Source of the DNA: Eubacteriaceae bacterium
GTDB lineage: Bacteria > Bacillota > Clostridia > Peptostreptococcales > Anaerovoracaceae
Assembly (NCBI GenBank): GCA_022652985.1
Contig: JALCRY010000007.1
Location: forward strand, 1-64,000
DNA: 64,000 bases
Reading direction: 5' to 3'
Shown: piece by piece, positions 1 through 64,000 of the stretch
Layout of the letters: each line of letters starts with the position of its first letter
Position numbering within the stretch: position 1 is the stretch's first letter
Position numbers and translations under genes: made by a program
Notes under the pieces: generated by a model
Databases searched by the model: none
What the model saw: only the letters and a program-made list of their open reading frames with translations
Told to the model about the DNA's origin: nothing

Positions 1-903
1 CTCAAGCTCTTCTTCTTCATCTCCGTCGAATGTCATCAGAAGATACGCTTCCGCCTCTTCACCGTTTATTTTCTTCGGAAATACGCTCTTGCCGACATAA
101 GCTTCCGAACTCTCCACTATTTCTCTCTCCATGAACTCCAGCGCCTGCGGATGCAGATGATTCTGCGCGAACTCGGGGACAGTGCTTATGCAGTCATCCA
201 GAGTCCTGAAAGGTATTATCAGAGTAATATCCGCATTCGGCTTCACAATGAGCTTCAGCGTGAGCTCAGTAATGATCCCCAGTGTTCCTTCGGAACCGAT
301 GATCAGATTCAGCAGACTGTATCCCGACGACGTCTTCGACACCGCAGCGCCTACTCTTTCTATTTCCCCGGTCGGCAGCACTACAGTCGCGGCCAGCACA
401 TAATCTCTCGTAGTCCCGTACTTGACTGCTCTCATCCCGCCTGCGTTCGTACTGACATTTCCGCCCAGCGTGGCCAGCTTTTCTCCCGGATCAGGAGGAT
501 ACATATATCCCCGCTTCTCCGCATCCTCCGCCAGATCTTTCAGAAGTACTCCGGCCTCGACGTTCACGGCAAAATTCTTCTCGTCGTAGCCTAGTATCCT
601 GTTCATCCTGGTCGTAGTAATAACCACTCCGCCCGCGAAAGGCACACAGCCCCCGACGAGTCCCGTGCCCGCGCCTCTTCCTACTACAGGTATGCGGTTC
701 TCATTGCAGATCCTGACCGCCGCCGCGACTTCCTCTGTAGACTCGGCCTCTATCAGGATATCCGGCGCATGCCTGCCGTAAATAGGCATCTCGTCGTGAG
801 AAAAATCATCGCTTATTTCATCGCCCGTAAACACCCTTCTGCAGGCTGCTCTGAACTGACCTGTTATTTCAGGCGTTATTTCATTATATTCTATGTCACA
901 CAT
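1..903 (-). CDS. FAD-binding oxidoreductase, GlcD (glycolate/D-lactate oxidase) type, 3' end outside window
   Basis: The first 301 residues of a flavin-dependent 2-hydroxyacid dehydrogenase are visible and the C-terminus lies beyond base 1. The FAD-binding PCMH fold shows in GRGAGTGLVGG (residues 75-85), PPDPG (136-140) and GGNVSTNAGG (147-156), in the order found in GlcD and D-lactate dehydrogenases. The start is the ATG at 903, preceded on the minus strand by a GGGGGAA ribosome site. Proteins of this family oxidise glycolate, D-lactate or 2-hydroxyglutarate, in anaerobes often with an electron-transfer flavoprotein partner. The substrate cannot be told here and any Etf genes would lie outside the window. 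Confidence 0.88.
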   Translation of the reverse strand, partial: MCDIEYNEITPEITGQFRAACRRVFTGDEISDDFSHDEMPIYGRHAPDILIEAESTEEVAAAVRICNENRIPVVGRGAGTGLVGGCVPFAGGVVITTTRMNRILGYDEKNFAVNVEAGVLLKDLAEDAEKRGYMYPPDPGEKLATLGGNVSTNAGGMRAVKYGTTRDYVLAATVVLPTGEIERVGAAVSKTSSGYSLLNLIIGSEGTLGIITELTLKLIVKPNADITLIIPFRTLDDCISTVPEFAQNHLHPQALEFMEREIVESSEAYVGKSVFPKKINGEEAEAYLLMTFDGDEEEELE

Positions 904-941
904 ATCGTTCCCCCTTATCAAGACTATCCCTATAATAGCAC

Positions 942-980
942 AAAAAAAACACTTCCGATACCATGCGGCAGCGGAAGCAT
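942..980 (-). terminator. Intrinsic terminator after ilvA
   Basis: On the minus strand a hairpin with the stem CTTCCG/CGGAAG is followed by an eight-T run. It lies just past the stop codon of the threonine ammonia-lyase gene and before the oxidase start. Confidence 0.7.
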
Positions 981-993
981 TTCCTTAATATTT

Positions 994-2211
994 TTATTTT
1001 ACATGAACCTCGTAATTGTTTTCTCTGAGCTTCTGTCTCAGTGATTCAACATGCTTGGCATCCTCTGTCTCGAGTTCCAGCGATACGATGATATATCCGA
1101 GTTCTATGTCCCTTCTCGAACGTTCGTGATTGACATTCAGGATATTAGCTCCTGTTTCCGAAACGATGGCCAGCAGCTTGTTTAGCGTTCCCGGCTGGTC
1201 CGGCAGCACGGTGTCGAAGAACACTTTTCTCTGTGCCTTGATAAGACCGTTGTCTATGATCCTCGTCATTCTGTTGATATCAATATTGCCGCCGGAGATG
1301 AGCGATACGACATGCTTGTTGCTGATGCCGCTGATCTTGCCGTTGATCAGAGCAGCCGTCGGACATGCTCCTGCGCCCTCGGCAACTGTCTTGACCTGCT
1401 CGAGAAGCATCAGGATAGCCTGCGCTATCTCCGACTCGTCTACAGTAACGATATCGTCCACATACTTCTGTACTATATCGAAAGTGTTCCTGCCCGGTGT
1501 CTTGACCATGATGCCGTCAGCTATGCTTGCCGGTCCCGAAACAGTTGTCCTCTTTCCGTTCCTGCGCGATTCTCTCATGGAAGGGATGTTCTCTGTCTGT
1601 ACGCCTATGACTCTGATCTGAGGCTTGATGTTCTTGGCCGCTACCGATATTCCCGAAATCAGACCGCCTCCGCCTATCGGCACCACGATCACATCAGTTT
1701 CCGGAAGCTGTTCGAGTATTTCGCAGGCTATCGTGCCCTGTCCCGCCATTACCAGCGGATCATCGTAAGGATGGATAAATGTCAGGCCCTGTTCTTTTTC
1801 CAGTCTTCTCGCTTCTTCCTCCGCGTCATCGAAAAAATCGCCTTTCAGAACTATATCAGCTCCGTAGCTCTTGGTCGCGGCGACCTTGGACAGCGGTGCG
1901 TGTGCCGGCATACAAATGGTGGAAGTAGTTCCGTATGCCTGTGCTGCCAGTGCCACTCCCTGCGCATGGTTGCCCGCCGATGCAGCGATAACTCCTCTTT
2001 CTCTTTCTTCGTCTGTAAGACTGGCAACTTTATTATAGGCGCCTCTCAGCTTGAATGAACCTGTTCTCTGCAGGTTTTCCATTTTCTGATAGACCTTGCA
2101 ATGCGCCGCATCATTTACCGAATGCGCCATCGAAAGTCCGGTGACCTGCGCCACACCTTTAAGACGTTCACGCGCCTCGTTTATCATATCCATTGTTAAT
2201 ATTTCAGACAT
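994..2211 (-). CDS. ilvA: Threonine ammonia-lyase with C-terminal ACT domain
   Basis: This fold-type II PLP enzyme deaminates threonine to 2-oxobutyrate and ammonia. The PLP lysine lies in GSFKLRGAY (K54), the phosphate-binding loop is GGGGLISG near residue 180, and SAGNHAQG near residue 80 is the substrate loop. Residues from about 330 to 405 form one ACT domain. A 405-residue length with a single ACT domain fits the shorter Firmicutes/catabolic type (IlvA/TdcB) rather than the 514-residue E. coli IlvA. The start at 2211 has GGGAG eight bases upstream. A second dehydratase without an ACT domain is at 38540-39508. Whether this one is biosynthetic or catabolic is not settled; it stands alone with its own terminator. 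Confidence 0.93.
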   Translation of the reverse strand: MSEILTMDMINEARERLKGVAQVTGLSMAHSVNDAAHCKVYQKMENLQRTGSFKLRGAYNKVASLTDEERERGVIAASAGNHAQGVALAAQAYGTTSTICMPAHAPLSKVAATKSYGADIVLKGDFFDDAEEEARRLEKEQGLTFIHPYDDPLVMAGQGTIACEILEQLPETDVIVVPIGGGGLISGISVAAKNIKPQIRVIGVQTENIPSMRESRRNGKRTTVSGPASIADGIMVKTPGRNTFDIVQKYVDDIVTVDESEIAQAILMLLEQVKTVAEGAGACPTAALINGKISGISNKHVVSLISGGNIDINRMTRIIDNGLIKAQRKVFFDTVLPDQPGTLNKLLAIVSETGANILNVNHERSRRDIELGYIIVSLELETEDAKHVESLRQKLRENNYEVHVK

Positions 2212-2396
2212 GTTCTTAACTCCCTTCCAAAGGCATTATTTGTATATTGGTTTTCCGGGACGCGGTCTCGGCGTCCGAACATATTATATATCATTTATCT
2301 GCCGAATACCACACTATTGTAACGAGAATGAAATATTTTTTATTCGCTGTGATTGTTTCCTGCTGTATAATTGACTCATAGAACGGAGGTGCAGAA
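2212..2396. promoter_or_regulatory. Divergent intergenic region with promoter for the MBL gene
   Basis: Between the divergent ilvA and MBL genes the plus strand carries a TATAAT -10 box (2366-2371), with a weak -35 (TTCGCT, 2343-2348) 17 bases upstream and a GGAGGT ribosome site at 2385-2390. In the ilvA leader a short hairpin GGACGC/GCGTCC (2258-2276) is visible without a following T run. Confidence 0.5.
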
Positions 2397-3308
2397 ATGT
2401 ATGAACTGATAAAGGCGGCTGAACACAGCTGGTATATAGAATGTCCTGCCAAAATAGGTGTTTATGTAAGCGACGAAACAGATGAAAAAGGAAAGCGCAA
2501 AGCTTACCTGATCGACACGGGCAACGACAAGGACTGCGGCAAGAAGGTGCTGCGCGCACTCGAAAACGAAAACATTTCTCCGCAGGCGATTTTCATCACC
2601 CACTCCAATGCCGATCATGTCGGCGGCTGCCGGCTCATCGCCGGCCGACTCGGCATCCCGGCCTACGCCCCCGGTATAGAAGCATGCATTACCGAAAATC
2701 CGCTGCTGGAAACATCCTATCTTTACGGAGGATATCCGCCGGCCGATCTCAGACACAAATTTCTCATGGCGCAGGCCTGCGAATGCGCAGATCTTGACCG
2801 CCATCCTGAAGCACTCCCCGCAGGGCTCACAGTGATCCCGCTGCACGGGCATTACTTCGATATGGTCGGCTACCGCACCTGCGACGGCGCGTTTTACATC
2901 GCCGACTGCGTTTCCAGCCGGGAAAACCTGGAGAAATATCAGCTCTGGGTAATATACAGTGTTCCCGATTTTCTGGCGACCCTGGAAACGGTCATGAAAA
3001 TGGACGCTTCTCTCTACATTCCGTCCCATGCCGAGGCAACAGAAGACATCCGCCCTCTCGCCCTGTACAATATCGACAAAGTAAACGAGACGGCGGATAA
3101 AATACTCAATATTCTCCGCGAGCCTATGGTCAGCGATGAACTCATCAGACGCATCTTCCGGGAATATGACCTGCCATTTTCATTTGAGCAGTATGTCCTG
3201 GTCGGCAGCACAGTCCGCTCCTATCTGTCATGGCTTCGCGATGAAAAACGTGCGGAGGCATACGCAGACGACTGCAGGATCATGTGGAAAACCGCCGAGG
3301 ACAAATAA
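2397..3308 (+). CDS. MBL-fold metallo-hydrolase with HSNADH metal motif
   Basis: This 303-residue protein is a metallo-beta-lactamase-fold hydrolase. The metal-binding signature reads HSNADH at residues 69-74, so the second histidine of the usual HxHxDH is replaced by asparagine. Later fold markers are present: LHGHYFDMVG near residue 148, the metal aspartate in FYIADC and a final IPSHAEA. The gene has its own promoter and a GGAGGT site and is convergent with the aldehyde dehydrogenase gene. The family hydrolyses many ester, thioester and nucleotide substrates, so no substrate can be assigned. The substitution may reduce it to a single metal site or mark a subfamily. Confidence 0.82.
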   Translation: MYELIKAAEHSWYIECPAKIGVYVSDETDEKGKRKAYLIDTGNDKDCGKKVLRALENENISPQAIFITHSNADHVGGCRLIAGRLGIPAYAPGIEACITENPLLETSYLYGGYPPADLRHKFLMAQACECADLDRHPEALPAGLTVIPLHGHYFDMVGYRTCDGAFYIADCVSSRENLEKYQLWVIYSVPDFLATLETVMKMDASLYIPSHAEATEDIRPLALYNIDKVNETADKILNILREPMVSDELIRRIFREYDLPFSFEQYVLVGSTVRSYLSWLRDEKRAEAYADDCRIMWKTAEDK

Positions 3309-3322
3309 CGCCGGCAGCGCCG

Positions 3323-4696
3323 TCACATCTTTTTATTGAAAATGAGACGCAGCAGCTTGTACGACAGATCATCATACGGCATATACCTCAGCGGTACATC
3401 TATCAGCGCCGTATTTTTCATGATGCTTCTGGTATGTGAAAAAGTCTCGAAGCTCTTTTTCCCATGGTAAGAGCCCATGCCTGACGCGCCGACTCCTCCA
3501 AACGGCATGCGCGATGATGCAAGATGCATTATTACATCATTGAAGCATCCTCCGCCGAAAGAGCAGCAGTCCTTAACGACTTTCTGTGCGCTTCTGTCGC
3601 TCGAAAAGAAATACAGCGCCAGCGGTTTCGGCCGGCTGTTGACAAAAGTGATCGCCTCACCGAGCCTCTCATATGTAAGAATCGGCAGGATCGGCCCGAA
3701 TATCTCTTCCTGCATCACCGGCGACTCCGGATCCACATCTATTAAAAGCGTCGGCTCGATGAATCTCGTCTCCGGATCGGAGTTCCCGCCGTACGCGATG
3801 TTCTGCCCTTCCATAAGTCCTGTCACGCGTTTAAAATGCTTGTCGTTCACTATGCGCGCCATATCCAGATAATCTCCGTCCGGGAAGAATTTTTTCATCA
3901 CGTCTTTGAAAGCCGAGATGAACTCATCGCGCACGCTTTCCTGTATCAGGAGATAATCAGGCTCCACGCAGGTCTGCCCCGCATTGACGATCTTGCCGAA
4001 AGCGATCCTTTTCGCGGCGACTTCGATATCAGCAGTTTCATCGATAATAACAGGGCTCTTGCCGCCGAGCTCAAGAGTCACCGGTGTCAAATGCGCGGAA
4101 GCTGCCTCCATTACAGTCCTGCCGACGGCAACACTGCCCGTAAAAAAGATGTAATCAAAATCCTGTTCGAACAGAGTTTTATTTTCTTCTCTTCCGCCCT
4201 GAACGACGGCCACGTATTTCTCCGGGAAGATCTCCGCGATCATATCCGCGATCACCTGCGAAGCGGCAGGCGTATAGGCGGAAGGTTTTATCACCGCGCA
4301 GTTTCCTGCGGCTATCGCCCCGATCAGCGGCTCCAGCGTCAAAAGAACAGGATAGTTCCACGGCGAAACTATCAGGACCTTTCCGTACGGCTCCGGCGAC
4401 ATCGAACATATCGCCGGCAGCTGCGCTATCGCCGGGATCGTATATCTGTCCCTCATCCAGCCGCGCAGGCGGTTCCGGCAGTAATGCAGTTCGTCGAGCG
4501 CTATCCCTATTTCCGTCATATACGCTTCATTTCTATGCTTGTGCAGATCCTCCTCCAGCGCGCTGAAAAATCTGCCCTCATAAGCTTCGATCCCGTCCTT
4601 CAGTTTATCCAGCATGCTTTTTCTGAAAGCATACGAACGCGTCATGCCCGAATTGAAGAACTCCGTCTGTTTCTTCATTATTTCCTTGATTTCCAT
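3323..4696 (-). CDS. NAD(P)-dependent aldehyde dehydrogenase, class 3 type
   Basis: This 457-residue enzyme oxidises aldehydes to acids. The general-base glutamate is E209 in LELGGKSP and the catalytic cysteine is C243 in GQTCVEPDY, both class-3 hallmarks; the cofactor loop TGSVAVG is at 186-192. The short N-terminus and the C-terminus ending in LRLIFNKKM resemble the short fatty-aldehyde type enzymes. It is a single gene, convergent with the MBL gene, with a good ribosome site (AAGGAGG) upstream of the ATG at 4696. The physiological aldehyde is unknown; aldehydes from amino acid fermentation are plausible substrates. Confidence 0.92.
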   Translation of the reverse strand: MEIKEIMKKQTEFFNSGMTRSYAFRKSMLDKLKDGIEAYEGRFFSALEEDLHKHRNEAYMTEIGIALDELHYCRNRLRGWMRDRYTIPAIAQLPAICSMSPEPYGKVLIVSPWNYPVLLTLEPLIGAIAAGNCAVIKPSAYTPAASQVIADMIAEIFPEKYVAVVQGGREENKTLFEQDFDYIFFTGSVAVGRTVMEAASAHLTPVTLELGGKSPVIIDETADIEVAAKRIAFGKIVNAGQTCVEPDYLLIQESVRDEFISAFKDVMKKFFPDGDYLDMARIVNDKHFKRVTGLMEGQNIAYGGNSDPETRFIEPTLLIDVDPESPVMQEEIFGPILPILTYERLGEAITFVNSRPKPLALYFFSSDRSAQKVVKDCCSFGGGCFNDVIMHLASSRMPFGGVGASGMGSYHGKKSFETFSHTRSIMKNTALIDVPLRYMPYDDLSYKLLRLIFNKKM

Positions 4697-4792
4697 AGCT
4701 GCCTCCTTTTGTCTATATGAATGTATTATACTCTATTTGTAATTGTCGCGCTATTTTGCTTTTTCTAATTTCGGCAATTTAGATAATTTAGA

Positions 4793-4821
4793 TTGCATAT
4801 CTGTCATCTTTGTTGTAGTAT
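4793..4821 (+). promoter_or_regulatory. Predicted sigma-A promoter of ktrBA
   Basis: The -35 box is TTGCAT (4793-4798), the spacer is 17 bases and the -10 box is TAGTAT (4816-4821). A start site six to eight bases downstream would fall almost on the ktrB ATG at 4831. Confidence 0.5.
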
Positions 4822-4830
4822 CTATCCGAA

Positions 4831-6144
4831 ATGTTTAATCGGTATAAAAAAGTCATCAAAAGGATGATCGTAAAACACCCCCGCAGAACTATAGTTCTGG
4901 GCTTTCTGGGGGTCATATTCCTGGGAGCTGTACTGCTCGCATCGTCCGCATCAGAGAGGGCCGGAAACGTAAGCTTCATAAACGGTCTTTTCATGTCCAC
5001 GAGCGCCGTTTGTGTTACCGGTCTTTCGACGATAGATGTTGCGGACAATTTTAACATATTCGGCCGGACAGTCCTGGCTCTGCTCATACAGATCGGAGGA
5101 CTCGGCATAACATCCATCGGAGTTATTACCATCATGCTGGCCAAAGGCAAAGTATCGCTCGGAGGCACACGCCTGGCGCGCGAAGCATTCAATATCTCAT
5201 CCGGCAAAGATCTGCGGGCGCTCCTCAGATCCATCGTTCTCGTTGAACTGACAGTCGAAGGCGTCGGCGCAGTTCTCTCTTTCATAGCTTTTTACGGGAA
5301 CTTCGGCTTCTGGAAAACAGTCGGCATCAGCATCTTCCATTCGATATCCGCTTTCAACAATGCGGGCTTCGACCTTTTCGGCTCGTTCCGCGGGCTGGCC
5401 GGATATCATGACAATATATTAGTAGTAATAGTAACGACAGCGCTGATCATCATCGGCGGTCTCGGCTTCTTTGTTAATATGGAGATCGTCACCAAACGGT
5501 CTTTCCGGAAATTCTCCCTGCACACCAAAGTCGTTCTGTGCATGACAGTATTTCTGATCGCCGCGGGCACGCTGCTGCTCCTCTTTACAGAACATACCAA
5601 CCTTGCGGGAGCATACTTCCAGAGCGTTACAGCCAGAACGGCCGGATTCGCCACGGAAAATATCGGTCAGTATTCAAACGCCGGACTCCTCATCCTGATA
5701 ATACTGATGTTCATCGGCGCATCACCGGGCTCCACGGGCGGCGGTATCAAAACGACGACCATGTTCATAATCATGAAGAACATGAAAGCTGTCGCCTTCA
5801 ACAAACCGTGCACCGCCTTCAACCGCAGGATACCGGAAGATACAATACAGAAGGCCCTCGTCATTGCCACACTCGGCATGACGATGATCATAGCGAGCAC
5901 ACTGCTGATGTCGCTTTTCGAACCGGCCTTCGCCTTCAGGCAGATACTTACAGAAGTAGTCAGCGCATTCGCAACCGTAGGGCTCACCACAGGAATAACG
6001 CCTTACATATGCAGCGCCTCAAAAATAATCCTGGTCATTACAATGTTCATCGGCAGAGTCGGCCCGCTGACTCTGATCACACTGTGGTGGCAGGAACATA
6101 AACCGGAAGCTAATTATACAGAAGAACCCGTTAATGTCGGTTAG
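4831..6144 (+). CDS. ktrB: Potassium uptake channel subunit KtrB (TrkH family)
   Basis: This membrane protein of 437 residues forms the K+ translocating dimer of a Ktr system. The four half-membrane P-loop filters are visible: STSAVCVTGLS (56-66), HSISAFNNAGFDLF, TARTAGFATENI and FATVGLTTGITP, each with the conserved glycine. The length is typical of KtrB. It lies directly before ktrA, nine bases apart, and the two form one unit. The ATG at 4831 has no visible Shine-Dalgarno sequence and is closely preceded by a promoter. An alternative ATG at 4864 sits immediately after AAAAGG with no spacing, so the upstream start is preferred. Confidence 0.93.
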   Translation: MFNRYKKVIKRMIVKHPRRTIVLGFLGVIFLGAVLLASSASERAGNVSFINGLFMSTSAVCVTGLSTIDVADNFNIFGRTVLALLIQIGGLGITSIGVITIMLAKGKVSLGGTRLAREAFNISSGKDLRALLRSIVLVELTVEGVGAVLSFIAFYGNFGFWKTVGISIFHSISAFNNAGFDLFGSFRGLAGYHDNILVVIVTTALIIIGGLGFFVNMEIVTKRSFRKFSLHTKVVLCMTVFLIAAGTLLLLFTEHTNLAGAYFQSVTARTAGFATENIGQYSNAGLLILIILMFIGASPGSTGGGIKTTTMFIIMKNMKAVAFNKPCTAFNRRIPEDTIQKALVIATLGMTMIIASTLLMSLFEPAFAFRQILTEVVSAFATVGLTTGITPYICSASKIILVITMFIGRVGPLTLITLWWQEHKPEANYTEEPVNVG

Positions 6145-6153
6145 AAAGGATCG

Positions 6154-6843
6154 GTGATACCGATGGCAGAACGTAAATCAGGTTTTGGAATCATAGGACT
6201 CGGAAAATTCGGCCTCGCGCTTACAGAAGCGCTTGCCTCAGCCGGAAAAGACGTACTTGTAATAGATGAATACGAGGAAAACCTCCACCTTGTCAGAGAT
6301 GTCGCTCCGGAAGCATATCTCGTCGGCAAGATCACCAAAGAAGCTTTGGAAGAAACGGGCATCGCGAACTGTGAAACAGTAATAGTCTGCATCACAAAAG
6401 TTGAAGTCAGCGTCATGACAGTATATAATGTTCTGGACCTCGGAATTCCGAGAGTCATCGCCAAGGCTGCCAATAAAGAACACGGAGCCATACTCGAAAG
6501 ACTCGGCGCTGAGCCGATATTCCCGGAAACGGATACAGCTCTCAGAGTGGCGGCCATGCTGCTTGAAACAGAAGCAGTAGACATGATAAAATTATATGAT
6601 AACTATGTTATTTCGGAAATAGTAATACCTGCAGGCGTCAGACACTGTACTGTCGAAGATCTCAGGATGGACGACTACCACCTTAAGCTGGTCGCTGTCG
6701 AGATAATGCAGAACGGACAGAAAGTAACACTGACCGACTGGTCTCAGGATCAGGTACTTCACGGCGGAGATTTTATCGTTGCCATGGGCAAACTCCCTGC
6801 GGCGGAAAAATTCGAAAAAGCCCAGATACTGAAAAGAGGCTGA
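6154..6843 (+). CDS. ktrA: Potassium uptake regulatory subunit KtrA (TrkA/RCK family)
   Basis: This cytosolic ring-forming subunit gates KtrB. The N-terminal RCK_N domain has the Rossmann loop GLGKFG near residues 15-20 and the acidic strand end VIDEYEEN, which binds nucleotide. The C-terminal half (about 140-229) is an RCK_C domain. The start is uncertain: the GTG at 6154 is only three bases from AAAGGA, while the ATG at 6163 is twelve bases from it. The stop overlaps the ATG-containing region of the following ABC exporter gene. Binding of ATP/ADP or cyclic di-AMP is known for the family but cannot be shown here. Confidence 0.93.
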   Translation: MIPMAERKSGFGIIGLGKFGLALTEALASAGKDVLVIDEYEENLHLVRDVAPEAYLVGKITKEALEETGIANCETVIVCITKVEVSVMTVYNVLDLGIPRVIAKAANKEHGAILERLGAEPIFPETDTALRVAAMLLETEAVDMIKLYDNYVISEIVIPAGVRHCTVEDLRMDDYHLKLVAVEIMQNGQKVTLTDWSQDQVLHGGDFIVAMGKLPAAEKFEKAQILKRG

Positions 6844-6869
6844 TGCATATACAAAGGAGGATGTTAAAA

Positions 6870-8615
6870 ATGACCACAAAAGATTTTCAGGAGAAATCGG
6901 CGTTCAGCATCTTTCTTTCATATTTCAGGCCCCACAGGAAACTCTTCTTTCTGGATATATCCTGCGCGCTCATGATATCCCTCATCGATCTGGCCTTCCC
7001 GTACATATCGAGATGGTGCATGTACACCCTTCTCCCCGGTCACCTTTTCAGGGTCTTCTGGGCAGTAATGGCGATCGTTTTCGCGGCGTTCGCGATAAGG
7101 TCGGTGCTTAATTACATCATTGTGTACTGGGGCCACACGTTCGGCGTCAGAGTTGAAGCGGATATACGCAGAGACCTTTTCGGGCATATACAGGAACTCA
7201 GTTTCGGATATTTTGACAAGAATCGTACAGGACAGCTGATGAGCAGACTCACAGCTGATCTTTTTGATATCACCGAACTCGCGCACCACGGTCCCGAGGA
7301 TATTTTCATTTCGGCAGTCACGATCACCGGCTCGCTGATCGTCATGTTCACGATACAATGGCGTCTCGCGCTTGTTATCGCGCTGATACTGCCTCTGTCC
7401 TTTATCGTCGTGTGGCGCTGCCGCGCATCTATGGTTGAAGCCTCGGCAATGGTCAAAAAGAAAACCGCTTCCATCAACGCCGACATCGAATCCGGGCTTT
7501 CGGGCATAAAAGTCGCCAAGGCTTTCGGCAACGAAGAACAGGAACTCGATAAATTCGATTCGTCCAACGACCGCTTCAAACAGTCGAAAACACAGTTTTA
7601 TAAAGCCATGGGGCGCTTCAACGCGGCCATGGAATTTTTCATGTGTATACTTTCGGTCGCGGTCATCGCCGTCGGAGGAGCACTTATCATGAACGGCAGA
7701 CTGAACACCATCGACCTCATCACGTTCAGCCTTTACATTACTACATTCGTAAATCCGATCAGGAAGCTCTCCAACTTCGCCGAGCTGTTCGCAAACGGCT
7801 CCGCCGGACTGCACCGCTTCATCGGACTGATGAGCACCGAACCCGCTCTTACGGACGCGCCTGACGCGATCGAACTGAAAAATGTCAAGGGCACGATAGA
7901 CATCGACCACATCAAATTCTCGTATCCAACAGGACCCGAGGTCCTTCACGATATCGACCTTCATGTCAGGCAGGGCGAGACGATCGCGCTCGTCGGCGCT
8001 TCAGGCGGCGGAAAATCAACGCTCAGCCAGCTGATCCCGCGTTTCTATGATGTCACTGACGGCTCGGTGAAAATAGACGGCCATGATGTAAGAGACGTCA
8101 CGCAGGAATCACTGCACCGCAACATCGGCGTAGTCCAGCAGGAAGTATTCCTGTTCGCCGACACCGTTATGGAAAACATACGTTACGGCAGACCGGACGC
8201 CAGCATAGAGGAAGTCGAAGAAGCGGCCAGGCTGGCGGAAATATACGATGATATAGAAGACATGCCGGACGGCTTCAACACTAACGTCGGCGAAAGAGGC
8301 ACACTTCTTTCCGGCGGTCAGCAACAGCGTATAGCGATAAGCAGGATCTTCCTGAAGAACCCTCCTGTGCTGATCCTCGACGAAGCCACATCGGCGCTTG
8401 ACAGTGTTACAGAAGCAAAAATACAGCAGACTTTCGATAAGCTCACCAGGGGGCGCACGACCATCATTATCGCCCACAGACTTTCGACGGTCAGAAACGC
8501 CGACCGCATCGCAGTAGTCGACAGCGGCCGCATAGTCGAAATCGGCACACACGAAGAACTCATCAGTAAAAACGGCGCCTATGCTGAGCTCGAAAAAACA
8601 CAGGAACTTAAATAG
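6870..8615 (+). CDS. ABC exporter, fused permease and ATPase
   Basis: This 581-residue half-transporter has six membrane segments in its N-terminal 320 residues and a nucleotide-binding domain after that. Walker A is GASGGGKST, the signature is LSGGQQQR and Walker B with the following D-loop is VLILDEATSALD. I place the start at the ATG at 6870, nine bases after AAAGGAGG (6853-6860); an earlier in-frame ATG at 6843 overlaps the ktrA stop but has no ribosome site. It resembles the YknU/LmrA-like lipid or drug exporters and would work as a homodimer because no partner half is adjacent. The substrate is unknown. Confidence 0.92.
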   Translation: MTTKDFQEKSAFSIFLSYFRPHRKLFFLDISCALMISLIDLAFPYISRWCMYTLLPGHLFRVFWAVMAIVFAAFAIRSVLNYIIVYWGHTFGVRVEADIRRDLFGHIQELSFGYFDKNRTGQLMSRLTADLFDITELAHHGPEDIFISAVTITGSLIVMFTIQWRLALVIALILPLSFIVVWRCRASMVEASAMVKKKTASINADIESGLSGIKVAKAFGNEEQELDKFDSSNDRFKQSKTQFYKAMGRFNAAMEFFMCILSVAVIAVGGALIMNGRLNTIDLITFSLYITTFVNPIRKLSNFAELFANGSAGLHRFIGLMSTEPALTDAPDAIELKNVKGTIDIDHIKFSYPTGPEVLHDIDLHVRQGETIALVGASGGGKSTLSQLIPRFYDVTDGSVKIDGHDVRDVTQESLHRNIGVVQQEVFLFADTVMENIRYGRPDASIEEVEEAARLAEIYDDIEDMPDGFNTNVGERGTLLSGGQQQRIAISRIFLKNPPVLILDEATSALDSVTEAKIQQTFDKLTRGRTTIIIAHRLSTVRNADRIAVVDSGRIVEIGTHEELISKNGAYAELEKTQELK

Positions 8616-8642
8616 CAGATCTCTCCGCAGAAAGAAGGCAGC

Positions 8643-9986
8643 ATGAGCAAGGCAAATTTGCTTACCTCAGGCAACATCACAAAACAATTAATAGCTCTGA
8701 CTCTTCCTCTGCTGCTCAGCAACATCATCCAGCAGCTTTATAATACTGTCGATATGATCATCGTCGGGCGCTTCATTGATGACAGTGCATTCGCGGCCAT
8801 CGGCGTTTCCGGCACGGTCATGAACTGGTTTATTTTCATGATCGTCGGACTCTGCACAGGATTCTCCATGATCTTCGCCAACCGCTTCGGCGCCGGCAGC
8901 GGCCCTGAACTCAAACGAGCGATCTCTATTTCCCTGATCTTCGGCGGCGCCGCAGCTGTCATTTTTGCGGCTGCAGCCTTTCCTTTTCTCCGCCGCCTGC
9001 TCGACCTGATGCAGACGCCTGCCGCCCTCACCGGTGAATGCATATCTTTTCTCCGCATAATACTATTCGGGATACTGCTCTGTTATTTATACAACTTCAT
9101 GACCTGTATCCTCCAGTCCGTAGGGAAAACAAATGTCATACTCATATTCCTGGTGATCTCGCTGCTGCTCAATCTTTCCCTGGCAGTTATCTTCGTCGGA
9201 TACTGCCGCCTCGGCGTATCGGGCGCCGCGCTCGCCACAATAATCTCTCAGGGCATAGCAGCTTTCCTTTCCATGATCTACATCAGAAAAGCTCTGCCGT
9301 TCTTAAAAATCACCCGGACTGATTTCGTCTTTGACCGGCAGATGATGCATGTTACCGCGCAGTACGGAACGATATGCGCGATACAGCAGTCCGGCCTTTA
9401 TATCGGCAAAATGATGATACAGGGCATTGCCAATTCCATGGGCGAACAGGCCATAATGGGATTCGCTGCAGCAGGCGTGGTCGAAGTAATATATTTTGCC
9501 TTCACCGGCAGCACTTCAAACGCCCTCTCGATCTTTTTCGCCCAGAACAAAGGTTTCGGCAACTACGCAAGAATAAACCGCGGCATGAAGACAGCGCTGA
9601 AACTGCTCATTTCAGTCTGCATCGTTCTGAGCGCGGCCATTTTTTTATTTTCACATGCCATGATCTCAATGCTTATCTCGGACAAAAATCCGCAGGCGAT
9701 ACTTTACGGCGTGCAGTACCTCACCTGGATCGCCGGCCCGTATCTGCTCGCCGCCGTCTCAGATATCATGCAGGGATACTTCCGCGGATGCAGCCATATG
9801 AACACAGCCTTCATCGTAACAATAATACAGATAGGAGTACGTGTGGCGGTTTCCTATGCACTGCCGCCGGTACTGGTCCTGCGATGCATCGCCATCGGCA
9901 CCTTCATCGGCTGGTCGGCCATGATCGCCGCACAGATCATCTTCTACCGCCGGTATCAGCAAGAGACGATGACATCCTCGATGTAA
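8643..9986 (+). CDS. MATE family efflux transporter
   Basis: This membrane protein of 447 residues has twelve predicted helices. The N-terminal LTLPLLLSNIIQQLYNTVD and the second-half repeat are typical of the DinF/NorM superfamily of Na+- or H+-driven drug and metabolite exporters. It follows the ABC exporter by 27 bases on the same strand with a GAAGG ribosome site, so the two may be co-transcribed. The substrate is not predictable from sequence. Confidence 0.92.
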   Translation: MSKANLLTSGNITKQLIALTLPLLLSNIIQQLYNTVDMIIVGRFIDDSAFAAIGVSGTVMNWFIFMIVGLCTGFSMIFANRFGAGSGPELKRAISISLIFGGAAAVIFAAAAFPFLRRLLDLMQTPAALTGECISFLRIILFGILLCYLYNFMTCILQSVGKTNVILIFLVISLLLNLSLAVIFVGYCRLGVSGAALATIISQGIAAFLSMIYIRKALPFLKITRTDFVFDRQMMHVTAQYGTICAIQQSGLYIGKMMIQGIANSMGEQAIMGFAAAGVVEVIYFAFTGSTSNALSIFFAQNKGFGNYARINRGMKTALKLLISVCIVLSAAIFLFSHAMISMLISDKNPQAILYGVQYLTWIAGPYLLAAVSDIMQGYFRGCSHMNTAFIVTIIQIGVRVAVSYALPPVLVLRCIAIGTFIGWSAMIAAQIIFYRRYQQETMTSSM

Positions 9987-10029
9987 TAAGCCGAACGGAT
10001 CAGCGCGGCTCAGCATTCTCAAAACGCCT

Positions 10030-10085
10030 GTTCCGCAGCGAACTTACTTCGGCGCCGGTTCAGCAGTGAACATACTGCGGCGCCG
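10030..10085. repeat. Two tandem 28-bp units in the MATE 3' flank
   Basis: Two adjacent 28-base units (10030-10057 and 10058-10085) match at 24 of 28 positions and both end in CGGCGCCG. The two GGCGCC cores can also pair as a hairpin. No coding function is visible here. Confidence 0.6.
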
Positions 10086-10101
10086 GTGCGCAGCAGAATT
10101 G

Positions 10102-10263
10102 TTGGTGTAAATTTTTGGTTTGGCCGGATTTGCACCACCATTTACTGGGCTGCAGAGGTTGAGCTGATACTCAATCGAAAAATTCACTCAGGTCCGGGCA
10201 TCAAGGACCTGCAAACGTTGAAAAAGGTGGTGCAAATTCCAACTTTCCGAAAATCTGCACCAA
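10102..10263. repeat. Nested inverted-repeat element, MITE-like or structured RNA
   Basis: The 38-base arms 10102-10139 and 10226-10263 are inverted copies (28 of 38 positions match). Each arm is itself palindromic at its ends (GGTGyAAAT...ATTTGCACC type). The 86-base interior contains the hairpins TTGAG/CTCAA and CAGGTCC/GGACCTG. The similarity extends weakly outward by about ten bases on each side. No transposase or clear target duplication is seen. This and the tandem repeat are what the gene-free stretch 9987-10341 contains. Confidence 0.55.
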
Positions 10264-10312
10264 TCCTGCTCATCATCAGGATTTAAATGGAAGCACAATC
10301 CAGTGCAAGTAA

Positions 10313-10340
10313 AAAGGATGCTGACAAATCAGCATCCTTT
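10313..10340 (-). terminator. Original terminator of the tRNA-Arg gene
   Basis: A perfect 12-bp stem (AAAGGATGCTGA/TCAGCATCCTTT) with a four-base loop is followed on the minus strand by T-rich sequence. It lies right after the displaced 3' tRNA fragment, so it is probably the terminator that served the tRNA-Arg gene before the element inserted. Confidence 0.75.
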
Positions 10341-10341
10341 G

Positions 10342-10385
10342 TGGTGCGCCATGAGGGATTCGAACCCCCGACCTTGACATTCGTA
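10342..10385 (-). repeat. Left attachment site: displaced 3' fragment of tRNA-Arg
   Basis: This 44-base copy of the tRNA 3' half reads (minus strand) from the anticodon loop to an encoded CCA end. It differs from the right copy only at the discriminator base, A here and G in the intact gene. The anticodon stem 5' side, D arm and acceptor 5' strand are missing, so it cannot make a tRNA. It is the chromosomal 3' end pushed away by the insertion. Confidence 0.9.
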
Positions 10386-10523
10386 AGGCCTAATTCCATT
10401 AACTTTAGTAGTGCCAACGACTACAACTAATCGATCGTTGAAATTACAAGCACAAACACTTCTTACCTCTTCATCTTTTTTCAATTTTCTTTTGCTATCT
10501 TGTAGCAGTTTGGAGCAAGAAGT

Positions 10524-10543
10524 GTGTTAAATAGGTGTTAAAT
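10524..10543. promoter_or_regulatory. Left integrase arm-site pair
   Basis: Two copies of GTGTTAAAT begin at 10524 and 10535, 11 bases apart. The same 11-base pair occurs near the right end (16662 and 16673), with 17 of 20 bases shared. A third copy in inverse orientation is at about 10576-10584. The position and spacing suit arm-type binding sites of a tyrosine integrase. Confidence 0.55.
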
Positions 10544-10592
10544 ATCAGGTGTGCAGTACCTTGATGACCCCGACATTTTAACACATCTCAAT

Positions 10593-10970
10593 CTAACATT
10601 CTTGCTCACTTGATTTGATAGCATTTGGCCTCGTAAAGAAGAAAAATGGAAAAAGAGAAAATCCCACTCTAACATTATCTATTACTGTAACGAGACTCCA
10701 AATAATAACACCTAATGTAAACACAATAAACACGTAGTACATTCCTCTCGGCGCCGAACATTTGTATAATATCCATTCCCCAAAACGTGTAGTTCCAGTC
10801 CAAATAACCGTAGTTAAAACCAACATGATAAAAACTGTTAACATATCATGGTGAAGCATAAAGTAAATCATAGCCCTATCTTTATTGGCCCACTCTATAA
10901 GTGCGTTAAAAGCACATACAACTCCAAAGAATATTGCGCCGCTTAACAATAAACCAAACAAACTTTTCAT
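10593..10970 (-). CDS. Small integral membrane protein, element cargo
   Basis: This protein of 125 residues has about three or four hydrophobic segments (near residues 5-25, 42-60, 75-98 and possibly 100-115) and no recognised domain. It is encoded nine bases after the lipoprotein gene on the same strand, so the two are likely co-expressed. The base composition is AT-rich like the rest of the element. The function is unknown; its position at the element end beside a lipoprotein fits cargo. Confidence 0.7.
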   Translation of the reverse strand: MKSLFGLLLSGAIFFGVVCAFNALIEWANKDRAMIYFMLHHDMLTVFIMLVLTTVIWTGTTRFGEWILYKCSAPRGMYYVFIVFTLGVIIWSLVTVIDNVRVGFSLFPFFFFTRPNAIKSSEQEC

Positions 10971-10979
10971 GTAAAACTC

Positions 10980-11573
10980 CTACTTATTCTTTATTTTAAT
11001 ACTATCTAAAATGTCCTTTTTATCCTGCTTAATAACATCTTTATCACCATCCGTTCCATACATAAACATTATAGTATATAAATCATAATGTCTTGGTATG
11101 TATATTTTTACAATCCACTGCTGATCTGCTTCTTGACTATCATTTTCAATATTTTTCTCATAGTCCTTAAAAGAATCAAATGTGGGACTATTATCGTATA
11201 GATATTTTTCATACCGATATTTTTTTCCGTCCAGAGTTATTGTGCCATGCTTATAATGTGATACATCATCAGATTTCTTATTTTGTTTAATGAAATATTT
11301 GACTTGTACTTTTGCATTCATATATTTCTTTTTATTAAAATGCCTTTTATTCAATTCAAAAGCCTCGCTAACATCTCGTTCATCATCATCATTATTGCTA
11401 TAAAACAAATCGTTTGATGATGATTCTTCTTTCCATGTATTGGGCACAGAGTATTTAATACTAACATTTGAAGTTGAATATGAGTGTTCTTCCAAATCAC
11501 CTGCACAACCTGTAAAAAGGACACAAACAGAAAAAGCCACAAATGCGGCAACAAGTTTAAATTGGTTCTTCAC
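10980..11573 (-). CDS. Lipoprotein, element cargo, function unknown
   Basis: I place the start at the GTG at 11573, seven bases after GAGAGG, which gives a 197-residue protein with a clean type II signal: positively charged N-terminus, hydrophobic stretch and the lipobox LFTGC with the lipidated cysteine near residue 23. The mature part is rich in Lys, Asp, Ser and Tyr and ends with a pattern (DKDVIKQDKKDILDSIKIK) reminiscent of PsbP-like surface lipoproteins. It is in an operon with the membrane protein downstream. Superinfection-exclusion lipoproteins are known in prophages, but nothing in the sequence proves that role. Confidence 0.75.
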   Translation of the reverse strand: MKNQFKLVAAFVAFSVCVLFTGCAGDLEEHSYSTSNVSIKYSVPNTWKEESSSNDLFYSNNDDDERDVSEAFELNKRHFNKKKYMNAKVQVKYFIKQNKKSDDVSHYKHGTITLDGKKYRYEKYLYDNSPTFDSFKDYEKNIENDSQEADQQWIVKIYIPRHYDLYTIMFMYGTDGDKDVIKQDKKDILDSIKIKNK

Positions 11574-11668
11574 GATAATACCTCTCAAAATTCCACACAT
11601 TATTTTTTTAATTATATCACTATTGTGTTATTTATTCCATAAATCAAGCAACTATATCAATATGCAAA

Positions 11669-11701
11669 TAAAAAAATAGGGTGATACTTTTATACCACCC
11701 T
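11669..11701 (-). terminator. Terminator of the element's early leftward operon
   Basis: On the minus strand the hairpin AGGGTGgTA/TAtCACCCT is followed by ATTTTTTTATTT. It lies downstream of the gene ending at 11760 and separates the regulatory operon from the cargo genes. Confidence 0.75.
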
Positions 11702-11712
11702 GCTATATTCAA

Positions 11713-11746
11713 TGCAGAAATGCAGTAGTTTAGTGTGCATTCTGCA
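11713..11746. other. Long hairpin in the 3' flank of the KGG-type gene
   Basis: TGCAGAAATGCA (11713-11724) pairs with TGCATTCTGCA (11736-11746) with one bulged base and an 11-base loop. It lies between the stop at 11760 and the terminator. It might stabilise the mRNA or be a protein-binding site. Confidence 0.4.
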
Positions 11747-11759
11747 CTTATCGGACGTG

Positions 11760-12179
11760 TTACTCGTCATCGTCATCTGTTATGGTGTAGTCAACGTCAA
11801 TACTGTTATCATCATTTTTCTTATATCCCAACATTCGTAATGCTGCATCGATCTGATCAGGCGGCCTTATTTCAAATGTGGTACTTTCCGGCATTTGTTC
11901 GGGTGCTTGTCCGATAGTATCTCTAATAGTCTTAAACGCAAAGGCATTACCCTTACACGCTTCTTCTATCAGGCCATTACATACCTTGCGCATTGTTTCG
12001 GGATTCTCTAATAGAAGTTCCAATTCATCACGCAACTTCTTCTTTTCTCTTCTGCTAACTCCCGATTGTATGCCGCCCTTTTTGCCGATTGCTCTTACTT
12101 CTTCTTTACTTCGCTTACTCATTGGTATCAAGTTATCTGTTCCGTTCCTTTTTGTTTTATTGTCTTTAGTCCCTGCCAT
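11760..12179 (-). CDS. Small phage-type protein with KGG motif (possible terminase-small-subunit relative)
   Basis: This 139-residue protein is basic in the first half and strongly acidic at the end (TITDDDDE). Residues 28-45 read RAIGKKGGIQSGVSRREK, the KGG-type motif seen in small phage proteins. It is followed by a helical region with ENPETMRKVCNGLIEEACKGNAFAFKTIRDTIG, split here only for orientation, which recalls small terminase or packaging-associated proteins. It is the last gene of the leftward regulatory operon; the ribosome site is AAGAGG. The terminase link is an inference from layout and general resemblance, not a firm family match. Confidence 0.55.
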   Translation of the reverse strand: MAGTKDNKTKRNGTDNLIPMSKRSKEEVRAIGKKGGIQSGVSRREKKKLRDELELLLENPETMRKVCNGLIEEACKGNAFAFKTIRDTIGQAPEQMPESTTFEIRPPDQIDAALRMLGYKKNDDNSIDVDYTITDDDDE

Positions 12180-12209
12180 GTTTTATACCTCTTCATCCTG
12201 TACTATCAG

Positions 12210-12443
12210 TTATTTTGCTTGCCTCTTGCATATAGGTTTGCGTATACTTACCAGCTTCTTTGGTATGATATATGTTGCACCGCCTATGCCATTATCCTTT
12301 ACTTTTATGGTGATGTCATCATTTATGTCCGATAGTTTATTCAATTTATTTTTTAGAGTCGGTTCGAATGTATACACCTCTGCAAAGCCCTCTAATCTAT
12401 TGAATGTTATTACTGTTTCCTGTTCCATTTTACTTATTCTCAT
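12210..12443 (-). CDS. Small conserved mobile-element protein, 77 residues
   Basis: This short protein contains an ETVITFNRLEGFAEVYTFEP stretch and ends with a VSIRKP motif. The pattern recurs in small proteins of Clostridia integrative elements, as far as I recall. The start at 12443 is seven bases after GAGAGG. It lies between the putative replication gene and the KGG protein in the leftward operon. The function is unknown. Confidence 0.6.
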   Translation of the reverse strand: MRISKMEQETVITFNRLEGFAEVYTFEPTLKNKLNKLSDINDDITIKVKDNGIGGATYIIPKKLVSIRKPICKRQAK

Positions 12444-12467
12444 GTAAAAACCTCTCTGCTTGTATGA

Positions 12468-12785
12468 CTATATCAATCCGCATTCATAAATTCTGTTCTG
12501 CATTATTTCGCCCGAAAGAAAATGATATATGTGATAGTCGCAATCTTTAAAGTTAGTATCAAAATACTTATCTATCATTGATACATATTCTTCTATACCG
12601 CCGTAGTCGTCACGTTCGGTTATCTGTTTAACAATGCTTCTCATATTCTCGTTAGAAATATATGGGTGCTTCTTTCCTTTACGATATTCATATTCTGAAA
12701 GATAATATCCTACGATGTAATAAACATCATCTACACTTAATATACTGTTGCCTTTATCAGGGATAGGCATCTGAAATATTATCAT
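12468..12785 (-). CDS. Putative element replication/phage protein, 105 residues
   Basis: The protein has no recognised domain; it is acidic and rich in Tyr, with a C-terminal SGEIMQNRIYE motif that I associate with small phage or element proteins. Its start overlaps the end of the DUF6291 gene by 29 bases in another frame, and neither ATG at 12785 nor 12770 has a convincing ribosome site. It may therefore be the second half of a protein split by a frameshift: the preceding reading ends at ...SDAYP and this one resumes with PDKGNS at the same bases. A translationally coupled separate gene is the other reading. Confidence 0.5.
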   Translation of the reverse strand: MIIFQMPIPDKGNSILSVDDVYYIVGYYLSEYEYRKGKKHPYISNENMRSIVKQITERDDYGGIEEYVSMIDKYFDTNFKDCDYHIYHFLSGEIMQNRIYECGLI

Positions 12786-13188
12786 ATAAGCTCATGTGTT
12801 CCGAAACACCCTTATTATCTCTATCATTATCTATATCTCTATCACTCTCTATATCTATATCGGTATCATTCGTATTCGATTGTATACGGTCGTATTGTTC
12901 TGCTTTTCTCTGCTGCTCACGTTCTTTTCTCCAACGCTCATCTTGATTAGCCTTATTTTTATCGCACCGCTGCTGATATTTTGCCTTATCGCGATCTAAA
13001 GTGTCATATGCCATAGTGCAATAAGCATTTACAACAGGATCGCCCGAAGTCTTACGTTCACCGTCTATCTCATAAATACCGATATTGCGTAAGTATTCAC
13101 CAAGTTGTTCATCATTTAATGCATTTTTAACAGTGTTGAAAACATCATAGTAGATTAGAAAACTATTCTTTTCTTTACGTCCTGCCAT
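12757..13188 (-). CDS. DUF6291-type phage/element protein
   Basis: Residues 1-80 (SFLIYYDVFNTVKNALNDEQ, then a GDPVVNA segment and YDTLDRDKAKYQQRC) match the pattern of the DUF6291 family found in phages and integrative elements next to replication genes. The second half is a charged, low-complexity linker (TDIDIESDRDIDNDRDN). The start at 13188 has GAGGGG upstream. The gene follows the excisionase-like gene by four bases. A role in replication initiation is inferred from position only. Confidence 0.65.
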   Translation of the reverse strand: MAGRKEKNSFLIYYDVFNTVKNALNDEQLGEYLRNIGIYEIDGERKTSGDPVVNAYCTMAYDTLDRDKAKYQQRCDKNKANQDERWRKEREQQRKAEQYDRIQSNTNDTDIDIESDRDIDNDRDNKGVSEHMSLYDNISDAYP

Positions 13189-13192
13189 GTTC

Positions 13193-13378
13193 TCACCCCT
13201 CTATATCAAAATACTGTAATAGCCGTTCTATGCTGAACAGGTACTTATTGCCCACCATGTGAGAAGGTACGTACCCTTCGGTTACTGCTTTACGTATCGC
13301 CCATTCAGTAATAGCCGTGTTCGGGTCAATCTGTTTTATTTCCGTATATGCGCTTTTAATCGTTCTCATTCTGCTCAA
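13193..13378 (-). CDS. Excisionase-like / AlpA-type HTH protein
   Basis: This 61-residue protein has the winged-helix layout of excisionases: ITEWAIRKAVTEGYVPSH as the recognition region, then KYLFSIERLLQYF. I prefer the TTG start at 13378, which has AGGGGAG nine bases upstream; the ATG at 13369 lacks such a site. It lies in the leftward operon with the Cro-like gene, as is usual for Xis-type directionality factors. Small proteins of this type bend attachment-site DNA and promote excision. Confidence 0.72.
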   Translation of the reverse strand: MSRMRTIKSAYTEIKQIDPNTAITEWAIRKAVTEGYVPSHMVGNKYLFSIERLLQYFDIEG

Positions 13379-13392
13379 TACTTATCACTCCC

Positions 13393-13608
13393 CTATTTGC
13401 ATGTAAACTCTTTTGAATACGGCTCTTCAAATAACTCATCTTCTGAAACACGCAACGCCTCTGAAATGCGTTTCCTATATGAAGGAAAGAACGGACGCTG
13501 CCCCTTGACCGCAGCGTATAAGTCCTGTGGTGTAATGTTGGCCATTTTGGCAAGCCTGTTTACTGTGATGTTACGTTCACAGATTGTGTTTTTTAATTTC
13601 TGATACAT
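13393..13608 (-). CDS. Cro-like XRE-family regulator
   Basis: This 71-residue single-domain helix-turn-helix protein has its recognition segment in VNRLAKMANITPQDLYAAVK. It is the first gene of the leftward operon and faces the larger repressor gene across a 204-base control region, the classic Cro/CI arrangement. The small palindrome at 13626-13640 lies in its leader. It probably represses early promoters and sets the lysogenic/excisive switch. Confidence 0.78.
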   Translation of the reverse strand: MYQKLKNTICERNITVNRLAKMANITPQDLYAAVKGQRPFFPSYRKRISEALRVSEDELFEEPYSKEFTCK

Positions 13609-13625
13609 ATTTAATCTCCTATTCT

Positions 13626-13640
13626 GCGGATATTATCCGC
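13626..13640. promoter_or_regulatory. Palindromic operator candidate
   Basis: GCGGATATTATCCGC is a perfect palindrome with 7-base arms around one base. It lies 18 bases upstream of the Cro-like start, within the divergent control region of the element. Confidence 0.45.
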
Positions 13641-13708
13641 CTGCTATTTCGAACGAGGTCACACCACCGGGAGCTTAAGTAATTGTTCTCTCTTAACGGC
13701 ATTCCCTC

Positions 13709-13737
13709 TTTACTTCTTATGTATATAATACTATAAT
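13709..13737 (+). promoter_or_regulatory. Promoter of the element repressor/integrase operon
   Basis: The -35 box TTTACT (13709-13714) and -10 box TATAAT (13732-13737) are separated by 17 bases. The leader to the repressor ATG at 13813 would be about 70 bases. Confidence 0.6.
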
Positions 13738-13812
13738 TATGTTAGGTAAAAAAGAAGATTTATGTTTTTTATTCGTTATATTTCAATTAAATGTCAAGAA
13801 AGGTTAACATTT

Positions 13813-14703
13813 ATGGCTGATAGTAGTACTAAGGATGTACGTAAGTACACACAAATAGGGAACAGGCTCAAACGCATACGAAAAACAGACAATGCACTTG
13901 ACCAGTACAGAGATTCTAATGGCATGCTTAGTCAAACCGCTATGGGTGCGCTGCTCGGAATAAGCCGTCAGGCATTAGCCGAATATGAGAAAGGTAAACG
14001 TATTCCAAAGCAAAGCGTAATAAAAGCACTGTGCGATCTGATTAAATGTGAGCAAGGTTATATTCTATGTGAATCGGGTTATGACGATGATATCAAAATA
14101 CGTTCTGCGGTAGAACTGCACGAAGAAACAGGCCTAACGCCGTATGCAATATCAATACTTACAAAATACCACGCATATACGCCAGTAACTAATTTTGTTA
14201 GCGCACTGGTAAGCAGTACACGGTTCGTTTCTCTGATATCAAACATAGATGACGAACGCAAGATAATGCAGGACAATAACCGATTCGAAAAAGATTGTCC
14301 GAAAGAACTTTTAAAAGAACTAAATGCTGCTTTTGATGAGTATTCAATACAAGTACAGACACCGAACGAAAATGATTTTGTCATATTCCTTGCAAGATAC
14401 ATAAAGAAGTCATCAGATGAGCGTATTGCCGAATTGATTGAAACGCTAAATATATATGACAGTATCGACAACGAAGAGCTGCAACTAATAGTAGGAAATT
14501 GTTTTGATTATTATTGGCTACAATCAGACCAATTTAGTGACATTGATAACGAACGGCGAGTTTGTGCCTACCTACTTGCAGATTACTCATATCAGTATCT
14601 AATAGACAGGTATCAGGAAAAACAACGGCAATTCATAATTAGTGATTCGTTTATGGACATAGTGAAAGAATATGTGAGAGGAAGTGTAGATAATGGCAAA
14701 TAA
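13813..14703 (+). CDS. XRE-family repressor of the element
   Basis: This protein has an N-terminal helix-turn-helix (residues about 10-75), with LSQTAMGALLGISRQALAEY as the recognition segment. The C-terminal 220 residues have no recognised domain and may be a sensing or dimerisation part. I place the start at the ATG at 13813, nine bases after AAAGG, rather than the earlier ATG at 13762; this gives 296 residues. It lacks an S24 protease domain, so classical RecA-driven self-cleavage is not expected. Its end overlaps the integrase gene by 11 bases, so integrase is co-expressed with the repressor. Confidence 0.8.
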   Translation: MADSSTKDVRKYTQIGNRLKRIRKTDNALDQYRDSNGMLSQTAMGALLGISRQALAEYEKGKRIPKQSVIKALCDLIKCEQGYILCESGYDDDIKIRSAVELHEETGLTPYAISILTKYHAYTPVTNFVSALVSSTRFVSLISNIDDERKIMQDNNRFEKDCPKELLKELNAAFDEYSIQVQTPNENDFVIFLARYIKKSSDERIAELIETLNIYDSIDNEELQLIVGNCFDYYWLQSDQFSDIDNERRVCAYLLADYSYQYLIDRYQEKQRQFIISDSFMDIVKEYVRGSVDNGK

Positions 14704-15868
14704 AACAAACGTGACGATAAACGGTAAAGGGTATTTCAGAATAACCAAAACCGTAGGCCACGAATTAAACGTCAACGGCGTAGAAGTACCAGTAAGAAAG
14801 CAATTCTACGGTATCAACCGCAAAGATTGTGAAAAGAAGTATCAGGCATATATGAAAAAGGCCAACGCAGGTATCTCGACAGAGAAATCATATTTCGGCA
14901 TTACTGCTGATAAATGGATTTACACATTCTTCATCAACGATCAGAAATTAAAAGGTACTACACGTGACCTATATGTGCATGCCTGGAACAAGTACCTTAA
15001 ACCGTGCGACTTCTATAACCTGCCATTGGATAAAGTCACGGCTGCTACTATTCAAAAGGCATACAACGGTATGGACGCTCCCACCTCTTCAATTAGAGCC
15101 ATACACAAGTTAATGCGTAAGTTTTATAAGTATCTCGAATATGAAGGCATAGCACGCAACTTTACATCTGCTTTGAGTATTCCTAAAAAAGAAAGGGCAA
15201 AAGACAATGAAGAGGATAAGCAAGGCGATATCATCACATGGACAGATTCAGAGATATCAATAATCATGAACAATTTTGACAAGGCAGATAAAAGATTCAG
15301 ATTCCGGTTCCTGCTTGTGCTTGCGTATAATACTGGTTTGCGTATATCAGAACTGCTTGCACTAACCTACGATGATATTTCGAAAAACGGCATAGAAGTA
15401 AATAAACAGGTATCACCTATTCCGACATTTAATTCCGATGGTACAACGTCATATACACTTGGCATAGAGGCCCCGAAGAGTAAAAACGGATTTAGGACAG
15501 TACCAGTAAACGCCGATGTATTATCAGAACTTGAAAAGCATAAGGCATGGCAGAACAAAGATATGATGAAACACGGTTATCGAACAAAGTACCTATTCAC
15601 CACATCAGAAGGTGGATACCTTGACAGGCACAACGTGTGCCACGCTATCGAAAGATACTATGACAGAATTGGGATTGCACATAAGAAGTTTCATTCATAT
15701 CGTGCAACATTCGCAACTAACCTGTGTAAGAACGGAGTAAGTATACAGACCGCTTGCAGCTTGCTCGGACATGAAAGCGTAAGCACAACGAGCAAATATT
15801 ATGTGAGCATAGATCAGTCAGAAAAGCAAAAAGCCGTTGACCTATTATCAGGCGTAATAAATCAATAA
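14693..15868 (+). CDS. int: Tyrosine-recombinase integrase
   Basis: This 391-residue enzyme inserts and excises the element at tRNA-Arg. The N-terminal arm-binding region (about 1-60) is followed by a SAM-like core-binding domain (about 65-165) and the catalytic domain. Catalytic residues visible are the first Arg in NTGLRISELLAL, the HxxR box in FHSYRATFAT, the His in LLGHES and the nucleophile Tyr in STTSKYYVS. The length matches Tn916/ICE and satellite integrases. It overlaps the repressor gene end by 11 bases and reads toward the tRNA. Confidence 0.93.
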   Translation: MANKTNVTINGKGYFRITKTVGHELNVNGVEVPVRKQFYGINRKDCEKKYQAYMKKANAGISTEKSYFGITADKWIYTFFINDQKLKGTTRDLYVHAWNKYLKPCDFYNLPLDKVTAATIQKAYNGMDAPTSSIRAIHKLMRKFYKYLEYEGIARNFTSALSIPKKERAKDNEEDKQGDIITWTDSEISIIMNNFDKADKRFRFRFLLVLAYNTGLRISELLALTYDDISKNGIEVNKQVSPIPTFNSDGTTSYTLGIEAPKSKNGFRTVPVNADVLSELEKHKAWQNKDMMKHGYRTKYLFTTSEGGYLDRHNVCHAIERYYDRIGIAHKKFHSYRATFATNLCKNGVSIQTACSLLGHESVSTTSKYYVSIDQSEKQKAVDLLSGVINQ

Positions 15869-15899
15869 ACATAATTGGATAACAGAAAGAACAAATAAT

Positions 15900-16171
15900 A
15901 TGAACAACAACATTATTGTAAACGACTGCTTCGCACTTCGAGTAATAGATGATTCAATGTATCCTAAATGTCATAGTGGTGATGCGGGAAAGACTTCTCT
16001 ATATGCGTAAACGGAAAGAACGCAACTTTTAAAAAATTGATTGCGGATAGTGACTGTATTATTTTGAAACCGATAAATTCAAATTATAACCCTGACGTAT
16101 TTGACAAGTTAGCCGTTGAAATACCGGGCGTAGCTATTCAGATTCAAAGAGAAATAACAAAGGTGTCCTAA
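15900..16171 (+). pseudogene. Remnant of an S24/LexA-type repressor protease domain
   Basis: Translation from the ATG at 15900 gives CFALRVIDDSMYPKCHSGD, the serine side of an S24 peptidase active site, but it stops at a TAA near 16008. The next frame continues VNGKNATFKKLIADS with the catalytic lysine and then ILKPINSNYNP, ending at 16171. About ten residues of the middle are lost and the frame is shifted. The N-terminal DNA-binding domain is absent. It is the decayed C-terminus of an inducible repressor, next to the integrase. Confidence 0.8.
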
Positions 16172-16179
16172 TATTAACT

Positions 16180-16210
16180 AATATGGCGGTATAACAACCG
16201 CCATATTTTT
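16180..16210. terminator. Bidirectional-looking terminator after the integrase region
   Basis: AATATGGCGG and CCGCCATATT form a 10-bp stem with an eight-base loop, followed by a T run on the plus strand. It would end the repressor-integrase transcript. Confidence 0.75.
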
Positions 16211-16212
16211 AT

Positions 16213-16660
16213 GCCTATAAAGGCCGTTTTTTTACTTAAAATATCAAGGTGGTAATCTTATACAACAACGTGATTTTCGTTCTGTTTTTCACCATAATTA
16301 TTGGAGAAAACGAGCTTCTCGCACGTCCTGTGATTATTTTATTCTTGAAATATTTTTTTTAACATGACACCCTATTATATGTGAACGGCATTTGGGGGTT
16401 TTATGCTTCTTACTTGCGTGTAACACTTAGTAAAGGTGGCTCTCTTTGGGCCGGGCCTCTTGGGGTATGGAATTATACGGCGCGATACGTCCTGCACGTA
16501 TATCAAGTACGGTACTTCTTCAAAACTATTTTCTATTTTTCGCACGGCATACGACAAAGCAGCAGGTATGGCATGGTATCAGGTACAGGATATAAGGCAC
16601 AGGCAATACATATTTGCGTGCGGTCTGATAGTAGCAAAATACAACCTTACGAAATAATAT
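16213..16660. other. Element right end, no assignable gene
   Basis: This 450-base stretch has open frames on both strands (plus 16436-16657, 73 codons; minus 16375-16557, 60 codons with a TTG start). Neither has a well-placed ribosome site nor a family I recognise, so I leave the stretch unassigned. Both frames have fairly natural residue composition and one could be a real small protein. Confidence 0.4.
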
Positions 16661-16661
16661 A

Positions 16662-16681
16662 GTGTTAAAATAGTGTTAAAT
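16662..16681. promoter_or_regulatory. Right integrase arm-site pair
   Basis: GTGTTAAAA (16662) and GTGTTAAAT (16673) are 11 bases apart, as in the left pair at 10524-10543. In the excised circle the two pairs would flank the joined core site. Confidence 0.55.
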
Positions 16682-16710
16682 CCGAGAGTTTACGGATAAT
16701 TCAAGGTAAG

Positions 16711-16741
16711 CAAAACCCTGTGACCGTTACGATCACAGGTT
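16711..16741 (-). terminator. Element-supplied terminator for tRNA-Arg
   Basis: On the minus strand CCTGTGA/TCACAGG forms a 7-bp stem with a nine-base loop, followed by GTTTTGC. It lies four bases beyond the tRNA 3' end inside the element, replacing the chromosomal terminator at 10313-10340. Confidence 0.7.
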
Positions 16742-16744
16742 TTC

Positions 16745-16788
16745 TGGCGCGCCATGAGGGATTCGAACCCCCGACCTTGACATTCGTA
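16745..16788 (-). repeat. Right attachment site within tRNA-Arg
   Basis: These 44 bases are the 3' half of the intact tRNA, from the anticodon loop to CCA, identical to 10342-10385 except for the discriminator. The identity stops at the anticodon, the usual crossover region for tRNA-targeting integrases. Confidence 0.9.
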
Positions 16789-16821
16789 GTGTCCTACTCT
16801 ATCCAGCTGAGCTAATGGCGC
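16745..16821 (-). tRNA. tRNA-Arg, anticodon ACG
   Basis: The 77-nt cloverleaf has the acceptor stem GCGCCAT/ATGGCGC, D arm GCTC...GAGT, anticodon loop CTACGAA with ACG at 34-36, T arm GGGGG-TTCGAAT-CCCTC, and an encoded CCA. The discriminator is G. One anticodon-stem end pair (27-43, G-A) is mismatched. The first base of the anticodon would be edited to inosine to read CGU, CGC and CGA. The 3' half is element DNA; the 5' half and promoter are chromosomal. Confidence 0.95.
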
Positions 16822-16846
16822 GCATTCTTTCGGTACAACGGAAGTT

Positions 16847-16875
16847 ATTATACCATAATCACACAGTTTTGCCAA
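16847..16875 (-). promoter_or_regulatory. Promoter of tRNA-Arg
   Basis: On the minus strand -35 TTGGCA and -10 TATAAT are separated by 17 bases, with the -10 box about 26 bases before the mature tRNA start. Confidence 0.75.
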
Positions 16876-16904
16876 CAAAAAACACATTTATCGCCGGCTC
16901 ATTT

Positions 16905-17276
16905 TTATTTTTTTCTGTCCAGATAATCACGCAGCTGCTCCTCGTCCCAGACTTCGAGACCGCGCTCGCCTGCCAGCGATTCCAGATGATGCGTGAATTC
17001 GTGGATCAGGGTTTCTCTGAGTTTTGCCGTCAGAGCCTCCCGATCGAGCCCGCCGAACAGCCTCATGAAAGAGCCGTAATATATCGTTATATAGCGTCCG
17101 CTGAGATTATTGCGCGTATATTCGCCGAGGATCCAGAGATCATTGCCGACAGCGTACGGACTGATCTTTTCATCAGGAAGCAGCAGAATGCCGCCGTTGA
17201 GCTCTCTGTAAAACTCCTGCGGAAGACTTTCTGCTATTTCATCCAGTATATCGTTCACTTCATCGATCGAAATCAT
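16905..17276 (-). CDS. Zincin-type metallopeptidase family protein
   Basis: This 123-residue protein has the zinc-protease motif HEFTHHLES about residues 88-96, preceded by IYYGSFMRLFGG and followed by acidic residues that can supply a third ligand. It resembles the small PF06262-type possible metallopeptidases. I prefer the ATG at 17276, six bases after AAGGG, over the ATG at 17303 that overlaps the upstream gene. It is the last gene of a four-gene operon with the nuclease lipoprotein. No protease substrate is known. Confidence 0.75.
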   Translation of the reverse strand: MISIDEVNDILDEIAESLPQEFYRELNGGILLLPDEKISPYAVGNDLWILGEYTRNNLSGRYITIYYGSFMRLFGGLDREALTAKLRETLIHEFTHHLESLAGERGLEVWDEEQLRDYLDRKK

Positions 17277-17290
17277 TTGTTTCCCTTCAT

Positions 17291-18292
17291 CTATGGATTG
17301 CATATCTTGCAGGGCTCATATCCCTCTTCTATCAGCTTTTTTCTGTAGCCCTTATACTTCTTCTTGTTTTTGTCTTTCGTCCGCGACAGGACGTAACAGG
17401 ACGGCTTATGGAACTTCCCGGTGTTGGTGTTGATGATATATGTACCCCTGGCATTTTTATCCGCACCGCCGGTATCGCTGCTGCCGGCAGATTTCCCGGT
17501 CAGGTGGCTGTCGCCCGTTGCATAGTCTATCTTTACCCCCGGCTGCGCATCATACGCATAGATATTGAACGAAATGCCTTTGCCGTGATCCTCGACCGAT
17601 TCGGCCTCCATGTGGACCCCCGACGCCACGAGATTTTCGCCTTTGAACACCGGCGTCACTCTGTACAGTACATGATTTCCGGTCTCCTTGATGTAGTCCG
17701 CGACCATATTTTCAAACGGCAGCATGCCGTCCACATTAAGATACCTGGTGCCGGTGATCAGATTCCTGCTGTTCGCATTTTCTCCGGTCAGCTGATAGCC
17801 GATCAGATGACATCTGTTGTAAAGATACTTTCCTTCAACGATATCATACTTCACCAGGTGCCAGCCGGTCGGCCGCACGGATCCGATGCTCCCGCGCTTT
17901 TCTGTCGGCATCAGCTCTTTCCCGATGCTGGCAACTGCGGTACCGCACCGGCCTTCGCTGTCGAGGGGGCTGTAATGTTCATAGGCTTTGGCCGTCAGCT
18001 GCTTTTTTGTGAATGTCGGATCGTTGCCGTTGACCGTTACATACGGTTTGTTTTTGAAGGCGGGGATGTGTTTCAGCGAGAAGGTCTTTCTGGACGGAGA
18101 AGATGTCTGCTGCTGCTCCTGAAGTACGCTGCTGACCGCGGCGGTATCCTGAGACGCCGATGCGGAGGAACTTCCGGCCGCTGACGCGCTGCTGCCCGAA
18201 ACTGAACTCCCGGCTCCCGTACCGCAGCCTGTGAAAAGAAGACACACGATCATTACTGACAGTGCCGCTGTTTTTTTAATACTCATCCTCAT
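17291..18292 (-). CDS. Secreted lipoprotein DNA/RNA non-specific endonuclease (EndA-like) with C-terminal Cys motif
   Basis: A type II signal (lipobox LLFTGC) anchors this 333-residue protein outside the cell. A Ser/Ala-rich linker follows, then an EndA/NucA-type beta-beta-alpha-metal nuclease domain at about residues 95-255; the catalytic box reads YNRCHLIGYQL, a DRGH-like form with NRCH. The last 50 residues (INTNTGKFHKPSCYVL to CKICNP) resemble the cysteine cluster of Ada-like metal-binding domains. Such nucleases degrade extracellular DNA for nutrition or uptake. The start overlaps the upstream stop as TAATG. The combination with the Cys module is common in Clostridia. Confidence 0.85.
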   Translation of the reverse strand: MRMSIKKTAALSVMIVCLLFTGCGTGAGSSVSGSSASAAGSSSASASQDTAAVSSVLQEQQQTSSPSRKTFSLKHIPAFKNKPYVTVNGNDPTFTKKQLTAKAYEHYSPLDSEGRCGTAVASIGKELMPTEKRGSIGSVRPTGWHLVKYDIVEGKYLYNRCHLIGYQLTGENANSRNLITGTRYLNVDGMLPFENMVADYIKETGNHVLYRVTPVFKGENLVASGVHMEAESVEDHGKGISFNIYAYDAQPGVKIDYATGDSHLTGKSAGSSDTGGADKNARGTYIINTNTGKFHKPSCYVLSRTKDKNKKKYKGYRKKLIEEGYEPCKICNP

Positions 18293-18723
18293 TATTTCGT
18301 ATATATCTCCTCTGTTATTTTTTCATGTGATGTCCCTGCGAAATCGGCTGATGATTCTTTCTTCCATCTGTATCCGTCCACAGTTTCTTTTTCGTCCGGA
18401 TCGATGTCAAATTTGACATCGGACGGATATCGTCTGTTCCAGCGGAATATCACCAGTTTTTCCGCCCGGTCCGCGAATTCCCCGGGAGAAGTCTCCTCCA
18501 GGAAACAGAATTCCCCGGGTCCCGCACAAAGCGCCGGATCGTCGGCCACCCTGATATTACTGCAGCCGAGATCTGCGAACAGCTCTTCCGTATAGCCGCT
18601 GACCCACAGAACGCCTCCCGCAGAAATATCCGCGATTCTTTTTGTCACGGCGCTGTCTCTGCTCTGACGTCTTTTATTGAACATCATCCCGCCGTCGTCA
18701 TCGACGCATGCTATCAAAATCAT
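18292..18723 (-). CDS. Conserved Clostridia protein of unknown function (MILIACVDD family)
   Basis: This 143-residue cytosolic protein opens with MILIACVDDDGGMMFNKRRQ, then IFRWNRRYPSD and a SHEKITEEIY end. I recognise the pattern as a widespread Firmicutes protein often labelled ribonuclease Z in databases, but it has no MBL histidine cluster, so that name seems misplaced. The start overlaps the ArsC-like gene stop (ATGA) and its stop overlaps the nuclease start, so all are translationally coupled. The function is unknown. Confidence 0.75.
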   Translation of the reverse strand: MILIACVDDDGGMMFNKRRQSRDSAVTKRIADISAGGVLWVSGYTEELFADLGCSNIRVADDPALCAGPGEFCFLEETSPGEFADRAEKLVIFRWNRRYPSDVKFDIDPDEKETVDGYRWKKESSADFAGTSHEKITEEIYTK

Positions 18724-19064
18724 AGGTACTCATCCAGTATGTCTTTTCTGCCGACTCTTATTTTATCTCCGTCGACCATCAGAGGCCGCTTGACCAGAAG
18801 GCCGTCTGTCGCCAGAAGACGCAGCTGCTCCTCTTCAGTCATATCGGCGAGCTTGTCTTTCAGGCCCAGCTTTTTATAGAGCAGTCCCGAAGTATTGAAA
18901 AAACGCTTCAGAGGCAGACCGCTTTCTTTCCACCACAGACTGAGCTCCTCAAAAGACGGATTGTCGGTGCTTATTTCTCTTTCTTCATATTTCACGCCTG
19001 CTTCATTCAGTTCCGCCTTGACAGCTTTGCATGTCGAGCAGCGTGTATAGCATAATAGTATCAT
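18720..19064 (-). CDS. ArsC/Spx-family thioredoxin-fold protein
   Basis: This 114-residue protein has the thioredoxin-like fold of the ArsC family, with the CxxC-type redox site CSTCKA at residues 8-13 and the family motifs RFFNTSG and VKRPLMV. Members include arsenate reductases and Spx/YffB-like regulators. The lack of an Spx-type C-terminus and of any ars genes nearby argues for a YffB/ArsC-like redox protein rather than a dedicated arsenate reductase. It is the first gene of the operon that reads into the secreted nuclease. Confidence 0.85.
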   Translation of the reverse strand: MILLCYTRCSTCKAVKAELNEAGVKYEEREISTDNPSFEELSLWWKESGLPLKRFFNTSGLLYKKLGLKDKLADMTEEEQLRLLATDGLLVKRPLMVDGDKIRVGRKDILDEYL

Positions 19065-19210
19065 TTTTTATTCTCCTGATCTTTTTCCATATCGAATACA
19101 GCATAGCTGTATTTGTTGCGTCAACTGCATCCGAACTTCTCTGTGCAGTAACAACATATAATGTTTATTATATCTGAATATTTAAGGATTGTGAAGTGCA
19201 GAGCACACTC

Positions 19211-19239
19211 TTGACAATCGTTCGATATCAATTTATTAT
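19211..19239 (+). promoter_or_regulatory. Promoter of the DMT transporter gene
   Basis: A consensus -35 TTGACA (19211-19216) and -10 TATTAT (19234-19239) are 17 bases apart on the plus strand, upstream of the start at 19291. Confidence 0.65.
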
Positions 19240-19290
19240 TTACTGGCGACTTATTTATTACAACTGAAATGAACGAATGGAAAGTGAAAA

Positions 19291-20211
19291 ATGACCTGGT
19301 ATATGTATTCCCTGCTCGCTATTCTTTTCTGGAGCGGCAGCGACCTTTTTTCAAAACTGTCATCAAAGCACGACGATAAATACAGTCAGTTCAGAATCAT
19401 GTCTGTACTCGGCATCGTCATGGGGCTTCATGCATGCTGGCTGCTTCTTACAAGCGACTCGCTGCACGAAGTGCCTTTCAAAATGATATATTTCCTGCAG
19501 TACCTGCCAGCCGGATCTCTGTATATATTGAGTATGGTGCTCGGCTACGTGGGACTGCGCTATATGGTGCTCAGCGTATCGAGCCCTATCTGCAACGCAA
19601 GCGGAGCTGTCGAAATGCTCCTCTGCTGGCTGATACTCAAACAGACGGCCAGCTGGCAGGCTATATGCAGCGCGCTGCTTCTTACCCTCGCGGTAGTTCT
19701 GCTGGCGATCGTGGAAAGCCGCGACCCTGCAGCCGAACTTCATGACGGAAAAGAATATAAACCGACACATAAGGAAATCCTCATCGGACTCATATTGCCG
19801 GTCACTTACTGCTGCCTCGATGCCGCAGGAACGATAGCGGAAACCATAATCTATGACAAAAACCTGATGAGCGAGGACGCCGGAAGCGTATCATATGAAT
19901 TCATGTGGCTGTTCATCGGCCTCTGCAGTCTGTTTTATCTCTGCGTCATTAAAAAGCAGAGCTTTATCAAATGGCCTTCGAAGAAGACACTGGTCTGCCA
20001 GTCCCTCTGCGAAACAGCCGGCAACTATTTCTATATCTACGCCATTGCGACTCAGTACTCCATCCTCGCAGAACCTATGATAGGCTGCTATGCTGTCATC
20101 AGTGTACTCTGGGGACGTGTGATACTCCGCGAAAAGCTCACGAAAAAGCACTATATGTGTATAGCGCTTGCTCTCGTAGGTATTGCTCTTCTCGGATGGT
20201 TCAACGAATAA
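19291..20211 (+). CDS. EamA/DMT-family membrane transporter
   Basis: This protein of 306 residues has ten predicted membrane helices in two repeats of five, the usual drug/metabolite transporter layout. The second repeat ends in KHYMCIALALVGIALLGW. Members export amino acids, sugars or drugs. It has its own consensus promoter and stands alone between divergent and convergent neighbours, so context does not reveal a substrate. Confidence 0.88.
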   Translation: MTWYMYSLLAILFWSGSDLFSKLSSKHDDKYSQFRIMSVLGIVMGLHACWLLLTSDSLHEVPFKMIYFLQYLPAGSLYILSMVLGYVGLRYMVLSVSSPICNASGAVEMLLCWLILKQTASWQAICSALLLTLAVVLLAIVESRDPAAELHDGKEYKPTHKEILIGLILPVTYCCLDAAGTIAETIIYDKNLMSEDAGSVSYEFMWLFIGLCSLFYLCVIKKQSFIKWPSKKTLVCQSLCETAGNYFYIYAIATQYSILAEPMIGCYAVISVLWGRVILREKLTKKHYMCIALALVGIALLGWFNE

Positions 20212-20223
20212 CGGAACCGTTCA

Positions 20224-21411
20224 TCACCTGTTGCTCAGAAGATATTTCATGCCTTCGGACAGTCCGTTCAATGTCAGCGGATACATTTCGAAGTATTTTT
20301 TCAGCATAAAATAAGTCCTTGTCCAGTAACTTTCCTGGCTAGGAGTACGCTGCGGATGTATCCATATTATATGGGAGTATTTGCTTTTGAAATCCAGGAA
20401 GTGATCGAGACCTGTTTTTCTGTTCCGGTCCTTTCGCGGCGACCAGACCGGATAGCAGAGTTCATCCATCGCCATCTCCGCGTCCCCGACTATTATTACT
20501 TTATAATTCTCCGGGATGTTGTTGATCACCCATTCTGTCGGAATGCGTTTCCTGTAATCAAGATCCGGTGTTTCATAAAGCGAATCGCTGATGAAATTAT
20601 GGAAGTAATATATCTTCAGGTCGTCGAAGTTCCCGGCTTTTTTGACCGACTGAAACAGAAGGCTGCACAGATCTCTGTAATAATCCATCGAGCCGCCTGA
20701 ATCCATCAGCATCAGCACCTTGACGATATTCTTCCGCGGCGCCTTTTTGACTATCTTGAGTTTGCCGGCGTTATTGCAGGTCTGCGATATCGTCTCGTCA
20801 ACATCAAGCTCCGTCTTCGGCAGAGCGGAATGATCTGAAAGCTGACGCAGACTTCTGAACGCCAGCTGGAACTGTCTGGAATCGATAGTGTTGTCGCGTC
20901 TCCAGTCGCGGTATTTCCTTTCGGACGCCACACGATACGCGGAACGCATCCTGCTTGTACCGCCCACGCGTATGCCGCCGAGTTTTTTGCCGCTGTTGCC
21001 GTAAGCAGTGTAACCGTTCGTGCCGATCCACTTGCTTCCGCCGTTATGTTCTTCCTTCTGGTCTTCCAGGCGCTGTCTGAACAGCTCTTCGATTTCCTCC
21101 ATCGACAGGCCCGACATTTTGGCCAGTTCCGCAAGTTCGTTTTTTTCTATTTCCGGATGTTCAAGCCACTCCAGCATTTCCTTCGTGACTTCATCATTGA
21201 ATTCCACATCCTTGAAGTATTCCAGGAATACCTGATCGAAAATATCAAAATCAGATTCGCTCTTTACGAGCACTGCTTTGCACAGCGAATAGAACCCCGT
21301 CAGAGAAGACTGATGCAGATCCATCTGCAGCGCCTCCATAAGCGTAAGCCATTCAGTCAGCGATACTTTCAGACCGCGCGCGCGAAGCAGGTAAAAAAAT
21401 GGTATGAACAT
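20224..21411 (-). CDS. VWA domain protein, CoxE-like
   Basis: This 395-residue protein carries a von Willebrand A domain in its C-terminal half. The metal-ion-dependent adhesion site is DSGGSM in VLMLMDSGGSMDYY, followed by a WIHPQ strand. The N-terminal 150 residues contain the LRARGLKVSLTEW region typical of CoxE-like proteins paired with MoxR ATPases. The gene follows the MoxR gene by three bases. The pair is expected to act as a chelatase-like chaperone that remodels or loads metal into an unknown partner protein; no CO dehydrogenase genes are nearby. Confidence 0.9.
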   Translation of the reverse strand: MFIPFFYLLRARGLKVSLTEWLTLMEALQMDLHQSSLTGFYSLCKAVLVKSESDFDIFDQVFLEYFKDVEFNDEVTKEMLEWLEHPEIEKNELAELAKMSGLSMEEIEELFRQRLEDQKEEHNGGSKWIGTNGYTAYGNSGKKLGGIRVGGTSRMRSAYRVASERKYRDWRRDNTIDSRQFQLAFRSLRQLSDHSALPKTELDVDETISQTCNNAGKLKIVKKAPRKNIVKVLMLMDSGGSMDYYRDLCSLLFQSVKKAGNFDDLKIYYFHNFISDSLYETPDLDYRKRIPTEWVINNIPENYKVIIVGDAEMAMDELCYPVWSPRKDRNRKTGLDHFLDFKSKYSHIIWIHPQRTPSQESYWTRTYFMLKKYFEMYPLTLNGLSEGMKYLLSNR

Positions 21412-21414
21412 CTG

Positions 21415-22248
21415 CTATGCCCTTCCGAGATTATCATTCAAAATATCGAGGTCCTCGTTTTTCTTCAGCAGCACCCCTGCATACGGAATTTCTTTCGTGA
21501 TCCTATCCGTATCGAAGCCGCTGATTTTGAGCGCCACTATCCAGTCCAGGAGTTCGCTCGTACTCGGTTTTTTATGCAGATGATCAAGACTGCGGACCCA
21601 GTAGAATGCGTTGATAACCTGATCGAGAAGGATATCCTCGATGTCAGGATAATGCACATGCACTATATCCCTCATCAGATCCTCTTCCGGGAAATCGATG
21701 TAATGGAAAATACATCTTCTCAGGAAAGCATCCGGCAGTTCCTTCTCCGCATTCGAAGTGATAATAACGATAGGTCTCTGCTTCGCCTTCACCATCTTAC
21801 CGGTCTCCGGAATATAGAATTCCATCTTGTCCAGTTCCCAGAGAAGATCGTTAGGGAACTCCAGGTCGGCCTTGTCCACTTCATCAATGAGCAGCACCGC
21901 CTGCTCTTCGCGGGAAAATGCCTCTCCGAGCTTCCCGAGCTTTATATATTTCGCGATCTCGTCGACGCCGGTATTCCCGAACTGACTGTCATAAAGACGC
22001 TGCACGACATCATATACATAGAGACCCTCCTGAGCCTTTGTGGTGGATTTAATATTCCATGTAATGAGTTCCTTCCCCAGCGAATCCGCCACCGCCCTGG
22101 CCAGCTCCGTTTTCCCGGTTCCCGGTTCTCCTTTTATTACCAGCGGCTTCCCCAGCGCTATGGCAATATTCGCCGCCTGCATAAGCTCCGGACTGGAAAT
22201 ATATTCATCGCTTCCCCTGAATTTCTCATTTACTCCCGTAATGTTCAT
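21415..22248 (-). CDS. MoxR-family AAA+ ATPase
   Basis: This 277-residue ATPase has Walker A GEPGTGKTEL near residue 40, Walker B LLIDEVDKAD near 118, sensor 1 ITSNAEKELPDAF and an arginine-finger region LRRCIFHYIDFPEEDL. MoxR proteins assemble with VWA partners, here the gene three bases downstream. The start at 22248 is just after the GCAxxG gene's stop, so the three genes probably form one operon. The target protein of this MoxR/VWA pair is unknown. Confidence 0.92.
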   Translation of the reverse strand: MNITGVNEKFRGSDEYISSPELMQAANIAIALGKPLVIKGEPGTGKTELARAVADSLGKELITWNIKSTTKAQEGLYVYDVVQRLYDSQFGNTGVDEIAKYIKLGKLGEAFSREEQAVLLIDEVDKADLEFPNDLLWELDKMEFYIPETGKMVKAKQRPIVIITSNAEKELPDAFLRRCIFHYIDFPEEDLMRDIVHVHYPDIEDILLDQVINAFYWVRSLDHLHKKPSTSELLDWIVALKISGFDTDRITKEIPYAGVLLKKNEDLDILNDNLGRA

Positions 22249-22255
22249 TTTCCGT

Positions 22256-22744
22256 TCATACTCCTTTTCTGCTGTTTTTTATCTCATTGTTATTTATATA
22301 CTCTTCCATGATCGCCGCCGCCATAGCGGTCAGCTCTCTGCACGGTCTTCTGGCATAGAACTCTTCATTTCGCTCCGCCGGCTGCGGATCGTCGACGCCT
22401 TTTCCAAGTCCCAGAAGCTCACGGCATACTATTGATCCGTTTTCTTCCCGGAACGCTCCCGCCAGCTCCTGCACTCTCCTGTAATGTTCCATTTTCGCAT
22501 CGCCTTTTTCCGGCGTGTCATAGCCGTACAAAAGTCCCGCGGCCATCAGCATCCCCGATACCGCGCCGCATACCTCGCGCATCCTGCCCATGCCGCCTCC
22601 GAAAGACGAGCTCAGCCTCAGCAGCGAGCTGCGGTCAAGATCGTACAGATCTTCAAACGCCAGCAGGACCGACTGCGCACAGTTATATCCTTCCAGAAAC
22701 AACTTCTGTGCTTTTTCCGCATAAACGCTGTTCTCTAAATCCAT
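22256..22744 (-). CDS. C_GCAxxG_C_C family redox protein
   Basis: This 162-residue protein matches the C_GCAxxG_C_C family: YNCAQSVLLAF in the N-terminus, then GGGMGRMREVCGAVSGMLMA and further cysteines near the end (RPCREL). The start is the ATG at 22744, preceded by AAGGAG. The family is thought to be involved in redox or metal chemistry in anaerobes, but no reaction is established. It lies first in a likely operon with MoxR and the VWA protein, so it could be a client of them. Confidence 0.85.
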   Translation of the reverse strand: MDLENSVYAEKAQKLFLEGYNCAQSVLLAFEDLYDLDRSSLLRLSSSFGGGMGRMREVCGAVSGMLMAAGLLYGYDTPEKGDAKMEHYRRVQELAGAFREENGSIVCRELLGLGKGVDDPQPAERNEEFYARRPCRELTAMAAAIMEEYINNNEIKNSRKGV

Positions 22745-22805
22745 TAATTTCTCCTTTTTATTGTACAACAAAAACAGATGCCATATTTAAATAATACAAC
22801 ATCTG

Positions 22806-23807
22806 TCAAATCAAGCCAACAAATAATCCGATCACATAACAGGAAATACCGCCGAGCACCATCGATACAGGAAGCGTGATCACCCAGGCGAACACAATAT
22901 TTTTCGCGATGCCCCATTTGACCGCCGATACTCTTTTTGCACTGCCGACACCCATGATGGATGTAGTAATAACATGTGTCGTACTGACCGGGATCCCGAG
23001 CGCTGTCATGAGTTCGATCACGAGCGCCGACGCCGTCTGGGCGACAAAACCATTGGCCGGATTCAGCTTCGTAACGCCTCCGCCCATAGTCTTCATTATT
23101 CTCTTTCCGCCCGAGAAAGTACCCAGCGCCATCGTTATCGCACAGGCGACCTTTACCCAGATCGGCACTCCCGACGATGCATCAAGCACACCGCCGCTGA
23201 TGAGTGTCATGGTGATGATACCCATCGTTTTCTGCGCATCATTGTTTCCGTGTGAATACGCGACAAAGGCGGAAGACACTATCTGCAGTCTGCGGAACAC
23301 TCTGTTCACTTTATTGTTTGCCCAGTTTGCCAGCAGATTGAACAGCACCCTCATAAAGAAGAAGCCTATCAGAAAACCGATCAGCGGCGATGTGAACAGA
23401 GGTATTACTACTTTATGAATAACACCCGACCACATGACCGACTGAAACGAATGTGAATACACGATGGCAGCCCCGATAAGACTGCCTATAAGAGCATGCG
23501 ATGAACTGCTCGGTATGCCGAACCACCAGGTTATGAGATCCCATATTACAGCTCCAATAAGCGCTGCCAGAATGACATATTCCTTGAGCGTGATCCCTAC
23601 GAGCCCGGTGGATATCGTCATGGCGACTTTTTCACTCACCATGGCACCGATAAGGTTCATGCATGATGCCAGAAGTATAGCTCTGTCAGGCGACAAAGCT
23701 TTTGTATAAACCGATGTAGCTATTGCGTTTGCAGTATCATGGAACCCCGATATAAAATCGAAAATGAGCCCAACAACTATAACGCTGATCATTATACCGC
23801 TCAGCAT
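22806..23807 (-). CDS. pit: PiT-family inorganic phosphate transporter
   Basis: This membrane protein of 333 residues has about ten helices and the duplicated PiT signature: FISGFHDTANAIATSV near residue 18 and YSHGNNDAQKTMGI near 185, plus PVSTTHVITTSIMG in the C-terminal part. It takes up phosphate, probably as a metal-phosphate complex, driven by protons or sodium. A PhoU-like partner gene is often adjacent but is not present here. No regulator is visible. Confidence 0.92.
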   Translation of the reverse strand: MLSGIMISVIVVGLIFDFISGFHDTANAIATSVYTKALSPDRAILLASCMNLIGAMVSEKVAMTISTGLVGITLKEYVILAALIGAVIWDLITWWFGIPSSSSHALIGSLIGAAIVYSHSFQSVMWSGVIHKVVIPLFTSPLIGFLIGFFFMRVLFNLLANWANNKVNRVFRRLQIVSSAFVAYSHGNNDAQKTMGIITMTLISGGVLDASSGVPIWVKVACAITMALGTFSGGKRIMKTMGGGVTKLNPANGFVAQTASALVIELMTALGIPVSTTHVITTSIMGVGSAKRVSAVKWGIAKNIVFAWVITLPVSMVLGGISCYVIGLFVGLI

Positions 23808-23997
23808 CTATTCACCGCACCTTTCCTTCCATTTATCCTCAGTAATGCTGATTTTACATGATAAATCGGAAATAACCAATACAGTTCGGTGATATTTAAC
23901 ACAAAATTAACAAGGCTTAACATGGATTAACATATGCCGCGATCCAGCCCATATACAGCACATTATGGACTTGACTGCCTGCCTGACTGCGGACCGG

Positions 23998-24687
23998 TCA
24001 GTCTCCCACTCCGAAGTCTGTGTTTTCAATGAGGACTTCGATATCGGGATCCTGCAGCAGCCAGCCGAATTCGTCGAGGAACCATTCCGCAAGTTCACGG
24101 TCACGTTTGACCGGCGTAGTATTGTCCGTAAACATATTTATCGTGCCCAGTCTGAAATACTTTTTCAGGATATCGATATCGCGCCTTATCATCTCTCTGG
24201 TCTGTCCCTTAATACCGACCATCAGACAGGGCGAGTCAAAGTATTCCGCCACTTCCGCCGGTGATGTGAACCCCGCGTTTTTATTTAAATAATTCTCTCT
24301 GAAATCATTGTCGAAAGTCTCCACGCCGATCTTGAAAGTTATCGGTACCCCCATGCGTTCTCTCATTTCCTCGAGTCTGTGTCTGTACATCCAGTGAGAC
24401 TCCAGAAAAAGGCGCTCTATATTTTTGGCATGTATGAGATCATGTATTTCATCAAGCGTCTGCTCCGGAAGGTCAAAGCAGCTCGCGGAATCGATCACCT
24501 CGAGCACTCCCATATCTCCTCTGACCTTTGCAAGCACTGCAGAATCGAGCTCGACTATCGCCTGTTCATCGGTTTCGTTGTCGGCGATATAATCGCAGAA
24601 TGTACACTTTCCCCATTTGCACGGGAATGCTTTCAGCAGTACGATCTCGCGCGGATGCTTTTCTGTTATCCTGCCGTATCTTTCCAT
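23998..24687 (-). CDS. queL: Radical SAM enzyme, probable queuine lyase (QueL-like)
   Basis: This 229-residue protein has the iron-sulphur motif CKWGKCTFCDY at about residues 23-33, spaced CxxxxCxxC rather than the canonical CxxxCxxC. Later blocks include FLESHWMYRHRLEEMRERMG and FKIGVETFDNDFRENYLNK. The start (ATG 24687) overlaps the stop of the ECF transporter gene as TGATG. The transporter is preceded by a preQ1-I riboswitch. Clostridioides difficile has a radical-SAM lyase (QueL) that converts queuine to preQ1 and an ECF transporter for queuosine or queuine; length and neighbours match. The function is inferred, not seen in the sequence. Confidence 0.65.
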   Translation of the reverse strand: MERYGRITEKHPREIVLLKAFPCKWGKCTFCDYIADNETDEQAIVELDSAVLAKVRGDMGVLEVIDSASCFDLPEQTLDEIHDLIHAKNIERLFLESHWMYRHRLEEMRERMGVPITFKIGVETFDNDFRENYLNKNAGFTSPAEVAEYFDSPCLMVGIKGQTREMIRRDIDILKKYFRLGTINMFTDNTTPVKRDRELAEWFLDEFGWLLQDPDIEVLIENTDFGVGD

Positions 24688-25259
24688 CACAGCCCCCTCG
24701 GCATTCTTCTCTGCACTGCAAAAGCTGCCCATACGCTTATAAGACAGTTGGCAAAATCAGTAATGAACTGTACTGTGAAAACGCTCGCAACAAGTCCCAT
24801 GCCCGCCGCATTGTGCAGGAGCTGCACGAGTATGCTGGATCCGGACGAGGTCACGCCGCCGAACACGAAGGCGGTTATCACCGCGCTCACCAGCGACACG
24901 GGAATGGCTATTACGGCAGCCGAAATGACTATCCGGCGGAGCGAATTCCCCTCACCGGGCCTGTATTTCCTGAAAATGAGTCCTGCTGCTCCTCCGGCGA
25001 TTATCTGCACCGGAAGATAATAAAGTGAATATATGTCTGTGGTCACGCCGCATATCAATGCGCCCGCGGCACCGGCGATCATGCCGGCCGCCGGACCGTA
25101 TCTGACCGCACAAATAACGGTTCCGATACTGTTCAGGTATATCGGTATACCCATAAACAGCGCAATATCGCTGCCCGCGACATTGATCATGCTGCCGGCC
25201 GCGATAAGACACAGCCGAAGCGTGCGGGCCCTGCTCAGAGAGCCTTTTCCTGCATCCAT
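24687..25259 (-). CDS. ECF transporter S component, queuosine/queuine precursor type
   Basis: This 190-residue membrane protein has about six helices. Features of ECF S components include the short N-terminus and the loops VRYGPAAGMIAGAAGALICG and HNAAGMGLVASVF. It has AAGGAG upstream and a 5' preQ1-I riboswitch, so its substrate is likely preQ1, queuine or queuosine. It would pair with a shared EcfAA'T module encoded elsewhere. Families QueT and QrtT both fit; the link to the downstream radical-SAM gene favours the queuine/queuosine type. Confidence 0.78.
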   Translation of the reverse strand: MDAGKGSLSRARTLRLCLIAAGSMINVAGSDIALFMGIPIYLNSIGTVICAVRYGPAAGMIAGAAGALICGVTTDIYSLYYLPVQIIAGGAAGLIFRKYRPGEGNSLRRIVISAAVIAIPVSLVSAVITAFVFGGVTSSGSSILVQLLHNAAGMGLVASVFTVQFITDFANCLISVWAAFAVQRRMPRGL

Positions 25260-25283
25260 TCTCCAATCTCCTTTCTGAGAGAT

Positions 25284-25318
25284 ACTTGGTTTTTTATCCT
25301 GGGAAGTTCACGAACCAG
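25284..25318 (-). promoter_or_regulatory. preQ1-I riboswitch
   Basis: The minus strand reads CTGGTTCG...CCCAGGATAAAAAACCAAG. The P1 stem is CTGG/CCAG with a 12-base loop of exactly the length in the known preQ1-I aptamers, and the A-rich tail ATAAAAAACxAAG is shared with Bacillus subtilis queC. It ends about 25 bases before the transporter start, with the AAGGAG ribosome site next to it, so translational control is likely. Binding of preQ1 is expected to shut down expression. Confidence 0.85.
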
Positions 25319-25396
25319 TCCGCCGCTCATCACGAACGGCGATTGTATAAATGCATAAATATTTTATTTACGTCGGTCAGTATAACACAAACCGCA

Positions 25397-26170
25397 CTAT
25401 TCCGCCATAGCTTTCATTTCAGCAGCGGAAATGAATTCCAGTTCAGCCTCGCATGCCGACTGTATCTCATCCTTCGTAACTCCGGGATACATCGCTGTGA
25501 CTCTGTAATGTCCGCGCCTTGTCCCGTTTCTGTCCCGGGCGGCATCTTCTCCGCCTTCGACGAATTCCATTATGCACTTTTCCGTGACCACGCGCGTGAC
25601 GCAGTGCACTGCTGTCAGCGGCAGCGTGCATTCTTTCAGGATCTTGGCCGATCCGTCCTTCGCCTCATGCTGCATAGCTATGGTGACGTTTTTCGTGCCG
25701 GCCAGGATATCCATGCTGCCGCCCATTCCATTGACACGTTTTCCCGGGATCACCCAGTTCGCCAGATTGGCATATTCGTCGACCTGGAGCGCGCCGAGCA
25801 CCGTCATGTCGAGGTGTCCGCCTCTCAGTATTCCGAACGATGTCGGCACATCGAAAGTGCAGGCCCCCTCGATCAGCGTCGAAACATTCGAGCCCGCATT
25901 AGCCATATCCTTATGACCCGTTCTGTAATTTCCCTGATTGCCGCGGTGCTCGTTCTCCCATCTCTCAAAAGTTTCCGCATCGTCGTAGATCCCTTCGAAC
26001 GCCAGCTGCCTGCCGAGCCCCGCCGAACCGTTCTCTCCTTCGAGTATTACTGTAATATCGTCCGGAATATAATTCCCGACGAGCATAGGCACTCCGACGC
26101 CCAGATTCACAAAATCGCCGTCCTTCAGCATCAGCGCGATGTTTTTCGCGATAATATTTCTCCAGTCCAT
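25397..26170 (-). CDS. Acyl-CoA:carboxylate CoA-transferase, subunit B
   Basis: This 257-residue subunit belongs to the type I CoA-transferase family (3-oxoacid/acetate/glutaconate). The catalytic glutamate lies in LEGENGSAGLG near residue 53, and GMGGSMDI and VHCVTRVVTEK are typical of the beta subunit. The start is the ATG at 26170 overlapping the subunit A stop (TGATG). Subunits A and B are separate genes, as in Clostridia. It lies at the end of the IorBA operon; an arylacyl-CoA donor is inferred from that context. Confidence 0.88.
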   Translation of the reverse strand: MDWRNIIAKNIALMLKDGDFVNLGVGVPMLVGNYIPDDITVILEGENGSAGLGRQLAFEGIYDDAETFERWENEHRGNQGNYRTGHKDMANAGSNVSTLIEGACTFDVPTSFGILRGGHLDMTVLGALQVDEYANLANWVIPGKRVNGMGGSMDILAGTKNVTIAMQHEAKDGSAKILKECTLPLTAVHCVTRVVTEKCIMEFVEGGEDAARDRNGTRRGHYRVTAMYPGVTKDEIQSACEAELEFISAAEMKAMAE

Positions 26171-26847
26171 CACAGCACCTCCTGCGGACAATGCACGATA
26201 TGGTCGATGAACGGTCCCGGCAGTCTGACATCTCCCGGATCTATCTCGCCGACCTCGACGATCTCCTCCGCCTCCAGTATGGCAATATCGCCCGCGGCGG
26301 CCATGATCGTGTTCATATTTTCACCGGTATACTTAAAAAGCGCGTTCCCCATCCTGTCGGCTTTCCAGGCCTTCACCAGGGAAACATCCGCACGCAGCGG
26401 AAGCTCGAGGATATACTTTTCTCCGTTGATGACTTTTGTTTCCTTGCCCTCTTCGACCAGCGTCCCGACGCCGGTCTTCGTATAAAATCCGCCGATGCCG
26501 TAAGCGCCGCAGCGTATCCTCTCCGCCAGAGTCCCGAACGGCACGAAAGTCACCGCAAGTTCGCCGTCGACTATTCTCCGGCCGGCCCTCGGATTCGGCC
26601 CGATAAAATCGCAGGTCGCTCTTTTTATCATGCCCTTCTGCTGAAGCAGCCTCTCCGCGCACTGATCGAAGCCGCGGAACGTCTCGCCGAGATTGTCGCA
26701 TATAAGATCGATGTCTCTGAGATCCGTTTCCGACATGGCCTTGATCAGATTGCACGGGGCGCCGATATTGCCGAATCCGCTGATCATGACAGCGTCCCCG
26801 TCATGTATCAGCTTCATCGCATCTTTCATTTCTATTACTTTATCCAT
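26170..26847 (-). CDS. Acyl-CoA:carboxylate CoA-transferase, subunit A
   Basis: This 225-residue subunit has the oxyanion/CoA motif MISGFGNIGAPCNLI (20-34), close to the family pattern GGFGxxGxP, and GFYTKTGVGT in the middle. It forms the heteromer with subunit B. The gene follows iorB by 18 bases. In the context of indolepyruvate oxidoreductase it could move CoA from an arylacetyl-CoA product to a free acid and so release the arylacetate. Confidence 0.88.
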   Translation of the reverse strand: MDKVIEMKDAMKLIHDGDAVMISGFGNIGAPCNLIKAMSETDLRDIDLICDNLGETFRGFDQCAERLLQQKGMIKRATCDFIGPNPRAGRRIVDGELAVTFVPFGTLAERIRCGAYGIGGFYTKTGVGTLVEEGKETKVINGEKYILELPLRADVSLVKAWKADRMGNALFKYTGENMNTIMAAAGDIAILEAEEIVEVGEIDPGDVRLPGPFIDHIVHCPQEVL

Positions 26848-26865
26848 AGCTGTTCCACGATCTCC

Positions 26866-27444
26866 TTAGCTCAGATACTCGAGTCCCACTCTGAAGGCCT
26901 GCATGTTCTTCTCGAGAAACGCAGCCTTGGTGTTTTCCGCCATGATCTTCTCCCAGTCGATATCCGTGAGACCCATGGCCTTTACGAGAGCCCCCAGCAG
27001 CACGATATTCATCGACTGCGGCGACCCGAGTTTTTCAGCCTCCGCGGACGCGGGTATTACTGTAGTTTCCACCTTAGCCTTTATCTCGTCGATAAGCCCC
27101 TCCGGATAAGTTTCTTCTCCGGTGAGGATAGGCGAGCTCGGGATCCTGAACTTGTTCAGCACGACCTTACCGTCCGGCTTCAGGTATTTCATCCATCTGT
27201 ACGTTTCCTCTTCTTCGAACGAAACGATCAGATCCGCTTCACCCGGCCCTATGACCGGCGCATTGACCTTGTCTCCGTATCTTATCTGTGTGGTAACGCT
27301 TCCGCCTCTCTGTGACATTCCGTGGATTTCCGACATCTTCACGTCGTATCCTTCCTGCCCCAGTCCTATCGTCAGCAGTTTGCTCGCAAGGATCGTGCCC
27401 TGGCCTCCCACGCCTACCAGCAGTATGCTCTTCGTCATTTTCAT
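26866..27444 (-). CDS. iorB: Indolepyruvate ferredoxin oxidoreductase, subunit beta
   Basis: This 192-residue gamma-type 2-oxoacid oxidoreductase subunit opens with ILLVGVGGQGTILASKLL and contains MSEIHGMSQRGGSVTTQIRY, the diagnostic IorB blocks. It pairs with IorA to decarboxylate indolepyruvate, phenylpyruvate and 4-hydroxyphenylpyruvate to the corresponding acetyl-CoA derivative, reducing ferredoxin. The gene is seven bases after iorA on the same strand. The size is normal for the family. Confidence 0.95.
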   Translation of the reverse strand: MKMTKSILLVGVGGQGTILASKLLTIGLGQEGYDVKMSEIHGMSQRGGSVTTQIRYGDKVNAPVIGPGEADLIVSFEEEETYRWMKYLKPDGKVVLNKFRIPSSPILTGEETYPEGLIDEIKAKVETTVIPASAEAEKLGSPQSMNIVLLGALVKAMGLTDIDWEKIMAENTKAAFLEKNMQAFRVGLEYLS

Positions 27445-27451
27445 ATCCTCC

Positions 27452-29242
27452 TTACTTTACCTTCACAATAGCGTCTTTCGGACAGACCTGCGCGCATATG
27501 CCGCAGCCGACACAGGACGGTTCATAGATCCAGGCCTTCTTTGCCTCAGTATCGAATCTGAGTGCCGGGCAGGCCGTTTTCGTACACATCTTGCAGCCGA
27601 TGCATTTTTCTTTATCCATCTGATAAAGGTGCCTCGTGACGTCGAATTCCTGCAGATCATCTTCCGTGAATTTCTTGAGTGCGCACGGCCATCTGGTAAT
27701 GATGACGCCCGGTTCCTCAAGCGCAAGTCCCCAGTCCAGGGTTGCGCCGACTTCCTGGAGATCCAGAGGATTTATCGTCCTGACATTTTTCACTCCCAGG
27801 GCTTTGACGATTGCAGTAATGTCCGCTGCCGGCGCATTTTCGCCTCTCGCAGTATATCCTGTACCCGGGTTATTCTGGTGTCCCGTCATGCCAGTTGTCC
27901 TGTTGTCCATGATGATGACGAGATCGCGGCTGTTGTTGTAAACGATGTCGAGCAGTCCCGTCATGCCGCTGTGGAAGAAAGTCGAATCTCCGAGGACGCT
28001 GACGGCTTTCATGTCGGTACCGTAATGCTCAAATGCTTTCGCCGCGCCATGTCCTCCCGATACTGATTCTCCCATACAGAGAACAGTGTCGGTCGCGCTG
28101 AACGGCGGCAGCGGTGCTATGCCGTAACAGCCGATATCGCCGCTGATGAAAATCTTTCCGTTCTTTGCTCTTCTCCCGAGCTCGTAGAATAGTCCCCGGT
28201 GAGGACATCCGGCACAGAACACCGGCGGACGCTCCTTTATTTTTCCGGTATCCAGATCTATCGTTTCCGATTTAATCCCCAGTACTTTTTCTTTTATGAT
28301 AGATGTCGAAAGCTCACCCTCCTGCGGGAATACTTCCCTGCCGATGCAGTTTATACCCTTGGTCCTCAGCTGGAACTCCAGATACGGCTCGCTCTCTTCT
28401 ATGACATACACCTTGTCGAATTTCTCCGTGAACTCCCTGATCTTTTCAAAAGGCACAGGGAAGGAAAACCCGACCTTGAAGTACGATGCCTTATCCCCCA
28501 GCGCATCCTTCGCATACTGATACGAGATGCCGCTCGTCACGACACCGATCTTCGCGCCGTCATTCATTACCGCATAATTGTATTTCGAATTTGCGGATTC
28601 GTCCGCAAGGACTTTCAGTCTTTCGAGTATCTCATGCCTGAGCTTTTTCGAGACAGCCGGCATCGTCGTATACTGCCAGATATCTCTTTTGTATTCTCTC
28701 TTCGGAACTTCCGTACGCTCTCCGAGTTCCACGAAGCTTTTCGAATGGCATATCCTCGTCGTCATTCTGATCATGACGGGCGTACGGTATTTTTCCGATA
28801 TCCTGATGCCTTCTATGACCATATCCTTGCATTCCTGCCCGTCTGCAGGCTCGAGCATCGGTATGTTCATCATACCGGCATAGAATCTGTTGTCCTGCTC
28901 CGTCTGCGACGAATGGATGCCCGGTTCATCCGCGGTAACGACTACAAACCCTCCGTTCGCACCCGTGTATGCAAATGAAAAAAGAGGATCGGCTGCAACA
29001 TTCATGCCCACCTGCTTCATGGCGCTGAATGATCTTCCGCCTACGAACGAATAGCCGATCGCCGATTCCACAGCGACTTTCTCGTTCACTGACCACTCCG
29101 AATCAAGATCGTCTTTATATCTTCCCGCCAGCGTCTCCAATATTTCCGTGCTCGGAGTACCCGGATATGCCGCCGCAAATGTTATACCGGCTTCATAAAC
29201 TCCGCGCGCAATGGCTTCATTGCCGGTCATCAGTTCTTTCAT
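27452..29242 (-). CDS. iorA: Indolepyruvate ferredoxin oxidoreductase, subunit alpha
   Basis: This 596-residue catalytic subunit has the N-terminal pyrimidine-binding part with YPGTPSTEILETL (25-37), then a thiamine-pyrophosphate part with GDIGCYGIAPLPPF and LGDSTFFHSGMTG, and two C-terminal [4Fe-4S] clusters in CIGCKMCTKTACPA and CVGCGICAQVCPK. The start (29242) overlaps the GntR gene stop as ATGA, so translation is coupled to the regulator. It is part of a Stickland-type aromatic amino acid route. Confidence 0.96.
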   Translation of the reverse strand: MKELMTGNEAIARGVYEAGITFAAAYPGTPSTEILETLAGRYKDDLDSEWSVNEKVAVESAIGYSFVGGRSFSAMKQVGMNVAADPLFSFAYTGANGGFVVVTADEPGIHSSQTEQDNRFYAGMMNIPMLEPADGQECKDMVIEGIRISEKYRTPVMIRMTTRICHSKSFVELGERTEVPKREYKRDIWQYTTMPAVSKKLRHEILERLKVLADESANSKYNYAVMNDGAKIGVVTSGISYQYAKDALGDKASYFKVGFSFPVPFEKIREFTEKFDKVYVIEESEPYLEFQLRTKGINCIGREVFPQEGELSTSIIKEKVLGIKSETIDLDTGKIKERPPVFCAGCPHRGLFYELGRRAKNGKIFISGDIGCYGIAPLPPFSATDTVLCMGESVSGGHGAAKAFEHYGTDMKAVSVLGDSTFFHSGMTGLLDIVYNNSRDLVIIMDNRTTGMTGHQNNPGTGYTARGENAPAADITAIVKALGVKNVRTINPLDLQEVGATLDWGLALEEPGVIITRWPCALKKFTEDDLQEFDVTRHLYQMDKEKCIGCKMCTKTACPALRFDTEAKKAWIYEPSCVGCGICAQVCPKDAIVKVK

Positions 29243-29910
29243 TTTTTGTCCTCCTTGTTATTTATCCGTTCACGGATCTTCATGGTTCCTTCCAGGTCGT
29301 GCTCGTTCATGAGCTTCAGCGCCAGTCCGATGTCATCCGCTTTCAGAGCCTCATAGACTGCACTGTGCTGCGCAAGTCCCGTCTGCCGGTTCGCTTCTAT
29401 CTGCTGAAACCGCAGAGTGCTCAGATTCAACTGTCTGTAGATATGGTCTGCAAAATCTCTTATCGTCTCATTCGGACACCATCTGATCAATGTCTCATGG
29501 AACAGCGAAGACTGCCTGTGGAATTCTTCAAAGTCCTCTTCTGCAAATGCCTGCCGCTGTGCCTCGATCACATCTCCCAGTTCATCAGCGAGCGGTCCGA
29601 TGTCATCGAGCTCATTTAGAGACTTCATGACGACCTCCGTGATATAATCATTCGCATCACTGAGATCGAGCTCCTTTTCGATGCTGAACGAGATCACCGA
29701 CGGTCCGGCGTTATATTTCTGTTCGACATAGCCGTCCTGGATCAGTCTGCTTATGGCTTCTCTCACAGGAGTCCTGCTGACCCCGAGCAGTTTCGATATA
29801 TCTTCAATATTCAACCTGGCTCCCGGACCCAGCTCGCCCGAATTGATCTGTCCGAGCACTTCAGAATATACCTGATCGACCAGCGAGACTCTTTTGATTT
29901 TCCTGTCCAT
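29239..29910 (-). CDS. GntR/FadR-type transcriptional regulator
   Basis: This 223-residue protein has a winged-helix domain at the N-terminus (INSGELGPGARLNIEDISKL and GVSRTPVREAISRLIQDGYV) and a C-terminal FCD ligand-binding domain with HRQSSLFHETLIRW and QTGLAQHSAVYEALKA. The start at 29910 has AAGGAGGA upstream. It is the first gene of the ior operon, and a strong palindrome lies just upstream of its promoter. FCD regulators bind small organic acids and often control the neighbouring catabolic genes, so the inducer may be an aryl-2-oxo acid or arylacetate. Confidence 0.9.
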   Translation of the reverse strand: MDRKIKRVSLVDQVYSEVLGQINSGELGPGARLNIEDISKLLGVSRTPVREAISRLIQDGYVEQKYNAGPSVISFSIEKELDLSDANDYITEVVMKSLNELDDIGPLADELGDVIEAQRQAFAEEDFEEFHRQSSLFHETLIRWCPNETIRDFADHIYRQLNLSTLRFQQIEANRQTGLAQHSAVYEALKADDIGLALKLMNEHDLEGTMKIRERINNKEDKK

Positions 29911-29964
29911 CGCTCCTCCTTCACAAACATGCCGCGGCAGCATTGCCGCTTCTCCGCTGAATGC

Positions 29965-29993
29965 ATTTTATATGAGATAATGTCCCTTGTCAA
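29965..29993 (-). promoter_or_regulatory. Promoter of the GntR-ior operon
   Basis: On the minus strand a consensus -35 TTGACA and -10 TAAAAT are 17 bases apart, leading to the regulator start at 29910. Confidence 0.75.
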
Positions 29994-29994
29994 T

Positions 29995-30017
29995 AGATTA
30001 CATGTAATATGTAATCT
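29995..30017. promoter_or_regulatory. Operator palindrome for the GntR regulator
   Basis: AGATTACAT and ATGTAATCT form perfect 9-base arms around GTAAT, one base upstream of the -35 box. The position fits an autoregulatory binding site. Confidence 0.65.
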
Positions 30018-30037
30018 GCTTTCCGGGAATAATATAA

Positions 30038-30078
30038 ACAGGATCCTGAAACTGTTTTACACAGTCCCCGGATCCTGT
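30038..30078 (-). terminator. Hairpin terminator after the 30-32 kb gene pair
   Basis: ACAGGATCC/GGATCCTGT forms a 9-bp stem with the inner pair ACTGT/ACAGT. It lies downstream of the 432-residue gene on the minus strand; the following T run is weak on that strand and better on the plus strand (ATTTTTG). Confidence 0.5.
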
Positions 30079-30137
30079 ATTTTTGTCTGTGCCGCAATAT
30101 TTGTATTCTGCGGCAGGACACATGGGTTATCGTAATT

Positions 30138-31436
30138 CTATTTTCTGAACAGTCCTCTGAGCAGGCTCTTCCCGGCTGTTTTAATGTCCGCAGCCGGCGT
30201 ACTCCCCGCAGCACCTGCAGCGGCGCTGCCCGCACTCTTATGCTGCGGATCGGCTATCATGCCGCTTAATTCGCTCACTTTGGATACGAGCTCGCCGTTT
30301 CCGTCCATCATAGCTGCTCTGCGGTTCTTCTGAAAATAAGGAATATCCTTATTCAGTTCCTCCGCCAGTGCTGTAAATTCCGCATCCGTTTCCGGATAGA
30401 GATCAGTGTCTATTTCTTCATAATACGGCTCTTTCTGAGGCGTCAGAAGTATCTCTTCCATTGATTTATCAGACAGCACCTCTTCAAACAGGACATATTT
30501 TATAGCCCTGATATTGTCCGGGTGCATGACTTTTTTGATCCGGCAGAGAGCATCAAGCGGTGTCGGCGTCAGCATCAGTATCCTGTAGAAAGGTCTGCTT
30601 TCCATCATTTCAAATGTGATACCCATATCCTCCGACAGAAATCTGTAATAGTCCCGTATCTTCTGTCTGCCGAGGACCATGGATTCTGCGTATTTCGCGC
30701 AGCCGGGGCCGCCTTCTCTGATTTTTTTCTTGTTGTCTTCCCAGCCGAAAATGAGAGCCGTGAATATCGTCATGGCCGACATTTTTATCTGCGCCTGTAC
30801 GGCGAGATCCGCTGTAACGGAGCGGGCGACATCACCCATATATGTTATCTCATCAAGACTTTTCGCCGTAAGATAATTGCCAAGTGTCGCCCTGACTGTC
30901 GCGGACGTGATCTCATAGTTCGGATCGGCGGCGTCCATGAATTCCCTGATCACATCTCTATACCCTGCCGTAACGGTATTAAGGATGAGATGCTCTCTTT
31001 CCATGATCATCTGAGCTTCTATCAGATCGTCAGTCCTGTTTTCAACATCGAACAGTGCTTCATATGCCCGGTCCACCGCCTCATTGTTCTGAGGACGCAC
31101 AGACTCATATACGACCCTGTACGAATCCAGGAACTCATGGACAGACGGAAGCCTCTGCACTTTCGCATAATCGAACGCTTCGGGCCGGCTGTCATCTTCC
31201 GGCAGTGCATAGTCGTTATTACCGCTCGTAACAGCCATGAACAGCTGAGTGTATTCATCCTGCATCCCGGTTTCCTGCATTATCCCCGCGATGTCCATAT
31301 CGCCTTCGTGCTCGTCGGCCAGCGCAATGAATTTCTGTTCGAATTTTTTCACGCTTTCCAGAAGTTCTCCTTCAGGTGCGCCGTTATAGAGCTGGCTCAT
31401 ATATGCATCGATCATGCTCTTCCATATAGCATCCAT
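30138..31436 (-). CDS. Unrecognised 432-residue protein, second of a pair
   Basis: The protein has no signal peptide, membrane helix or known motif. It is acidic and mostly helical, with regions such as MIMEREHLILNTVTAGYRDV and KKVMHPDNIRAIKYVLFEEV. The last 50 residues are a low-complexity Ala/Ser/Gly tail ending in KSLLRGLFRK, which could be a flexible arm with a basic amphipathic end. Its start overlaps the upstream gene by one base (TGATG), so the two proteins are probably made together and may interact. Confidence 0.75.
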   Translation of the reverse strand: MDAIWKSMIDAYMSQLYNGAPEGELLESVKKFEQKFIALADEHEGDMDIAGIMQETGMQDEYTQLFMAVTSGNNDYALPEDDSRPEAFDYAKVQRLPSVHEFLDSYRVVYESVRPQNNEAVDRAYEALFDVENRTDDLIEAQMIMEREHLILNTVTAGYRDVIREFMDAADPNYEITSATVRATLGNYLTAKSLDEITYMGDVARSVTADLAVQAQIKMSAMTIFTALIFGWEDNKKKIREGGPGCAKYAESMVLGRQKIRDYYRFLSEDMGITFEMMESRPFYRILMLTPTPLDALCRIKKVMHPDNIRAIKYVLFEEVLSDKSMEEILLTPQKEPYYEEIDTDLYPETDAEFTALAEELNKDIPYFQKNRRAAMMDGNGELVSKVSELSGMIADPQHKSAGSAAAGAAGSTPAADIKTAGKSLLRGLFRK

Positions 31437-32239
31437 CAGCCGTCCACCTCCTTTAACGAGATGAAGTCATAGCCGCACGGATCATCTGACGGAACTGCCG
31501 CGCAATTCGCCCTGTGCCATTTTTCCTGTCTGCCCGCTTCGATAAGCTCGCTCTGATGCTCTGCGGCCCAGCGGCCTATCCTCTTCTGTTCTTCCTCGAG
31601 ATCAGGATGCTTTTCGCCCGGAACCTTGCCGGTTTCCGCAAAGCGGTGCACAAAATCGATAAATCTCTGCATACCCGCTTCCGTTGTCATTGTGAGCATC
31701 CTATACGCTCTGTTCTGCGCCAGTTCATCGAAAGTCACACCTAGCTCATTCAGTTTGTTCAGGCCTTCGCTCAGCTCTCTGACTGCGTCCGTCCTGTGCT
31801 GCTGCTGCGGATTCCCGATGATATTGAAATAGGCGCCGAAAATGCTGCCGAACACTTCTTTCCTCCGCGTATACTCCGCCGTCATAGCCTCGGCTTCATT
31901 GTAGCCCTCGATCCATTCCTGCGAATATGCATACGGCAGCCCCTCTGCAAGAAACCGCTCGCGGCGTTTCACATGGATATCGGCAACATCGTCATACCCG
32001 GCATCGCGCATTGCTTTTTCGCGGAAATTGATTTCATCGAGGATCTTGGCTCTGGTCATGCCGTCATAGTAAGGCGTACCTTTGATCATTTCAGTTGCTT
32101 CCTCGATGGTCGCACATCCCTGCTCCCTGTAAAAGTCATTCAGTTCCAGATAATATTTTTTCTGCTCCGGAGAAATCTCCTCATCAAAATTGTCTGCTCT
32201 GAGCCTGTTCAGCTCATACAGCCTTTCCATCTCAGACAT
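31436..32239 (-). CDS. Unrecognised 267-residue protein, first of a pair
   Basis: This is a highly charged, helical protein of unknown family. It begins MSEMERLYELNRLRADNFDE and contains HVKRRERFLAEGLPYAYSQE and GAYFNIIGNPQQQH. No membrane segment or catalytic signature is visible. It is the first gene of the pair and the stop TGA overlaps the next ATG. The CGGC-domain gene lies 32 bases upstream on the same strand, so a three-gene unit is possible. Confidence 0.75.
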   Translation of the reverse strand: MSEMERLYELNRLRADNFDEEISPEQKKYYLELNDFYREQGCATIEEATEMIKGTPYYDGMTRAKILDEINFREKAMRDAGYDDVADIHVKRRERFLAEGLPYAYSQEWIEGYNEAEAMTAEYTRRKEVFGSIFGAYFNIIGNPQQQHRTDAVRELSEGLNKLNELGVTFDELAQNRAYRMLTMTTEAGMQRFIDFVHRFAETGKVPGEKHPDLEEEQKRIGRWAAEHQSELIEAGRQEKWHRANCAAVPSDDPCGYDFISLKEVDG

Positions 32240-32271
32240 AACGGCACCTCTCTTTCACACTGTTTTAAAGA

Positions 32272-32607
32272 TCAGTGAGTATGATCAAGGAACTTGACAT
32301 CATCACCGATCTCTGCCCTGATCAGCTTTTCCATCTTTGCTGCGAACGGACACGGGTATCCGATCGGAGTGCCCTTGATGATGCATGAGGCAAATACTAT
32401 CGCCTCAGCGCCGCGTTTCACCAGATCCCTCGCACGCATCACTGACTTTTTACCCGGACATCCCCCGCAGCTGCAGAATCCGACTATTTCGATCTCCTCG
32501 TCAATACTTTCAAACACTCCCGTATGCTCCCTGACTGCTTTGAAATCCGCTGTTCCCGGGCAATAGTCTTCAGTCTGCATACATCTTATTATCCCAATTT
32601 TCATCAT
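32272..32607 (-). CDS. CGGC domain protein
   Basis: This 111-residue protein has GIIRCMQTEDYCPGT at the start, the name-giving CSCGGCPGKK at about residues 45-54, and FASCIIKGTPIGYPCP near 73-88. Several cysteines suggest metal or iron-sulphur binding. The family is common in anaerobes and its role is unknown. The start has AGGAG upstream. Confidence 0.88.
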   Translation of the reverse strand: MMKIGIIRCMQTEDYCPGTADFKAVREHTGVFESIDEEIEIVGFCSCGGCPGKKSVMRARDLVKRGAEAIVFASCIIKGTPIGYPCPFAAKMEKLIRAEIGDDVKFLDHTH

Positions 32608-32827
32608 GCTTCTCCTTTTGTTTTATTATTAGTAGATTGTTATCGTTCTTTTCAGTATATTATAGCAGACAACTATCATCAACATAAGAAATGGCAAATA
32701 ATCAAACCTTTCACCTGCGGCAGCGGCCTTTTCTTCTGAAATGGAAGAAAAAACCATCAATTCTGTCCCCGTAACTATTTCCGGCCGTTATGCTATAATT
32801 ATACAAAATCTGCAAAGGGGAAATAAT

Positions 32828-33394
32828 ATGATGACTGATCAGTCTCTGCTAATCACGCGCGCAGTACTGCTTGCTGCCGGCTATATACTTTATTCGATAG
32901 GATTCCGCGGTATTTTCCGGAAAGCGGGTGTCGCGCCCGGCAAAGCATTCATTCCGCTTTACCATTTCTATCCGGCTTTTGCGATCTGCTGGGAAGGACC
33001 GGCATCGGTCATCTGGCTGCTTTTCCAGGCAGTTGCAGTAATATCCAATTACCTTTATTCGGCGGGGGCGAATTCATCCGGCGCAGGCGTTCTCCAGGCC
33101 GCAAGTCTCATATGCGGAACAGGCGGACTGATTTTCATGATCATCTGGTCGTGCAATTTATCACATGCTTTCAGGCACGGCAAAGGCTTTATCCTCGGGC
33201 TGATTCTGCTGAACCCTTTCTTTATCATGGCTCTCGGTCTCGGTAAATCAGAATATGACACCGCTTATAAGCCTGTTACTGACAGTGCCGATGCGCAAAA
33301 AAACGGCAGCGACAGAAAATCCAAAATAAGGAAAGATCTGATCATTGCCGCAACTTTTGCCGTAATAGTTGTACTGTATTTTATTTTCAGATGA
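32828..33394 (+). CDS. DUF5684-type membrane protein
   Basis: This protein of 188 residues has about five membrane helices and the pattern typical of DUF5684: GVAPGKAFIPLYHFYPAFAI and HGKGFILGLILLNPFFIMAL. I place the start at the ATG at 32828, seven bases after AAAGGGG, instead of the ATG at 32741. The C-terminus has a charged stretch (DSADAQKNGSDRKSKIRK) followed by one more helix. The function is unknown; relatives often sit near signal peptidase genes, which are absent here. Confidence 0.78.
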   Translation: MMTDQSLLITRAVLLAAGYILYSIGFRGIFRKAGVAPGKAFIPLYHFYPAFAICWEGPASVIWLLFQAVAVISNYLYSAGANSSGAGVLQAASLICGTGGLIFMIIWSCNLSHAFRHGKGFILGLILLNPFFIMALGLGKSEYDTAYKPVTDSADAQKNGSDRKSKIRKDLIIAATFAVIVVLYFIFR

Positions 33395-33401
33395 TCCGCT
33401 G

Positions 33402-34100
33402 CTATCTCATCCGGTAACCTGCTCCCCACAGCGTTTCGATGCAGTCGATCGACGGGTCCGCCTCTTTCAGCTTTTCGCGGAGTCTGTTGATATGCACTGT
33501 AACAGTTGCATTGTCGCTCATAGCTTCCAGACCCCACACTTTTTCGAACAGCGTTTCCTTGGAAAAAACTATGCCCGGATTCTCCGCCAGAAACAGCAGA
33601 AGATCGAACTCCAGCTTCGCGAGGTTGATCTCGGTCTCGCCTGCGAATACCCTGCGCTCCTGAGGGATTATCCGCAGGCCGCCGATCTTTATCTCGTTCT
33701 TTTTGACCTCCGTGCCGCCGTCTGCCCGAAGACGTTCGTGCATCGCTATATGGGCTTTGACTCTGGCGACCATTTCCGGCGGGCTGAAAGGCTTTATCAT
33801 GTAATCGTCGGCGCCCAGACCCAGTCCGCGGATCTTGTCGACATCCTCTTTTCTGGCAGTCACCATCATTACAGGAATATCACTGCTCATCCTGATGGCC
33901 CGGCAGATCTCAAATCCGTCAATGCCCGGCAGCATCACATCGAGAATGATCATATCATATCCTCCGGCCATGGCCTTCTTCATGCCTTCAGTTCCGTCCG
34001 GTGCGATATCCGCCGCAAATCCGTTTGCCTCGAGATAGTCTCTTTCCAGCTCCGCTATCATCTGCTCATCTTCTACTATGAGTATTTTCTGTTCACTCAT
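33402..34100 (-). CDS. OmpR/PhoB-type response regulator
   Basis: This 232-residue regulator has a receiver domain with the phosphoacceptor aspartate in IILDVMLPGIDG near residue 53, TAR near 82 and KPF near 104. A winged-helix output domain follows (about 130-232), with TVTVHINRLREKL and GAGYRMR. It is the last gene of a five-gene operon; its start overlaps the sensor kinase gene by eight bases. It probably controls its own operon and other envelope genes. Confidence 0.95.
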   Translation of the reverse strand: MSEQKILIVEDEQMIAELERDYLEANGFAADIAPDGTEGMKKAMAGGYDMIILDVMLPGIDGFEICRAIRMSSDIPVMMVTARKEDVDKIRGLGLGADDYMIKPFSPPEMVARVKAHIAMHERLRADGGTEVKKNEIKIGGLRIIPQERRVFAGETEINLAKLEFDLLLFLAENPGIVFSKETLFEKVWGLEAMSDNATVTVHINRLREKLKEADPSIDCIETLWGAGYRMR

Positions 34101-35544
34101 CTTCTCCTCCTTCTGCCAGCGGAATATCCATTACGATAGCCAGTCCTCCGTCATTTTCCGCGTGTACGCTGCCTCCCTGCTGGACTATCAGCTGCCTGAC
34201 CACAGCAAGGCCTATACCGCTTCCTTCAGATGACCTCGTTCTGGATATATCGCCTCTGTAGAAGCATGTGAAAATGTTTTCCAGATCTTTTTCCGCCACT
34301 CCGGGTCCGTCGTCAGTGATGCGCACTTCCGCCCTTCCGGCATCCGTGACATGCAGAGAAACGCGAATATTGGAACTATCGCCTGTCCTGTATTTGATCG
34401 TATTGTCGATTATGTTGCGGTTGATCCTGCCCATTTCTTTTCTGTCGATCTTCGCCGTTACTTTCTCAGCCGGAACATCCAGAGAAATCGTCACATTGTC
34501 TTTTACGTACTCTGTGGAGATTTCCTCTGCGCTTTTCCGGTAATACTCTGTCAGATCTGTCAGTTCCATATTAAGATGTGTCTCGCCCATATCTACTCTG
34601 GAGAAATTCGTCAGATCTTCGACGAGATTTTCCAGCACGGTCGCACTGGTCTCGATTGCTTCGTAATATTTCATTTTCTTTTCCGGTGTAGAGGCGATCC
34701 CGTCGCGAAGTCCCGCTACATATCCCTTTATCGATGTCAGCGGCGTCCTCAGGTCATGCGAGATACCGTTGATCAGTTCTCTTCTGTACTGCTCATATCT
34801 GATACGCTCATCGACAGACTCTTTGAGTGATTTCCTCATCTCATTGAACTCGCTTATTGCGTCGCCCATTTCGTCATTTTTCGGATATACAATGTCAAAG
34901 TCCAGATTGCCTTCCCTGATCAGAGCGCTGGCCGTACTGAGCTTTCTCAGCGGCAGAAGGATATTCCGCGCGATCCACCACGACATGATCATATTCATCA
35001 GAACCACGACTGCGATTATTATGGCAATAAGGAATCCTATATAGAGCATGATGTAACGCTCCATGTAAGACATATCGCCTTTGCTGGCGGGTATGGAAGC
35101 CGTGCTGACCGCCACCGCTCTGTAATTATCCTCCGCCGAATAACATAGGACCACTGATGTCGACCCTTTTGTATACGTAAGATTGCTGTTGCGGTCGTAC
35201 AAATCTCCCACTGCTTTTTTCGCTTCAGCGATATCATCTTTGGTCAGACTGCTGTACATGACCTTCCCCTGATATACGATCCTGAAATGATAGCCGGCAG
35301 CTTTCATTTCGGATTTTACGCCTTTCAGATCTCCGCGCCATTCCAGCGTCTGCATTTCGCTCTGCGCGGTATAGATGCCGTCTCGGTCATCGAAAAGATT
35401 CTCCATCGTTTCCCAGGTCTGAGCGCCCGGACCGGCTGTGAAAATAGCCAGTATTACAACAGCGATCAGAACCGGTACCACGATTATGAGGATATCAGAC
35501 AGTATAAGTTTTTTTCTAATGTTCATTTTGAATTTCTTACGCAT
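34093..35544 (-). CDS. Sensor histidine kinase of the envelope operon
   Basis: This 483-residue membrane kinase has two helices (about 13-33 and 165-190) enclosing an extracytoplasmic sensor of about 130 residues, then HAMP (about 190-245), and HisKA with the phospho-His in GISHDLRTPLTSI. The ATPase has RNIIDNTIKY, DDGPGV and GSGIGLAVV. It overlaps the flanking genes by eight bases on each side, so all are co-translated. The signal is unknown; a cell-envelope stress or peptide signal is plausible given its operon partners. Confidence 0.94.
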   Translation of the reverse strand: MRKKFKMNIRKKLILSDILIIVVPVLIAVVILAIFTAGPGAQTWETMENLFDDRDGIYTAQSEMQTLEWRGDLKGVKSEMKAAGYHFRIVYQGKVMYSSLTKDDIAEAKKAVGDLYDRNSNLTYTKGSTSVVLCYSAEDNYRAVAVSTASIPASKGDMSYMERYIMLYIGFLIAIIIAVVVLMNMIMSWWIARNILLPLRKLSTASALIREGNLDFDIVYPKNDEMGDAISEFNEMRKSLKESVDERIRYEQYRRELINGISHDLRTPLTSIKGYVAGLRDGIASTPEKKMKYYEAIETSATVLENLVEDLTNFSRVDMGETHLNMELTDLTEYYRKSAEEISTEYVKDNVTISLDVPAEKVTAKIDRKEMGRINRNIIDNTIKYRTGDSSNIRVSLHVTDAGRAEVRITDDGPGVAEKDLENIFTCFYRGDISRTRSSEGSGIGLAVVRQLIVQQGGSVHAENDGGLAIVMDIPLAEGGEDE

Positions 35545-36643
35545 GCTGCTGGTCCGCCTTTGCTGCTTTTATTCTATACCGCATATTCAGTTCTGTCTCG
35601 CGTTTTTTCGCCTGTATGCCGTCTGCCGTGATCCTGTTTCTGATTTTTATTATTACCAGGAACATCCCTGTAATGATCATCCCGAGGTAGAAGCTCAGTC
35701 CACGGGAAAGCACCATGCCCGGTATAAGCGAGCCGCCTGTAAAAATTGCCGCAAATATCATCTTGAATGCGCCTTCGCCCGCACCGGTACCTCCCGGCAG
35801 CGGAACTGCCGCTATTCCTGCATTCAGCAGAGCCTGCAGAGAAAAAATCTCCAGCCAGCCTGCGCCGGAACAGCCGAGAGCACGATACACAAAATACGTA
35901 ACGCTGTAAATTGCCACAAGCTGGACCGCCGTTACAGCAATGTTTTTCGCCAGGACTCTGATATGCTTTCTGATGTAGAACGCTCCGTCGCGATATTCTT
36001 TCATTTGTTTCGATATCTTGCGTATAGCCTGCTTCTTATTGATTTTCAGACAGAACACCTTCATTTTTCTTTCGATAAAGCAGGCCGCCGCCGGGCAGAA
36101 CAAAAGCATGATGAGCACAGATAAAATGGATACGCTTATCGCGATCCCCGCATAAATAAGGACCTGCGTCGCAGTACTCAGTCCCGTTATGAAACTATGA
36201 TCATAGATGACTCCGAAAATGCCGAGAATTACACTGACAAGCTGGAATCCCATCAGTTCAACAAGCAGGGAAAGCGATCCGTGAGCGATCTGAACTTTAT
36301 TGCGGTTCATGTAATAAAGCTGCATCGGCTGTCCGCCGCTGGCGGACGGTGTTATGCCGCTGAAGAAAAACCCCGAAGCTCCGTACTCGAGATTCTCTAT
36401 GAAATGCGTTTTGTATCCCAGTGTTTTCAGCACGCGCCCGATATTCGAAGATTCGCAGCATACGAAAAGACACATGCATCCCACGCCTGCCGCCAGATAC
36501 AGCGGATCGGCGCCGCGCAGAGCAGACATCATCGTGCTGCGGTCGCAATTCCTGAAAACAACAGCGAAAACACAGATCACTATCACCGCGAAAGCGACTG
36601 CGCTCAAAACCAGTTTTTTATTTCTTTTTTGTTCATTTTCCAT
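35537..36643 (-). CDS. LPG-synthase-type transmembrane protein (UPF0104)
   Basis: This 368-residue integral membrane protein with about eight helices belongs to PF03706. The conserved loop GASGFFFSGITPSASGGQPM near residues 85-105 and LPGGTGAGEGAF are characteristic. Members are flippases or membrane parts of lysyl-phosphatidylglycerol synthases; the soluble transferase domain of MprF is absent, so this protein probably moves a lipid or polymer precursor. It is translated in the middle of the envelope operon. Confidence 0.88.
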   Translation of the reverse strand: MENEQKRNKKLVLSAVAFAVIVICVFAVVFRNCDRSTMMSALRGADPLYLAAGVGCMCLFVCCESSNIGRVLKTLGYKTHFIENLEYGASGFFFSGITPSASGGQPMQLYYMNRNKVQIAHGSLSLLVELMGFQLVSVILGIFGVIYDHSFITGLSTATQVLIYAGIAISVSILSVLIMLLFCPAAACFIERKMKVFCLKINKKQAIRKISKQMKEYRDGAFYIRKHIRVLAKNIAVTAVQLVAIYSVTYFVYRALGCSGAGWLEIFSLQALLNAGIAAVPLPGGTGAGEGAFKMIFAAIFTGGSLIPGMVLSRGLSFYLGMIITGMFLVIIKIRNRITADGIQAKKRETELNMRYRIKAAKADQQHA

Positions 36644-37349
36644 ATACTTCGTCCGCCTTCACAAACTCATATCCGGCCGATTTCCAAACCGGTATGACTT
36701 TTCTGAGAGCCTGTATCGTTCTGGCCGGAGCTGCATTCTCCCCCCGGCCGTCATGCAGACAAATCACGCTGCCGCTGTGTACCCTACGCCTCAGACGTCT
36801 GGCTATTTCTTCTGCAGTAATATCTCCGCGCCAGTCTTCGGCCATTACGGACCACAGGACCATTTTCATACCGTACTTGTGCATCATCCCCGCGAGCTGC
36901 AGGTTGATCGTGCCCCACGGCGGTCTGAAATATATTACATCCGTATCAAGCTGATGCATTATATCGACCGCACGCATGAATTCCTCCCGCGTATCACGCA
37001 TCCCCATAAAAAGTGGACATCTGTGATTCAGAGAATGCAGTCCGACAAGGTGCCCTTCATCTTTCATTCTCTGGATCAGTTCCGGATTCTTTTCTGCAGA
37101 CTCTGCAACAGCAAAGAACGAAGCACTGATATCATTTTCTTTTAAAAGATCCAAAAGCTCCGGTGTATACCTGGAATCAGGTCCGTCATCGAAGCTCAGA
37201 CAGATCGTTTTCCGTCCTGCAGACTTTTTCACCGCAGGTATTTTATTGGTTATATAATTGTTTACTCTTACCGCAGCTGTAGGCAGCATCGAATAACTCA
37301 GCAATACAGCTGCCGCGGCTATAGCCGCATTTTTATTTTTATCAGGCAT
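36633..37349 (-). CDS. Polysaccharide deacetylase (NodB domain)
   Basis: This 238-residue protein has an N-terminal membrane anchor (about residues 7-25) and an extracellular NodB domain. The metal and base residues are visible in LSFDDGPDSRYTP, LHSLNHRC and FRPPWGT, with CLHDGRG near the end. It would remove N-acetyl groups from peptidoglycan or another cell-wall glycan. The overlap with the glycosyltransferase and membrane-protein genes points to coordinated envelope modification. Confidence 0.92.
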   Translation of the reverse strand: MPDKNKNAAIAAAAVLLSYSMLPTAAVRVNNYITNKIPAVKKSAGRKTICLSFDDGPDSRYTPELLDLLKENDISASFFAVAESAEKNPELIQRMKDEGHLVGLHSLNHRCPLFMGMRDTREEFMRAVDIMHQLDTDVIYFRPPWGTINLQLAGMMHKYGMKMVLWSVMAEDWRGDITAEEIARRLRRRVHSGSVICLHDGRGENAAPARTIQALRKVIPVWKSAGYEFVKADEVYGK

Positions 37350-38412
37350 TTTTTCTTATCTCATCGATCGCTTCCGGAAGTCCGTGTCCGCTTATTTTAT
37401 TTTTGATGCATTTCATATTATTTCTCATCTTCACTATTTCGCTGCTGCCGTTCAGCATCGACTCGAGACACGCTTCGATATCATCGCCGTTGTGTAATAC
37501 TTTACCTATATTTTTTCTTTCGATATACATGGCATTCGTCTTTTCCTGAGACAGGAACGGATCTATCACCAGCATCGGCGTCTCGGCATATATCGCTTCG
37601 AACAAGGTTACTCCGCCCGCCTTGGAGATCAGCATATCAGATTTTGCCATATACCGGTAAACGTCATTGCAGTATCCGAGCACATCGACATTTTCATATT
37701 TCCCGTTCAGCTCTTCAAACAGCTCGCGGTTTTCGCCCGTTATGACAGTTGTATGTACATCCGGCTCTGCACTCAGATATTTCAGCATATCAGCCGCTCC
37801 CGGGATCAGTCCGAGACCGCCGCCCATTACAAGCACTTCTTTAGTATTTCCCGGCGAGGTTTTTCTGTCCAGAGATTTGAATTCTTTTCTGACAGGTATT
37901 CCGCCGACATATATTTTCCCGGGATCCACGCCTTTGCCGACCAGTTCCTGTCCTGTCGTTTCATCACCGACAATGTAGGCATCGGATGAATCCGATATCC
38001 ATGCGTTGTTTGTCTGGATATCCGTTATGCATATTATATATGGTATCGCATGGTTCTTTTTCTTGATGTAGTCGCCGACATATTTAGCTCCGACAGGCCA
38101 TGTCGAGACCAGAAGATCAGGAGAATATTCCCTGATAAGCTTGTCGAATCTGTAATTAAAAGCCTTCTCCAGCGGAGTGCCTTTCACATCTTCATCCACC
38201 TTATCCATTGCATTATACAGCCCGTGGTATTTACTCGCTATAATATTGAACAGCTTATATACAGGTCTGCTGAAAATCCGCAGGATATAAGCAAACAGAT
38301 CAACTATTACTACATCTGCATCTTCATATTTATGTTCAAGTTCATCTTTGACAGCGTCTGCCGCCGATTTATGTCCGTTGCCGAACATTCCTGTTAATAC
38401 TAAGATTCTCAT
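37342..38412 (-). CDS. MGDG synthase-type glycosyltransferase (UgtP-like)
   Basis: This 356-residue GT28 protein has an MGDG_synth N-terminal part starting with MRILVLTGMFGNGHKSAAD, in which GxGHxxAA is the conserved loop, and a C-terminal donor-binding part with ISKAGGVTLFEAI. It probably transfers glucose or galactose to diacylglycerol to make glycolipids that anchor lipoteichoic acid. It is the first gene of the five-gene operon. The donor sugar and the final lipid are not known. Confidence 0.9.
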   Translation of the reverse strand: MRILVLTGMFGNGHKSAADAVKDELEHKYEDADVVIVDLFAYILRIFSRPVYKLFNIIASKYHGLYNAMDKVDEDVKGTPLEKAFNYRFDKLIREYSPDLLVSTWPVGAKYVGDYIKKKNHAIPYIICITDIQTNNAWISDSSDAYIVGDETTGQELVGKGVDPGKIYVGGIPVRKEFKSLDRKTSPGNTKEVLVMGGGLGLIPGAADMLKYLSAEPDVHTTVITGENRELFEELNGKYENVDVLGYCNDVYRYMAKSDMLISKAGGVTLFEAIYAETPMLVIDPFLSQEKTNAMYIERKNIGKVLHNGDDIEACLESMLNGSSEIVKMRNNMKCIKNKISGHGLPEAIDEIRKNA

Positions 38413-38486
38413 TTCTTTTTCCTCCTATAGATACAATAGGATAAAAAAATAAATAAATTATAAACAATTCGTAAATAATCGGACAA

Positions 38487-38512
38487 GAAAAAGGCCGGTC
38501 TTGCGACCGGCC
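38487..38512 (-). terminator. Terminator after the dehydratase gene
   Basis: On the minus strand GGCCGGTC/GACCGGCC is an 8-bp GC-rich stem with a short loop, followed by TTTTTC. Confidence 0.85.
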
Positions 38513-38539
38513 GGGCACACATCTGCCCCATTCATATCA

Positions 38540-39508
38540 TTATTTTTCAGCGAAGATCTCCGCCATTTTGTCAAGTCCCCAGTTTCCGCCGGTGATGACC
38601 ATGCAGACCTTTTCGCCGGGTGAAACTTTCAGCTTGTTTTCTATCAGAGTGCCGAGGCAGATCGCGGATGAAGGCTCAGCGAGTATTTTCACATCGCGGG
38701 CTATCATGCGCACTGCTTCTTTCATTGTTTCGTCACGCACTGTTATCAGCTCGTCGACATTTTTTTCTATTACCGAAAAAGCATTTTCCTTCGGAACGGA
38801 AAGCTGCAGTCCGTCGGCAATAGTATGAGTGACCGGGATAGATGTCGGCCGTCCGTTGGCACGGCTTTTCTGAAATACCGCTGTCGCATCGGGTTCCGCG
38901 CCCACCACGCGTACAGACGTATCAAGACCCTTCACCGCCGTTGACACCCCTGAGATCAGACCGCCGCCGCCGATCGGGACTATTACCGTATCAACATCGC
39001 TGAGGTCTTCGAGTATCTCCATTCCTATCGTTCCCTGCCCCGCCATCACTGCCGGATCATCGTAAGCGTGTATCGGCACAAAGCCGTTCTCTGCCGCTAT
39101 TTCCAGAACTTTTTTCCACCTGACCTCATAGTCACCTTCAGCAAACATTATTTCGCCGCCCAGCGCTTCTGTATTCTCACGTTTCTGAACAGGCCCGTCA
39201 GGCTGCATAACTATTACCGCCCTGACTCCGAGCATCCTGCCCGCATACGCCACACCCTGCGCGTGATTTCCGGACGAAGTAGTTATCAGTCCGTGCGCCC
39301 GCTCTTCGGCGGATACGGACAAAGCCTTGCTCAGCGCCCCCCTGACTTTGAAAGCGCCGATCGGCTGGAATATCTCGGGCTTGATATATATTTCGCACCC
39401 GAATCTTTCTGAAAGCTTATATGATTTTATGATCGGCGTGCGTACGATATATGTTTCGATCCTTGCACGCGCTTCTTTTATGTCCTGCAGTGTAAGCGAA
39501 AAACTCAT
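38540..39508 (-). CDS. Threonine/serine dehydratase, EutB-like, without ACT domain
   Basis: This 322-residue fold-type II PLP enzyme has the PLP lysine in IGAFKVRGAL, TSSGNHAQGVAY as the substrate loop and GGGGLISG for the phosphate. It lacks the ACT domain of the ilvA gene at 994-2211, so it should be free of allosteric control. It lies 13 bases after the ornithine-cyclodeaminase-like gene. That pairing resembles eutB-eutC of hydroxyectoine catabolism, but the rest of that pathway is absent, so ordinary threonine or serine deamination is the safer call. Confidence 0.9.
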   Translation of the reverse strand: MSFSLTLQDIKEARARIETYIVRTPIIKSYKLSERFGCEIYIKPEIFQPIGAFKVRGALSKALSVSAEERAHGLITTSSGNHAQGVAYAGRMLGVRAVIVMQPDGPVQKRENTEALGGEIMFAEGDYEVRWKKVLEIAAENGFVPIHAYDDPAVMAGQGTIGMEILEDLSDVDTVIVPIGGGGLISGVSTAVKGLDTSVRVVGAEPDATAVFQKSRANGRPTSIPVTHTIADGLQLSVPKENAFSVIEKNVDELITVRDETMKEAVRMIARDVKILAEPSSAICLGTLIENKLKVSPGEKVCMVITGGNWGLDKMAEIFAEK

Positions 39509-39521
39509 TCTGCACCTCCTG

Positions 39522-40514
39522 CTATTTGAAAAACTCGAAGTATGTCCCGAGACCGCGTTCCCTGGCTTTCTTGTAAATGAGATTGGCCGTAGTATTGTCC
39601 TGAATAGCCATTCCCGTGGAATCGAACATTGTTATCTCATCATCGCTTTCGCGTCCTGTTTTTTCACCGAGCAGTATTTCGCCCAGCTCTGCGTGTATCT
39701 GATCGCGCGTAATGATATTTTCGTTTATTCCGTGCTGTGTCTCACCCTTTTTCACACACTGGTCTTTGGAATCGTTCACCAGTTTCACCTTGCGGAATAT
39801 TTCAGGATCATATTCCTGTTTGCCCGGAGAATCCGTACCGATCGCTACGATATGCGTACCCGGCTGTACCCAGTCAGCTTCGATCACGCTTCCCTTGCCT
39901 CTAGTTGTCGATACAAGAATATCTGCCTTTTCTACAGCTTCACGCTTTGTCGCTTCCACCGTCACAGGTATGCCGAGCTCGCTTTCCATATCCTCTTTGA
40001 ACTTTGCGCTGCTCTCAGGGAAAAGATCCCAGGCATGTATTTTTTTGATTCCGGCTACTCTGCTTATTGCGCGGGCTTCCATTCTCGCTTCTGTGCCCGT
40101 GCCTATCGAAGTAAGCTCCGAAGCATTTTTTCTGGCCAGTGCTCTCACTGAAACAGCGCCTGCCGCGCCTGTTCTGAAACCGGTGATAAGACTGCCGTCC
40201 ATTACACATGTCAGTGCGCATGTGCGGGCATCCCATAGAAGAACCGTTCCCATCCCTTTAGGAACACCGTATTTCGTTTCGTTTTCCGCGAATCCGCCCG
40301 ATGAAGCTTTCAGCGATATAACTTCTTCAGTGCTGTAATATCCGCCTTTGAAATCTATCTCGCCTCTAGGTTCCGGCATTGCGATGCCGAAATATTCAGG
40401 CTGCATGACTTTGCCGCTGTTGAAAGCCCTGTAACCTTCTGCAACCGCTTCGATGGTATCATCCATATTCAGGACCGAAGCGACTTCTTCTTTTGTCAGT
40501 AATAAAGTCTTCAT
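39522..40514 (-). CDS. Ornithine cyclodeaminase / mu-crystallin family enzyme
   Basis: I place the start at the ATG at 40514 (AAGGAGG upstream), which gives 330 residues. The family blocks are [39 protein letters not shown] and the nucleotide-binding [14 protein letters not shown], ending with [10 protein letters not shown]. Members convert ornithine to proline or reduce/oxidise imino and amino acids such as alanine. The actual substrate is unclear; the gene neighbours suggest amino acid catabolism and a EutC-type role is possible. Confidence 0.88.
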
Positions 40515-40630
40515 TTTTTCCTCCTTGCATGCAAGTATTATTTTGTTCTGTATTAAGTGTGCATCCGCGGACCGCCAAAGTCCAATACGGAATGGGTATA
40601 GCAGATATTCCCGCACTGCAGAACTATTCC

Positions 40631-41536
40631 TCACATCCTGCTGTTGTAATCAAGGCAGAAAGAAATGAAATCAGAAAAAAGTTTTCCGCTGTCCTCACGC
40701 GTAACGATGCTTATGGGCAGCGTTTCCTCCAGGTCGAAATGGCATATGCCTCCCGCATTAAGCATGCGCTCGTGATCGTCCGATATCATGAATCCGTCTC
40801 CCATCTGGAGAGACATGATTATGGCATCCACAGTCGAGCACAGGACCACCTGCGGCGATATGCCGTACTTCTCCGTGAGTGCTGCATGAGTCAGCACCTT
40901 CTGCGAAACGTGCTCTTTTTTCAGACAGTAAAGCTTCTGGCTGCCAAAATCCTCTATCTTCAGTTTTCTGCGGCCGAACAGCGGATTGCTGTCAGAATAT
41001 ATCACACAGTAATGCGCGTCTATCAGGTCGTAGGCCTGTATCCTGCTGACATTGCCGCTTTTGATATTGTTGTCTATAGTCGCCCGCTGCATTATCATAA
41101 TATCCAGCTGCTCATGTTTAAATTTATCTATCAGGAGCTCGACGTGATCCGAATCGAGAATGATATTTGCTTCTTCATTCTCATCCTTGAATGCACCCAT
41201 TACTGATCTCAGATATTTTGTCAGGTCCAGTCCCTCGCATACGCCCAGTCTTATCGTCTGTCCGTTCACATACTGCGTCTGTCTGATGTCAGCCAGTATC
41301 TCGTCGAACTTGATCTCGGAATCGGCAAAAAAGTCGCTGAGCTTCTGCCCCGCATCGGTCAGTTTAAGTTTTCTGCCTGTCCGGTCAAACAATGTCACAT
41401 CAAGTTCTTTTTCCAGCCTCGCTATACGCCGGCTCAGGACAGGCTGAGAAATATACAAGGAATTTGCAGCCCGGGAAAAGTTCATATACTTTGATGCCGC
41501 TAAAAAACATTCTACCTGTATACTGTCGATCGTCAT
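40631..41536 (-). CDS. LysR-family transcriptional regulator
   Basis: This 301-residue regulator has an N-terminal winged helix-turn-helix ([20 protein letters not shown]) and a C-terminal periplasmic-binding-type effector domain. The start has AGGAG upstream. It lies between the dehydratase/cyclodeaminase genes and the methionine-lyase/symporter genes, all on the same strand, and probably activates one or both groups in response to an amino acid or oxo acid. Confidence 0.93.
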
Positions 41537-41713
41537 AATTATGCTCCTGTCATCTTACACGCTTTATTTTTTCATCTTCATTATTTCTTCTGCCATATTG
41601 TAACACATTTTTTGTTATTTGCCGCATTGTCTCCAGACAGATCATCGGCCGCATAAATGCCGCCGATAGTCTGCTGTGATTATTAAATGTAATATTTGGC
41701 TCGAAACAGTGTG

Positions 41714-42913
41714 CTAGCTTTTGTACGCTGCCTCGAGAGCTTGTCTGAAATCATTGAGGAGATCCTCCGTATTTTCTATGCCGACGGATATTCTCAGCAG
41801 TCCGTCGGAGATCCCTATAGCCATTCTTTCCTCTTTGCTCATGTCACTGTGCGAACTCATCGGCGGATACGACATAGTCGTCCTGTAACCTCCGAGCGTC
41901 ATCGCATAATGACATATATGCAGATTGTCCATGAACTTGTTCATTCTTTCCCTGTCTTCAGGCAGCTCAATGCTCAGCATGCCTCCGAACAGTTCTCCGA
42001 ATTCTTTCACCGCCAGCTCATGCTGCGGATGACTTTCCAGAGAAGGATGATAAACAGCTTCCACATACTCTGACTCTTCAAACATCTTCGCCAGAGCAGC
42101 GGCATTCTCAGCCTGCTTTTTCACTCTTAAATTCAGAGTCCTTATTCCTCTGCACACCAGCCACGACGAGAACGGATCGCTCTGCGTTCCGAGCAGCACC
42201 TGCAGCTCATACGCCTTATCGACATATTTTGCCGCTCCGGTGACAGCTCCGCATACGGCATCGCTGTGTCCGTTCGCGAATTTCGTCAGGCTGCTGACCA
42301 CAATGTCAGCACCGAGGGCCAGAGGCTTCACAAGCGCTCCTGTCATGAATGTATTGTCTATTATGAGGATCGCACCGTTTGCATGAGCGATTTCCGAAAC
42401 CGCTTTTATGTCGGGAACCGATATCAGCGGGTTCGACACAGTCTCGGTATAAAGCAGCGTCGTGTTGGGTTTAAGGCCTTTTTTGACCTGCTCGATATCA
42501 GTAAAATCAGCGAATGTCGTTTCCACACCGTACTTTGCCAGTATTTTTGTGAATATCTCTATCGTCTCTCCGTAGAGCGTCTTGTCCGAAAGAATATGAT
42601 TGCCGGCTTTAGTGTTGGCCAGAAGAGCTGTTGAAATCGCAGCCATGCCCGATGAACATGCGATCGAAGCTTCTCCGCCTTCTATATATGTCATCAGCTC
42701 CGCCAGCGCCGTTCTGTTCGGATTGCGGTTCCTGTTATAGCAAAATCCGTGTTCGTCATACCTTTTCTGGAGATCATCGAGATCTTTCACATTGTGCGCC
42801 GTTGACATATGTATCGGCAGCGCCTCCGGTTCTGATGCCGAAAAGGCGAAATACGCTCCTGCCTCCAGTATCCCGGTTTCAAAATTATAGTCATCTGTTT
42901 TTTCCGTCATCAT
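41714..42913 (-). CDS. Methionine gamma-lyase-like PLP enzyme
   Basis: This 399-residue Cys/Met-metabolism fold-type I enzyme has the PLP lysine in SSLTKFANGHSD and NTFMTGALVKPLALGADI just before it. YGETIEIF and ILSDKTLYG contact the cofactor. The start is the ATG at 42913, after GAAAGG. It is ten bases after the AGCS symporter gene. Methionine or homocysteine would yield 2-oxobutyrate, ammonia and a thiol; cystathionine gamma-lyase activity cannot be excluded by sequence. Confidence 0.9.
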   Translation of the reverse strand: MMTEKTDDYNFETGILEAGAYFAFSASEPEALPIHMSTAHNVKDLDDLQKRYDEHGFCYNRNRNPNRTALAELMTYIEGGEASIACSSGMAAISTALLANTKAGNHILSDKTLYGETIEIFTKILAKYGVETTFADFTDIEQVKKGLKPNTTLLYTETVSNPLISVPDIKAVSEIAHANGAILIIDNTFMTGALVKPLALGADIVVSSLTKFANGHSDAVCGAVTGAAKYVDKAYELQVLLGTQSDPFSSWLVCRGIRTLNLRVKKQAENAAALAKMFEESEYVEAVYHPSLESHPQHELAVKEFGELFGGMLSIELPEDRERMNKFMDNLHICHYAMTLGGYRTTMSYPPMSSHSDMSKEERMAIGISDGLLRISVGIENTEDLLNDFRQALEAAYKS

Positions 42914-42923
42914 TATAGTCCTT

Positions 42924-44459
42924 TCAAGCTTTTTTACGTCTGGCATCGCGTTTCGCATATGCTGCTTCTTTTGCGATCCTTATCTTTTCGTTCGTCTCCG
43001 CCGCGATCTTCGCGACCTCCGGCTTCTGCTCATAGAACAGTTTGAACTCCGGATCTATCTTGCCTATTCCCATGTACCGGGCTTTGTAATCCTTGAATAT
43101 CTCAAAGAACTTGTTTCTCATAACCAGGAGCGCCAGCAGATTGACAAACACCGGTATCACCAGTGAGATATCCACTATGGCCCAGAATGTATCAGGTCCG
43201 TTTCCGGTAAGAACGATAGATGTTACTATCACGATATTTGGCAGTGGGAAAAGATATTTCCATGCATTGATAAGTCTGTCTCTGGCAATCGGATGATATC
43301 TGAGCAGATATCTGATATTCGTGCAGTCATATGTGTACCAGCCTGTCGTTGTTGTGATCCCGAATAAAAATGCCATAAAGCCGATAAAATATTTGCCCCA
43401 GACACCGAAGTTGGCACTGTAAGCCATCATTGTGAGCGTGACTCCCGGCGTACCTGTAGTCCAGACACCTGTGCACAGTACTGCCAGTGCAGTAATAGAG
43501 CATACAATGATCGTATCGACAAATACTTCGAAAGCGCCCCAGAGGCCCTGTCTCATCGGATGTTCACAGTCGGCGGAACCATGTATAAACGGTGATGATC
43601 CCTGTCCGGCTTCATTCGAGTTCATCGAACGCGCGATTCCGTATCTCATGCATTCCGACACAGCGCACCCTGCGAATCCGCCGACCTGAGCTTTTGTTCC
43701 CATGAAAGCATCATGGAATATCATATAGAACACATGAGGGATATTTGAAAGATTGAGTGAGATGAGTGCCAGTCCTCCGACTATGAAAGCAAGACACATA
43801 AACGGAACTGCTTTCGTGGCAAATTTTGCGACTCTCGGCACACCTTTGCAGGTGATGTAAAATACAAATGCCGAATATGCCAGCGTTACAACTATCATGT
43901 TCCAGTGGAACGACTGATTCAGCGCTTCTGCGATCGTATAGGCCTGGCTGCCGCCGAGCCATGAAATAAGGAGAGCGATCGAGAATGCCAGCGCGAGCGG
44001 ACCGCCTATCTTCAGTCCCATGTCCCATTTGATTCCTTTTTCGATAGTGTATGTGGATCCTCCGAAGTAGTTTCCATTCTCATCCTTGTTGCGGTAGTAG
44101 CATCCCAGCGTAACCTCTACGCATTTGATCATCATCCCGAAGAATGCCCATATCCACATCCAGAATACCGCACCCGGACCGCCTGTAGCGATAGCCGTTG
44201 CAACTCCGGCAATGTTTCCACATCCTACGGTTCCGCCTATCGCGATCGCCACTGCTTCAAACGGCGATACTGTTCCTTCCTGTTTGGTCGAAGCTTCCTT
44301 GCTTCGCATACTGCCGGCGGTATTTTTCATCACATGATGCAGGTGCCTTATCGGAAATGCACCGGAACGGATAAAATAATATGCTCCGACTATAAGAACA
44401 AATAATACGAAAGGCAGGCCCCAGAGAAAACTATCTATATTAGCTATTATTGTGCTCAT
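42924..44459 (-). CDS. AGCS-family alanine/glycine:cation symporter
   Basis: This membrane protein of 511 residues has about eleven helices and a conserved GGTVGCGNIAGVATAIATGG near residue 85. It imports alanine, glycine or related amino acids with Na+. The start is the ATG at 44459, after GGAGGT. It is co-transcribed with the methionine gamma-lyase-like gene, so its substrate may be a sulphur or small neutral amino acid. A short GATCC/GGATC hairpin lies in its leader at 44490-44504. Confidence 0.93.
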   Translation of the reverse strand: MSTIIANIDSFLWGLPFVLFVLIVGAYYFIRSGAFPIRHLHHVMKNTAGSMRSKEASTKQEGTVSPFEAVAIAIGGTVGCGNIAGVATAIATGGPGAVFWMWIWAFFGMMIKCVEVTLGCYYRNKDENGNYFGGSTYTIEKGIKWDMGLKIGGPLALAFSIALLISWLGGSQAYTIAEALNQSFHWNMIVVTLAYSAFVFYITCKGVPRVAKFATKAVPFMCLAFIVGGLALISLNLSNIPHVFYMIFHDAFMGTKAQVGGFAGCAVSECMRYGIARSMNSNEAGQGSSPFIHGSADCEHPMRQGLWGAFEVFVDTIIVCSITALAVLCTGVWTTGTPGVTLTMMAYSANFGVWGKYFIGFMAFLFGITTTTGWYTYDCTNIRYLLRYHPIARDRLINAWKYLFPLPNIVIVTSIVLTGNGPDTFWAIVDISLVIPVFVNLLALLVMRNKFFEIFKDYKARYMGIGKIDPEFKLFYEQKPEVAKIAAETNEKIRIAKEAAYAKRDARRKKA

Positions 44460-44621
44460 GTTGACCTCCAAATCAATAGTGAAATAAATGATCCGTTATG
44501 GATCGAACAGCGATATATCATGGCCATGTACATATCTTTACCTTTATCATGCATCATGTGCTTTCCTAAGTCCAATGTGTTTAGGGAATAGCAACTATAC
44601 CCTTGCGGGCACATAAAAGAC

Positions 44622-44655
44622 CGCCGCATAATGAACGGCGGTCCATTATGCGGCG
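44622..44655 (-). terminator. Terminator after hybrid kinase 1
   Basis: CGCCGCATAATG/CATTATGCGGCG is a perfect 12-bp stem with a 10-base loop. On the minus strand it is followed by GTCTTTTATG. It separates the hybrid kinase gene from the symporter operon. Confidence 0.75.
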
Positions 44656-44670
44656 TTTAGTACTGCATCT

Positions 44671-47442
44671 TTATTTGCTGATATTTTCGGCAATTGTCCT
44701 GAACATGGCATCGCGGTCGATCGGTTTCGTTATATATCCGTTCATGCCGGCTGCCGCTGCCTCCGTCATACTTTCTTCAAACGCGTCGGCTGTCATAGCT
44801 ATTACCGGCACGGTTGCTGCATCGGACCTGTCCATGCCGCGGATAGCCGCCGCGGCCTCGAAGCCGTTCATTACCGGCATGCGGATATCCATCAGAATGA
44901 AATCATAATATCCGTCACCGCTGCCTGCGTACATTTCCAGTCCGGCTTTTCCGTCCGCGGCGCGGTCTGTGATCACGCCGGCGTCTCCGAGGATCATCTG
45001 CGCTATTTCTGCATTGACATTGTTGTCTTCAAACAGAAGCGCGTGCTTCCCGGCGAAAATTTCATATCTGACAGCAGGCTTTTCGGTAACATCGACTCCT
45101 TCGTCTGAGTTTTTCAGCGGAAGCACGACTGTCACTTCAGTCCCTATGTGTATTTTACTCTTCACGTCTACGGTCCCGCCCATAAGATCCACATATTTCC
45201 TGACGATTGAAAGTCCCAGACCTGTTCCCGTCATGGTATCGGTTTCCGCACGTTTCTCCTGAGTGAACGGTTCGAACATGGTCCTGCAGAACTCTTCGCT
45301 CATGCCGATGCCGTTGTCTTTTACCGTCAGACTGACATTCGATCCGCTGCCGGAGATATCTGCAGACGTCATAACGACAGCTACGCTGCCGCCTTCTCCC
45401 GTGTATTTTATAGCATTGGAAACCAGATTCAGAATGATCTTCTGGATCTTTATTTTATCCGCCAGCACCATCCTGTTCACCAGCCCGCTGAAATCGTCGG
45501 TCAGTTCTAACCGCTTGAGTTCCGCGTAAGGTCTCATCGATGTCATCACAGTCTCAGCAACATCCTGCAGATCCACTGTCTGCAGATCCAGCGTTCCCTT
45601 GCCGCTTTCGATACGTGAGAGCTCAAGCGTATCGTTCACCATGTCACGCATTAGTTCCCCGGAAGACTTCACCTTGCTGAGATAATCCTGCTTTTTATCA
45701 GCATCATGTTCATTCATCGCATAATCGGTAAACCCGATAATGCCGTTTAACGGCGTCCGGAGATCGTGACTCATGCTGGAAAGAAATTCAGACTTGGCGC
45801 GATTGGCCGCTTCGGCTTCAGCCTTGGCCTCTGCCAGTTCACGGTTCTGACGCTTTCTGATGCGCAGCGATACCAGCAGAAAAATTATCAGGCCTATGCC
45901 TATGCCGAACGCGGCGATACCTGCCGCCATCCTGACCGGATAACGGCGCATCATCATGCCGAACGAAAACTGCTCGGTCTTTGTTGAATTTTCGCTTAGT
46001 ATACTCTGGATCGTATCTGCGGAAAGACTCTGCAGCGATTTCGACAATATCCCGAGAAGCAGCGGATTCGATTCTTCAGTCACACCCAGAGAAATGCTCT
46101 GGGTAATATCAGAAACCGGCTGATAGACGAAGCTTTCGAATTTGCCCATCGAGCGGTAATAATTTGCCTGATAATAATTCAGGAACGTGCAGTCCGCATC
46201 GCCGTCGGCAACAGCATCCATACACTCTCCGAAAGTCAGATACGGAACTTCTTTCAGTTTGGGATATGTTTTACTTATCCGGTGTTCCAGATATCCGCCC
46301 TTCACTACTGCCACCGTTGCCGGAGATTTCCCGCTGTCTTTGGCGACTCTCATCACTGAACCTGATACATATGGTTCGGTGATCAGCAGTCCGTGCGATT
46401 TTGCCCAGCTGTAATCATAACTCACAGCCATTATCAGATCGTTGGATGCGCTGCTGGCATCATCGTAAACGGCCTTGGTCGAAGATGATAAAATAAATTT
46501 GAATTTTATTCCCGTTTCTTTGCCTATCGCACGGATTATATCAGGTGTGATGCCCTCCGCTTTGCCGCCTGTCTCGTATTCGAACGGAGCCCAGTTGGTT
46601 TCATAGTAAACATATACTACAGGCTTTTTATCCATATAGGCATGTTCCTCTTTCGTATACCCGACAGATTTAGACAGAGCACGGCCGAAATGCAGTTCGA
46701 AAATATCCGAATTGAAGCTCGGATTGTAACTGAAAAGCTGAGCCATCGCATCATCGAGTTCTTCGCTCAGAGAGCTGTCCTTTTTGGAGGTGATAAAATA
46801 TACAGGCGTCGAACTGCACTTTGCCAGTATCACGTGACCCTCCGGAGTCTCGAAATAATTCGTCTGCACGACAGTATCCACTTTTCCGGCATCGAGGGCT
46901 CTGAACATAGCGGCACCGCTTTTATACGGTTTCGGCTTAACGGAGAATCCCTTGCGGCGTCCGTATTTCTGCAGCTCGTCTATGACTGTGCTGCCCTTTT
47001 CATATCCGACTTTCATGCCGTTGAACGCCTTGTAATCATTGTAATTGTACTTCGTATCACTCCTGCCGAAGAGATAGCACATTTCCGTACCCATGGCTTC
47101 TGAAGAGAAGTTGTAATACTTCATGCGTTCATCGGTTTTCGTCACGTCCATAAGAAGATCTATTTTGCCGTTTCTCACCATTTTCAGAAGTTCATCCCAG
47201 GACGCGCTGACGTATTCATACTTCCAGTCCGCATACTCAGAAATAGCCTGAAGATAATCTTTTTGAAACAGTACAGTCTCGTTCTCACCGGAGATCCCGG
47301 TATTGTCTGTATCGGATATCCCCACCCGCACGGTGCGCTGCGCCGCACAGACGTTATAACTCAACGCAAAAAAAGACACGGCAAAAAACATTACTGCTAC
47401 TGCTGCTAACGAGATTATGCTCAGAACTCGTCTGTTTTTCAT
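44671..47442 (-). CDS. Hybrid histidine kinase 1 with tandem SBP_bac_3 sensor domains
   Basis: This 923-residue protein begins with a signal peptide (about 1-33) and has two extracytoplasmic amino-acid-binding-like domains (about 38-265 and 275-500), then one membrane helix, HisKA with the phospho-His in SHDLRTPLNGIIG, an ATPase (NLVSNAIKYTGEG, GTGLGLSIV) and a C-terminal receiver (LMDIRMPVMNGFE). No HPt or DNA-binding domain is present, so it must pass phosphate to another protein. It is a paralogue of the kinases at 53809-56634 and 57814-60639, but a little shorter. Confidence 0.93.
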   Translation of the reverse strand: MKNRRVLSIISLAAVAVMFFAVSFFALSYNVCAAQRTVRVGISDTDNTGISGENETVLFQKDYLQAISEYADWKYEYVSASWDELLKMVRNGKIDLLMDVTKTDERMKYYNFSSEAMGTEMCYLFGRSDTKYNYNDYKAFNGMKVGYEKGSTVIDELQKYGRRKGFSVKPKPYKSGAAMFRALDAGKVDTVVQTNYFETPEGHVILAKCSSTPVYFITSKKDSSLSEELDDAMAQLFSYNPSFNSDIFELHFGRALSKSVGYTKEEHAYMDKKPVVYVYYETNWAPFEYETGGKAEGITPDIIRAIGKETGIKFKFILSSSTKAVYDDASSASNDLIMAVSYDYSWAKSHGLLITEPYVSGSVMRVAKDSGKSPATVAVVKGGYLEHRISKTYPKLKEVPYLTFGECMDAVADGDADCTFLNYYQANYYRSMGKFESFVYQPVSDITQSISLGVTEESNPLLLGILSKSLQSLSADTIQSILSENSTKTEQFSFGMMMRRYPVRMAAGIAAFGIGIGLIIFLLVSLRIRKRQNRELAEAKAEAEAANRAKSEFLSSMSHDLRTPLNGIIGFTDYAMNEHDADKKQDYLSKVKSSGELMRDMVNDTLELSRIESGKGTLDLQTVDLQDVAETVMTSMRPYAELKRLELTDDFSGLVNRMVLADKIKIQKIILNLVSNAIKYTGEGGSVAVVMTSADISGSGSNVSLTVKDNGIGMSEEFCRTMFEPFTQEKRAETDTMTGTGLGLSIVRKYVDLMGGTVDVKSKIHIGTEVTVVLPLKNSDEGVDVTEKPAVRYEIFAGKHALLFEDNNVNAEIAQMILGDAGVITDRAADGKAGLEMYAGSGDGYYDFILMDIRMPVMNGFEAAAAIRGMDRSDAATVPVIAMTADAFEESMTEAAAAGMNGYITKPIDRDAMFRTIAENISK

Positions 47443-47557
47443 TGCCGCGGCTCCTTTCAGAGATATCTGCTGTATTCTGTTTTTAAACTTTCATTCTATG
47501 TATTTGGATTCATTTATATAATTATACATTTTTACCCGGTCTATGTAAAGCTGTCCG

Positions 47558-50116
47558 TCACGCATTCTTCGCCGTACTGTCCTCCTCACGCTGTACCTTG
47601 ATCTTGCCGCTCGACACAAGCTGTATAAACAGACTTGCCAGCTTCGGATCGAACTGTCTGCCCTCCTGCTTTTCTATTTCTCTCAGCGCAAAATCCACAC
47701 CGTACGATTCCTTGTAGCTGCGGTTGGAAATCATGGCGTCGAAAGAATCCGCCACACACAGGATGCGCGCTGAAAGCGGGATATTCTCACCGGCGATGCG
47801 CCGCGGATAGCCTGTGCCGTCATACCTTTCATGATGTCCGATGACTGCCGGAATAACATATTCAAGTGAAGGCAGGTATCTTATGATCCCTACGGAACTT
47901 TCCACATGATTCTTCATGATCTCAAATTCCTCTTCCGTCAGCTTCCCCGGCTTATTTAGCACCGTTTCCGGTATGCCTATTTTGCCGATATCATGCAGCA
48001 GTCCGGCCTCTCTGATTATTTCCACGGTATCCGCATCCAGCCCCGTCGCGTACGCGAGTTCGGACGCATAATATGCGACATTCTTGGAGTGGTTGAAGGT
48101 GTAATGGTCCTTCGTGTCGATCGCGGCAGTAAGGGCATAGATCGTCGATGCGTAGGAAGAATATATTTCTTCTCTATGCTCATGTTCCTGTTCGGCATTC
48201 CGATACGTCTGAGTATCGCGCATTATCTGGCCGCCGGCAGCGAGCATGATGCCGTTCTTGCCTTTCCTTTTTACATTGAACACTGCCATATCAGCGGTAT
48301 CTATAAGTTCACTTACGCTGCTCGCGGTATAAGGGATGGAACTGATGCCGATGCTCATCGTCAGCACCTTCAGTATCTTGTCGTTTGTGCTGTCGTTGAT
48401 ATGCATGATCTGACGGCGTATAGTATCGGCCAGATTTTTTGCAGCCAGCATGTCATATCCCGGCAGGATAACCGAAAATACTTTGCTGCTGTATCTGGTC
48501 GTATAACCGTTGTCGCCTACACACGATGAAATTGCTCTCGCTGTCCTCTGAAGAGCTAGATCTCCTTCCTTTGTGCCGTACAGCTGATTGTACAGACGGA
48601 AATCATCCATGTTGAATACTACCAGCGCCAGCGAACGCCCTTCACACTTGCTGTATTCCTGCTCCAGAATCTCATAAAAATATTTGCGATTGTAAAGGCC
48701 GGTCAGTTCATCCGTTCTGGCCTCATAATAAGCCTGCTCATACAGACGCGAATTTTTGACAGCTATGGAGCATATCGAACTGATGGACGAAAGGAAACTG
48801 AGATCGTCAAATGAAAAGCTCCTTTTGCCTGCAGGAAGCGATACTGCCACTACGCCTACCAGTGTGTCGTCATCGTTCAGAGGGATAAAACAGTCTGTGT
48901 GCATTACGGTAAACTGATTTTTTTCTTCCTCCCACATCGATTTGTATACTGTCATGCACTGAAAGTCCGACATCAGCAGACATTCGTGATGGTTTTCCAG
49001 ATACTTTATCAGCGGATTTTTATGATCGAGCCTGAACGAACGATTATCGAGAGGGCTGAGGCTGTATGCCATATTGTAATCCAGATCCCTGGTATTCTGC
49101 ACGAAAACATATATCTTCTGTATGTCCAGAGCGTCCCGAAGCAGCCTGACCATTTTATCCATTATTTCATTTATGCGCAGACTCTGAGATACATCATGGC
49201 TGAATTCTTTCAGAGAATTCGCCCTTTGTATCTCATCTTTTATAAATAATTTATCTATGCAGATCTTCATCAGATTGTACAGTACGACAGTGCATATCAT
49301 AAACAGCAGCGCTATCATCAGTGTCTCGCTTATCGGGAAATCAGGCAGTGTTTTTTTCATGAATCCGTCCATCGAAGGGATCCAGTACGAGAAAAACAAT
49401 ACCGAAAGCACTGCCGACGCCGCATAGCAGGCACCCTTCGAAACAAGGAGTGTAAGCTTGAACAGCCTGCGTTTATACAGCGCGTAGCCGAGGCATATTA
49501 CCATAATAAACGCCGAAAGGACATCGATCGGGAAGCCCTTGCAGAACGGCGCCAGAAACAGCAGCTGTCCGAGCAGGACGGAGGATGCTCCGAGAATGAT
49601 CGGCTTTGTCTGCCTTTTTTTCAGTTCATCTTCTCTGTACGACCGGAATATCAGCAGAATCGTATGGATCACAATACCGCCGCACACAACAAAGAATACC
49701 GCTACCGGCCACGACAGATTATATACATAGCTTACCGTGCCGTCCGCAGCGTATTCAGGTACAGGTTTCGCCAGAAGAAGTCCCGTGAATGCGTTGAACG
49801 TGAATGATGCCAGGACAAGGATCAGCCAGACCTTGGTCATGACGCGGCAGTCGGAATCTGTAAATACTACTATGAAGTGGAACAGCCAGTATGCCAGCAT
49901 GAAAAGTCCCAGCAGAGATGCCTGAAACCAGAATCCCAGGGACGGCCAGGCCTGCAGTCTCATGAGCGCAGATCCGCCGGTCCATAAAATACAGCTTGCA
50001 AGCACCATAATGAACGCTTTTATCTCCCCTGTCTTTTTGGCAGCCATAAAAGCGAGAAACAGAAAGAGATAACAGCAAAGCGCCGCAGTAGGGATGATAA
50101 TATAGCTACTTGTCAT
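47558..50116 (-). CDS. 7TM-GAF-degenerate GGDEF-HD-GYP cyclic-di-GMP phosphodiesterase
   Basis: This 852-residue protein has a 7TM histidine-kinase-type N-terminus (about 1-230), another helix pair, a GAF domain (about 305-455), a GGDEF domain whose catalytic motif is altered (SSKVF where GGDEF is expected), and an HD-GYP domain with LLHDIGKIGIPE and HHERYDGTGYP. The GGDEF part should therefore not make c-di-GMP but may bind GTP, while the HD-GYP part looks able to degrade it. I prefer the ATG at 50116, nine bases after GAGG, over the GTG at 50122. It overlaps the GH3 gene. Confidence 0.93.
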   Translation of the reverse strand: MTSSYIIIPTAALCCYLFLFLAFMAAKKTGEIKAFIMVLASCILWTGGSALMRLQAWPSLGFWFQASLLGLFMLAYWLFHFIVVFTDSDCRVMTKVWLILVLASFTFNAFTGLLLAKPVPEYAADGTVSYVYNLSWPVAVFFVVCGGIVIHTILLIFRSYREDELKKRQTKPIILGASSVLLGQLLFLAPFCKGFPIDVLSAFIMVICLGYALYKRRLFKLTLLVSKGACYAASAVLSVLFFSYWIPSMDGFMKKTLPDFPISETLMIALLFMICTVVLYNLMKICIDKLFIKDEIQRANSLKEFSHDVSQSLRINEIMDKMVRLLRDALDIQKIYVFVQNTRDLDYNMAYSLSPLDNRSFRLDHKNPLIKYLENHHECLLMSDFQCMTVYKSMWEEEKNQFTVMHTDCFIPLNDDDTLVGVVAVSLPAGKRSFSFDDLSFLSSISSICSIAVKNSRLYEQAYYEARTDELTGLYNRKYFYEILEQEYSKCEGRSLALVVFNMDDFRLYNQLYGTKEGDLALQRTARAISSCVGDNGYTTRYSSKVFSVILPGYDMLAAKNLADTIRRQIMHINDSTNDKILKVLTMSIGISSIPYTASSVSELIDTADMAVFNVKRKGKNGIMLAAGGQIMRDTQTYRNAEQEHEHREEIYSSYASTIYALTAAIDTKDHYTFNHSKNVAYYASELAYATGLDADTVEIIREAGLLHDIGKIGIPETVLNKPGKLTEEEFEIMKNHVESSVGIIRYLPSLEYVIPAVIGHHERYDGTGYPRRIAGENIPLSARILCVADSFDAMISNRSYKESYGVDFALREIEKQEGRQFDPKLASLFIQLVSSGKIKVQREEDSTAKNA

Positions 50117-51773
50117 TTTCACTTACCTCCCATACTATCGGCTCACTGAACTGCATTTTCAGCAGAGCGCTTATCTGATGCGGATCCGGATTGATTTTTC
50201 TGATTTCCTCTCCGTATTTTCTGCTGAACGCAGCAAAAGTACCGCTCTTCAGGATCGTTATTTCGAGCGGGTCCATACCCAGTATTCTTTTCAGATCCTT
50301 ATAGTCGCTGTCAACATATTTGAAATATATCGTAAGATGCTCTTTGAGTATCTCGCGGCTGACAGCCTGGCTCGCCAGTGAATGTCTGTCCATTTCGACA
50401 TACATGTGCATCATCGGCTTATTGTTTTTGGTGAATTCTTTATATGCCGTCCATCCCGTGATATGCAGCCCGGAAAGATCGACTACATTCTGAATGGAAT
50501 TTTTCGAGATACGGGTAAAACCTCCGATATCTATGATATCCCGCACTCTGTCTATATATTTGAACCTCGGTATCTTAGTCTGGTCCTGCGAATTTTCGAG
50601 TCCTACACACATATACATGTCTCCGACCCTGTAACGCATGAACGCTCCGCCCTTCAGAACAGATATTACCAGCTCGTATTTTTCATCAGGTCTCACTTCA
50701 TTCATCAGGCAGGTATTCGGCCTGTATGAACTGTCAGCTTCCTCTTTTTTAAGCTCCGATTCCGGAATGAACTCGTAGAAGCAGGTGTCCGGGAAAAAGT
50801 ACATTCCCTCCCTGGTCCACGTTTCCGTGCCTATGCACGATGGCTCTGTCCCTGCGAACAGTTCCATCGGGCGTATCCCCCAGAGTTCCTCCAGCTCGTC
50901 TTTATAGCAGTTATTATCTGTTCCTGCTACCATAAATGCCTTCAGTTCAAACAGATCTTTCGGCATGATCGATCTGTTTTCCCGCTTGCAGACCTTTTTC
51001 GCCTGCAGGTATTTCCTGATCATTTTAGGAGAGAAAGACATAAAGTCGGAAGCCTGGAGTTTTTTATTTCCGCTGCCGCTCATCGCGCCGAGAGAAAGAC
51101 TCATATAATATGCCACACTGCCGAGTCCGAAAAAGTAATCGATGCCCTTGTGCAGACCCATCTTGAAGCCTTTTTTATTTCTTTCGCTGAAACTCATGCC
51201 CTCGGCTTCATGCACCGGCGGCAGAAAATTGATCTGGATCTCGTCATCCAGCGCTCTCGGGTAAAGACCCGTAGCATAAGGCAGCGGCGCCAGACCATAT
51301 AAAAATGTATCCATGGCCTTGATGTCGAACTGCCCTTTCTTTCTGCTTGTTCCGAGCATCATGCACGCAATAACATTGCGCTTGTAAGTGTCCAGCATGC
51401 CCTTTGTATAAGGGGCGGTTTTGATCGGATGCGACCCGCCCTCCCACGTAGTCTGTATCCAGATAATAGGATGATCCGGCAGCATAGCGCCGTTTTTCTG
51501 CAGCAGGACATCCGCATAATCCTGATATTCCGTCAGCGGGAAACGCGCTCTGAAATCATTGATATTATCAGGCGGCGCACCTTTCATCATTTTTTTCCCG
51601 AGTCCCGACGCCGTCCACAGCGTTAGCTGCTCTTTCATCAGCCTGTTCTGTATCTCCATATATTCGTCTATAGAAAGATCAAGGAATCCGCAATATTCCT
51701 GCCAGATCATTTTAGAATCTATATATTTTAACTTGTCCTCAAACTTCAACATATCCACACTTTCATTCGGCAT
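50106..51773 (-). CDS. GH3-family (acyl-adenylate amido-synthetase-like) protein
   Basis: This 555-residue protein resembles the GH3 family: an ANL-type adenylating enzyme that in plants links jasmonate or auxin to amino acids. Blocks seen are FPLTEYQDYADVL, TTWEGGSHPIKTAPYTKGML, GTEPSCIGTE and MRYRVGDMYMCVG, with DIGGFTRIS near the C-terminal hinge. Here it lies between an ICMT-like methyltransferase gene and a c-di-GMP phosphodiesterase gene, three bases after the former and overlapping the latter by 11 bases. The acid and amine it joins are unknown. Confidence 0.85.
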   Translation of the reverse strand: MPNESVDMLKFEDKLKYIDSKMIWQEYCGFLDLSIDEYMEIQNRLMKEQLTLWTASGLGKKMMKGAPPDNINDFRARFPLTEYQDYADVLLQKNGAMLPDHPIIWIQTTWEGGSHPIKTAPYTKGMLDTYKRNVIACMMLGTSRKKGQFDIKAMDTFLYGLAPLPYATGLYPRALDDEIQINFLPPVHEAEGMSFSERNKKGFKMGLHKGIDYFFGLGSVAYYMSLSLGAMSGSGNKKLQASDFMSFSPKMIRKYLQAKKVCKRENRSIMPKDLFELKAFMVAGTDNNCYKDELEELWGIRPMELFAGTEPSCIGTETWTREGMYFFPDTCFYEFIPESELKKEEADSSYRPNTCLMNEVRPDEKYELVISVLKGGAFMRYRVGDMYMCVGLENSQDQTKIPRFKYIDRVRDIIDIGGFTRISKNSIQNVVDLSGLHITGWTAYKEFTKNNKPMMHMYVEMDRHSLASQAVSREILKEHLTIYFKYVDSDYKDLKRILGMDPLEITILKSGTFAAFSRKYGEEIRKINPDPHQISALLKMQFSEPIVWEVSENDK

Positions 51774-51776
51774 TAT

Positions 51777-52343
51777 TTATCTCAGGGTACTTATGCATTT
51801 TCGTATGCTGGCAGAAGTCGGCAGCAGAAAAGGCACTTCTTTTTTATAGTCGTCATAATCTGCAAATGAATTGGGGAACGACCAGACATCCTGAATGACG
51901 ATATATGCGACATCTGCCGCACAAAACAATATCCCTCCGATTATGCATTCCTGCGCGGGAAGTCCCGCTCCCAGAAAAACGAAACACAATATGAACCACA
52001 TTACGGCCGGATGACGGCACAGCCCGTAGAAACCGTTTCTGCAGACTTTCCTGCCGCCGCTCCCGGGATACACATATACCTTTCTGAAAGGCAGCGCAAA
52101 AAACAGAGTATAGACAGTAAGAAGCGCAAAAAAAACGGACACTGCAAGAGCTCCTTTGTTCAGCCCCGAAAGCGGACTGCACACAAGGTATGAATCTCTA
52201 ACGATACCTGCAGCGGAAACAGCAAACAATACGCATCCCGCAAAAAAAGCAGGCTTCAGTATCGAATTATTCCAAAGCACTGAATTGATATCATATAGAT
52301 AAAATAATAAAAAAGCCAATAACCCAAGCAATATAAATATCAT
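51777..52343 (-). CDS. Isoprenylcysteine-methyltransferase-like membrane protein
   Basis: This protein of 188 residues has about five membrane helices and the ICMT/PEMT-like motif GFYGLCRHPAVMWFILCF with the later DYDDYKKEVPFLLP end, which is the S-adenosylmethionine-binding region. It probably methylates a lipid or prenylated substrate at the membrane. It is the first gene of the operon with GH3 and the HD-GYP protein, and its promoter region is shared with the divergent MarR gene. Confidence 0.78.
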   Translation of the reverse strand: MIFILLGLLAFLLFYLYDINSVLWNNSILKPAFFAGCVLFAVSAAGIVRDSYLVCSPLSGLNKGALAVSVFFALLTVYTLFFALPFRKVYVYPGSGGRKVCRNGFYGLCRHPAVMWFILCFVFLGAGLPAQECIIGGILFCAADVAYIVIQDVWSFPNSFADYDDYKKEVPFLLPTSASIRKCISTLR

Positions 52344-52511
52344 ATAGTGACATCCTTATACGAAACCCATTAAACGTAATTGTCAAATATTTGTTCGATA
52401 TTAAACCAAAGTAATTATACCATGAGAAATAGCACAAATCTAGTTTATTTTATTCTAATCATATGGTAAAATATTGTATGGGTATATAGATTTGGGGGTG
52501 GATAGTTTATT

Positions 52512-52997
52512 ATGTCATACAATAATAATACCGCTATGCGGAAACAACTTATAGCAGACCTGGTAGAAAAAATCGATATAATCAGCAGGAATCTGAACTC
52601 TTATAAAGAATCTCCCAGGACTTACGGTACAGGTACTGATAAGATCACTCTGATCGAAATGCGGATGGTTTATGTTGTCGGCTGTCATCCCGGTATCGGC
52701 AACCGTGAACTTGCAGCGCATCTTCAGCGTACCAAAAGCACCGTCTCGATTATGACCAACAGCATGGCTGACAGAGGTTATATCAATAAAGAACAATCCG
52801 GTACTGACAGCAGAAAATGTATTCTGACACTCTCGCCTAAAGGCGAAGAGCTATTCAGGTACCGTTCATCAAGGATAGAGAATTATTTCTCCGATCTGGA
52901 AAAAGAACTGGAAAAATACGACGACCGTGAACTTTCCCGCAGCATAGAAATCATCGATGATCTGCTGCGCACATGCCGCGAAACCTCAGACAGTTAA
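52512..52997 (+). CDS. MarR-family transcriptional regulator
   Basis: This 161-residue regulator has the winged helix ELAAHLQRTKSTVSIMTNSM and DSRKCILTLSPKGEEL as the wing. It has GGGGGTGG just upstream of its ATG. It is divergent from the methyltransferase-GH3-HD-GYP operon and probably represses it together with its own gene, released by a small ligand. Its stop is convergent with mntP four bases away. Confidence 0.92.
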   Translation: MSYNNNTAMRKQLIADLVEKIDIISRNLNSYKESPRTYGTGTDKITLIEMRMVYVVGCHPGIGNRELAAHLQRTKSTVSIMTNSMADRGYINKEQSGTDSRKCILTLSPKGEELFRYRSSRIENYFSDLEKELEKYDDRELSRSIEIIDDLLRTCRETSDS

Positions 52998-53001
52998 AGT
53001 G

Positions 53002-53583
53002 TCAGATCATACTCTTTATGAAGATTTCCAGCCCTATTCCCACGAGGATGCATCCTCCGAATATTTCGGCTTTATTGGACAGCGCCGTTCCGAACTTTTT
53101 GCCGATCAGCAGGCCGAATATACAGATGATAAAGGTCACGACCGAAATGATCAGCGCGCATATCAGGGCCATTACTGCATTATACCCGGCTATCGTGAAA
53201 CCTACTGACAGCGCGTCGATCGATGTGGCAATGCCCTGCACCATCAGTGCGGCAAAACCTATCTGCGATGAAGCGCTGTCCGTTCCGCCGCGTTTGCGGA
53301 CGCCTTCATAGATCATCTTGCCGCCGATATATGCCAGCAGCGTCAGTGCGATCCACGGTATCAGTTTTTCGAATACCTCGAAGTACCTGAGGATCGTATG
53401 CACGCATACCCAGCCGAGCATCGGCATTACTGCCTGGAACAATGCAAATACCCCCGCGATAATACACGCCCTGCGGGCCTTCATCCCGGGATCGTTCAGT
53501 CCGTCCGCGATCGACACCGAAAAGGCGTCCATTGCGAGCCCGACTCCGAGCAGCGCACTGTTAATAAAAAATAAAATGTCCAT
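53002..53583 (-). CDS. mntP: Manganese efflux pump MntP
   Basis: This 193-residue membrane protein has six helices in two DUF204 repeats, GVGLAMDAFSVSIADGL near residue 13 and GIATSIDALSVGFTIAGY near 117; the aspartates carry Mn2+. It exports excess manganese. It has a yybP-ykoY riboswitch, an attenuator hairpin and its own consensus promoter upstream, which is the usual regulation. Confidence 0.96.
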   Translation of the reverse strand: MDILFFINSALLGVGLAMDAFSVSIADGLNDPGMKARRACIIAGVFALFQAVMPMLGWVCVHTILRYFEVFEKLIPWIALTLLAYIGGKMIYEGVRKRGGTDSASSQIGFAALMVQGIATSIDALSVGFTIAGYNAVMALICALIISVVTFIICIFGLLIGKKFGTALSNKAEIFGGCILVGIGLEIFIKSMI

Positions 53584-53619
53584 AACTCACCGCCTGTATC
53601 TGATATTATTCAGCAATAT

Positions 53620-53646
53620 AAAAGACCTGCAGCTACGCAGATCTTT
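53620..53646 (-). terminator. Leader terminator/attenuator of mntP
   Basis: On the minus strand AAAGAtCTGC/GCAGgTCTTT forms a stem followed by TATATTG. It sits between the riboswitch and the mntP start, where manganese-controlled readthrough would act. Confidence 0.7.
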
Positions 53647-53677
53647 CTCAGACATCATGCATAGCTTAAAAGTTATA

Positions 53678-53770
53678 CATGAGTCTCGTATTTTAAAACA
53701 AGCCAGACTATCCGTCAGTATGTTGACTTGTTCCGTATCACCAGGCGATACGCTTACTACTCCCTCATCA
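53678..53770 (-). promoter_or_regulatory. yybP-ykoY manganese riboswitch
   Basis: The minus-strand leader opens with GATGAGGGAGTAG, has a hairpin CGTATC/GATACG, then GTCAACATACTGAC and TGTTTTAAAATACGAGACTC, matching the two conserved loops of the class (GGGAGUAG and the AUAC-containing loop). The outer P1 stem is GATGAG/CTCATG-like. Together with the downstream mntP gene this is a confident assignment. Mn2+ is expected to switch expression on. Confidence 0.87.
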
Positions 53771-53783
53771 GTACTGTTTTTCG

Positions 53784-53812
53784 ATTATACCAATTGAAGC
53801 AGCCGCTGTCAA
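53784..53812 (-). promoter_or_regulatory. Consensus promoter of mntP
   Basis: On the minus strand -35 TTGACA and -10 TATAAT are 17 bases apart. The -35 box overlaps the stop codon of the upstream kinase gene (53809-53811). Confidence 0.85.
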
Positions 53813-56634
53813 TCAGCAGCCGCCGAAATCGTCTCTGCGATAGTTCTCATCATTGTATCCGGATCGAGCGGTTTGGCAATGTGAGCATTCATGCCTGCAG
53901 CCAGGCATTTATTTTTGTCATCTTCAAAAGCATCTGCCGTCATGGCAATGATCGGAACGCTGCCGGCATCTTTTCTTGCAAGCGCGCGTATTGCCTCTGT
54001 GGCTTCATATCCATTCATAACAGGCATGCGAAGATCCATGAGTATCGCGTCATACTCTGATTCCGCACTCGCGGAAAAGATTTTCAGGCCTTCGGCTCCG
54101 TCAGCCGCCTCAACAATATCCGCGCCTTCTTCTTCGAGCAGCGCGGCAGCTATCTCTCTGTTGAGAATATTGTCTTCACAAAGCAGGATCTTTTTCCCGC
54201 GGATATTCACCTCACCGGAAGGTTTTATCTGATCCGCCTGCCCGTCCGTATCTCTGACTTCTGCAAAATGCAGTCTGACGGTGAAAACTGATCCCCGGCC
54301 TTTTTCACTTGCAACTTCTATAATACCGCCCATCTGATCTACTATCTGCTTGACTATGGACAGTCCCAGACCTGTCCCTCCGGCTTTATATCCCGGTCTG
54401 TTCTCCTGTGAAAACGGTTCAAATATATGAGGCAGATAATCCGCATCTATGCCTATGCCGTCATCCCGTACCATGATCAGCGAATCCGGATCGTCCGCAT
54501 CCTCCGGATCAAAAGACATTTTCAGCCAGATATGTCCCCCTTCCGGAGTATATTTGACAGCATTGGTCAGCAGATTGAGAAAAACCTTCTGTATGCAGAG
54601 CTTATCCATCAGCACAGTTCTCTTGCGAACTCCCGATGTATCCACTGTAAGTGTAATGTTTTTCCTTTCAGTCTCCTGCCTGATCGGAATAAGAAAAGTC
54701 TCAAACAGATCGACCGGCCTGACCGGTTCGAGATTGAATTCAAATTTCCCGCTGCCGGCTCTCGAAATCGTCAATGTATCATCTATCAGGTCATTCAGCA
54801 GTTTCCCGGACGACTGAATATTGCTCATATACTGCCTCAGTTCAGGTGACATATCTTCTTTCAGCGCCAGATTCGAAAAACCTATGATCGCATTCAGCGG
54901 CGTCCTCATATCATGACTGATGTTTGAGAAGAACTCGTTTTTAACCATCGCGCTTTTTCTGCTTTCTTCCGCCTGCATCTTCTGAAGTTTTGCCTCGGCC
55001 TGTGCAGCAAGCATATCCGCATGCTCCTTCTGCCTTCTCCTCAGCATCATGAGAGCCCAGACAAGGCCTATGATAAGCGCCAGCATAACGAAAAGCACAG
55101 CGATGATTATCATCGACGGTATCCTCGATATCGCAGCTTTCAGATCATTCCCCGGCAGAGTATCCCTGGTGCTGATGCCTGTGAAATTTGCTTTGGTCGC
55201 GATAATGCTTTTGTTCAGTATCGAGCAGAGCACCTGGTCGTCCGTTCTGACGGCGCTGCAGAGATATGTGGTTATGCCCGGAACAGGAATAACGCTGTAC
55301 GCTGTGGAATTGGTCTGATTGATAAGCCAGGTAGCACTGGGCAGTCCGATCAGCATAGCATCTGTTTCTTCGCTTTCCATGGCATCAAAACAGTCGCGCG
55401 CGCTTTCATAACCCACAAGTTCCGCCTTCGGGAAAACATCATTCACGTTCTCGTGCAGAGAATCCATCGTTGATTTTTTGACCGCTATTCTCCTGACTTG
55501 GGAACTGTCGCTCCCCTGTTTAGTCAGGAGGATATTACTGACCGACGAGTAGCTGTCCGTCAGGGCCAGTCCGCTCTGATAGGCAGTAATGATCCCGTCG
55601 CTGTACAACGCGATGACATCGATTTTTCCGCTGTTTTCGGCGCTGATCATTTTCTCCCGCGTATCGTAGACTTTATATCTGACTTTGAATCCCGCATATT
55701 TCGCAATGAGCTTGTAATAATCCTGGATGATATTATTCGATCCTTTACCGGAATAATACGGCTCATCGTCTTCCACGACTCCGACCAGCAGTGTTTTATG
55801 CTTCGCGATATATTTTTTTTCGGTATTGGACAGCGGCAGCACATTGCTCTTGAACTGCACTTCATACTTATGCTTCAAATTAGTGAAATAATCTACATCG
55901 CCGGACAGTATCTGCGCGATAGCGGCATCCACTTTGTTCTTCAGCGCCACATCATCTCTGCGAAAAGCAAAGTAATATGTCTCTGGCAGTATCTTCATGA
56001 TCGTATGAAATTTTGAAGTGTACTGTTCCCCGCTTTCGGCGCTGTATACCTCACCGTCTATTCGTCCTTTTTTCAGCGCGGCCGACATTTCTTTTATATC
56101 TTTGTATTCTTTGATCGTCGGATACACATCATGCCTTCTGCACCATTTTCTGAAATCGTTGTTATTCGCGTATGAACCGACTACGCCTATTTCCATTTTG
56201 CTGATCTGATCGATATCGCCGTAGCTCCATCTGTCGTCATCCGCCCGCACGGCCAGCGTACTGTTGACAGTCCCGATCATTTCATCGGTAAAAAGATATT
56301 TGTCCTTACGGTCTGAAGTTTTTACTACATCGGCCACAATATCATATTTCCCTTTATCCAGATTGCCCAGAAAATCAGGATCGGCCGAAGAATCTATAAA
56401 CTTTATTTTCAGACCGGCTTTCTGCGCAATGTTTATCATACATTCCACATCGCTTCCGCGCCATACGCCGTTTTTATCCCTATATGCATATGTGGAATTA
56501 TTAAGCACCGCCACTTTTATCGTACGCGAAGTCTTTGCTTCAGCCGTATCCGTAAAGGCGAAAACTGAAATAACACACAGTGTCATCAATATGACGGTCA
56601 GAAATGATCTGATGCGTTTCGATCTCATATGCAT
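53809..56634 (-). CDS. Hybrid histidine kinase 2 with tandem SBP_bac_3 sensor domains
   Basis: This 941-residue protein has a signal peptide and two amino-acid-binding-like extracytoplasmic domains (about 38-265 and 275-500), a membrane helix (about 510-535), HisKA with NISHDMRTPLNAIIGF, an ATPase with NLLTNAVKYTPEGG and GTGLGLSIV, and a receiver with LMDLRMPVMNGYE. The start is the ATG at 56634 or 56628, both with GAGAGGGG upstream. It follows the diguanylate cyclase gene by ten bases. Its close sequence kinship with kinase 3 suggests recent duplication. Confidence 0.93.
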   Translation of the reverse strand: MHMRSKRIRSFLTVILMTLCVISVFAFTDTAEAKTSRTIKVAVLNNSTYAYRDKNGVWRGSDVECMINIAQKAGLKIKFIDSSADPDFLGNLDKGKYDIVADVVKTSDRKDKYLFTDEMIGTVNSTLAVRADDDRWSYGDIDQISKMEIGVVGSYANNNDFRKWCRRHDVYPTIKEYKDIKEMSAALKKGRIDGEVYSAESGEQYTSKFHTIMKILPETYYFAFRRDDVALKNKVDAAIAQILSGDVDYFTNLKHKYEVQFKSNVLPLSNTEKKYIAKHKTLLVGVVEDDEPYYSGKGSNNIIQDYYKLIAKYAGFKVRYKVYDTREKMISAENSGKIDVIALYSDGIITAYQSGLALTDSYSSVSNILLTKQGSDSSQVRRIAVKKSTMDSLHENVNDVFPKAELVGYESARDCFDAMESEETDAMLIGLPSATWLINQTNSTAYSVIPVPGITTYLCSAVRTDDQVLCSILNKSIIATKANFTGISTRDTLPGNDLKAAISRIPSMIIIAVLFVMLALIIGLVWALMMLRRRQKEHADMLAAQAEAKLQKMQAEESRKSAMVKNEFFSNISHDMRTPLNAIIGFSNLALKEDMSPELRQYMSNIQSSGKLLNDLIDDTLTISRAGSGKFEFNLEPVRPVDLFETFLIPIRQETERKNITLTVDTSGVRKRTVLMDKLCIQKVFLNLLTNAVKYTPEGGHIWLKMSFDPEDADDPDSLIMVRDDGIGIDADYLPHIFEPFSQENRPGYKAGGTGLGLSIVKQIVDQMGGIIEVASEKGRGSVFTVRLHFAEVRDTDGQADQIKPSGEVNIRGKKILLCEDNILNREIAAALLEEEGADIVEAADGAEGLKIFSASAESEYDAILMDLRMPVMNGYEATEAIRALARKDAGSVPIIAMTADAFEDDKNKCLAAGMNAHIAKPLDPDTMMRTIAETISAAAD

Positions 56635-56644
56635 ACTGCCCCTC

Positions 56645-57817
56645 TCATTGCTTTATTTCTTCCAAATGGTACTTTTCCTTTTCAATATACATCGCACGGT
56701 CTGCGTCTTTTATCAGCATACCTGCGTCTTCCAGATTCAATACTGTCCCGACCGCATATCCCACACTTACAGAAAAAGTACAGGATATGCCGCAGGCTCC
56801 GTTTTTCTCCGCAGCTTCTTTGATCACTGCAGCATGCTCCTTCATGGAAGCATCGTCCGCCTCAGGGAATACTGCAATAAATTCATCACCGCCATAGCGG
56901 CACAAAAAAGCCTGTGTCTTACTGAACACATTCCTGATTATTTCCGAAACTCTGATCAGTGCTTCATCGCCCGCATAATGACCGAAACGGTCATTTATGC
57001 TTTTGAAGCTGTTTATATCCATTACTATGGCGCCTGCCGTTCCGCTGTTGCCGGCATCTATATAAGATTTAAAAAATCTTTCCAGACTGCGCCTGTTATT
57101 CATTCCTGTCAAAGAATCCTGCGATATTGCCCGATTTCCGTTATTAACGTATATCAGAAGCAGCGCCGCTGCTGTGCCGGGCCAGAGTATACTGCATCCG
57201 TAGCAAAGAGTCTGGACAAAACCTCCGATAAAAGGGATGACCGGGAACAGGCTTATGACCAGCAGTTCCCTTTTCCTGTCTGTCATTTTTTCTTTTCCAT
57301 ACTGCCTGAGCGCCATAACAGAAGCCGACATGATATAAACAAGCGCAACAGCAGCAAAAGCCGTCGACAAAGCTCCCCGGTGATAATAATTCGCGCTGTC
57401 GATATAGAACACCCACTTTGTTACAGGCGACACGATCGTGCAGAGCGCCATTATGATCATCGGTATGAAAATAAAAATCAGTTCTTTCTTCCTGTTGATG
57501 CTCTTCAGAAAGATCCGGTAAAAGGAATATCTGAGCCATCCGCAGGCCACTAATATCTGCAGAATAAAGTAAGCGATGTTATCGGCATATCCGGCTATTT
57601 TGGCCGGCATTCCCGGCACGCCGTTCAGCAGCCACATGATGATATCAGACATCAGGATAAAAAGCACCGCGGCGTCGCAGAAACATAGTATCCTGTTATC
57701 ATATGTATCGGAAAACCATCGTTTGCTGCTTATGTAAACGATGAGAACTATTATTATTGAAAGGCTGTCTATGCCTATGTTGTACAGCAGTGTACCGCCG
57801 GTTCCTATTGTAATCAT
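56645..57817 (-). CDS. Membrane diguanylate cyclase
   Basis: This 390-residue protein has about seven membrane helices and a C-terminal GGDEF domain with an intact YGGDEFIAVFPEAD motif, so it should make c-di-GMP. No RxxD inhibitory site is seen five residues before the motif. The start (57817) overlaps the stop of kinase 3 as ATGA, so it is translationally coupled to that kinase. It may be the effector or partner of the neighbouring hybrid kinases. Confidence 0.93.
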   Translation of the reverse strand: MITIGTGGTLLYNIGIDSLSIIIVLIVYISSKRWFSDTYDNRILCFCDAAVLFILMSDIIMWLLNGVPGMPAKIAGYADNIAYFILQILVACGWLRYSFYRIFLKSINRKKELIFIFIPMIIMALCTIVSPVTKWVFYIDSANYYHRGALSTAFAAVALVYIMSASVMALRQYGKEKMTDRKRELLVISLFPVIPFIGGFVQTLCYGCSILWPGTAAALLLIYVNNGNRAISQDSLTGMNNRRSLERFFKSYIDAGNSGTAGAIVMDINSFKSINDRFGHYAGDEALIRVSEIIRNVFSKTQAFLCRYGGDEFIAVFPEADDASMKEHAAVIKEAAEKNGACGISCTFSVSVGYAVGTVLNLEDAGMLIKDADRAMYIEKEKYHLEEIKQ

Positions 57818-60639
57818 AATATCGTTTCCGCGATCGTCCGCAGCATTGTCTCCGGATCTATCGGCTTGGCAATATGCGCGTTCATTCCTGCTTCCAGACA
57901 TTTTTTGATATCGTCAGCAAAAACATCTGCAGTCATGGCAATGATCGGCACTGCTGCGGCATCATCACGCTGCAGCTTTCTTATGGCTTCCGTCGTTTCA
58001 TATCCGTCCATTACCGGCATGCGTATATCCATGAGGATCACATCTATATCCCCCGGAACGCTTTCCGAGAAGATGCGTAGTCCCGCACTTCCGTTTTCCG
58101 CATTGATCACCTTTAAACCTTTCTCTTCAAGTATCGCATCTGCTATCTCACGGTTCAGCGCATTATCCTCACAAAGCAGAACCGTTCTGCCGCGCATCAG
58201 ATCCTCCGCCGCAGCGCCGTTCTGCATATTCCTTACAGAATTGTCCTCCGTTTCAGTCAGATGCAGTCTCACTTTGAAAGCCGTTCCCGCTCCCGGACTG
58301 CTTGAAGCCTCTATCGTACCACCCATGATATCGACCAGCTGTTTTACTATCGACAGTCCCAGACCGGTTCCGACAGATTCGTATCCATGCTTCTTCTCCT
58401 GGCTGAACGGCTCATACATATGGCGCATGTATTCTTCCGACATCCCGATCCCGTCATCGCGTATCTCCGCCACGATATCAGGATCGGCGGAACCTGCGGG
58501 ATCATCATACAAAATATCTGATACATGTCCGCCTGGCTGCGTAAATTTGACGGCGTTCGAAAGCAGATTCAGGAATATTTTTTCCAGGTTCAGTTCATCT
58601 GCCAGAACAGTACGGTGACGGAAATGAACATCATCCACTGTAAACGAAACGCCTTTTTGTTCAGCGGCCGAACGTATTGAATCAGTGATCACAGCCAGCA
58701 TTTTTTCTGTATCCACCGGCCTCAGGCTCAGCGTCAGTTTTCCACTTCCCGCCTTGGAAAGAGTCAGCGTGTCGTCTATCAGTGAATTGAGCAGTTTGCC
58801 CGATTCTTCTATCTTAGTCAGATATTCATCCTTCATTTCCGGATCGTTTTCTTTTTTCGCCAGTCCGGCAAAACCCACTACCGCGTTCAGCGGTGTACGC
58901 ATATCATGACTGATATTGGAGAAAAACGCATTCTTCTCGTTCGCATTGCGCTCTGCCGCTTCGGCCAGTATATGAAGCTCTTTTGCTTCAGCTTCCTTCT
59001 TCATGGCTGCGATTTCTTTTTTTCTGCTCCGGGAAATCGCAACGACTGCCCAGATCAGGAAAATCACCAACAGGATCATAATTATCGCAAAAGACACGAC
59101 CGCATAGGCAGGTATCTTGGCCACAGCCGTCTGGATACTGTTCTGTGATACTGTGTTGTCCGCGATGATGCCGTTGACTGTATACGATGAAGCATTTATG
59201 GCTTTGTTCATGATCGATATCAGTGTTCTGTCATCATTTGTGCCGGCTGCGCAGAGTCCGAGCGTCACTGATGATATCGGCTTCAGCGTATATGACGATG
59301 AATTTACCTGATTGATAAGATATGTCGCACTCGGAACACCGATGATCACCGCATCCGCTTGATCTTTTTTCAGCGCCGCAAAACAGGCTTCAGCTGTATT
59401 GTAAGTTTTAATATCAGCTCTTTTCAACGCACTCGGGAGGCCCTGTGAAATCGCTCCGTAACTTCTTCCTTTAACTGCGATCTCCTCGATTTTCTGGTTT
59501 TCCTTCCCTGCCTTGGTTATAACAACTGCATTCACAGATATATATTTTCTGGTAAGACACAATCCCGAAGCATATGCCTGCGTCAGTCCGTCGCTGTATA
59601 TGCCTATCAGATCCGCTTCACCGGCTTTCAGCGCTTTAACTGCCTGATCATTCGTATCATATACTTTATATGTGAATCTCAGCCCGGTCGAATCTGCCAG
59701 TTCATTATAGAAATCCGGTATTATTCCGCCCGGATCAGAAGCTGTGCCGAAAAAATAAGGCTCGTCATGTCTGAGCACAGCTACTGTTATTCTGCCATTC
59801 GCCGCGATATATTTTTTTTCTTTCTGTGTGAAAGTCAAATTTCTGCCCTGCGTAAGTCCGAAATACTTTTCCGTCAGTTCCTGCTGATACAGCGGATCCT
59901 GCTGATATATTTCCGCCATGGCCGAATCGATCTTCTCTTTTAATTTCACGCTGCCTTTGGCAAATACAAAATAATACGGAGACGGGGCGAACGTCAGAAC
60001 CGTACGATAACCTTCAACGAAATCTTCTCCGTCTATAAAGGCATCCGCTTTCCCCTTTTTGACTGCCTTCTGGGCATTTTTCAGTGAACTGTAATATACT
60101 ATGTCAGGTTTGAACTGATACTGATCGCACCAGTTTTTGAAATCAGAGGCCGCAACATTGCCTTTCTCACAGCTGAATTTCATCGTCTTTATCTGATCGA
60201 CATCTCCGTAATCCCAGCGGTCATCATTTTTATCCACGAAAATACTCGTGCCCGCATTTCCCTGTTCATACTCCGCAAAAAGATATTTCTGTTCGCGTTC
60301 ATCTGTCTTGGCGATATCGGCAAGCATATCGATCCTGCCGCTGCTGAGTTCTCTAAAACCCTGCGAAGCAGAATCCAATGTGACAAAGCTGACTTTTATT
60401 CCTGCCGTCTGCGCCACATTCTCTATTATCTCGATATCAATTCCGGTCCAGTTCCCGTCTTTGTCTTTCTCGGCATATCCGTCACCTGTGAAAATACCCA
60501 CCTTAACGATTTCCCGTGAATCTTTCCCGGCCGATGCAGAAACACAAACCGGAAAACATGAAGCAATGATCAGAATACCTGCAGTTATAATACATGCTGC
60601 CAGACACACCGCATCCTTGAAATCCTTACTTCGACGCAT
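57814..60639 (-). CDS. Hybrid histidine kinase 3 with tandem SBP_bac_3 sensor domains
   Basis: This 941-residue protein has the same build as kinase 2: signal peptide, two substrate-binding-type sensor domains, a membrane helix (about 515-540), HisKA with NISHDMRTPLNAVVGF, an ATPase with NLLSNAVKFTQPGG and GTGLGLSIV, and a receiver with LMDIRMPVMDGYE. The start has GGGGGG upstream. It is the first gene of an operon with the diguanylate cyclase and kinase 2. A DRWDYGDVDQIKTM block in the sensor is shared with kinase 2 (DRWSYGDIDQISKM). Confidence 0.93.
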   Translation of the reverse strand: MRRSKDFKDAVCLAACIITAGILIIASCFPVCVSASAGKDSREIVKVGIFTGDGYAEKDKDGNWTGIDIEIIENVAQTAGIKVSFVTLDSASQGFRELSSGRIDMLADIAKTDEREQKYLFAEYEQGNAGTSIFVDKNDDRWDYGDVDQIKTMKFSCEKGNVAASDFKNWCDQYQFKPDIVYYSSLKNAQKAVKKGKADAFIDGEDFVEGYRTVLTFAPSPYYFVFAKGSVKLKEKIDSAMAEIYQQDPLYQQELTEKYFGLTQGRNLTFTQKEKKYIAANGRITVAVLRHDEPYFFGTASDPGGIIPDFYNELADSTGLRFTYKVYDTNDQAVKALKAGEADLIGIYSDGLTQAYASGLCLTRKYISVNAVVITKAGKENQKIEEIAVKGRSYGAISQGLPSALKRADIKTYNTAEACFAALKKDQADAVIIGVPSATYLINQVNSSSYTLKPISSVTLGLCAAGTNDDRTLISIMNKAINASSYTVNGIIADNTVSQNSIQTAVAKIPAYAVVSFAIIMILLVIFLIWAVVAISRSRKKEIAAMKKEAEAKELHILAEAAERNANEKNAFFSNISHDMRTPLNAVVGFAGLAKKENDPEMKDEYLTKIEESGKLLNSLIDDTLTLSKAGSGKLTLSLRPVDTEKMLAVITDSIRSAAEQKGVSFTVDDVHFRHRTVLADELNLEKIFLNLLSNAVKFTQPGGHVSDILYDDPAGSADPDIVAEIRDDGIGMSEEYMRHMYEPFSQEKKHGYESVGTGLGLSIVKQLVDIMGGTIEASSSPGAGTAFKVRLHLTETEDNSVRNMQNGAAAEDLMRGRTVLLCEDNALNREIADAILEEKGLKVINAENGSAGLRIFSESVPGDIDVILMDIRMPVMDGYETTEAIRKLQRDDAAAVPIIAMTADVFADDIKKCLEAGMNAHIAKPIDPETMLRTIAETIL

Positions 60640-60780
60640 AGAGGTCCCCCCAAAAGCGCTGCTTTCTTGCCAACTCTTATCTTCTATGATTTCTGTGTAA
60701 AGCTTTTTTCATGAATTCAAAGTATTATCGAATTCAAATACTATATTGCCCAAACCCATAGTATATATTATAAAGAAAGT

Positions 60781-60812
60781 CCGCAATATATTCAAGTTTG
60801 AATATATTGCGG
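60781..60812 (-). terminator. Perfect palindrome after the BceB-type permease gene
   Basis: CCGCAATATATTCAA and its reverse complement form 15-base arms around GT. On the minus strand it is followed by ACTTTCTTTATAATA, so it could be the terminator of the permease gene. It is also suitable as a protein-binding site. The remainder of 60640-60859 holds no gene. Confidence 0.5.
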
Positions 60813-60859
60813 ATACTGTAAAGTTACTGACGAACTTTTTCGTCGATATTTTTAATCGA

Positions 60860-62797
60860 CTATTTTACTATCTTATAATATTCTCTGGATGTTACTGCAT
60901 ACACGGATGCATATATAACCGTGAATATCGCAAATGTGATCAGTGTACAGCTGAAAAACAGACTAATATTGGTTATGGAAAACAGTGTGAGCATCCTGTA
61001 CACTATGTTGAAGGCAAAACCCACATGCACGGCCGCCACCGCCAGCGGAGCAAAGAATACCAGCAGCACCTGACTGCGTATGCTTTTTTTCATTTCCTCC
61101 CTGCTCATGCCGACTTTCCGGAAAATCTCAAATTTTTCCTTGTCGTAATATCCTTCCGATATCTGTTTGTAATATATTATCAGCGCGGCCGCAAAAGTGA
61201 ATACTATTCCCAGGAATATCCCGAGGAACAGGAATCCGCCGGTGAACCCGTAAAACTGATTGCTGACTTCTTCTCTGTAATTAGCATTGAAATACGTCGC
61301 CTTAACAATGCCTGCACCCGAATTGAGCTCTTCTGTCACCGCTTTATTCTGTTCGAGCGAACCGTTCGAGTCACAGAGAATGATTATCTGACTGGATGAT
61401 ACATTGCCGGACTTCTGCGCATCTCTGATCACGTCTTTCAGCACGCCGTTTTCATTCCCTACGAGTACAGCTTCATTGATCCCCGCCACAGTACCGCCGA
61501 GGCCGAGATCATTTTTCTGCTCTTTTATTTTCAGAGCATGCCCGTACAAAGTATTCGAGCTTCCCAGTTTCAGCTTTCCTCCGGCCAGCACTTCATCATC
61601 CTGCAGATCGATCTTTTTGCCGGTGATTTTTTCATAATCAGCCGAGGAAATCAAACTGCACATATCATTGGAATTTTTTACTGTACATATCCGGTAATAT
61701 TCGATGCCGCTGATAGTCACGCCGTGCTTTTCACCTGAAGATTTAAGTGCGCCGATTATTTTTTCGGCCTCCTTCACCGTATACTGACTGTCCGCGCTGC
61801 TGTATGACGAACGCATGCCCGATACAGTAATGTCTTTCGGTGTCGCCTGATCAATGATCCCCGTGACAGCAGAATTGAGGCACATAGTAGTTGAAACCAT
61901 TACCAGCACCATCGTCGAAAGAATGCAGATGTTCGCCATGCCGACGGCGTTCTGTTTCATGCGGTACAGCATTCCCGACACTGCCGTGAAATGTGACGGC
62001 GTGTAGTAATATTTTTTGTTTTTCTGCAGACGCTTCAATATGGCGATACTGACCGTTGTAAAGAGCAGATAAGTACCTGCGATCACCAGAAAAACAGCAA
62101 TCATAAACAGGAGCACCGCATGCAGGGGATCTTTCACGGCAACAGCCATTACATAGCCGGAGCCGAGACATATGATGCCGATCACTGTCAGGATGTGTCT
62201 CACCTTCGGTTCTTTTTCTCCCGCATTTGATCCGCGCAGGAGCTCTACAGGATTGGCAAGATGTATCTTCATCTGATTTTTCAGCAGCACCAGCAGAAAG
62301 ATAACTCCGAAAAGCAATGCCGTGACTGCTATGGCAAAGCCGGAGATCCGGAAATGTATCGGCAGGTCGAATCCCATTATCTTTGCCAGGATCATATGCA
62401 CTAGTTTGCTGAACACTATCCCCAGCAGTATCCCGGCTGCGATCGATATCACCGAAGTGATAAAATTCTCAATAAAAAGGATCTTGCCGATATGCTTCTT
62501 TTCCATGCCGAGTACATTATATAGGCCGATCTCGCGCATCCTTCTTTTCATGAGAAAATTATTGATGTAGAACAGGAATATTACTGCGAACACTCCTATC
62601 ATCACAACGCCGATATCCATGAGAAATGTGATATATTCGGCGCCCGGCATTTTCGACAGATCCTTACTGGAAGCCAGATACGCAACAATATAGAACATCA
62701 TGATCATACCGATGGACGCCAGTATATACGGAAGGTAGAATTTCCTGTTCTGTCTGACATTGCTGACGGCTAACCGGCAGGCAAAGCTACTTCGCAT
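60860..62797 (-). CDS. bceB: BceB-type ABC permease (FtsX-like) for peptide resistance
   Basis: This 645-residue membrane protein has about ten helices and a large extracellular domain of about 200 residues between helices 7 and 8 (TTMCLNSAVTG to GFTGGFLFLG), the hallmark of BceB permeases. I place the start at the ATG at 62797, overlapping the ABC ATPase end by 11 bases. It works with the adjacent ATPase and the sensor kinase to detect and detoxify cell-wall-active peptides such as bacitracin. The gene order is as in BceRS-BceAB modules. Confidence 0.9.
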   Translation of the reverse strand: MRSSFACRLAVSNVRQNRKFYLPYILASIGMIMMFYIVAYLASSKDLSKMPGAEYITFLMDIGVVMIGVFAVIFLFYINNFLMKRRMREIGLYNVLGMEKKHIGKILFIENFITSVISIAAGILLGIVFSKLVHMILAKIMGFDLPIHFRISGFAIAVTALLFGVIFLLVLLKNQMKIHLANPVELLRGSNAGEKEPKVRHILTVIGIICLGSGYVMAVAVKDPLHAVLLFMIAVFLVIAGTYLLFTTVSIAILKRLQKNKKYYYTPSHFTAVSGMLYRMKQNAVGMANICILSTMVLVMVSTTMCLNSAVTGIIDQATPKDITVSGMRSSYSSADSQYTVKEAEKIIGALKSSGEKHGVTISGIEYYRICTVKNSNDMCSLISSADYEKITGKKIDLQDDEVLAGGKLKLGSSNTLYGHALKIKEQKNDLGLGGTVAGINEAVLVGNENGVLKDVIRDAQKSGNVSSSQIIILCDSNGSLEQNKAVTEELNSGAGIVKATYFNANYREEVSNQFYGFTGGFLFLGIFLGIVFTFAAALIIYYKQISEGYYDKEKFEIFRKVGMSREEMKKSIRSQVLLVFFAPLAVAAVHVGFAFNIVYRMLTLFSITNISLFFSCTLITFAIFTVIYASVYAVTSREYYKIVK

Positions 62798-63557
62798 CCT
62801 GCACACCACCCATCGCAATGACTGTAAGCGTCTCGGATATCTTCGCAAACATATCTTCATCCGACTTGTCAGCTCTGTATATCTGATGGAATACTTCACC
62901 GTCCTTTATGAACAGGACCCTTCCCGCCGTGCTTGCCGCCTTTACGGAATGCGTCACCATGAGAATCGTCTGTCCCTCGCGGTTGACCTGCGCAAACAAT
63001 TTAAGGAGCCCGTCCGCCGCATTTGAATCGAGCGCGCCGGTAGGCTCGTCCGCCAGCAGTATCTGCGGATCTGTTATCAGCGCTCTCGCCGCAGCCGCTC
63101 TCTGTTTCTGTCCGCCCGAGACTTCATACGGAAATTTCGGCAGGATATCATGTATCCCGAGTTTCTGCGCCAGCGGCGCCAGCTTTGCTTCCATTTCATC
63201 AATAGGTTTCTCCGCCAGGACCAGCGGCAGAAGTATATTATCCTTTATCGAGAATGTATCAAGAAGGTTGAAATTCTGGAATACAAATCCCATATTTTCT
63301 CTCCGGAAAGCCGAGATCTCTTTCTCTGATATCGTTGTTATCTCCCGGCCGTTCAGCAGCACTTCTCCTCCGGTCGGCCTGTCGAGCGACGCGAGGATAT
63401 TCAGCAGAGTCGTTTTCCCCGATCCCGACTCTCCCATAATGGCTACATACTCGCCTTCCCCGACCGAAAATGAAACATCCCGCAGCGCCTGCACCTGTGC
63501 TCCGCCGAAACGCGTCGTATATATTTTTTTCAGATTCTTCACTTGTAATATAGACAT
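62787..63557 (-). CDS. bceA: BceA-type ABC transporter ATPase
   Basis: This 256-residue ATPase has Walker A GESGSGKTTL near residue 43, the ABC signature VSGGQKQR near 140 and Walker B ILLADEPTGALD near 160. The start at 63557 has AGGAGGAAAGAAAT upstream. It drives the BceB-type permease encoded next. A BceR-like binding palindrome lies upstream at the end of the kinase gene. Confidence 0.94.
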   Translation of the reverse strand: MSILQVKNLKKIYTTRFGGAQVQALRDVSFSVGEGEYVAIMGESGSGKTTLLNILASLDRPTGGEVLLNGREITTISEKEISAFRRENMGFVFQNFNLLDTFSIKDNILLPLVLAEKPIDEMEAKLAPLAQKLGIHDILPKFPYEVSGGQKQRAAAARALITDPQILLADEPTGALDSNAADGLLKLFAQVNREGQTILMVTHSVKAASTAGRVLFIKDGEVFHQIYRADKSDEDMFAKISETLTVIAMGGVQDAK

Positions 63558-63626
63558 ATTTCTTTCCTCCTGCATATATCGTACAGAAAAAAAGAATGCG
63601 CAGCTATCGATTAACCTTACATTCTC

Positions 63627-64000
63627 TTATTCGTACCTTACATTCATGTAAGGTATAATGATACTGACTTTTGTCCCTTTCCCCGGCTCCGATTCGATTT
63701 TTATATCATCGCCCATTTTCTCCAGGACATTCCGGCAGAGATAAAGGCCAAGACCGCTCGCTCTCTTATCGCCGCGTCCGTTATATCCGGTATAGCCCTT
63801 GTCGAAAATACGCGGTATATCTTCCTGCCGGATCCCGATACCGGTATCCTGCACGATGATCACCTCAGCCTCAGAAGTATTTTCCGCATATATGGAAACG
63901 CTGCCTTCCTTCGTATATTTCAGAGCATTGGAAATGATCTGTCCGAGCACGAACGACAGCCACTTTTCATCGGTAAGAACTTTCTGTTCACACGGCTCAT
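63627..64000 (-). CDS. Sensor histidine kinase, 5' part outside window (BceS-like)
   Basis: Only the ATPase end is in the window: reading from the right edge, EPCEQKVLTDEKWLSFVLGQ, then the N box SNALKYTKEG, QDTGIG and SGLGLYLC, ending in IIPYMNVRYE. The upstream helices and phospho-His part lie beyond 64000, as would a response regulator gene. The pattern of a short BceS-type intramembrane kinase fits, and its gene leads into the BceAB genes. Confidence 0.88.
   Translation of the reverse strand, partial: EPCEQKVLTDEKWLSFVLGQIISNALKYTKEGSVSIYAENTSEAEVIIVQDTGIGIRQEDIPRIFDKGYTGYNGRGDKRASGLGLYLCRNVLEKMGDDIKIESEPGKGTKVSIIIPYMNVRYE
63636..63655. promoter_or_regulatory. BceR-like operator for bceAB
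   Basis: ACCTTACAT/ATGTAAGGT are perfect 9-base arms around TC. The inner TTACA-N4-TGTAA matches the consensus I recall for BceR-type regulators. A second ACCTTACATTC half begins 22 bases away at 63614. The site overlaps the kinase gene's 3' end upstream of bceA. Confidence 0.6.

Follow-up and report, generated by a model that had tools for sequence, protein, structure and literature searches.

Within the window, by which the whole analysed stretch of 64,000 nucleotides is meant, a short leader and two overlapping genes on the minus strand raise the question of whether this bacterium salvages a precursor of queuosine, in what form it would take it up, and how such uptake would be regulated. 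The preliminary description had seen a preQ1 riboswitch leader, a gene for an ECF transporter S component and a radical-SAM gene coupled to it through TGATG, and all three elements are present on the minus strand at the place where they had been reported. In the following, we present evidence that makes it highly probable that the locus constitutes a riboswitch-controlled queuine salvage operon.

The leader and the control of the gene pair

A match to the Rfam model of the preQ1-I riboswitch (RF00522) was identified at 25324-25280 (minus strand; core at approximately 25318-25284), covering the full-length model (1-45) with 36.9 bits and an E-value of 6.5e-6 for the whole genome (2.33 Mb), in which it is the sole RF00522 match; the covariance-model search that had been proposed for this leader was thus positive. 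Since this score is below the gathering score of the model (39 bits), the aptamer is not reported by a default Rfam scan at the gathering threshold; its E-value and an alignment to the leaders of related loci consequently served as a recheck. Among the leaders of related loci that were scanned, 12 of 13 pass the cut-off, with 40-56 bits, and the aptamer motif is found upstream of queL in 31 of 49 QueL loci. An alignment of 24 related leaders displays two-sided compensatory changes in four of the five pairs of P1, and the structure in its entirety scores 0.329 for covariation, slid versions reaching no more than 0.045; the pseudoknot, taken together, covaries only weakly, since pairing of helix 2 amounts to just 55% in the single register that was tested. 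The P1 stem, the conserved loop GGUUCG, the AUAAAAAAC tail and the P2 pseudoknot are all conserved in the window leader, the only departure within the conserved tail being a C where all 23 compared leaders carry a U. This base faces a G of the loop, opposite which a leader with the same loop (L037) has the U, so that the pseudoknot pair would be G-C instead of G-U.

The aptamer is separated by 20 nucleotides from the S-component gene (24687-25259, minus strand; 190 aa). No terminator was found between aptamer and gene, and a Shine-Dalgarno sequence is located approximately 8 nucleotides before the ATG, which together make control of translation the more likely mode of action of the leader. A possible hairpin masking the Shine-Dalgarno sequence (25263-25290, minus strand) would pair CCA with UGG and UCUCUC with GGAGAU, the CCA overlapping the strand of the pseudoknot; its predicted fold of -7.2 kcal/mol, computed by a method that cannot handle the pseudoknot, is no better than chance (z only -0.45), and folding of the expression platform yielded no significant structure. 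Elsewhere, preQ1-I switches lower expression upon binding of preQ1.

The second gene, queL (23998-24687, minus strand; 229 aa), overlaps with its start the stop of the S gene in the sequence TGATG. A mechanical listing of open reading frames places its start further upstream, at 24732, while homology to the PDB match described below and to related loci starts at the methionine of TGATG or close to it, for which reason 24687 is taken as the true start. Further along the window (25397-29943, minus strand), genes for two CoA-transferase subunits and a two-subunit 2-oxoacid:ferredoxin oxidoreductase of the indolepyruvate type stand behind a GntR regulator and likely represent an amino-acid fermentation cluster. 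At 20224-22248 (minus strand), a MoxR-type AAA ATPase is followed by a 395-aa protein without a Pfam match, possibly its VWA-type partner.

Assignment of the radical-SAM protein to the queuine lyases

Searching the radical-SAM protein against PDB chains with phmmer returned one match only, 6P78 (E 1.7e-77, 51-52% identity), the C. spiroforme (Clostridium spiroforme) queuine lyase in complex with queuine and SAM. The same structure is the top Foldseek match of an AlphaFold model built from 34 homologues (pLDDT 92.9), with a TM-score of 0.97 and 1.5 A rmsd along the whole chain, the second match being far more distant (E 5.5e-05, TM 0.57). The protein is 40-69% identical to the proteins of the 49 QueL loci, and in a maximum-likelihood tree it is placed within a Lachnospiraceae-rich group of eight rows (support 98/97). 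By sequence, fold and tree it is therefore a QueL, and the comparison proposed in the preliminary description assigns it to no other subgroup. The alternative that it is, for example, an archaeosine synthase (RaSEA) acting on a different deazaguanine is refuted on present evidence and retains a negligible probability: the weak match to NCBIfam TIGR01210 (45 bits) that would favour it falls far under the cut-off of 212 bits, by which RaSEA membership was rejected, and both the identity and the TM-score to the queuine-bound structure contradict it. The Cx4CxxC motif (CKWGKCTFC), earlier singled out for its unusual spacing, is real, but its spacing is unusual only in comparison with generic radical-SAM enzymes, since it is common to all QueL rows in the tree.

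Divergent QueL-like proteins with 40-45% identity were also encountered in rumen and other metagenome-assembled genomes (L045, L046, L047, L048 and L052); these carry CFYKKC, CRWKKC or CCWSKC in place of CxWGKC and may form a separate subgroup. Among 30 relatives of the organism that were searched, only one other possesses a QueL, which is divergent (45%) and lies beside a QPTR transporter. This patchy distribution, together with the placement in the tree, suggests that queL reached the lineage by horizontal transfer.

The S component and its probable substrate

The NCBIfam model for the CD3073 family of ECF S components (NF045596) matches 32 of 32 members of the S family; the window protein itself scores 66 bits against it, far under the cut-off of 180. 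Similarly, PF12822 matches 30 of the 32 homologues (30 of the 31 relatives of the window protein), whereas the window protein yields no match to it at E 0.1 and is without any Pfam match. A profile of the family reaches structures of folate S components at 5.5e-05, and the AlphaFold model of the window protein (pLDDT 88) is matched by Foldseek to RibU, ThiT, FolT and BioY with a probability of 1.00, despite E-values above 0.03; as modelled, the protein has the S-component fold. In the C. difficile loci L016, L031 and L039, the S protein encoded between queK and queL, which is the QrtT of the literature (PMC11477304), shares 45-48% identity with it. This homologous C. difficile transporter is reported to accept queuosine as well as queuine and preQ1 (PMC11130926, PMC11477304), and one C. 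difficile QrtT imports preQ1 only (PMC11130926). By analogy, and from its position before queL, the window protein very probably has queuine as its substrate.

The remainder of the genome was examined for the genes on which such a pathway would depend. The tgt gene is located directly after queA on contig 3 and queH is present on contig 31, while neither a true QueC nor QueF was found in this genome, which is just 82% complete, so that absences are not proof. The best QueC match (40 bits) was rejected as a paralogue, as true QueC proteins from the same order score 266-288 bits. Among the genes covered by the search, TGT, QueA and QueH are present and QueC and QueF absent, which is as expected for a preQ1 salvager and, for tgt, queA, queH and queC, in line with the genomic pattern anticipated by the preliminary description. 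The ECF core operon ecfA-ecfA-ecfT is also encoded elsewhere in the genome and is directly followed by a QueT gene (locus L060, contig C32, approximately 2665-3330). The genome therefore holds two S components for queuosine precursors, namely QueT, without a detectable preQ1 switch, and the window S gene, with one.

This second S component bears on the possibility that the window protein imports mainly preQ1 while QueL recycles internal queuine from tRNA turnover. Such an arrangement would agree with the preQ1-only C. difficile QrtT and with preQ1 being the riboswitch ligand, but we consider it improbable, as QueT already stands beside the ECF core, the window S protein is homologous to the C. 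difficile protein directly before queL, and the release of free queuine from turned-over tRNA requires a nucleosidase, none of which was found in the genome.

Salvage without QueK and comparison with known systems

The queK gene had been described as not adjacent, which is borne out at the locus, and no QueK or IunH nucleosidase was detected in the 82%-complete genome with either a QueK protein or PF01156, although the PF01156 search does recover proteins from the controls and the relatives. Judged by gene content, the substrate is consequently likely to be free queuine and not queuosine. Of the earlier proposal that the organism scavenges queuine or queuosine, the former is thus supported while the latter goes beyond the evidence. 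That the operon also salvages the queuosine nucleoside, with the nucleosidase step performed by an unrecognised or unlinked enzyme, appears rather unlikely, albeit less so than import of mainly preQ1: the homologous C. difficile transporter accepts queuosine, the nearest relatives of the window QueL (L002, L004-L007) carry queK in the operon and the genome is incomplete, yet QueK was not found in the genomes of L009, L010, L026, L043, L044 and G017 either, so that QueL systems without it recur, in several unrelated genomes. Across the 49 QueL loci, queK is in the operon in 24, and a QueK match lies elsewhere in the genome for L028, L036, L037 and L017, although the one in L037, at just 37% identity, is possibly a different IunH. 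Given that the closest QueL relatives carry queK, the simplest interpretation is that this lineage lost the gene. We tentatively propose, at somewhat less than even probability, a branch of indirect queuine salvage restricted to the base, in which riboswitch, transporter and lyase are kept and the nucleosidase is dropped, and which would depend on free queuine released by the host or by neighbours, or else on an undiscovered nucleosidase.

The S gene is directly upstream of queL in 31 of the 49 QueL loci (Clostridia), and the order aptamer-(queK)-S-queL is conserved in Clostridia including C. difficile. There, queK-qrtT-queL lies behind a preQ1-I riboswitch (Yuan et al. 2019, as given in PMC11477304), and the salvage system has been experimentally established (PMC11477304, PMC11130926). 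The window shares with it the preQ1-I leader, a homologous S component directly before queL and a host without preQ1 synthesis in which TGT and QueA are kept; it differs in that no queK is present in the operon or was detected by the searches of the genome, and in sequence (58% identity for queL and 45-48% for the S gene). The C. spiroforme QueL resembles that of the window in its fold along the whole chain, its Cx4CxxC motif and its sequence (52% identity), whereas its close relative in L043 (4409-5699) is encoded behind a preQ1 switch and an S gene of the QueT rather than the QrtT type. The two-gene aptamer-S-queL loci of Anaerosalibacter (L009), L010 and L026 likewise have no queK in locus or genome, but belong to another branch of the QueL tree, with S proteins 30-41% identical to that of the window. 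In L052 (773-2214) and L044 (4127-5690), the neighbour of queL is not an ECF S component but a queuosine precursor transporter of the QPTR type (TIGR00697). Pairing with QPTR or QueT in these loci indicates that QueL is tied to the uptake of queuosine precursors whatever the transporter.

For the window operon, the S component would associate with the ECF core encoded elsewhere to import queuine, which QueL is predicted to convert to preQ1 by means of a 5'-deoxyadenosyl radical; TGT would then place preQ1 into tRNA, with QueA and QueH completing queuosine. By analogy with other preQ1-I leaders, binding of preQ1 to the aptamer would lower the expression of both genes, probably at the level of translation. 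It is plausible that preQ1 acquired through QueT would silence the queuine branch, and that a shortage of preQ1 would open it. The reading of the locus as a queuine salvage pair is supported, and none of the contrary findings that the preliminary description had named was encountered. Systems of this kind are already known, and the arrangement without QueK is a modest variation; the locus nevertheless adds a clear instance, outside C. difficile, in which a tRNA micronutrient is likely obtained by cross-feeding and in which the switch would sense the product of the enzyme under its control. The occurrence of the form without QueK in several genomes bears on which organisms need free queuine as opposed to queuosine, and on which organisms release queuine.
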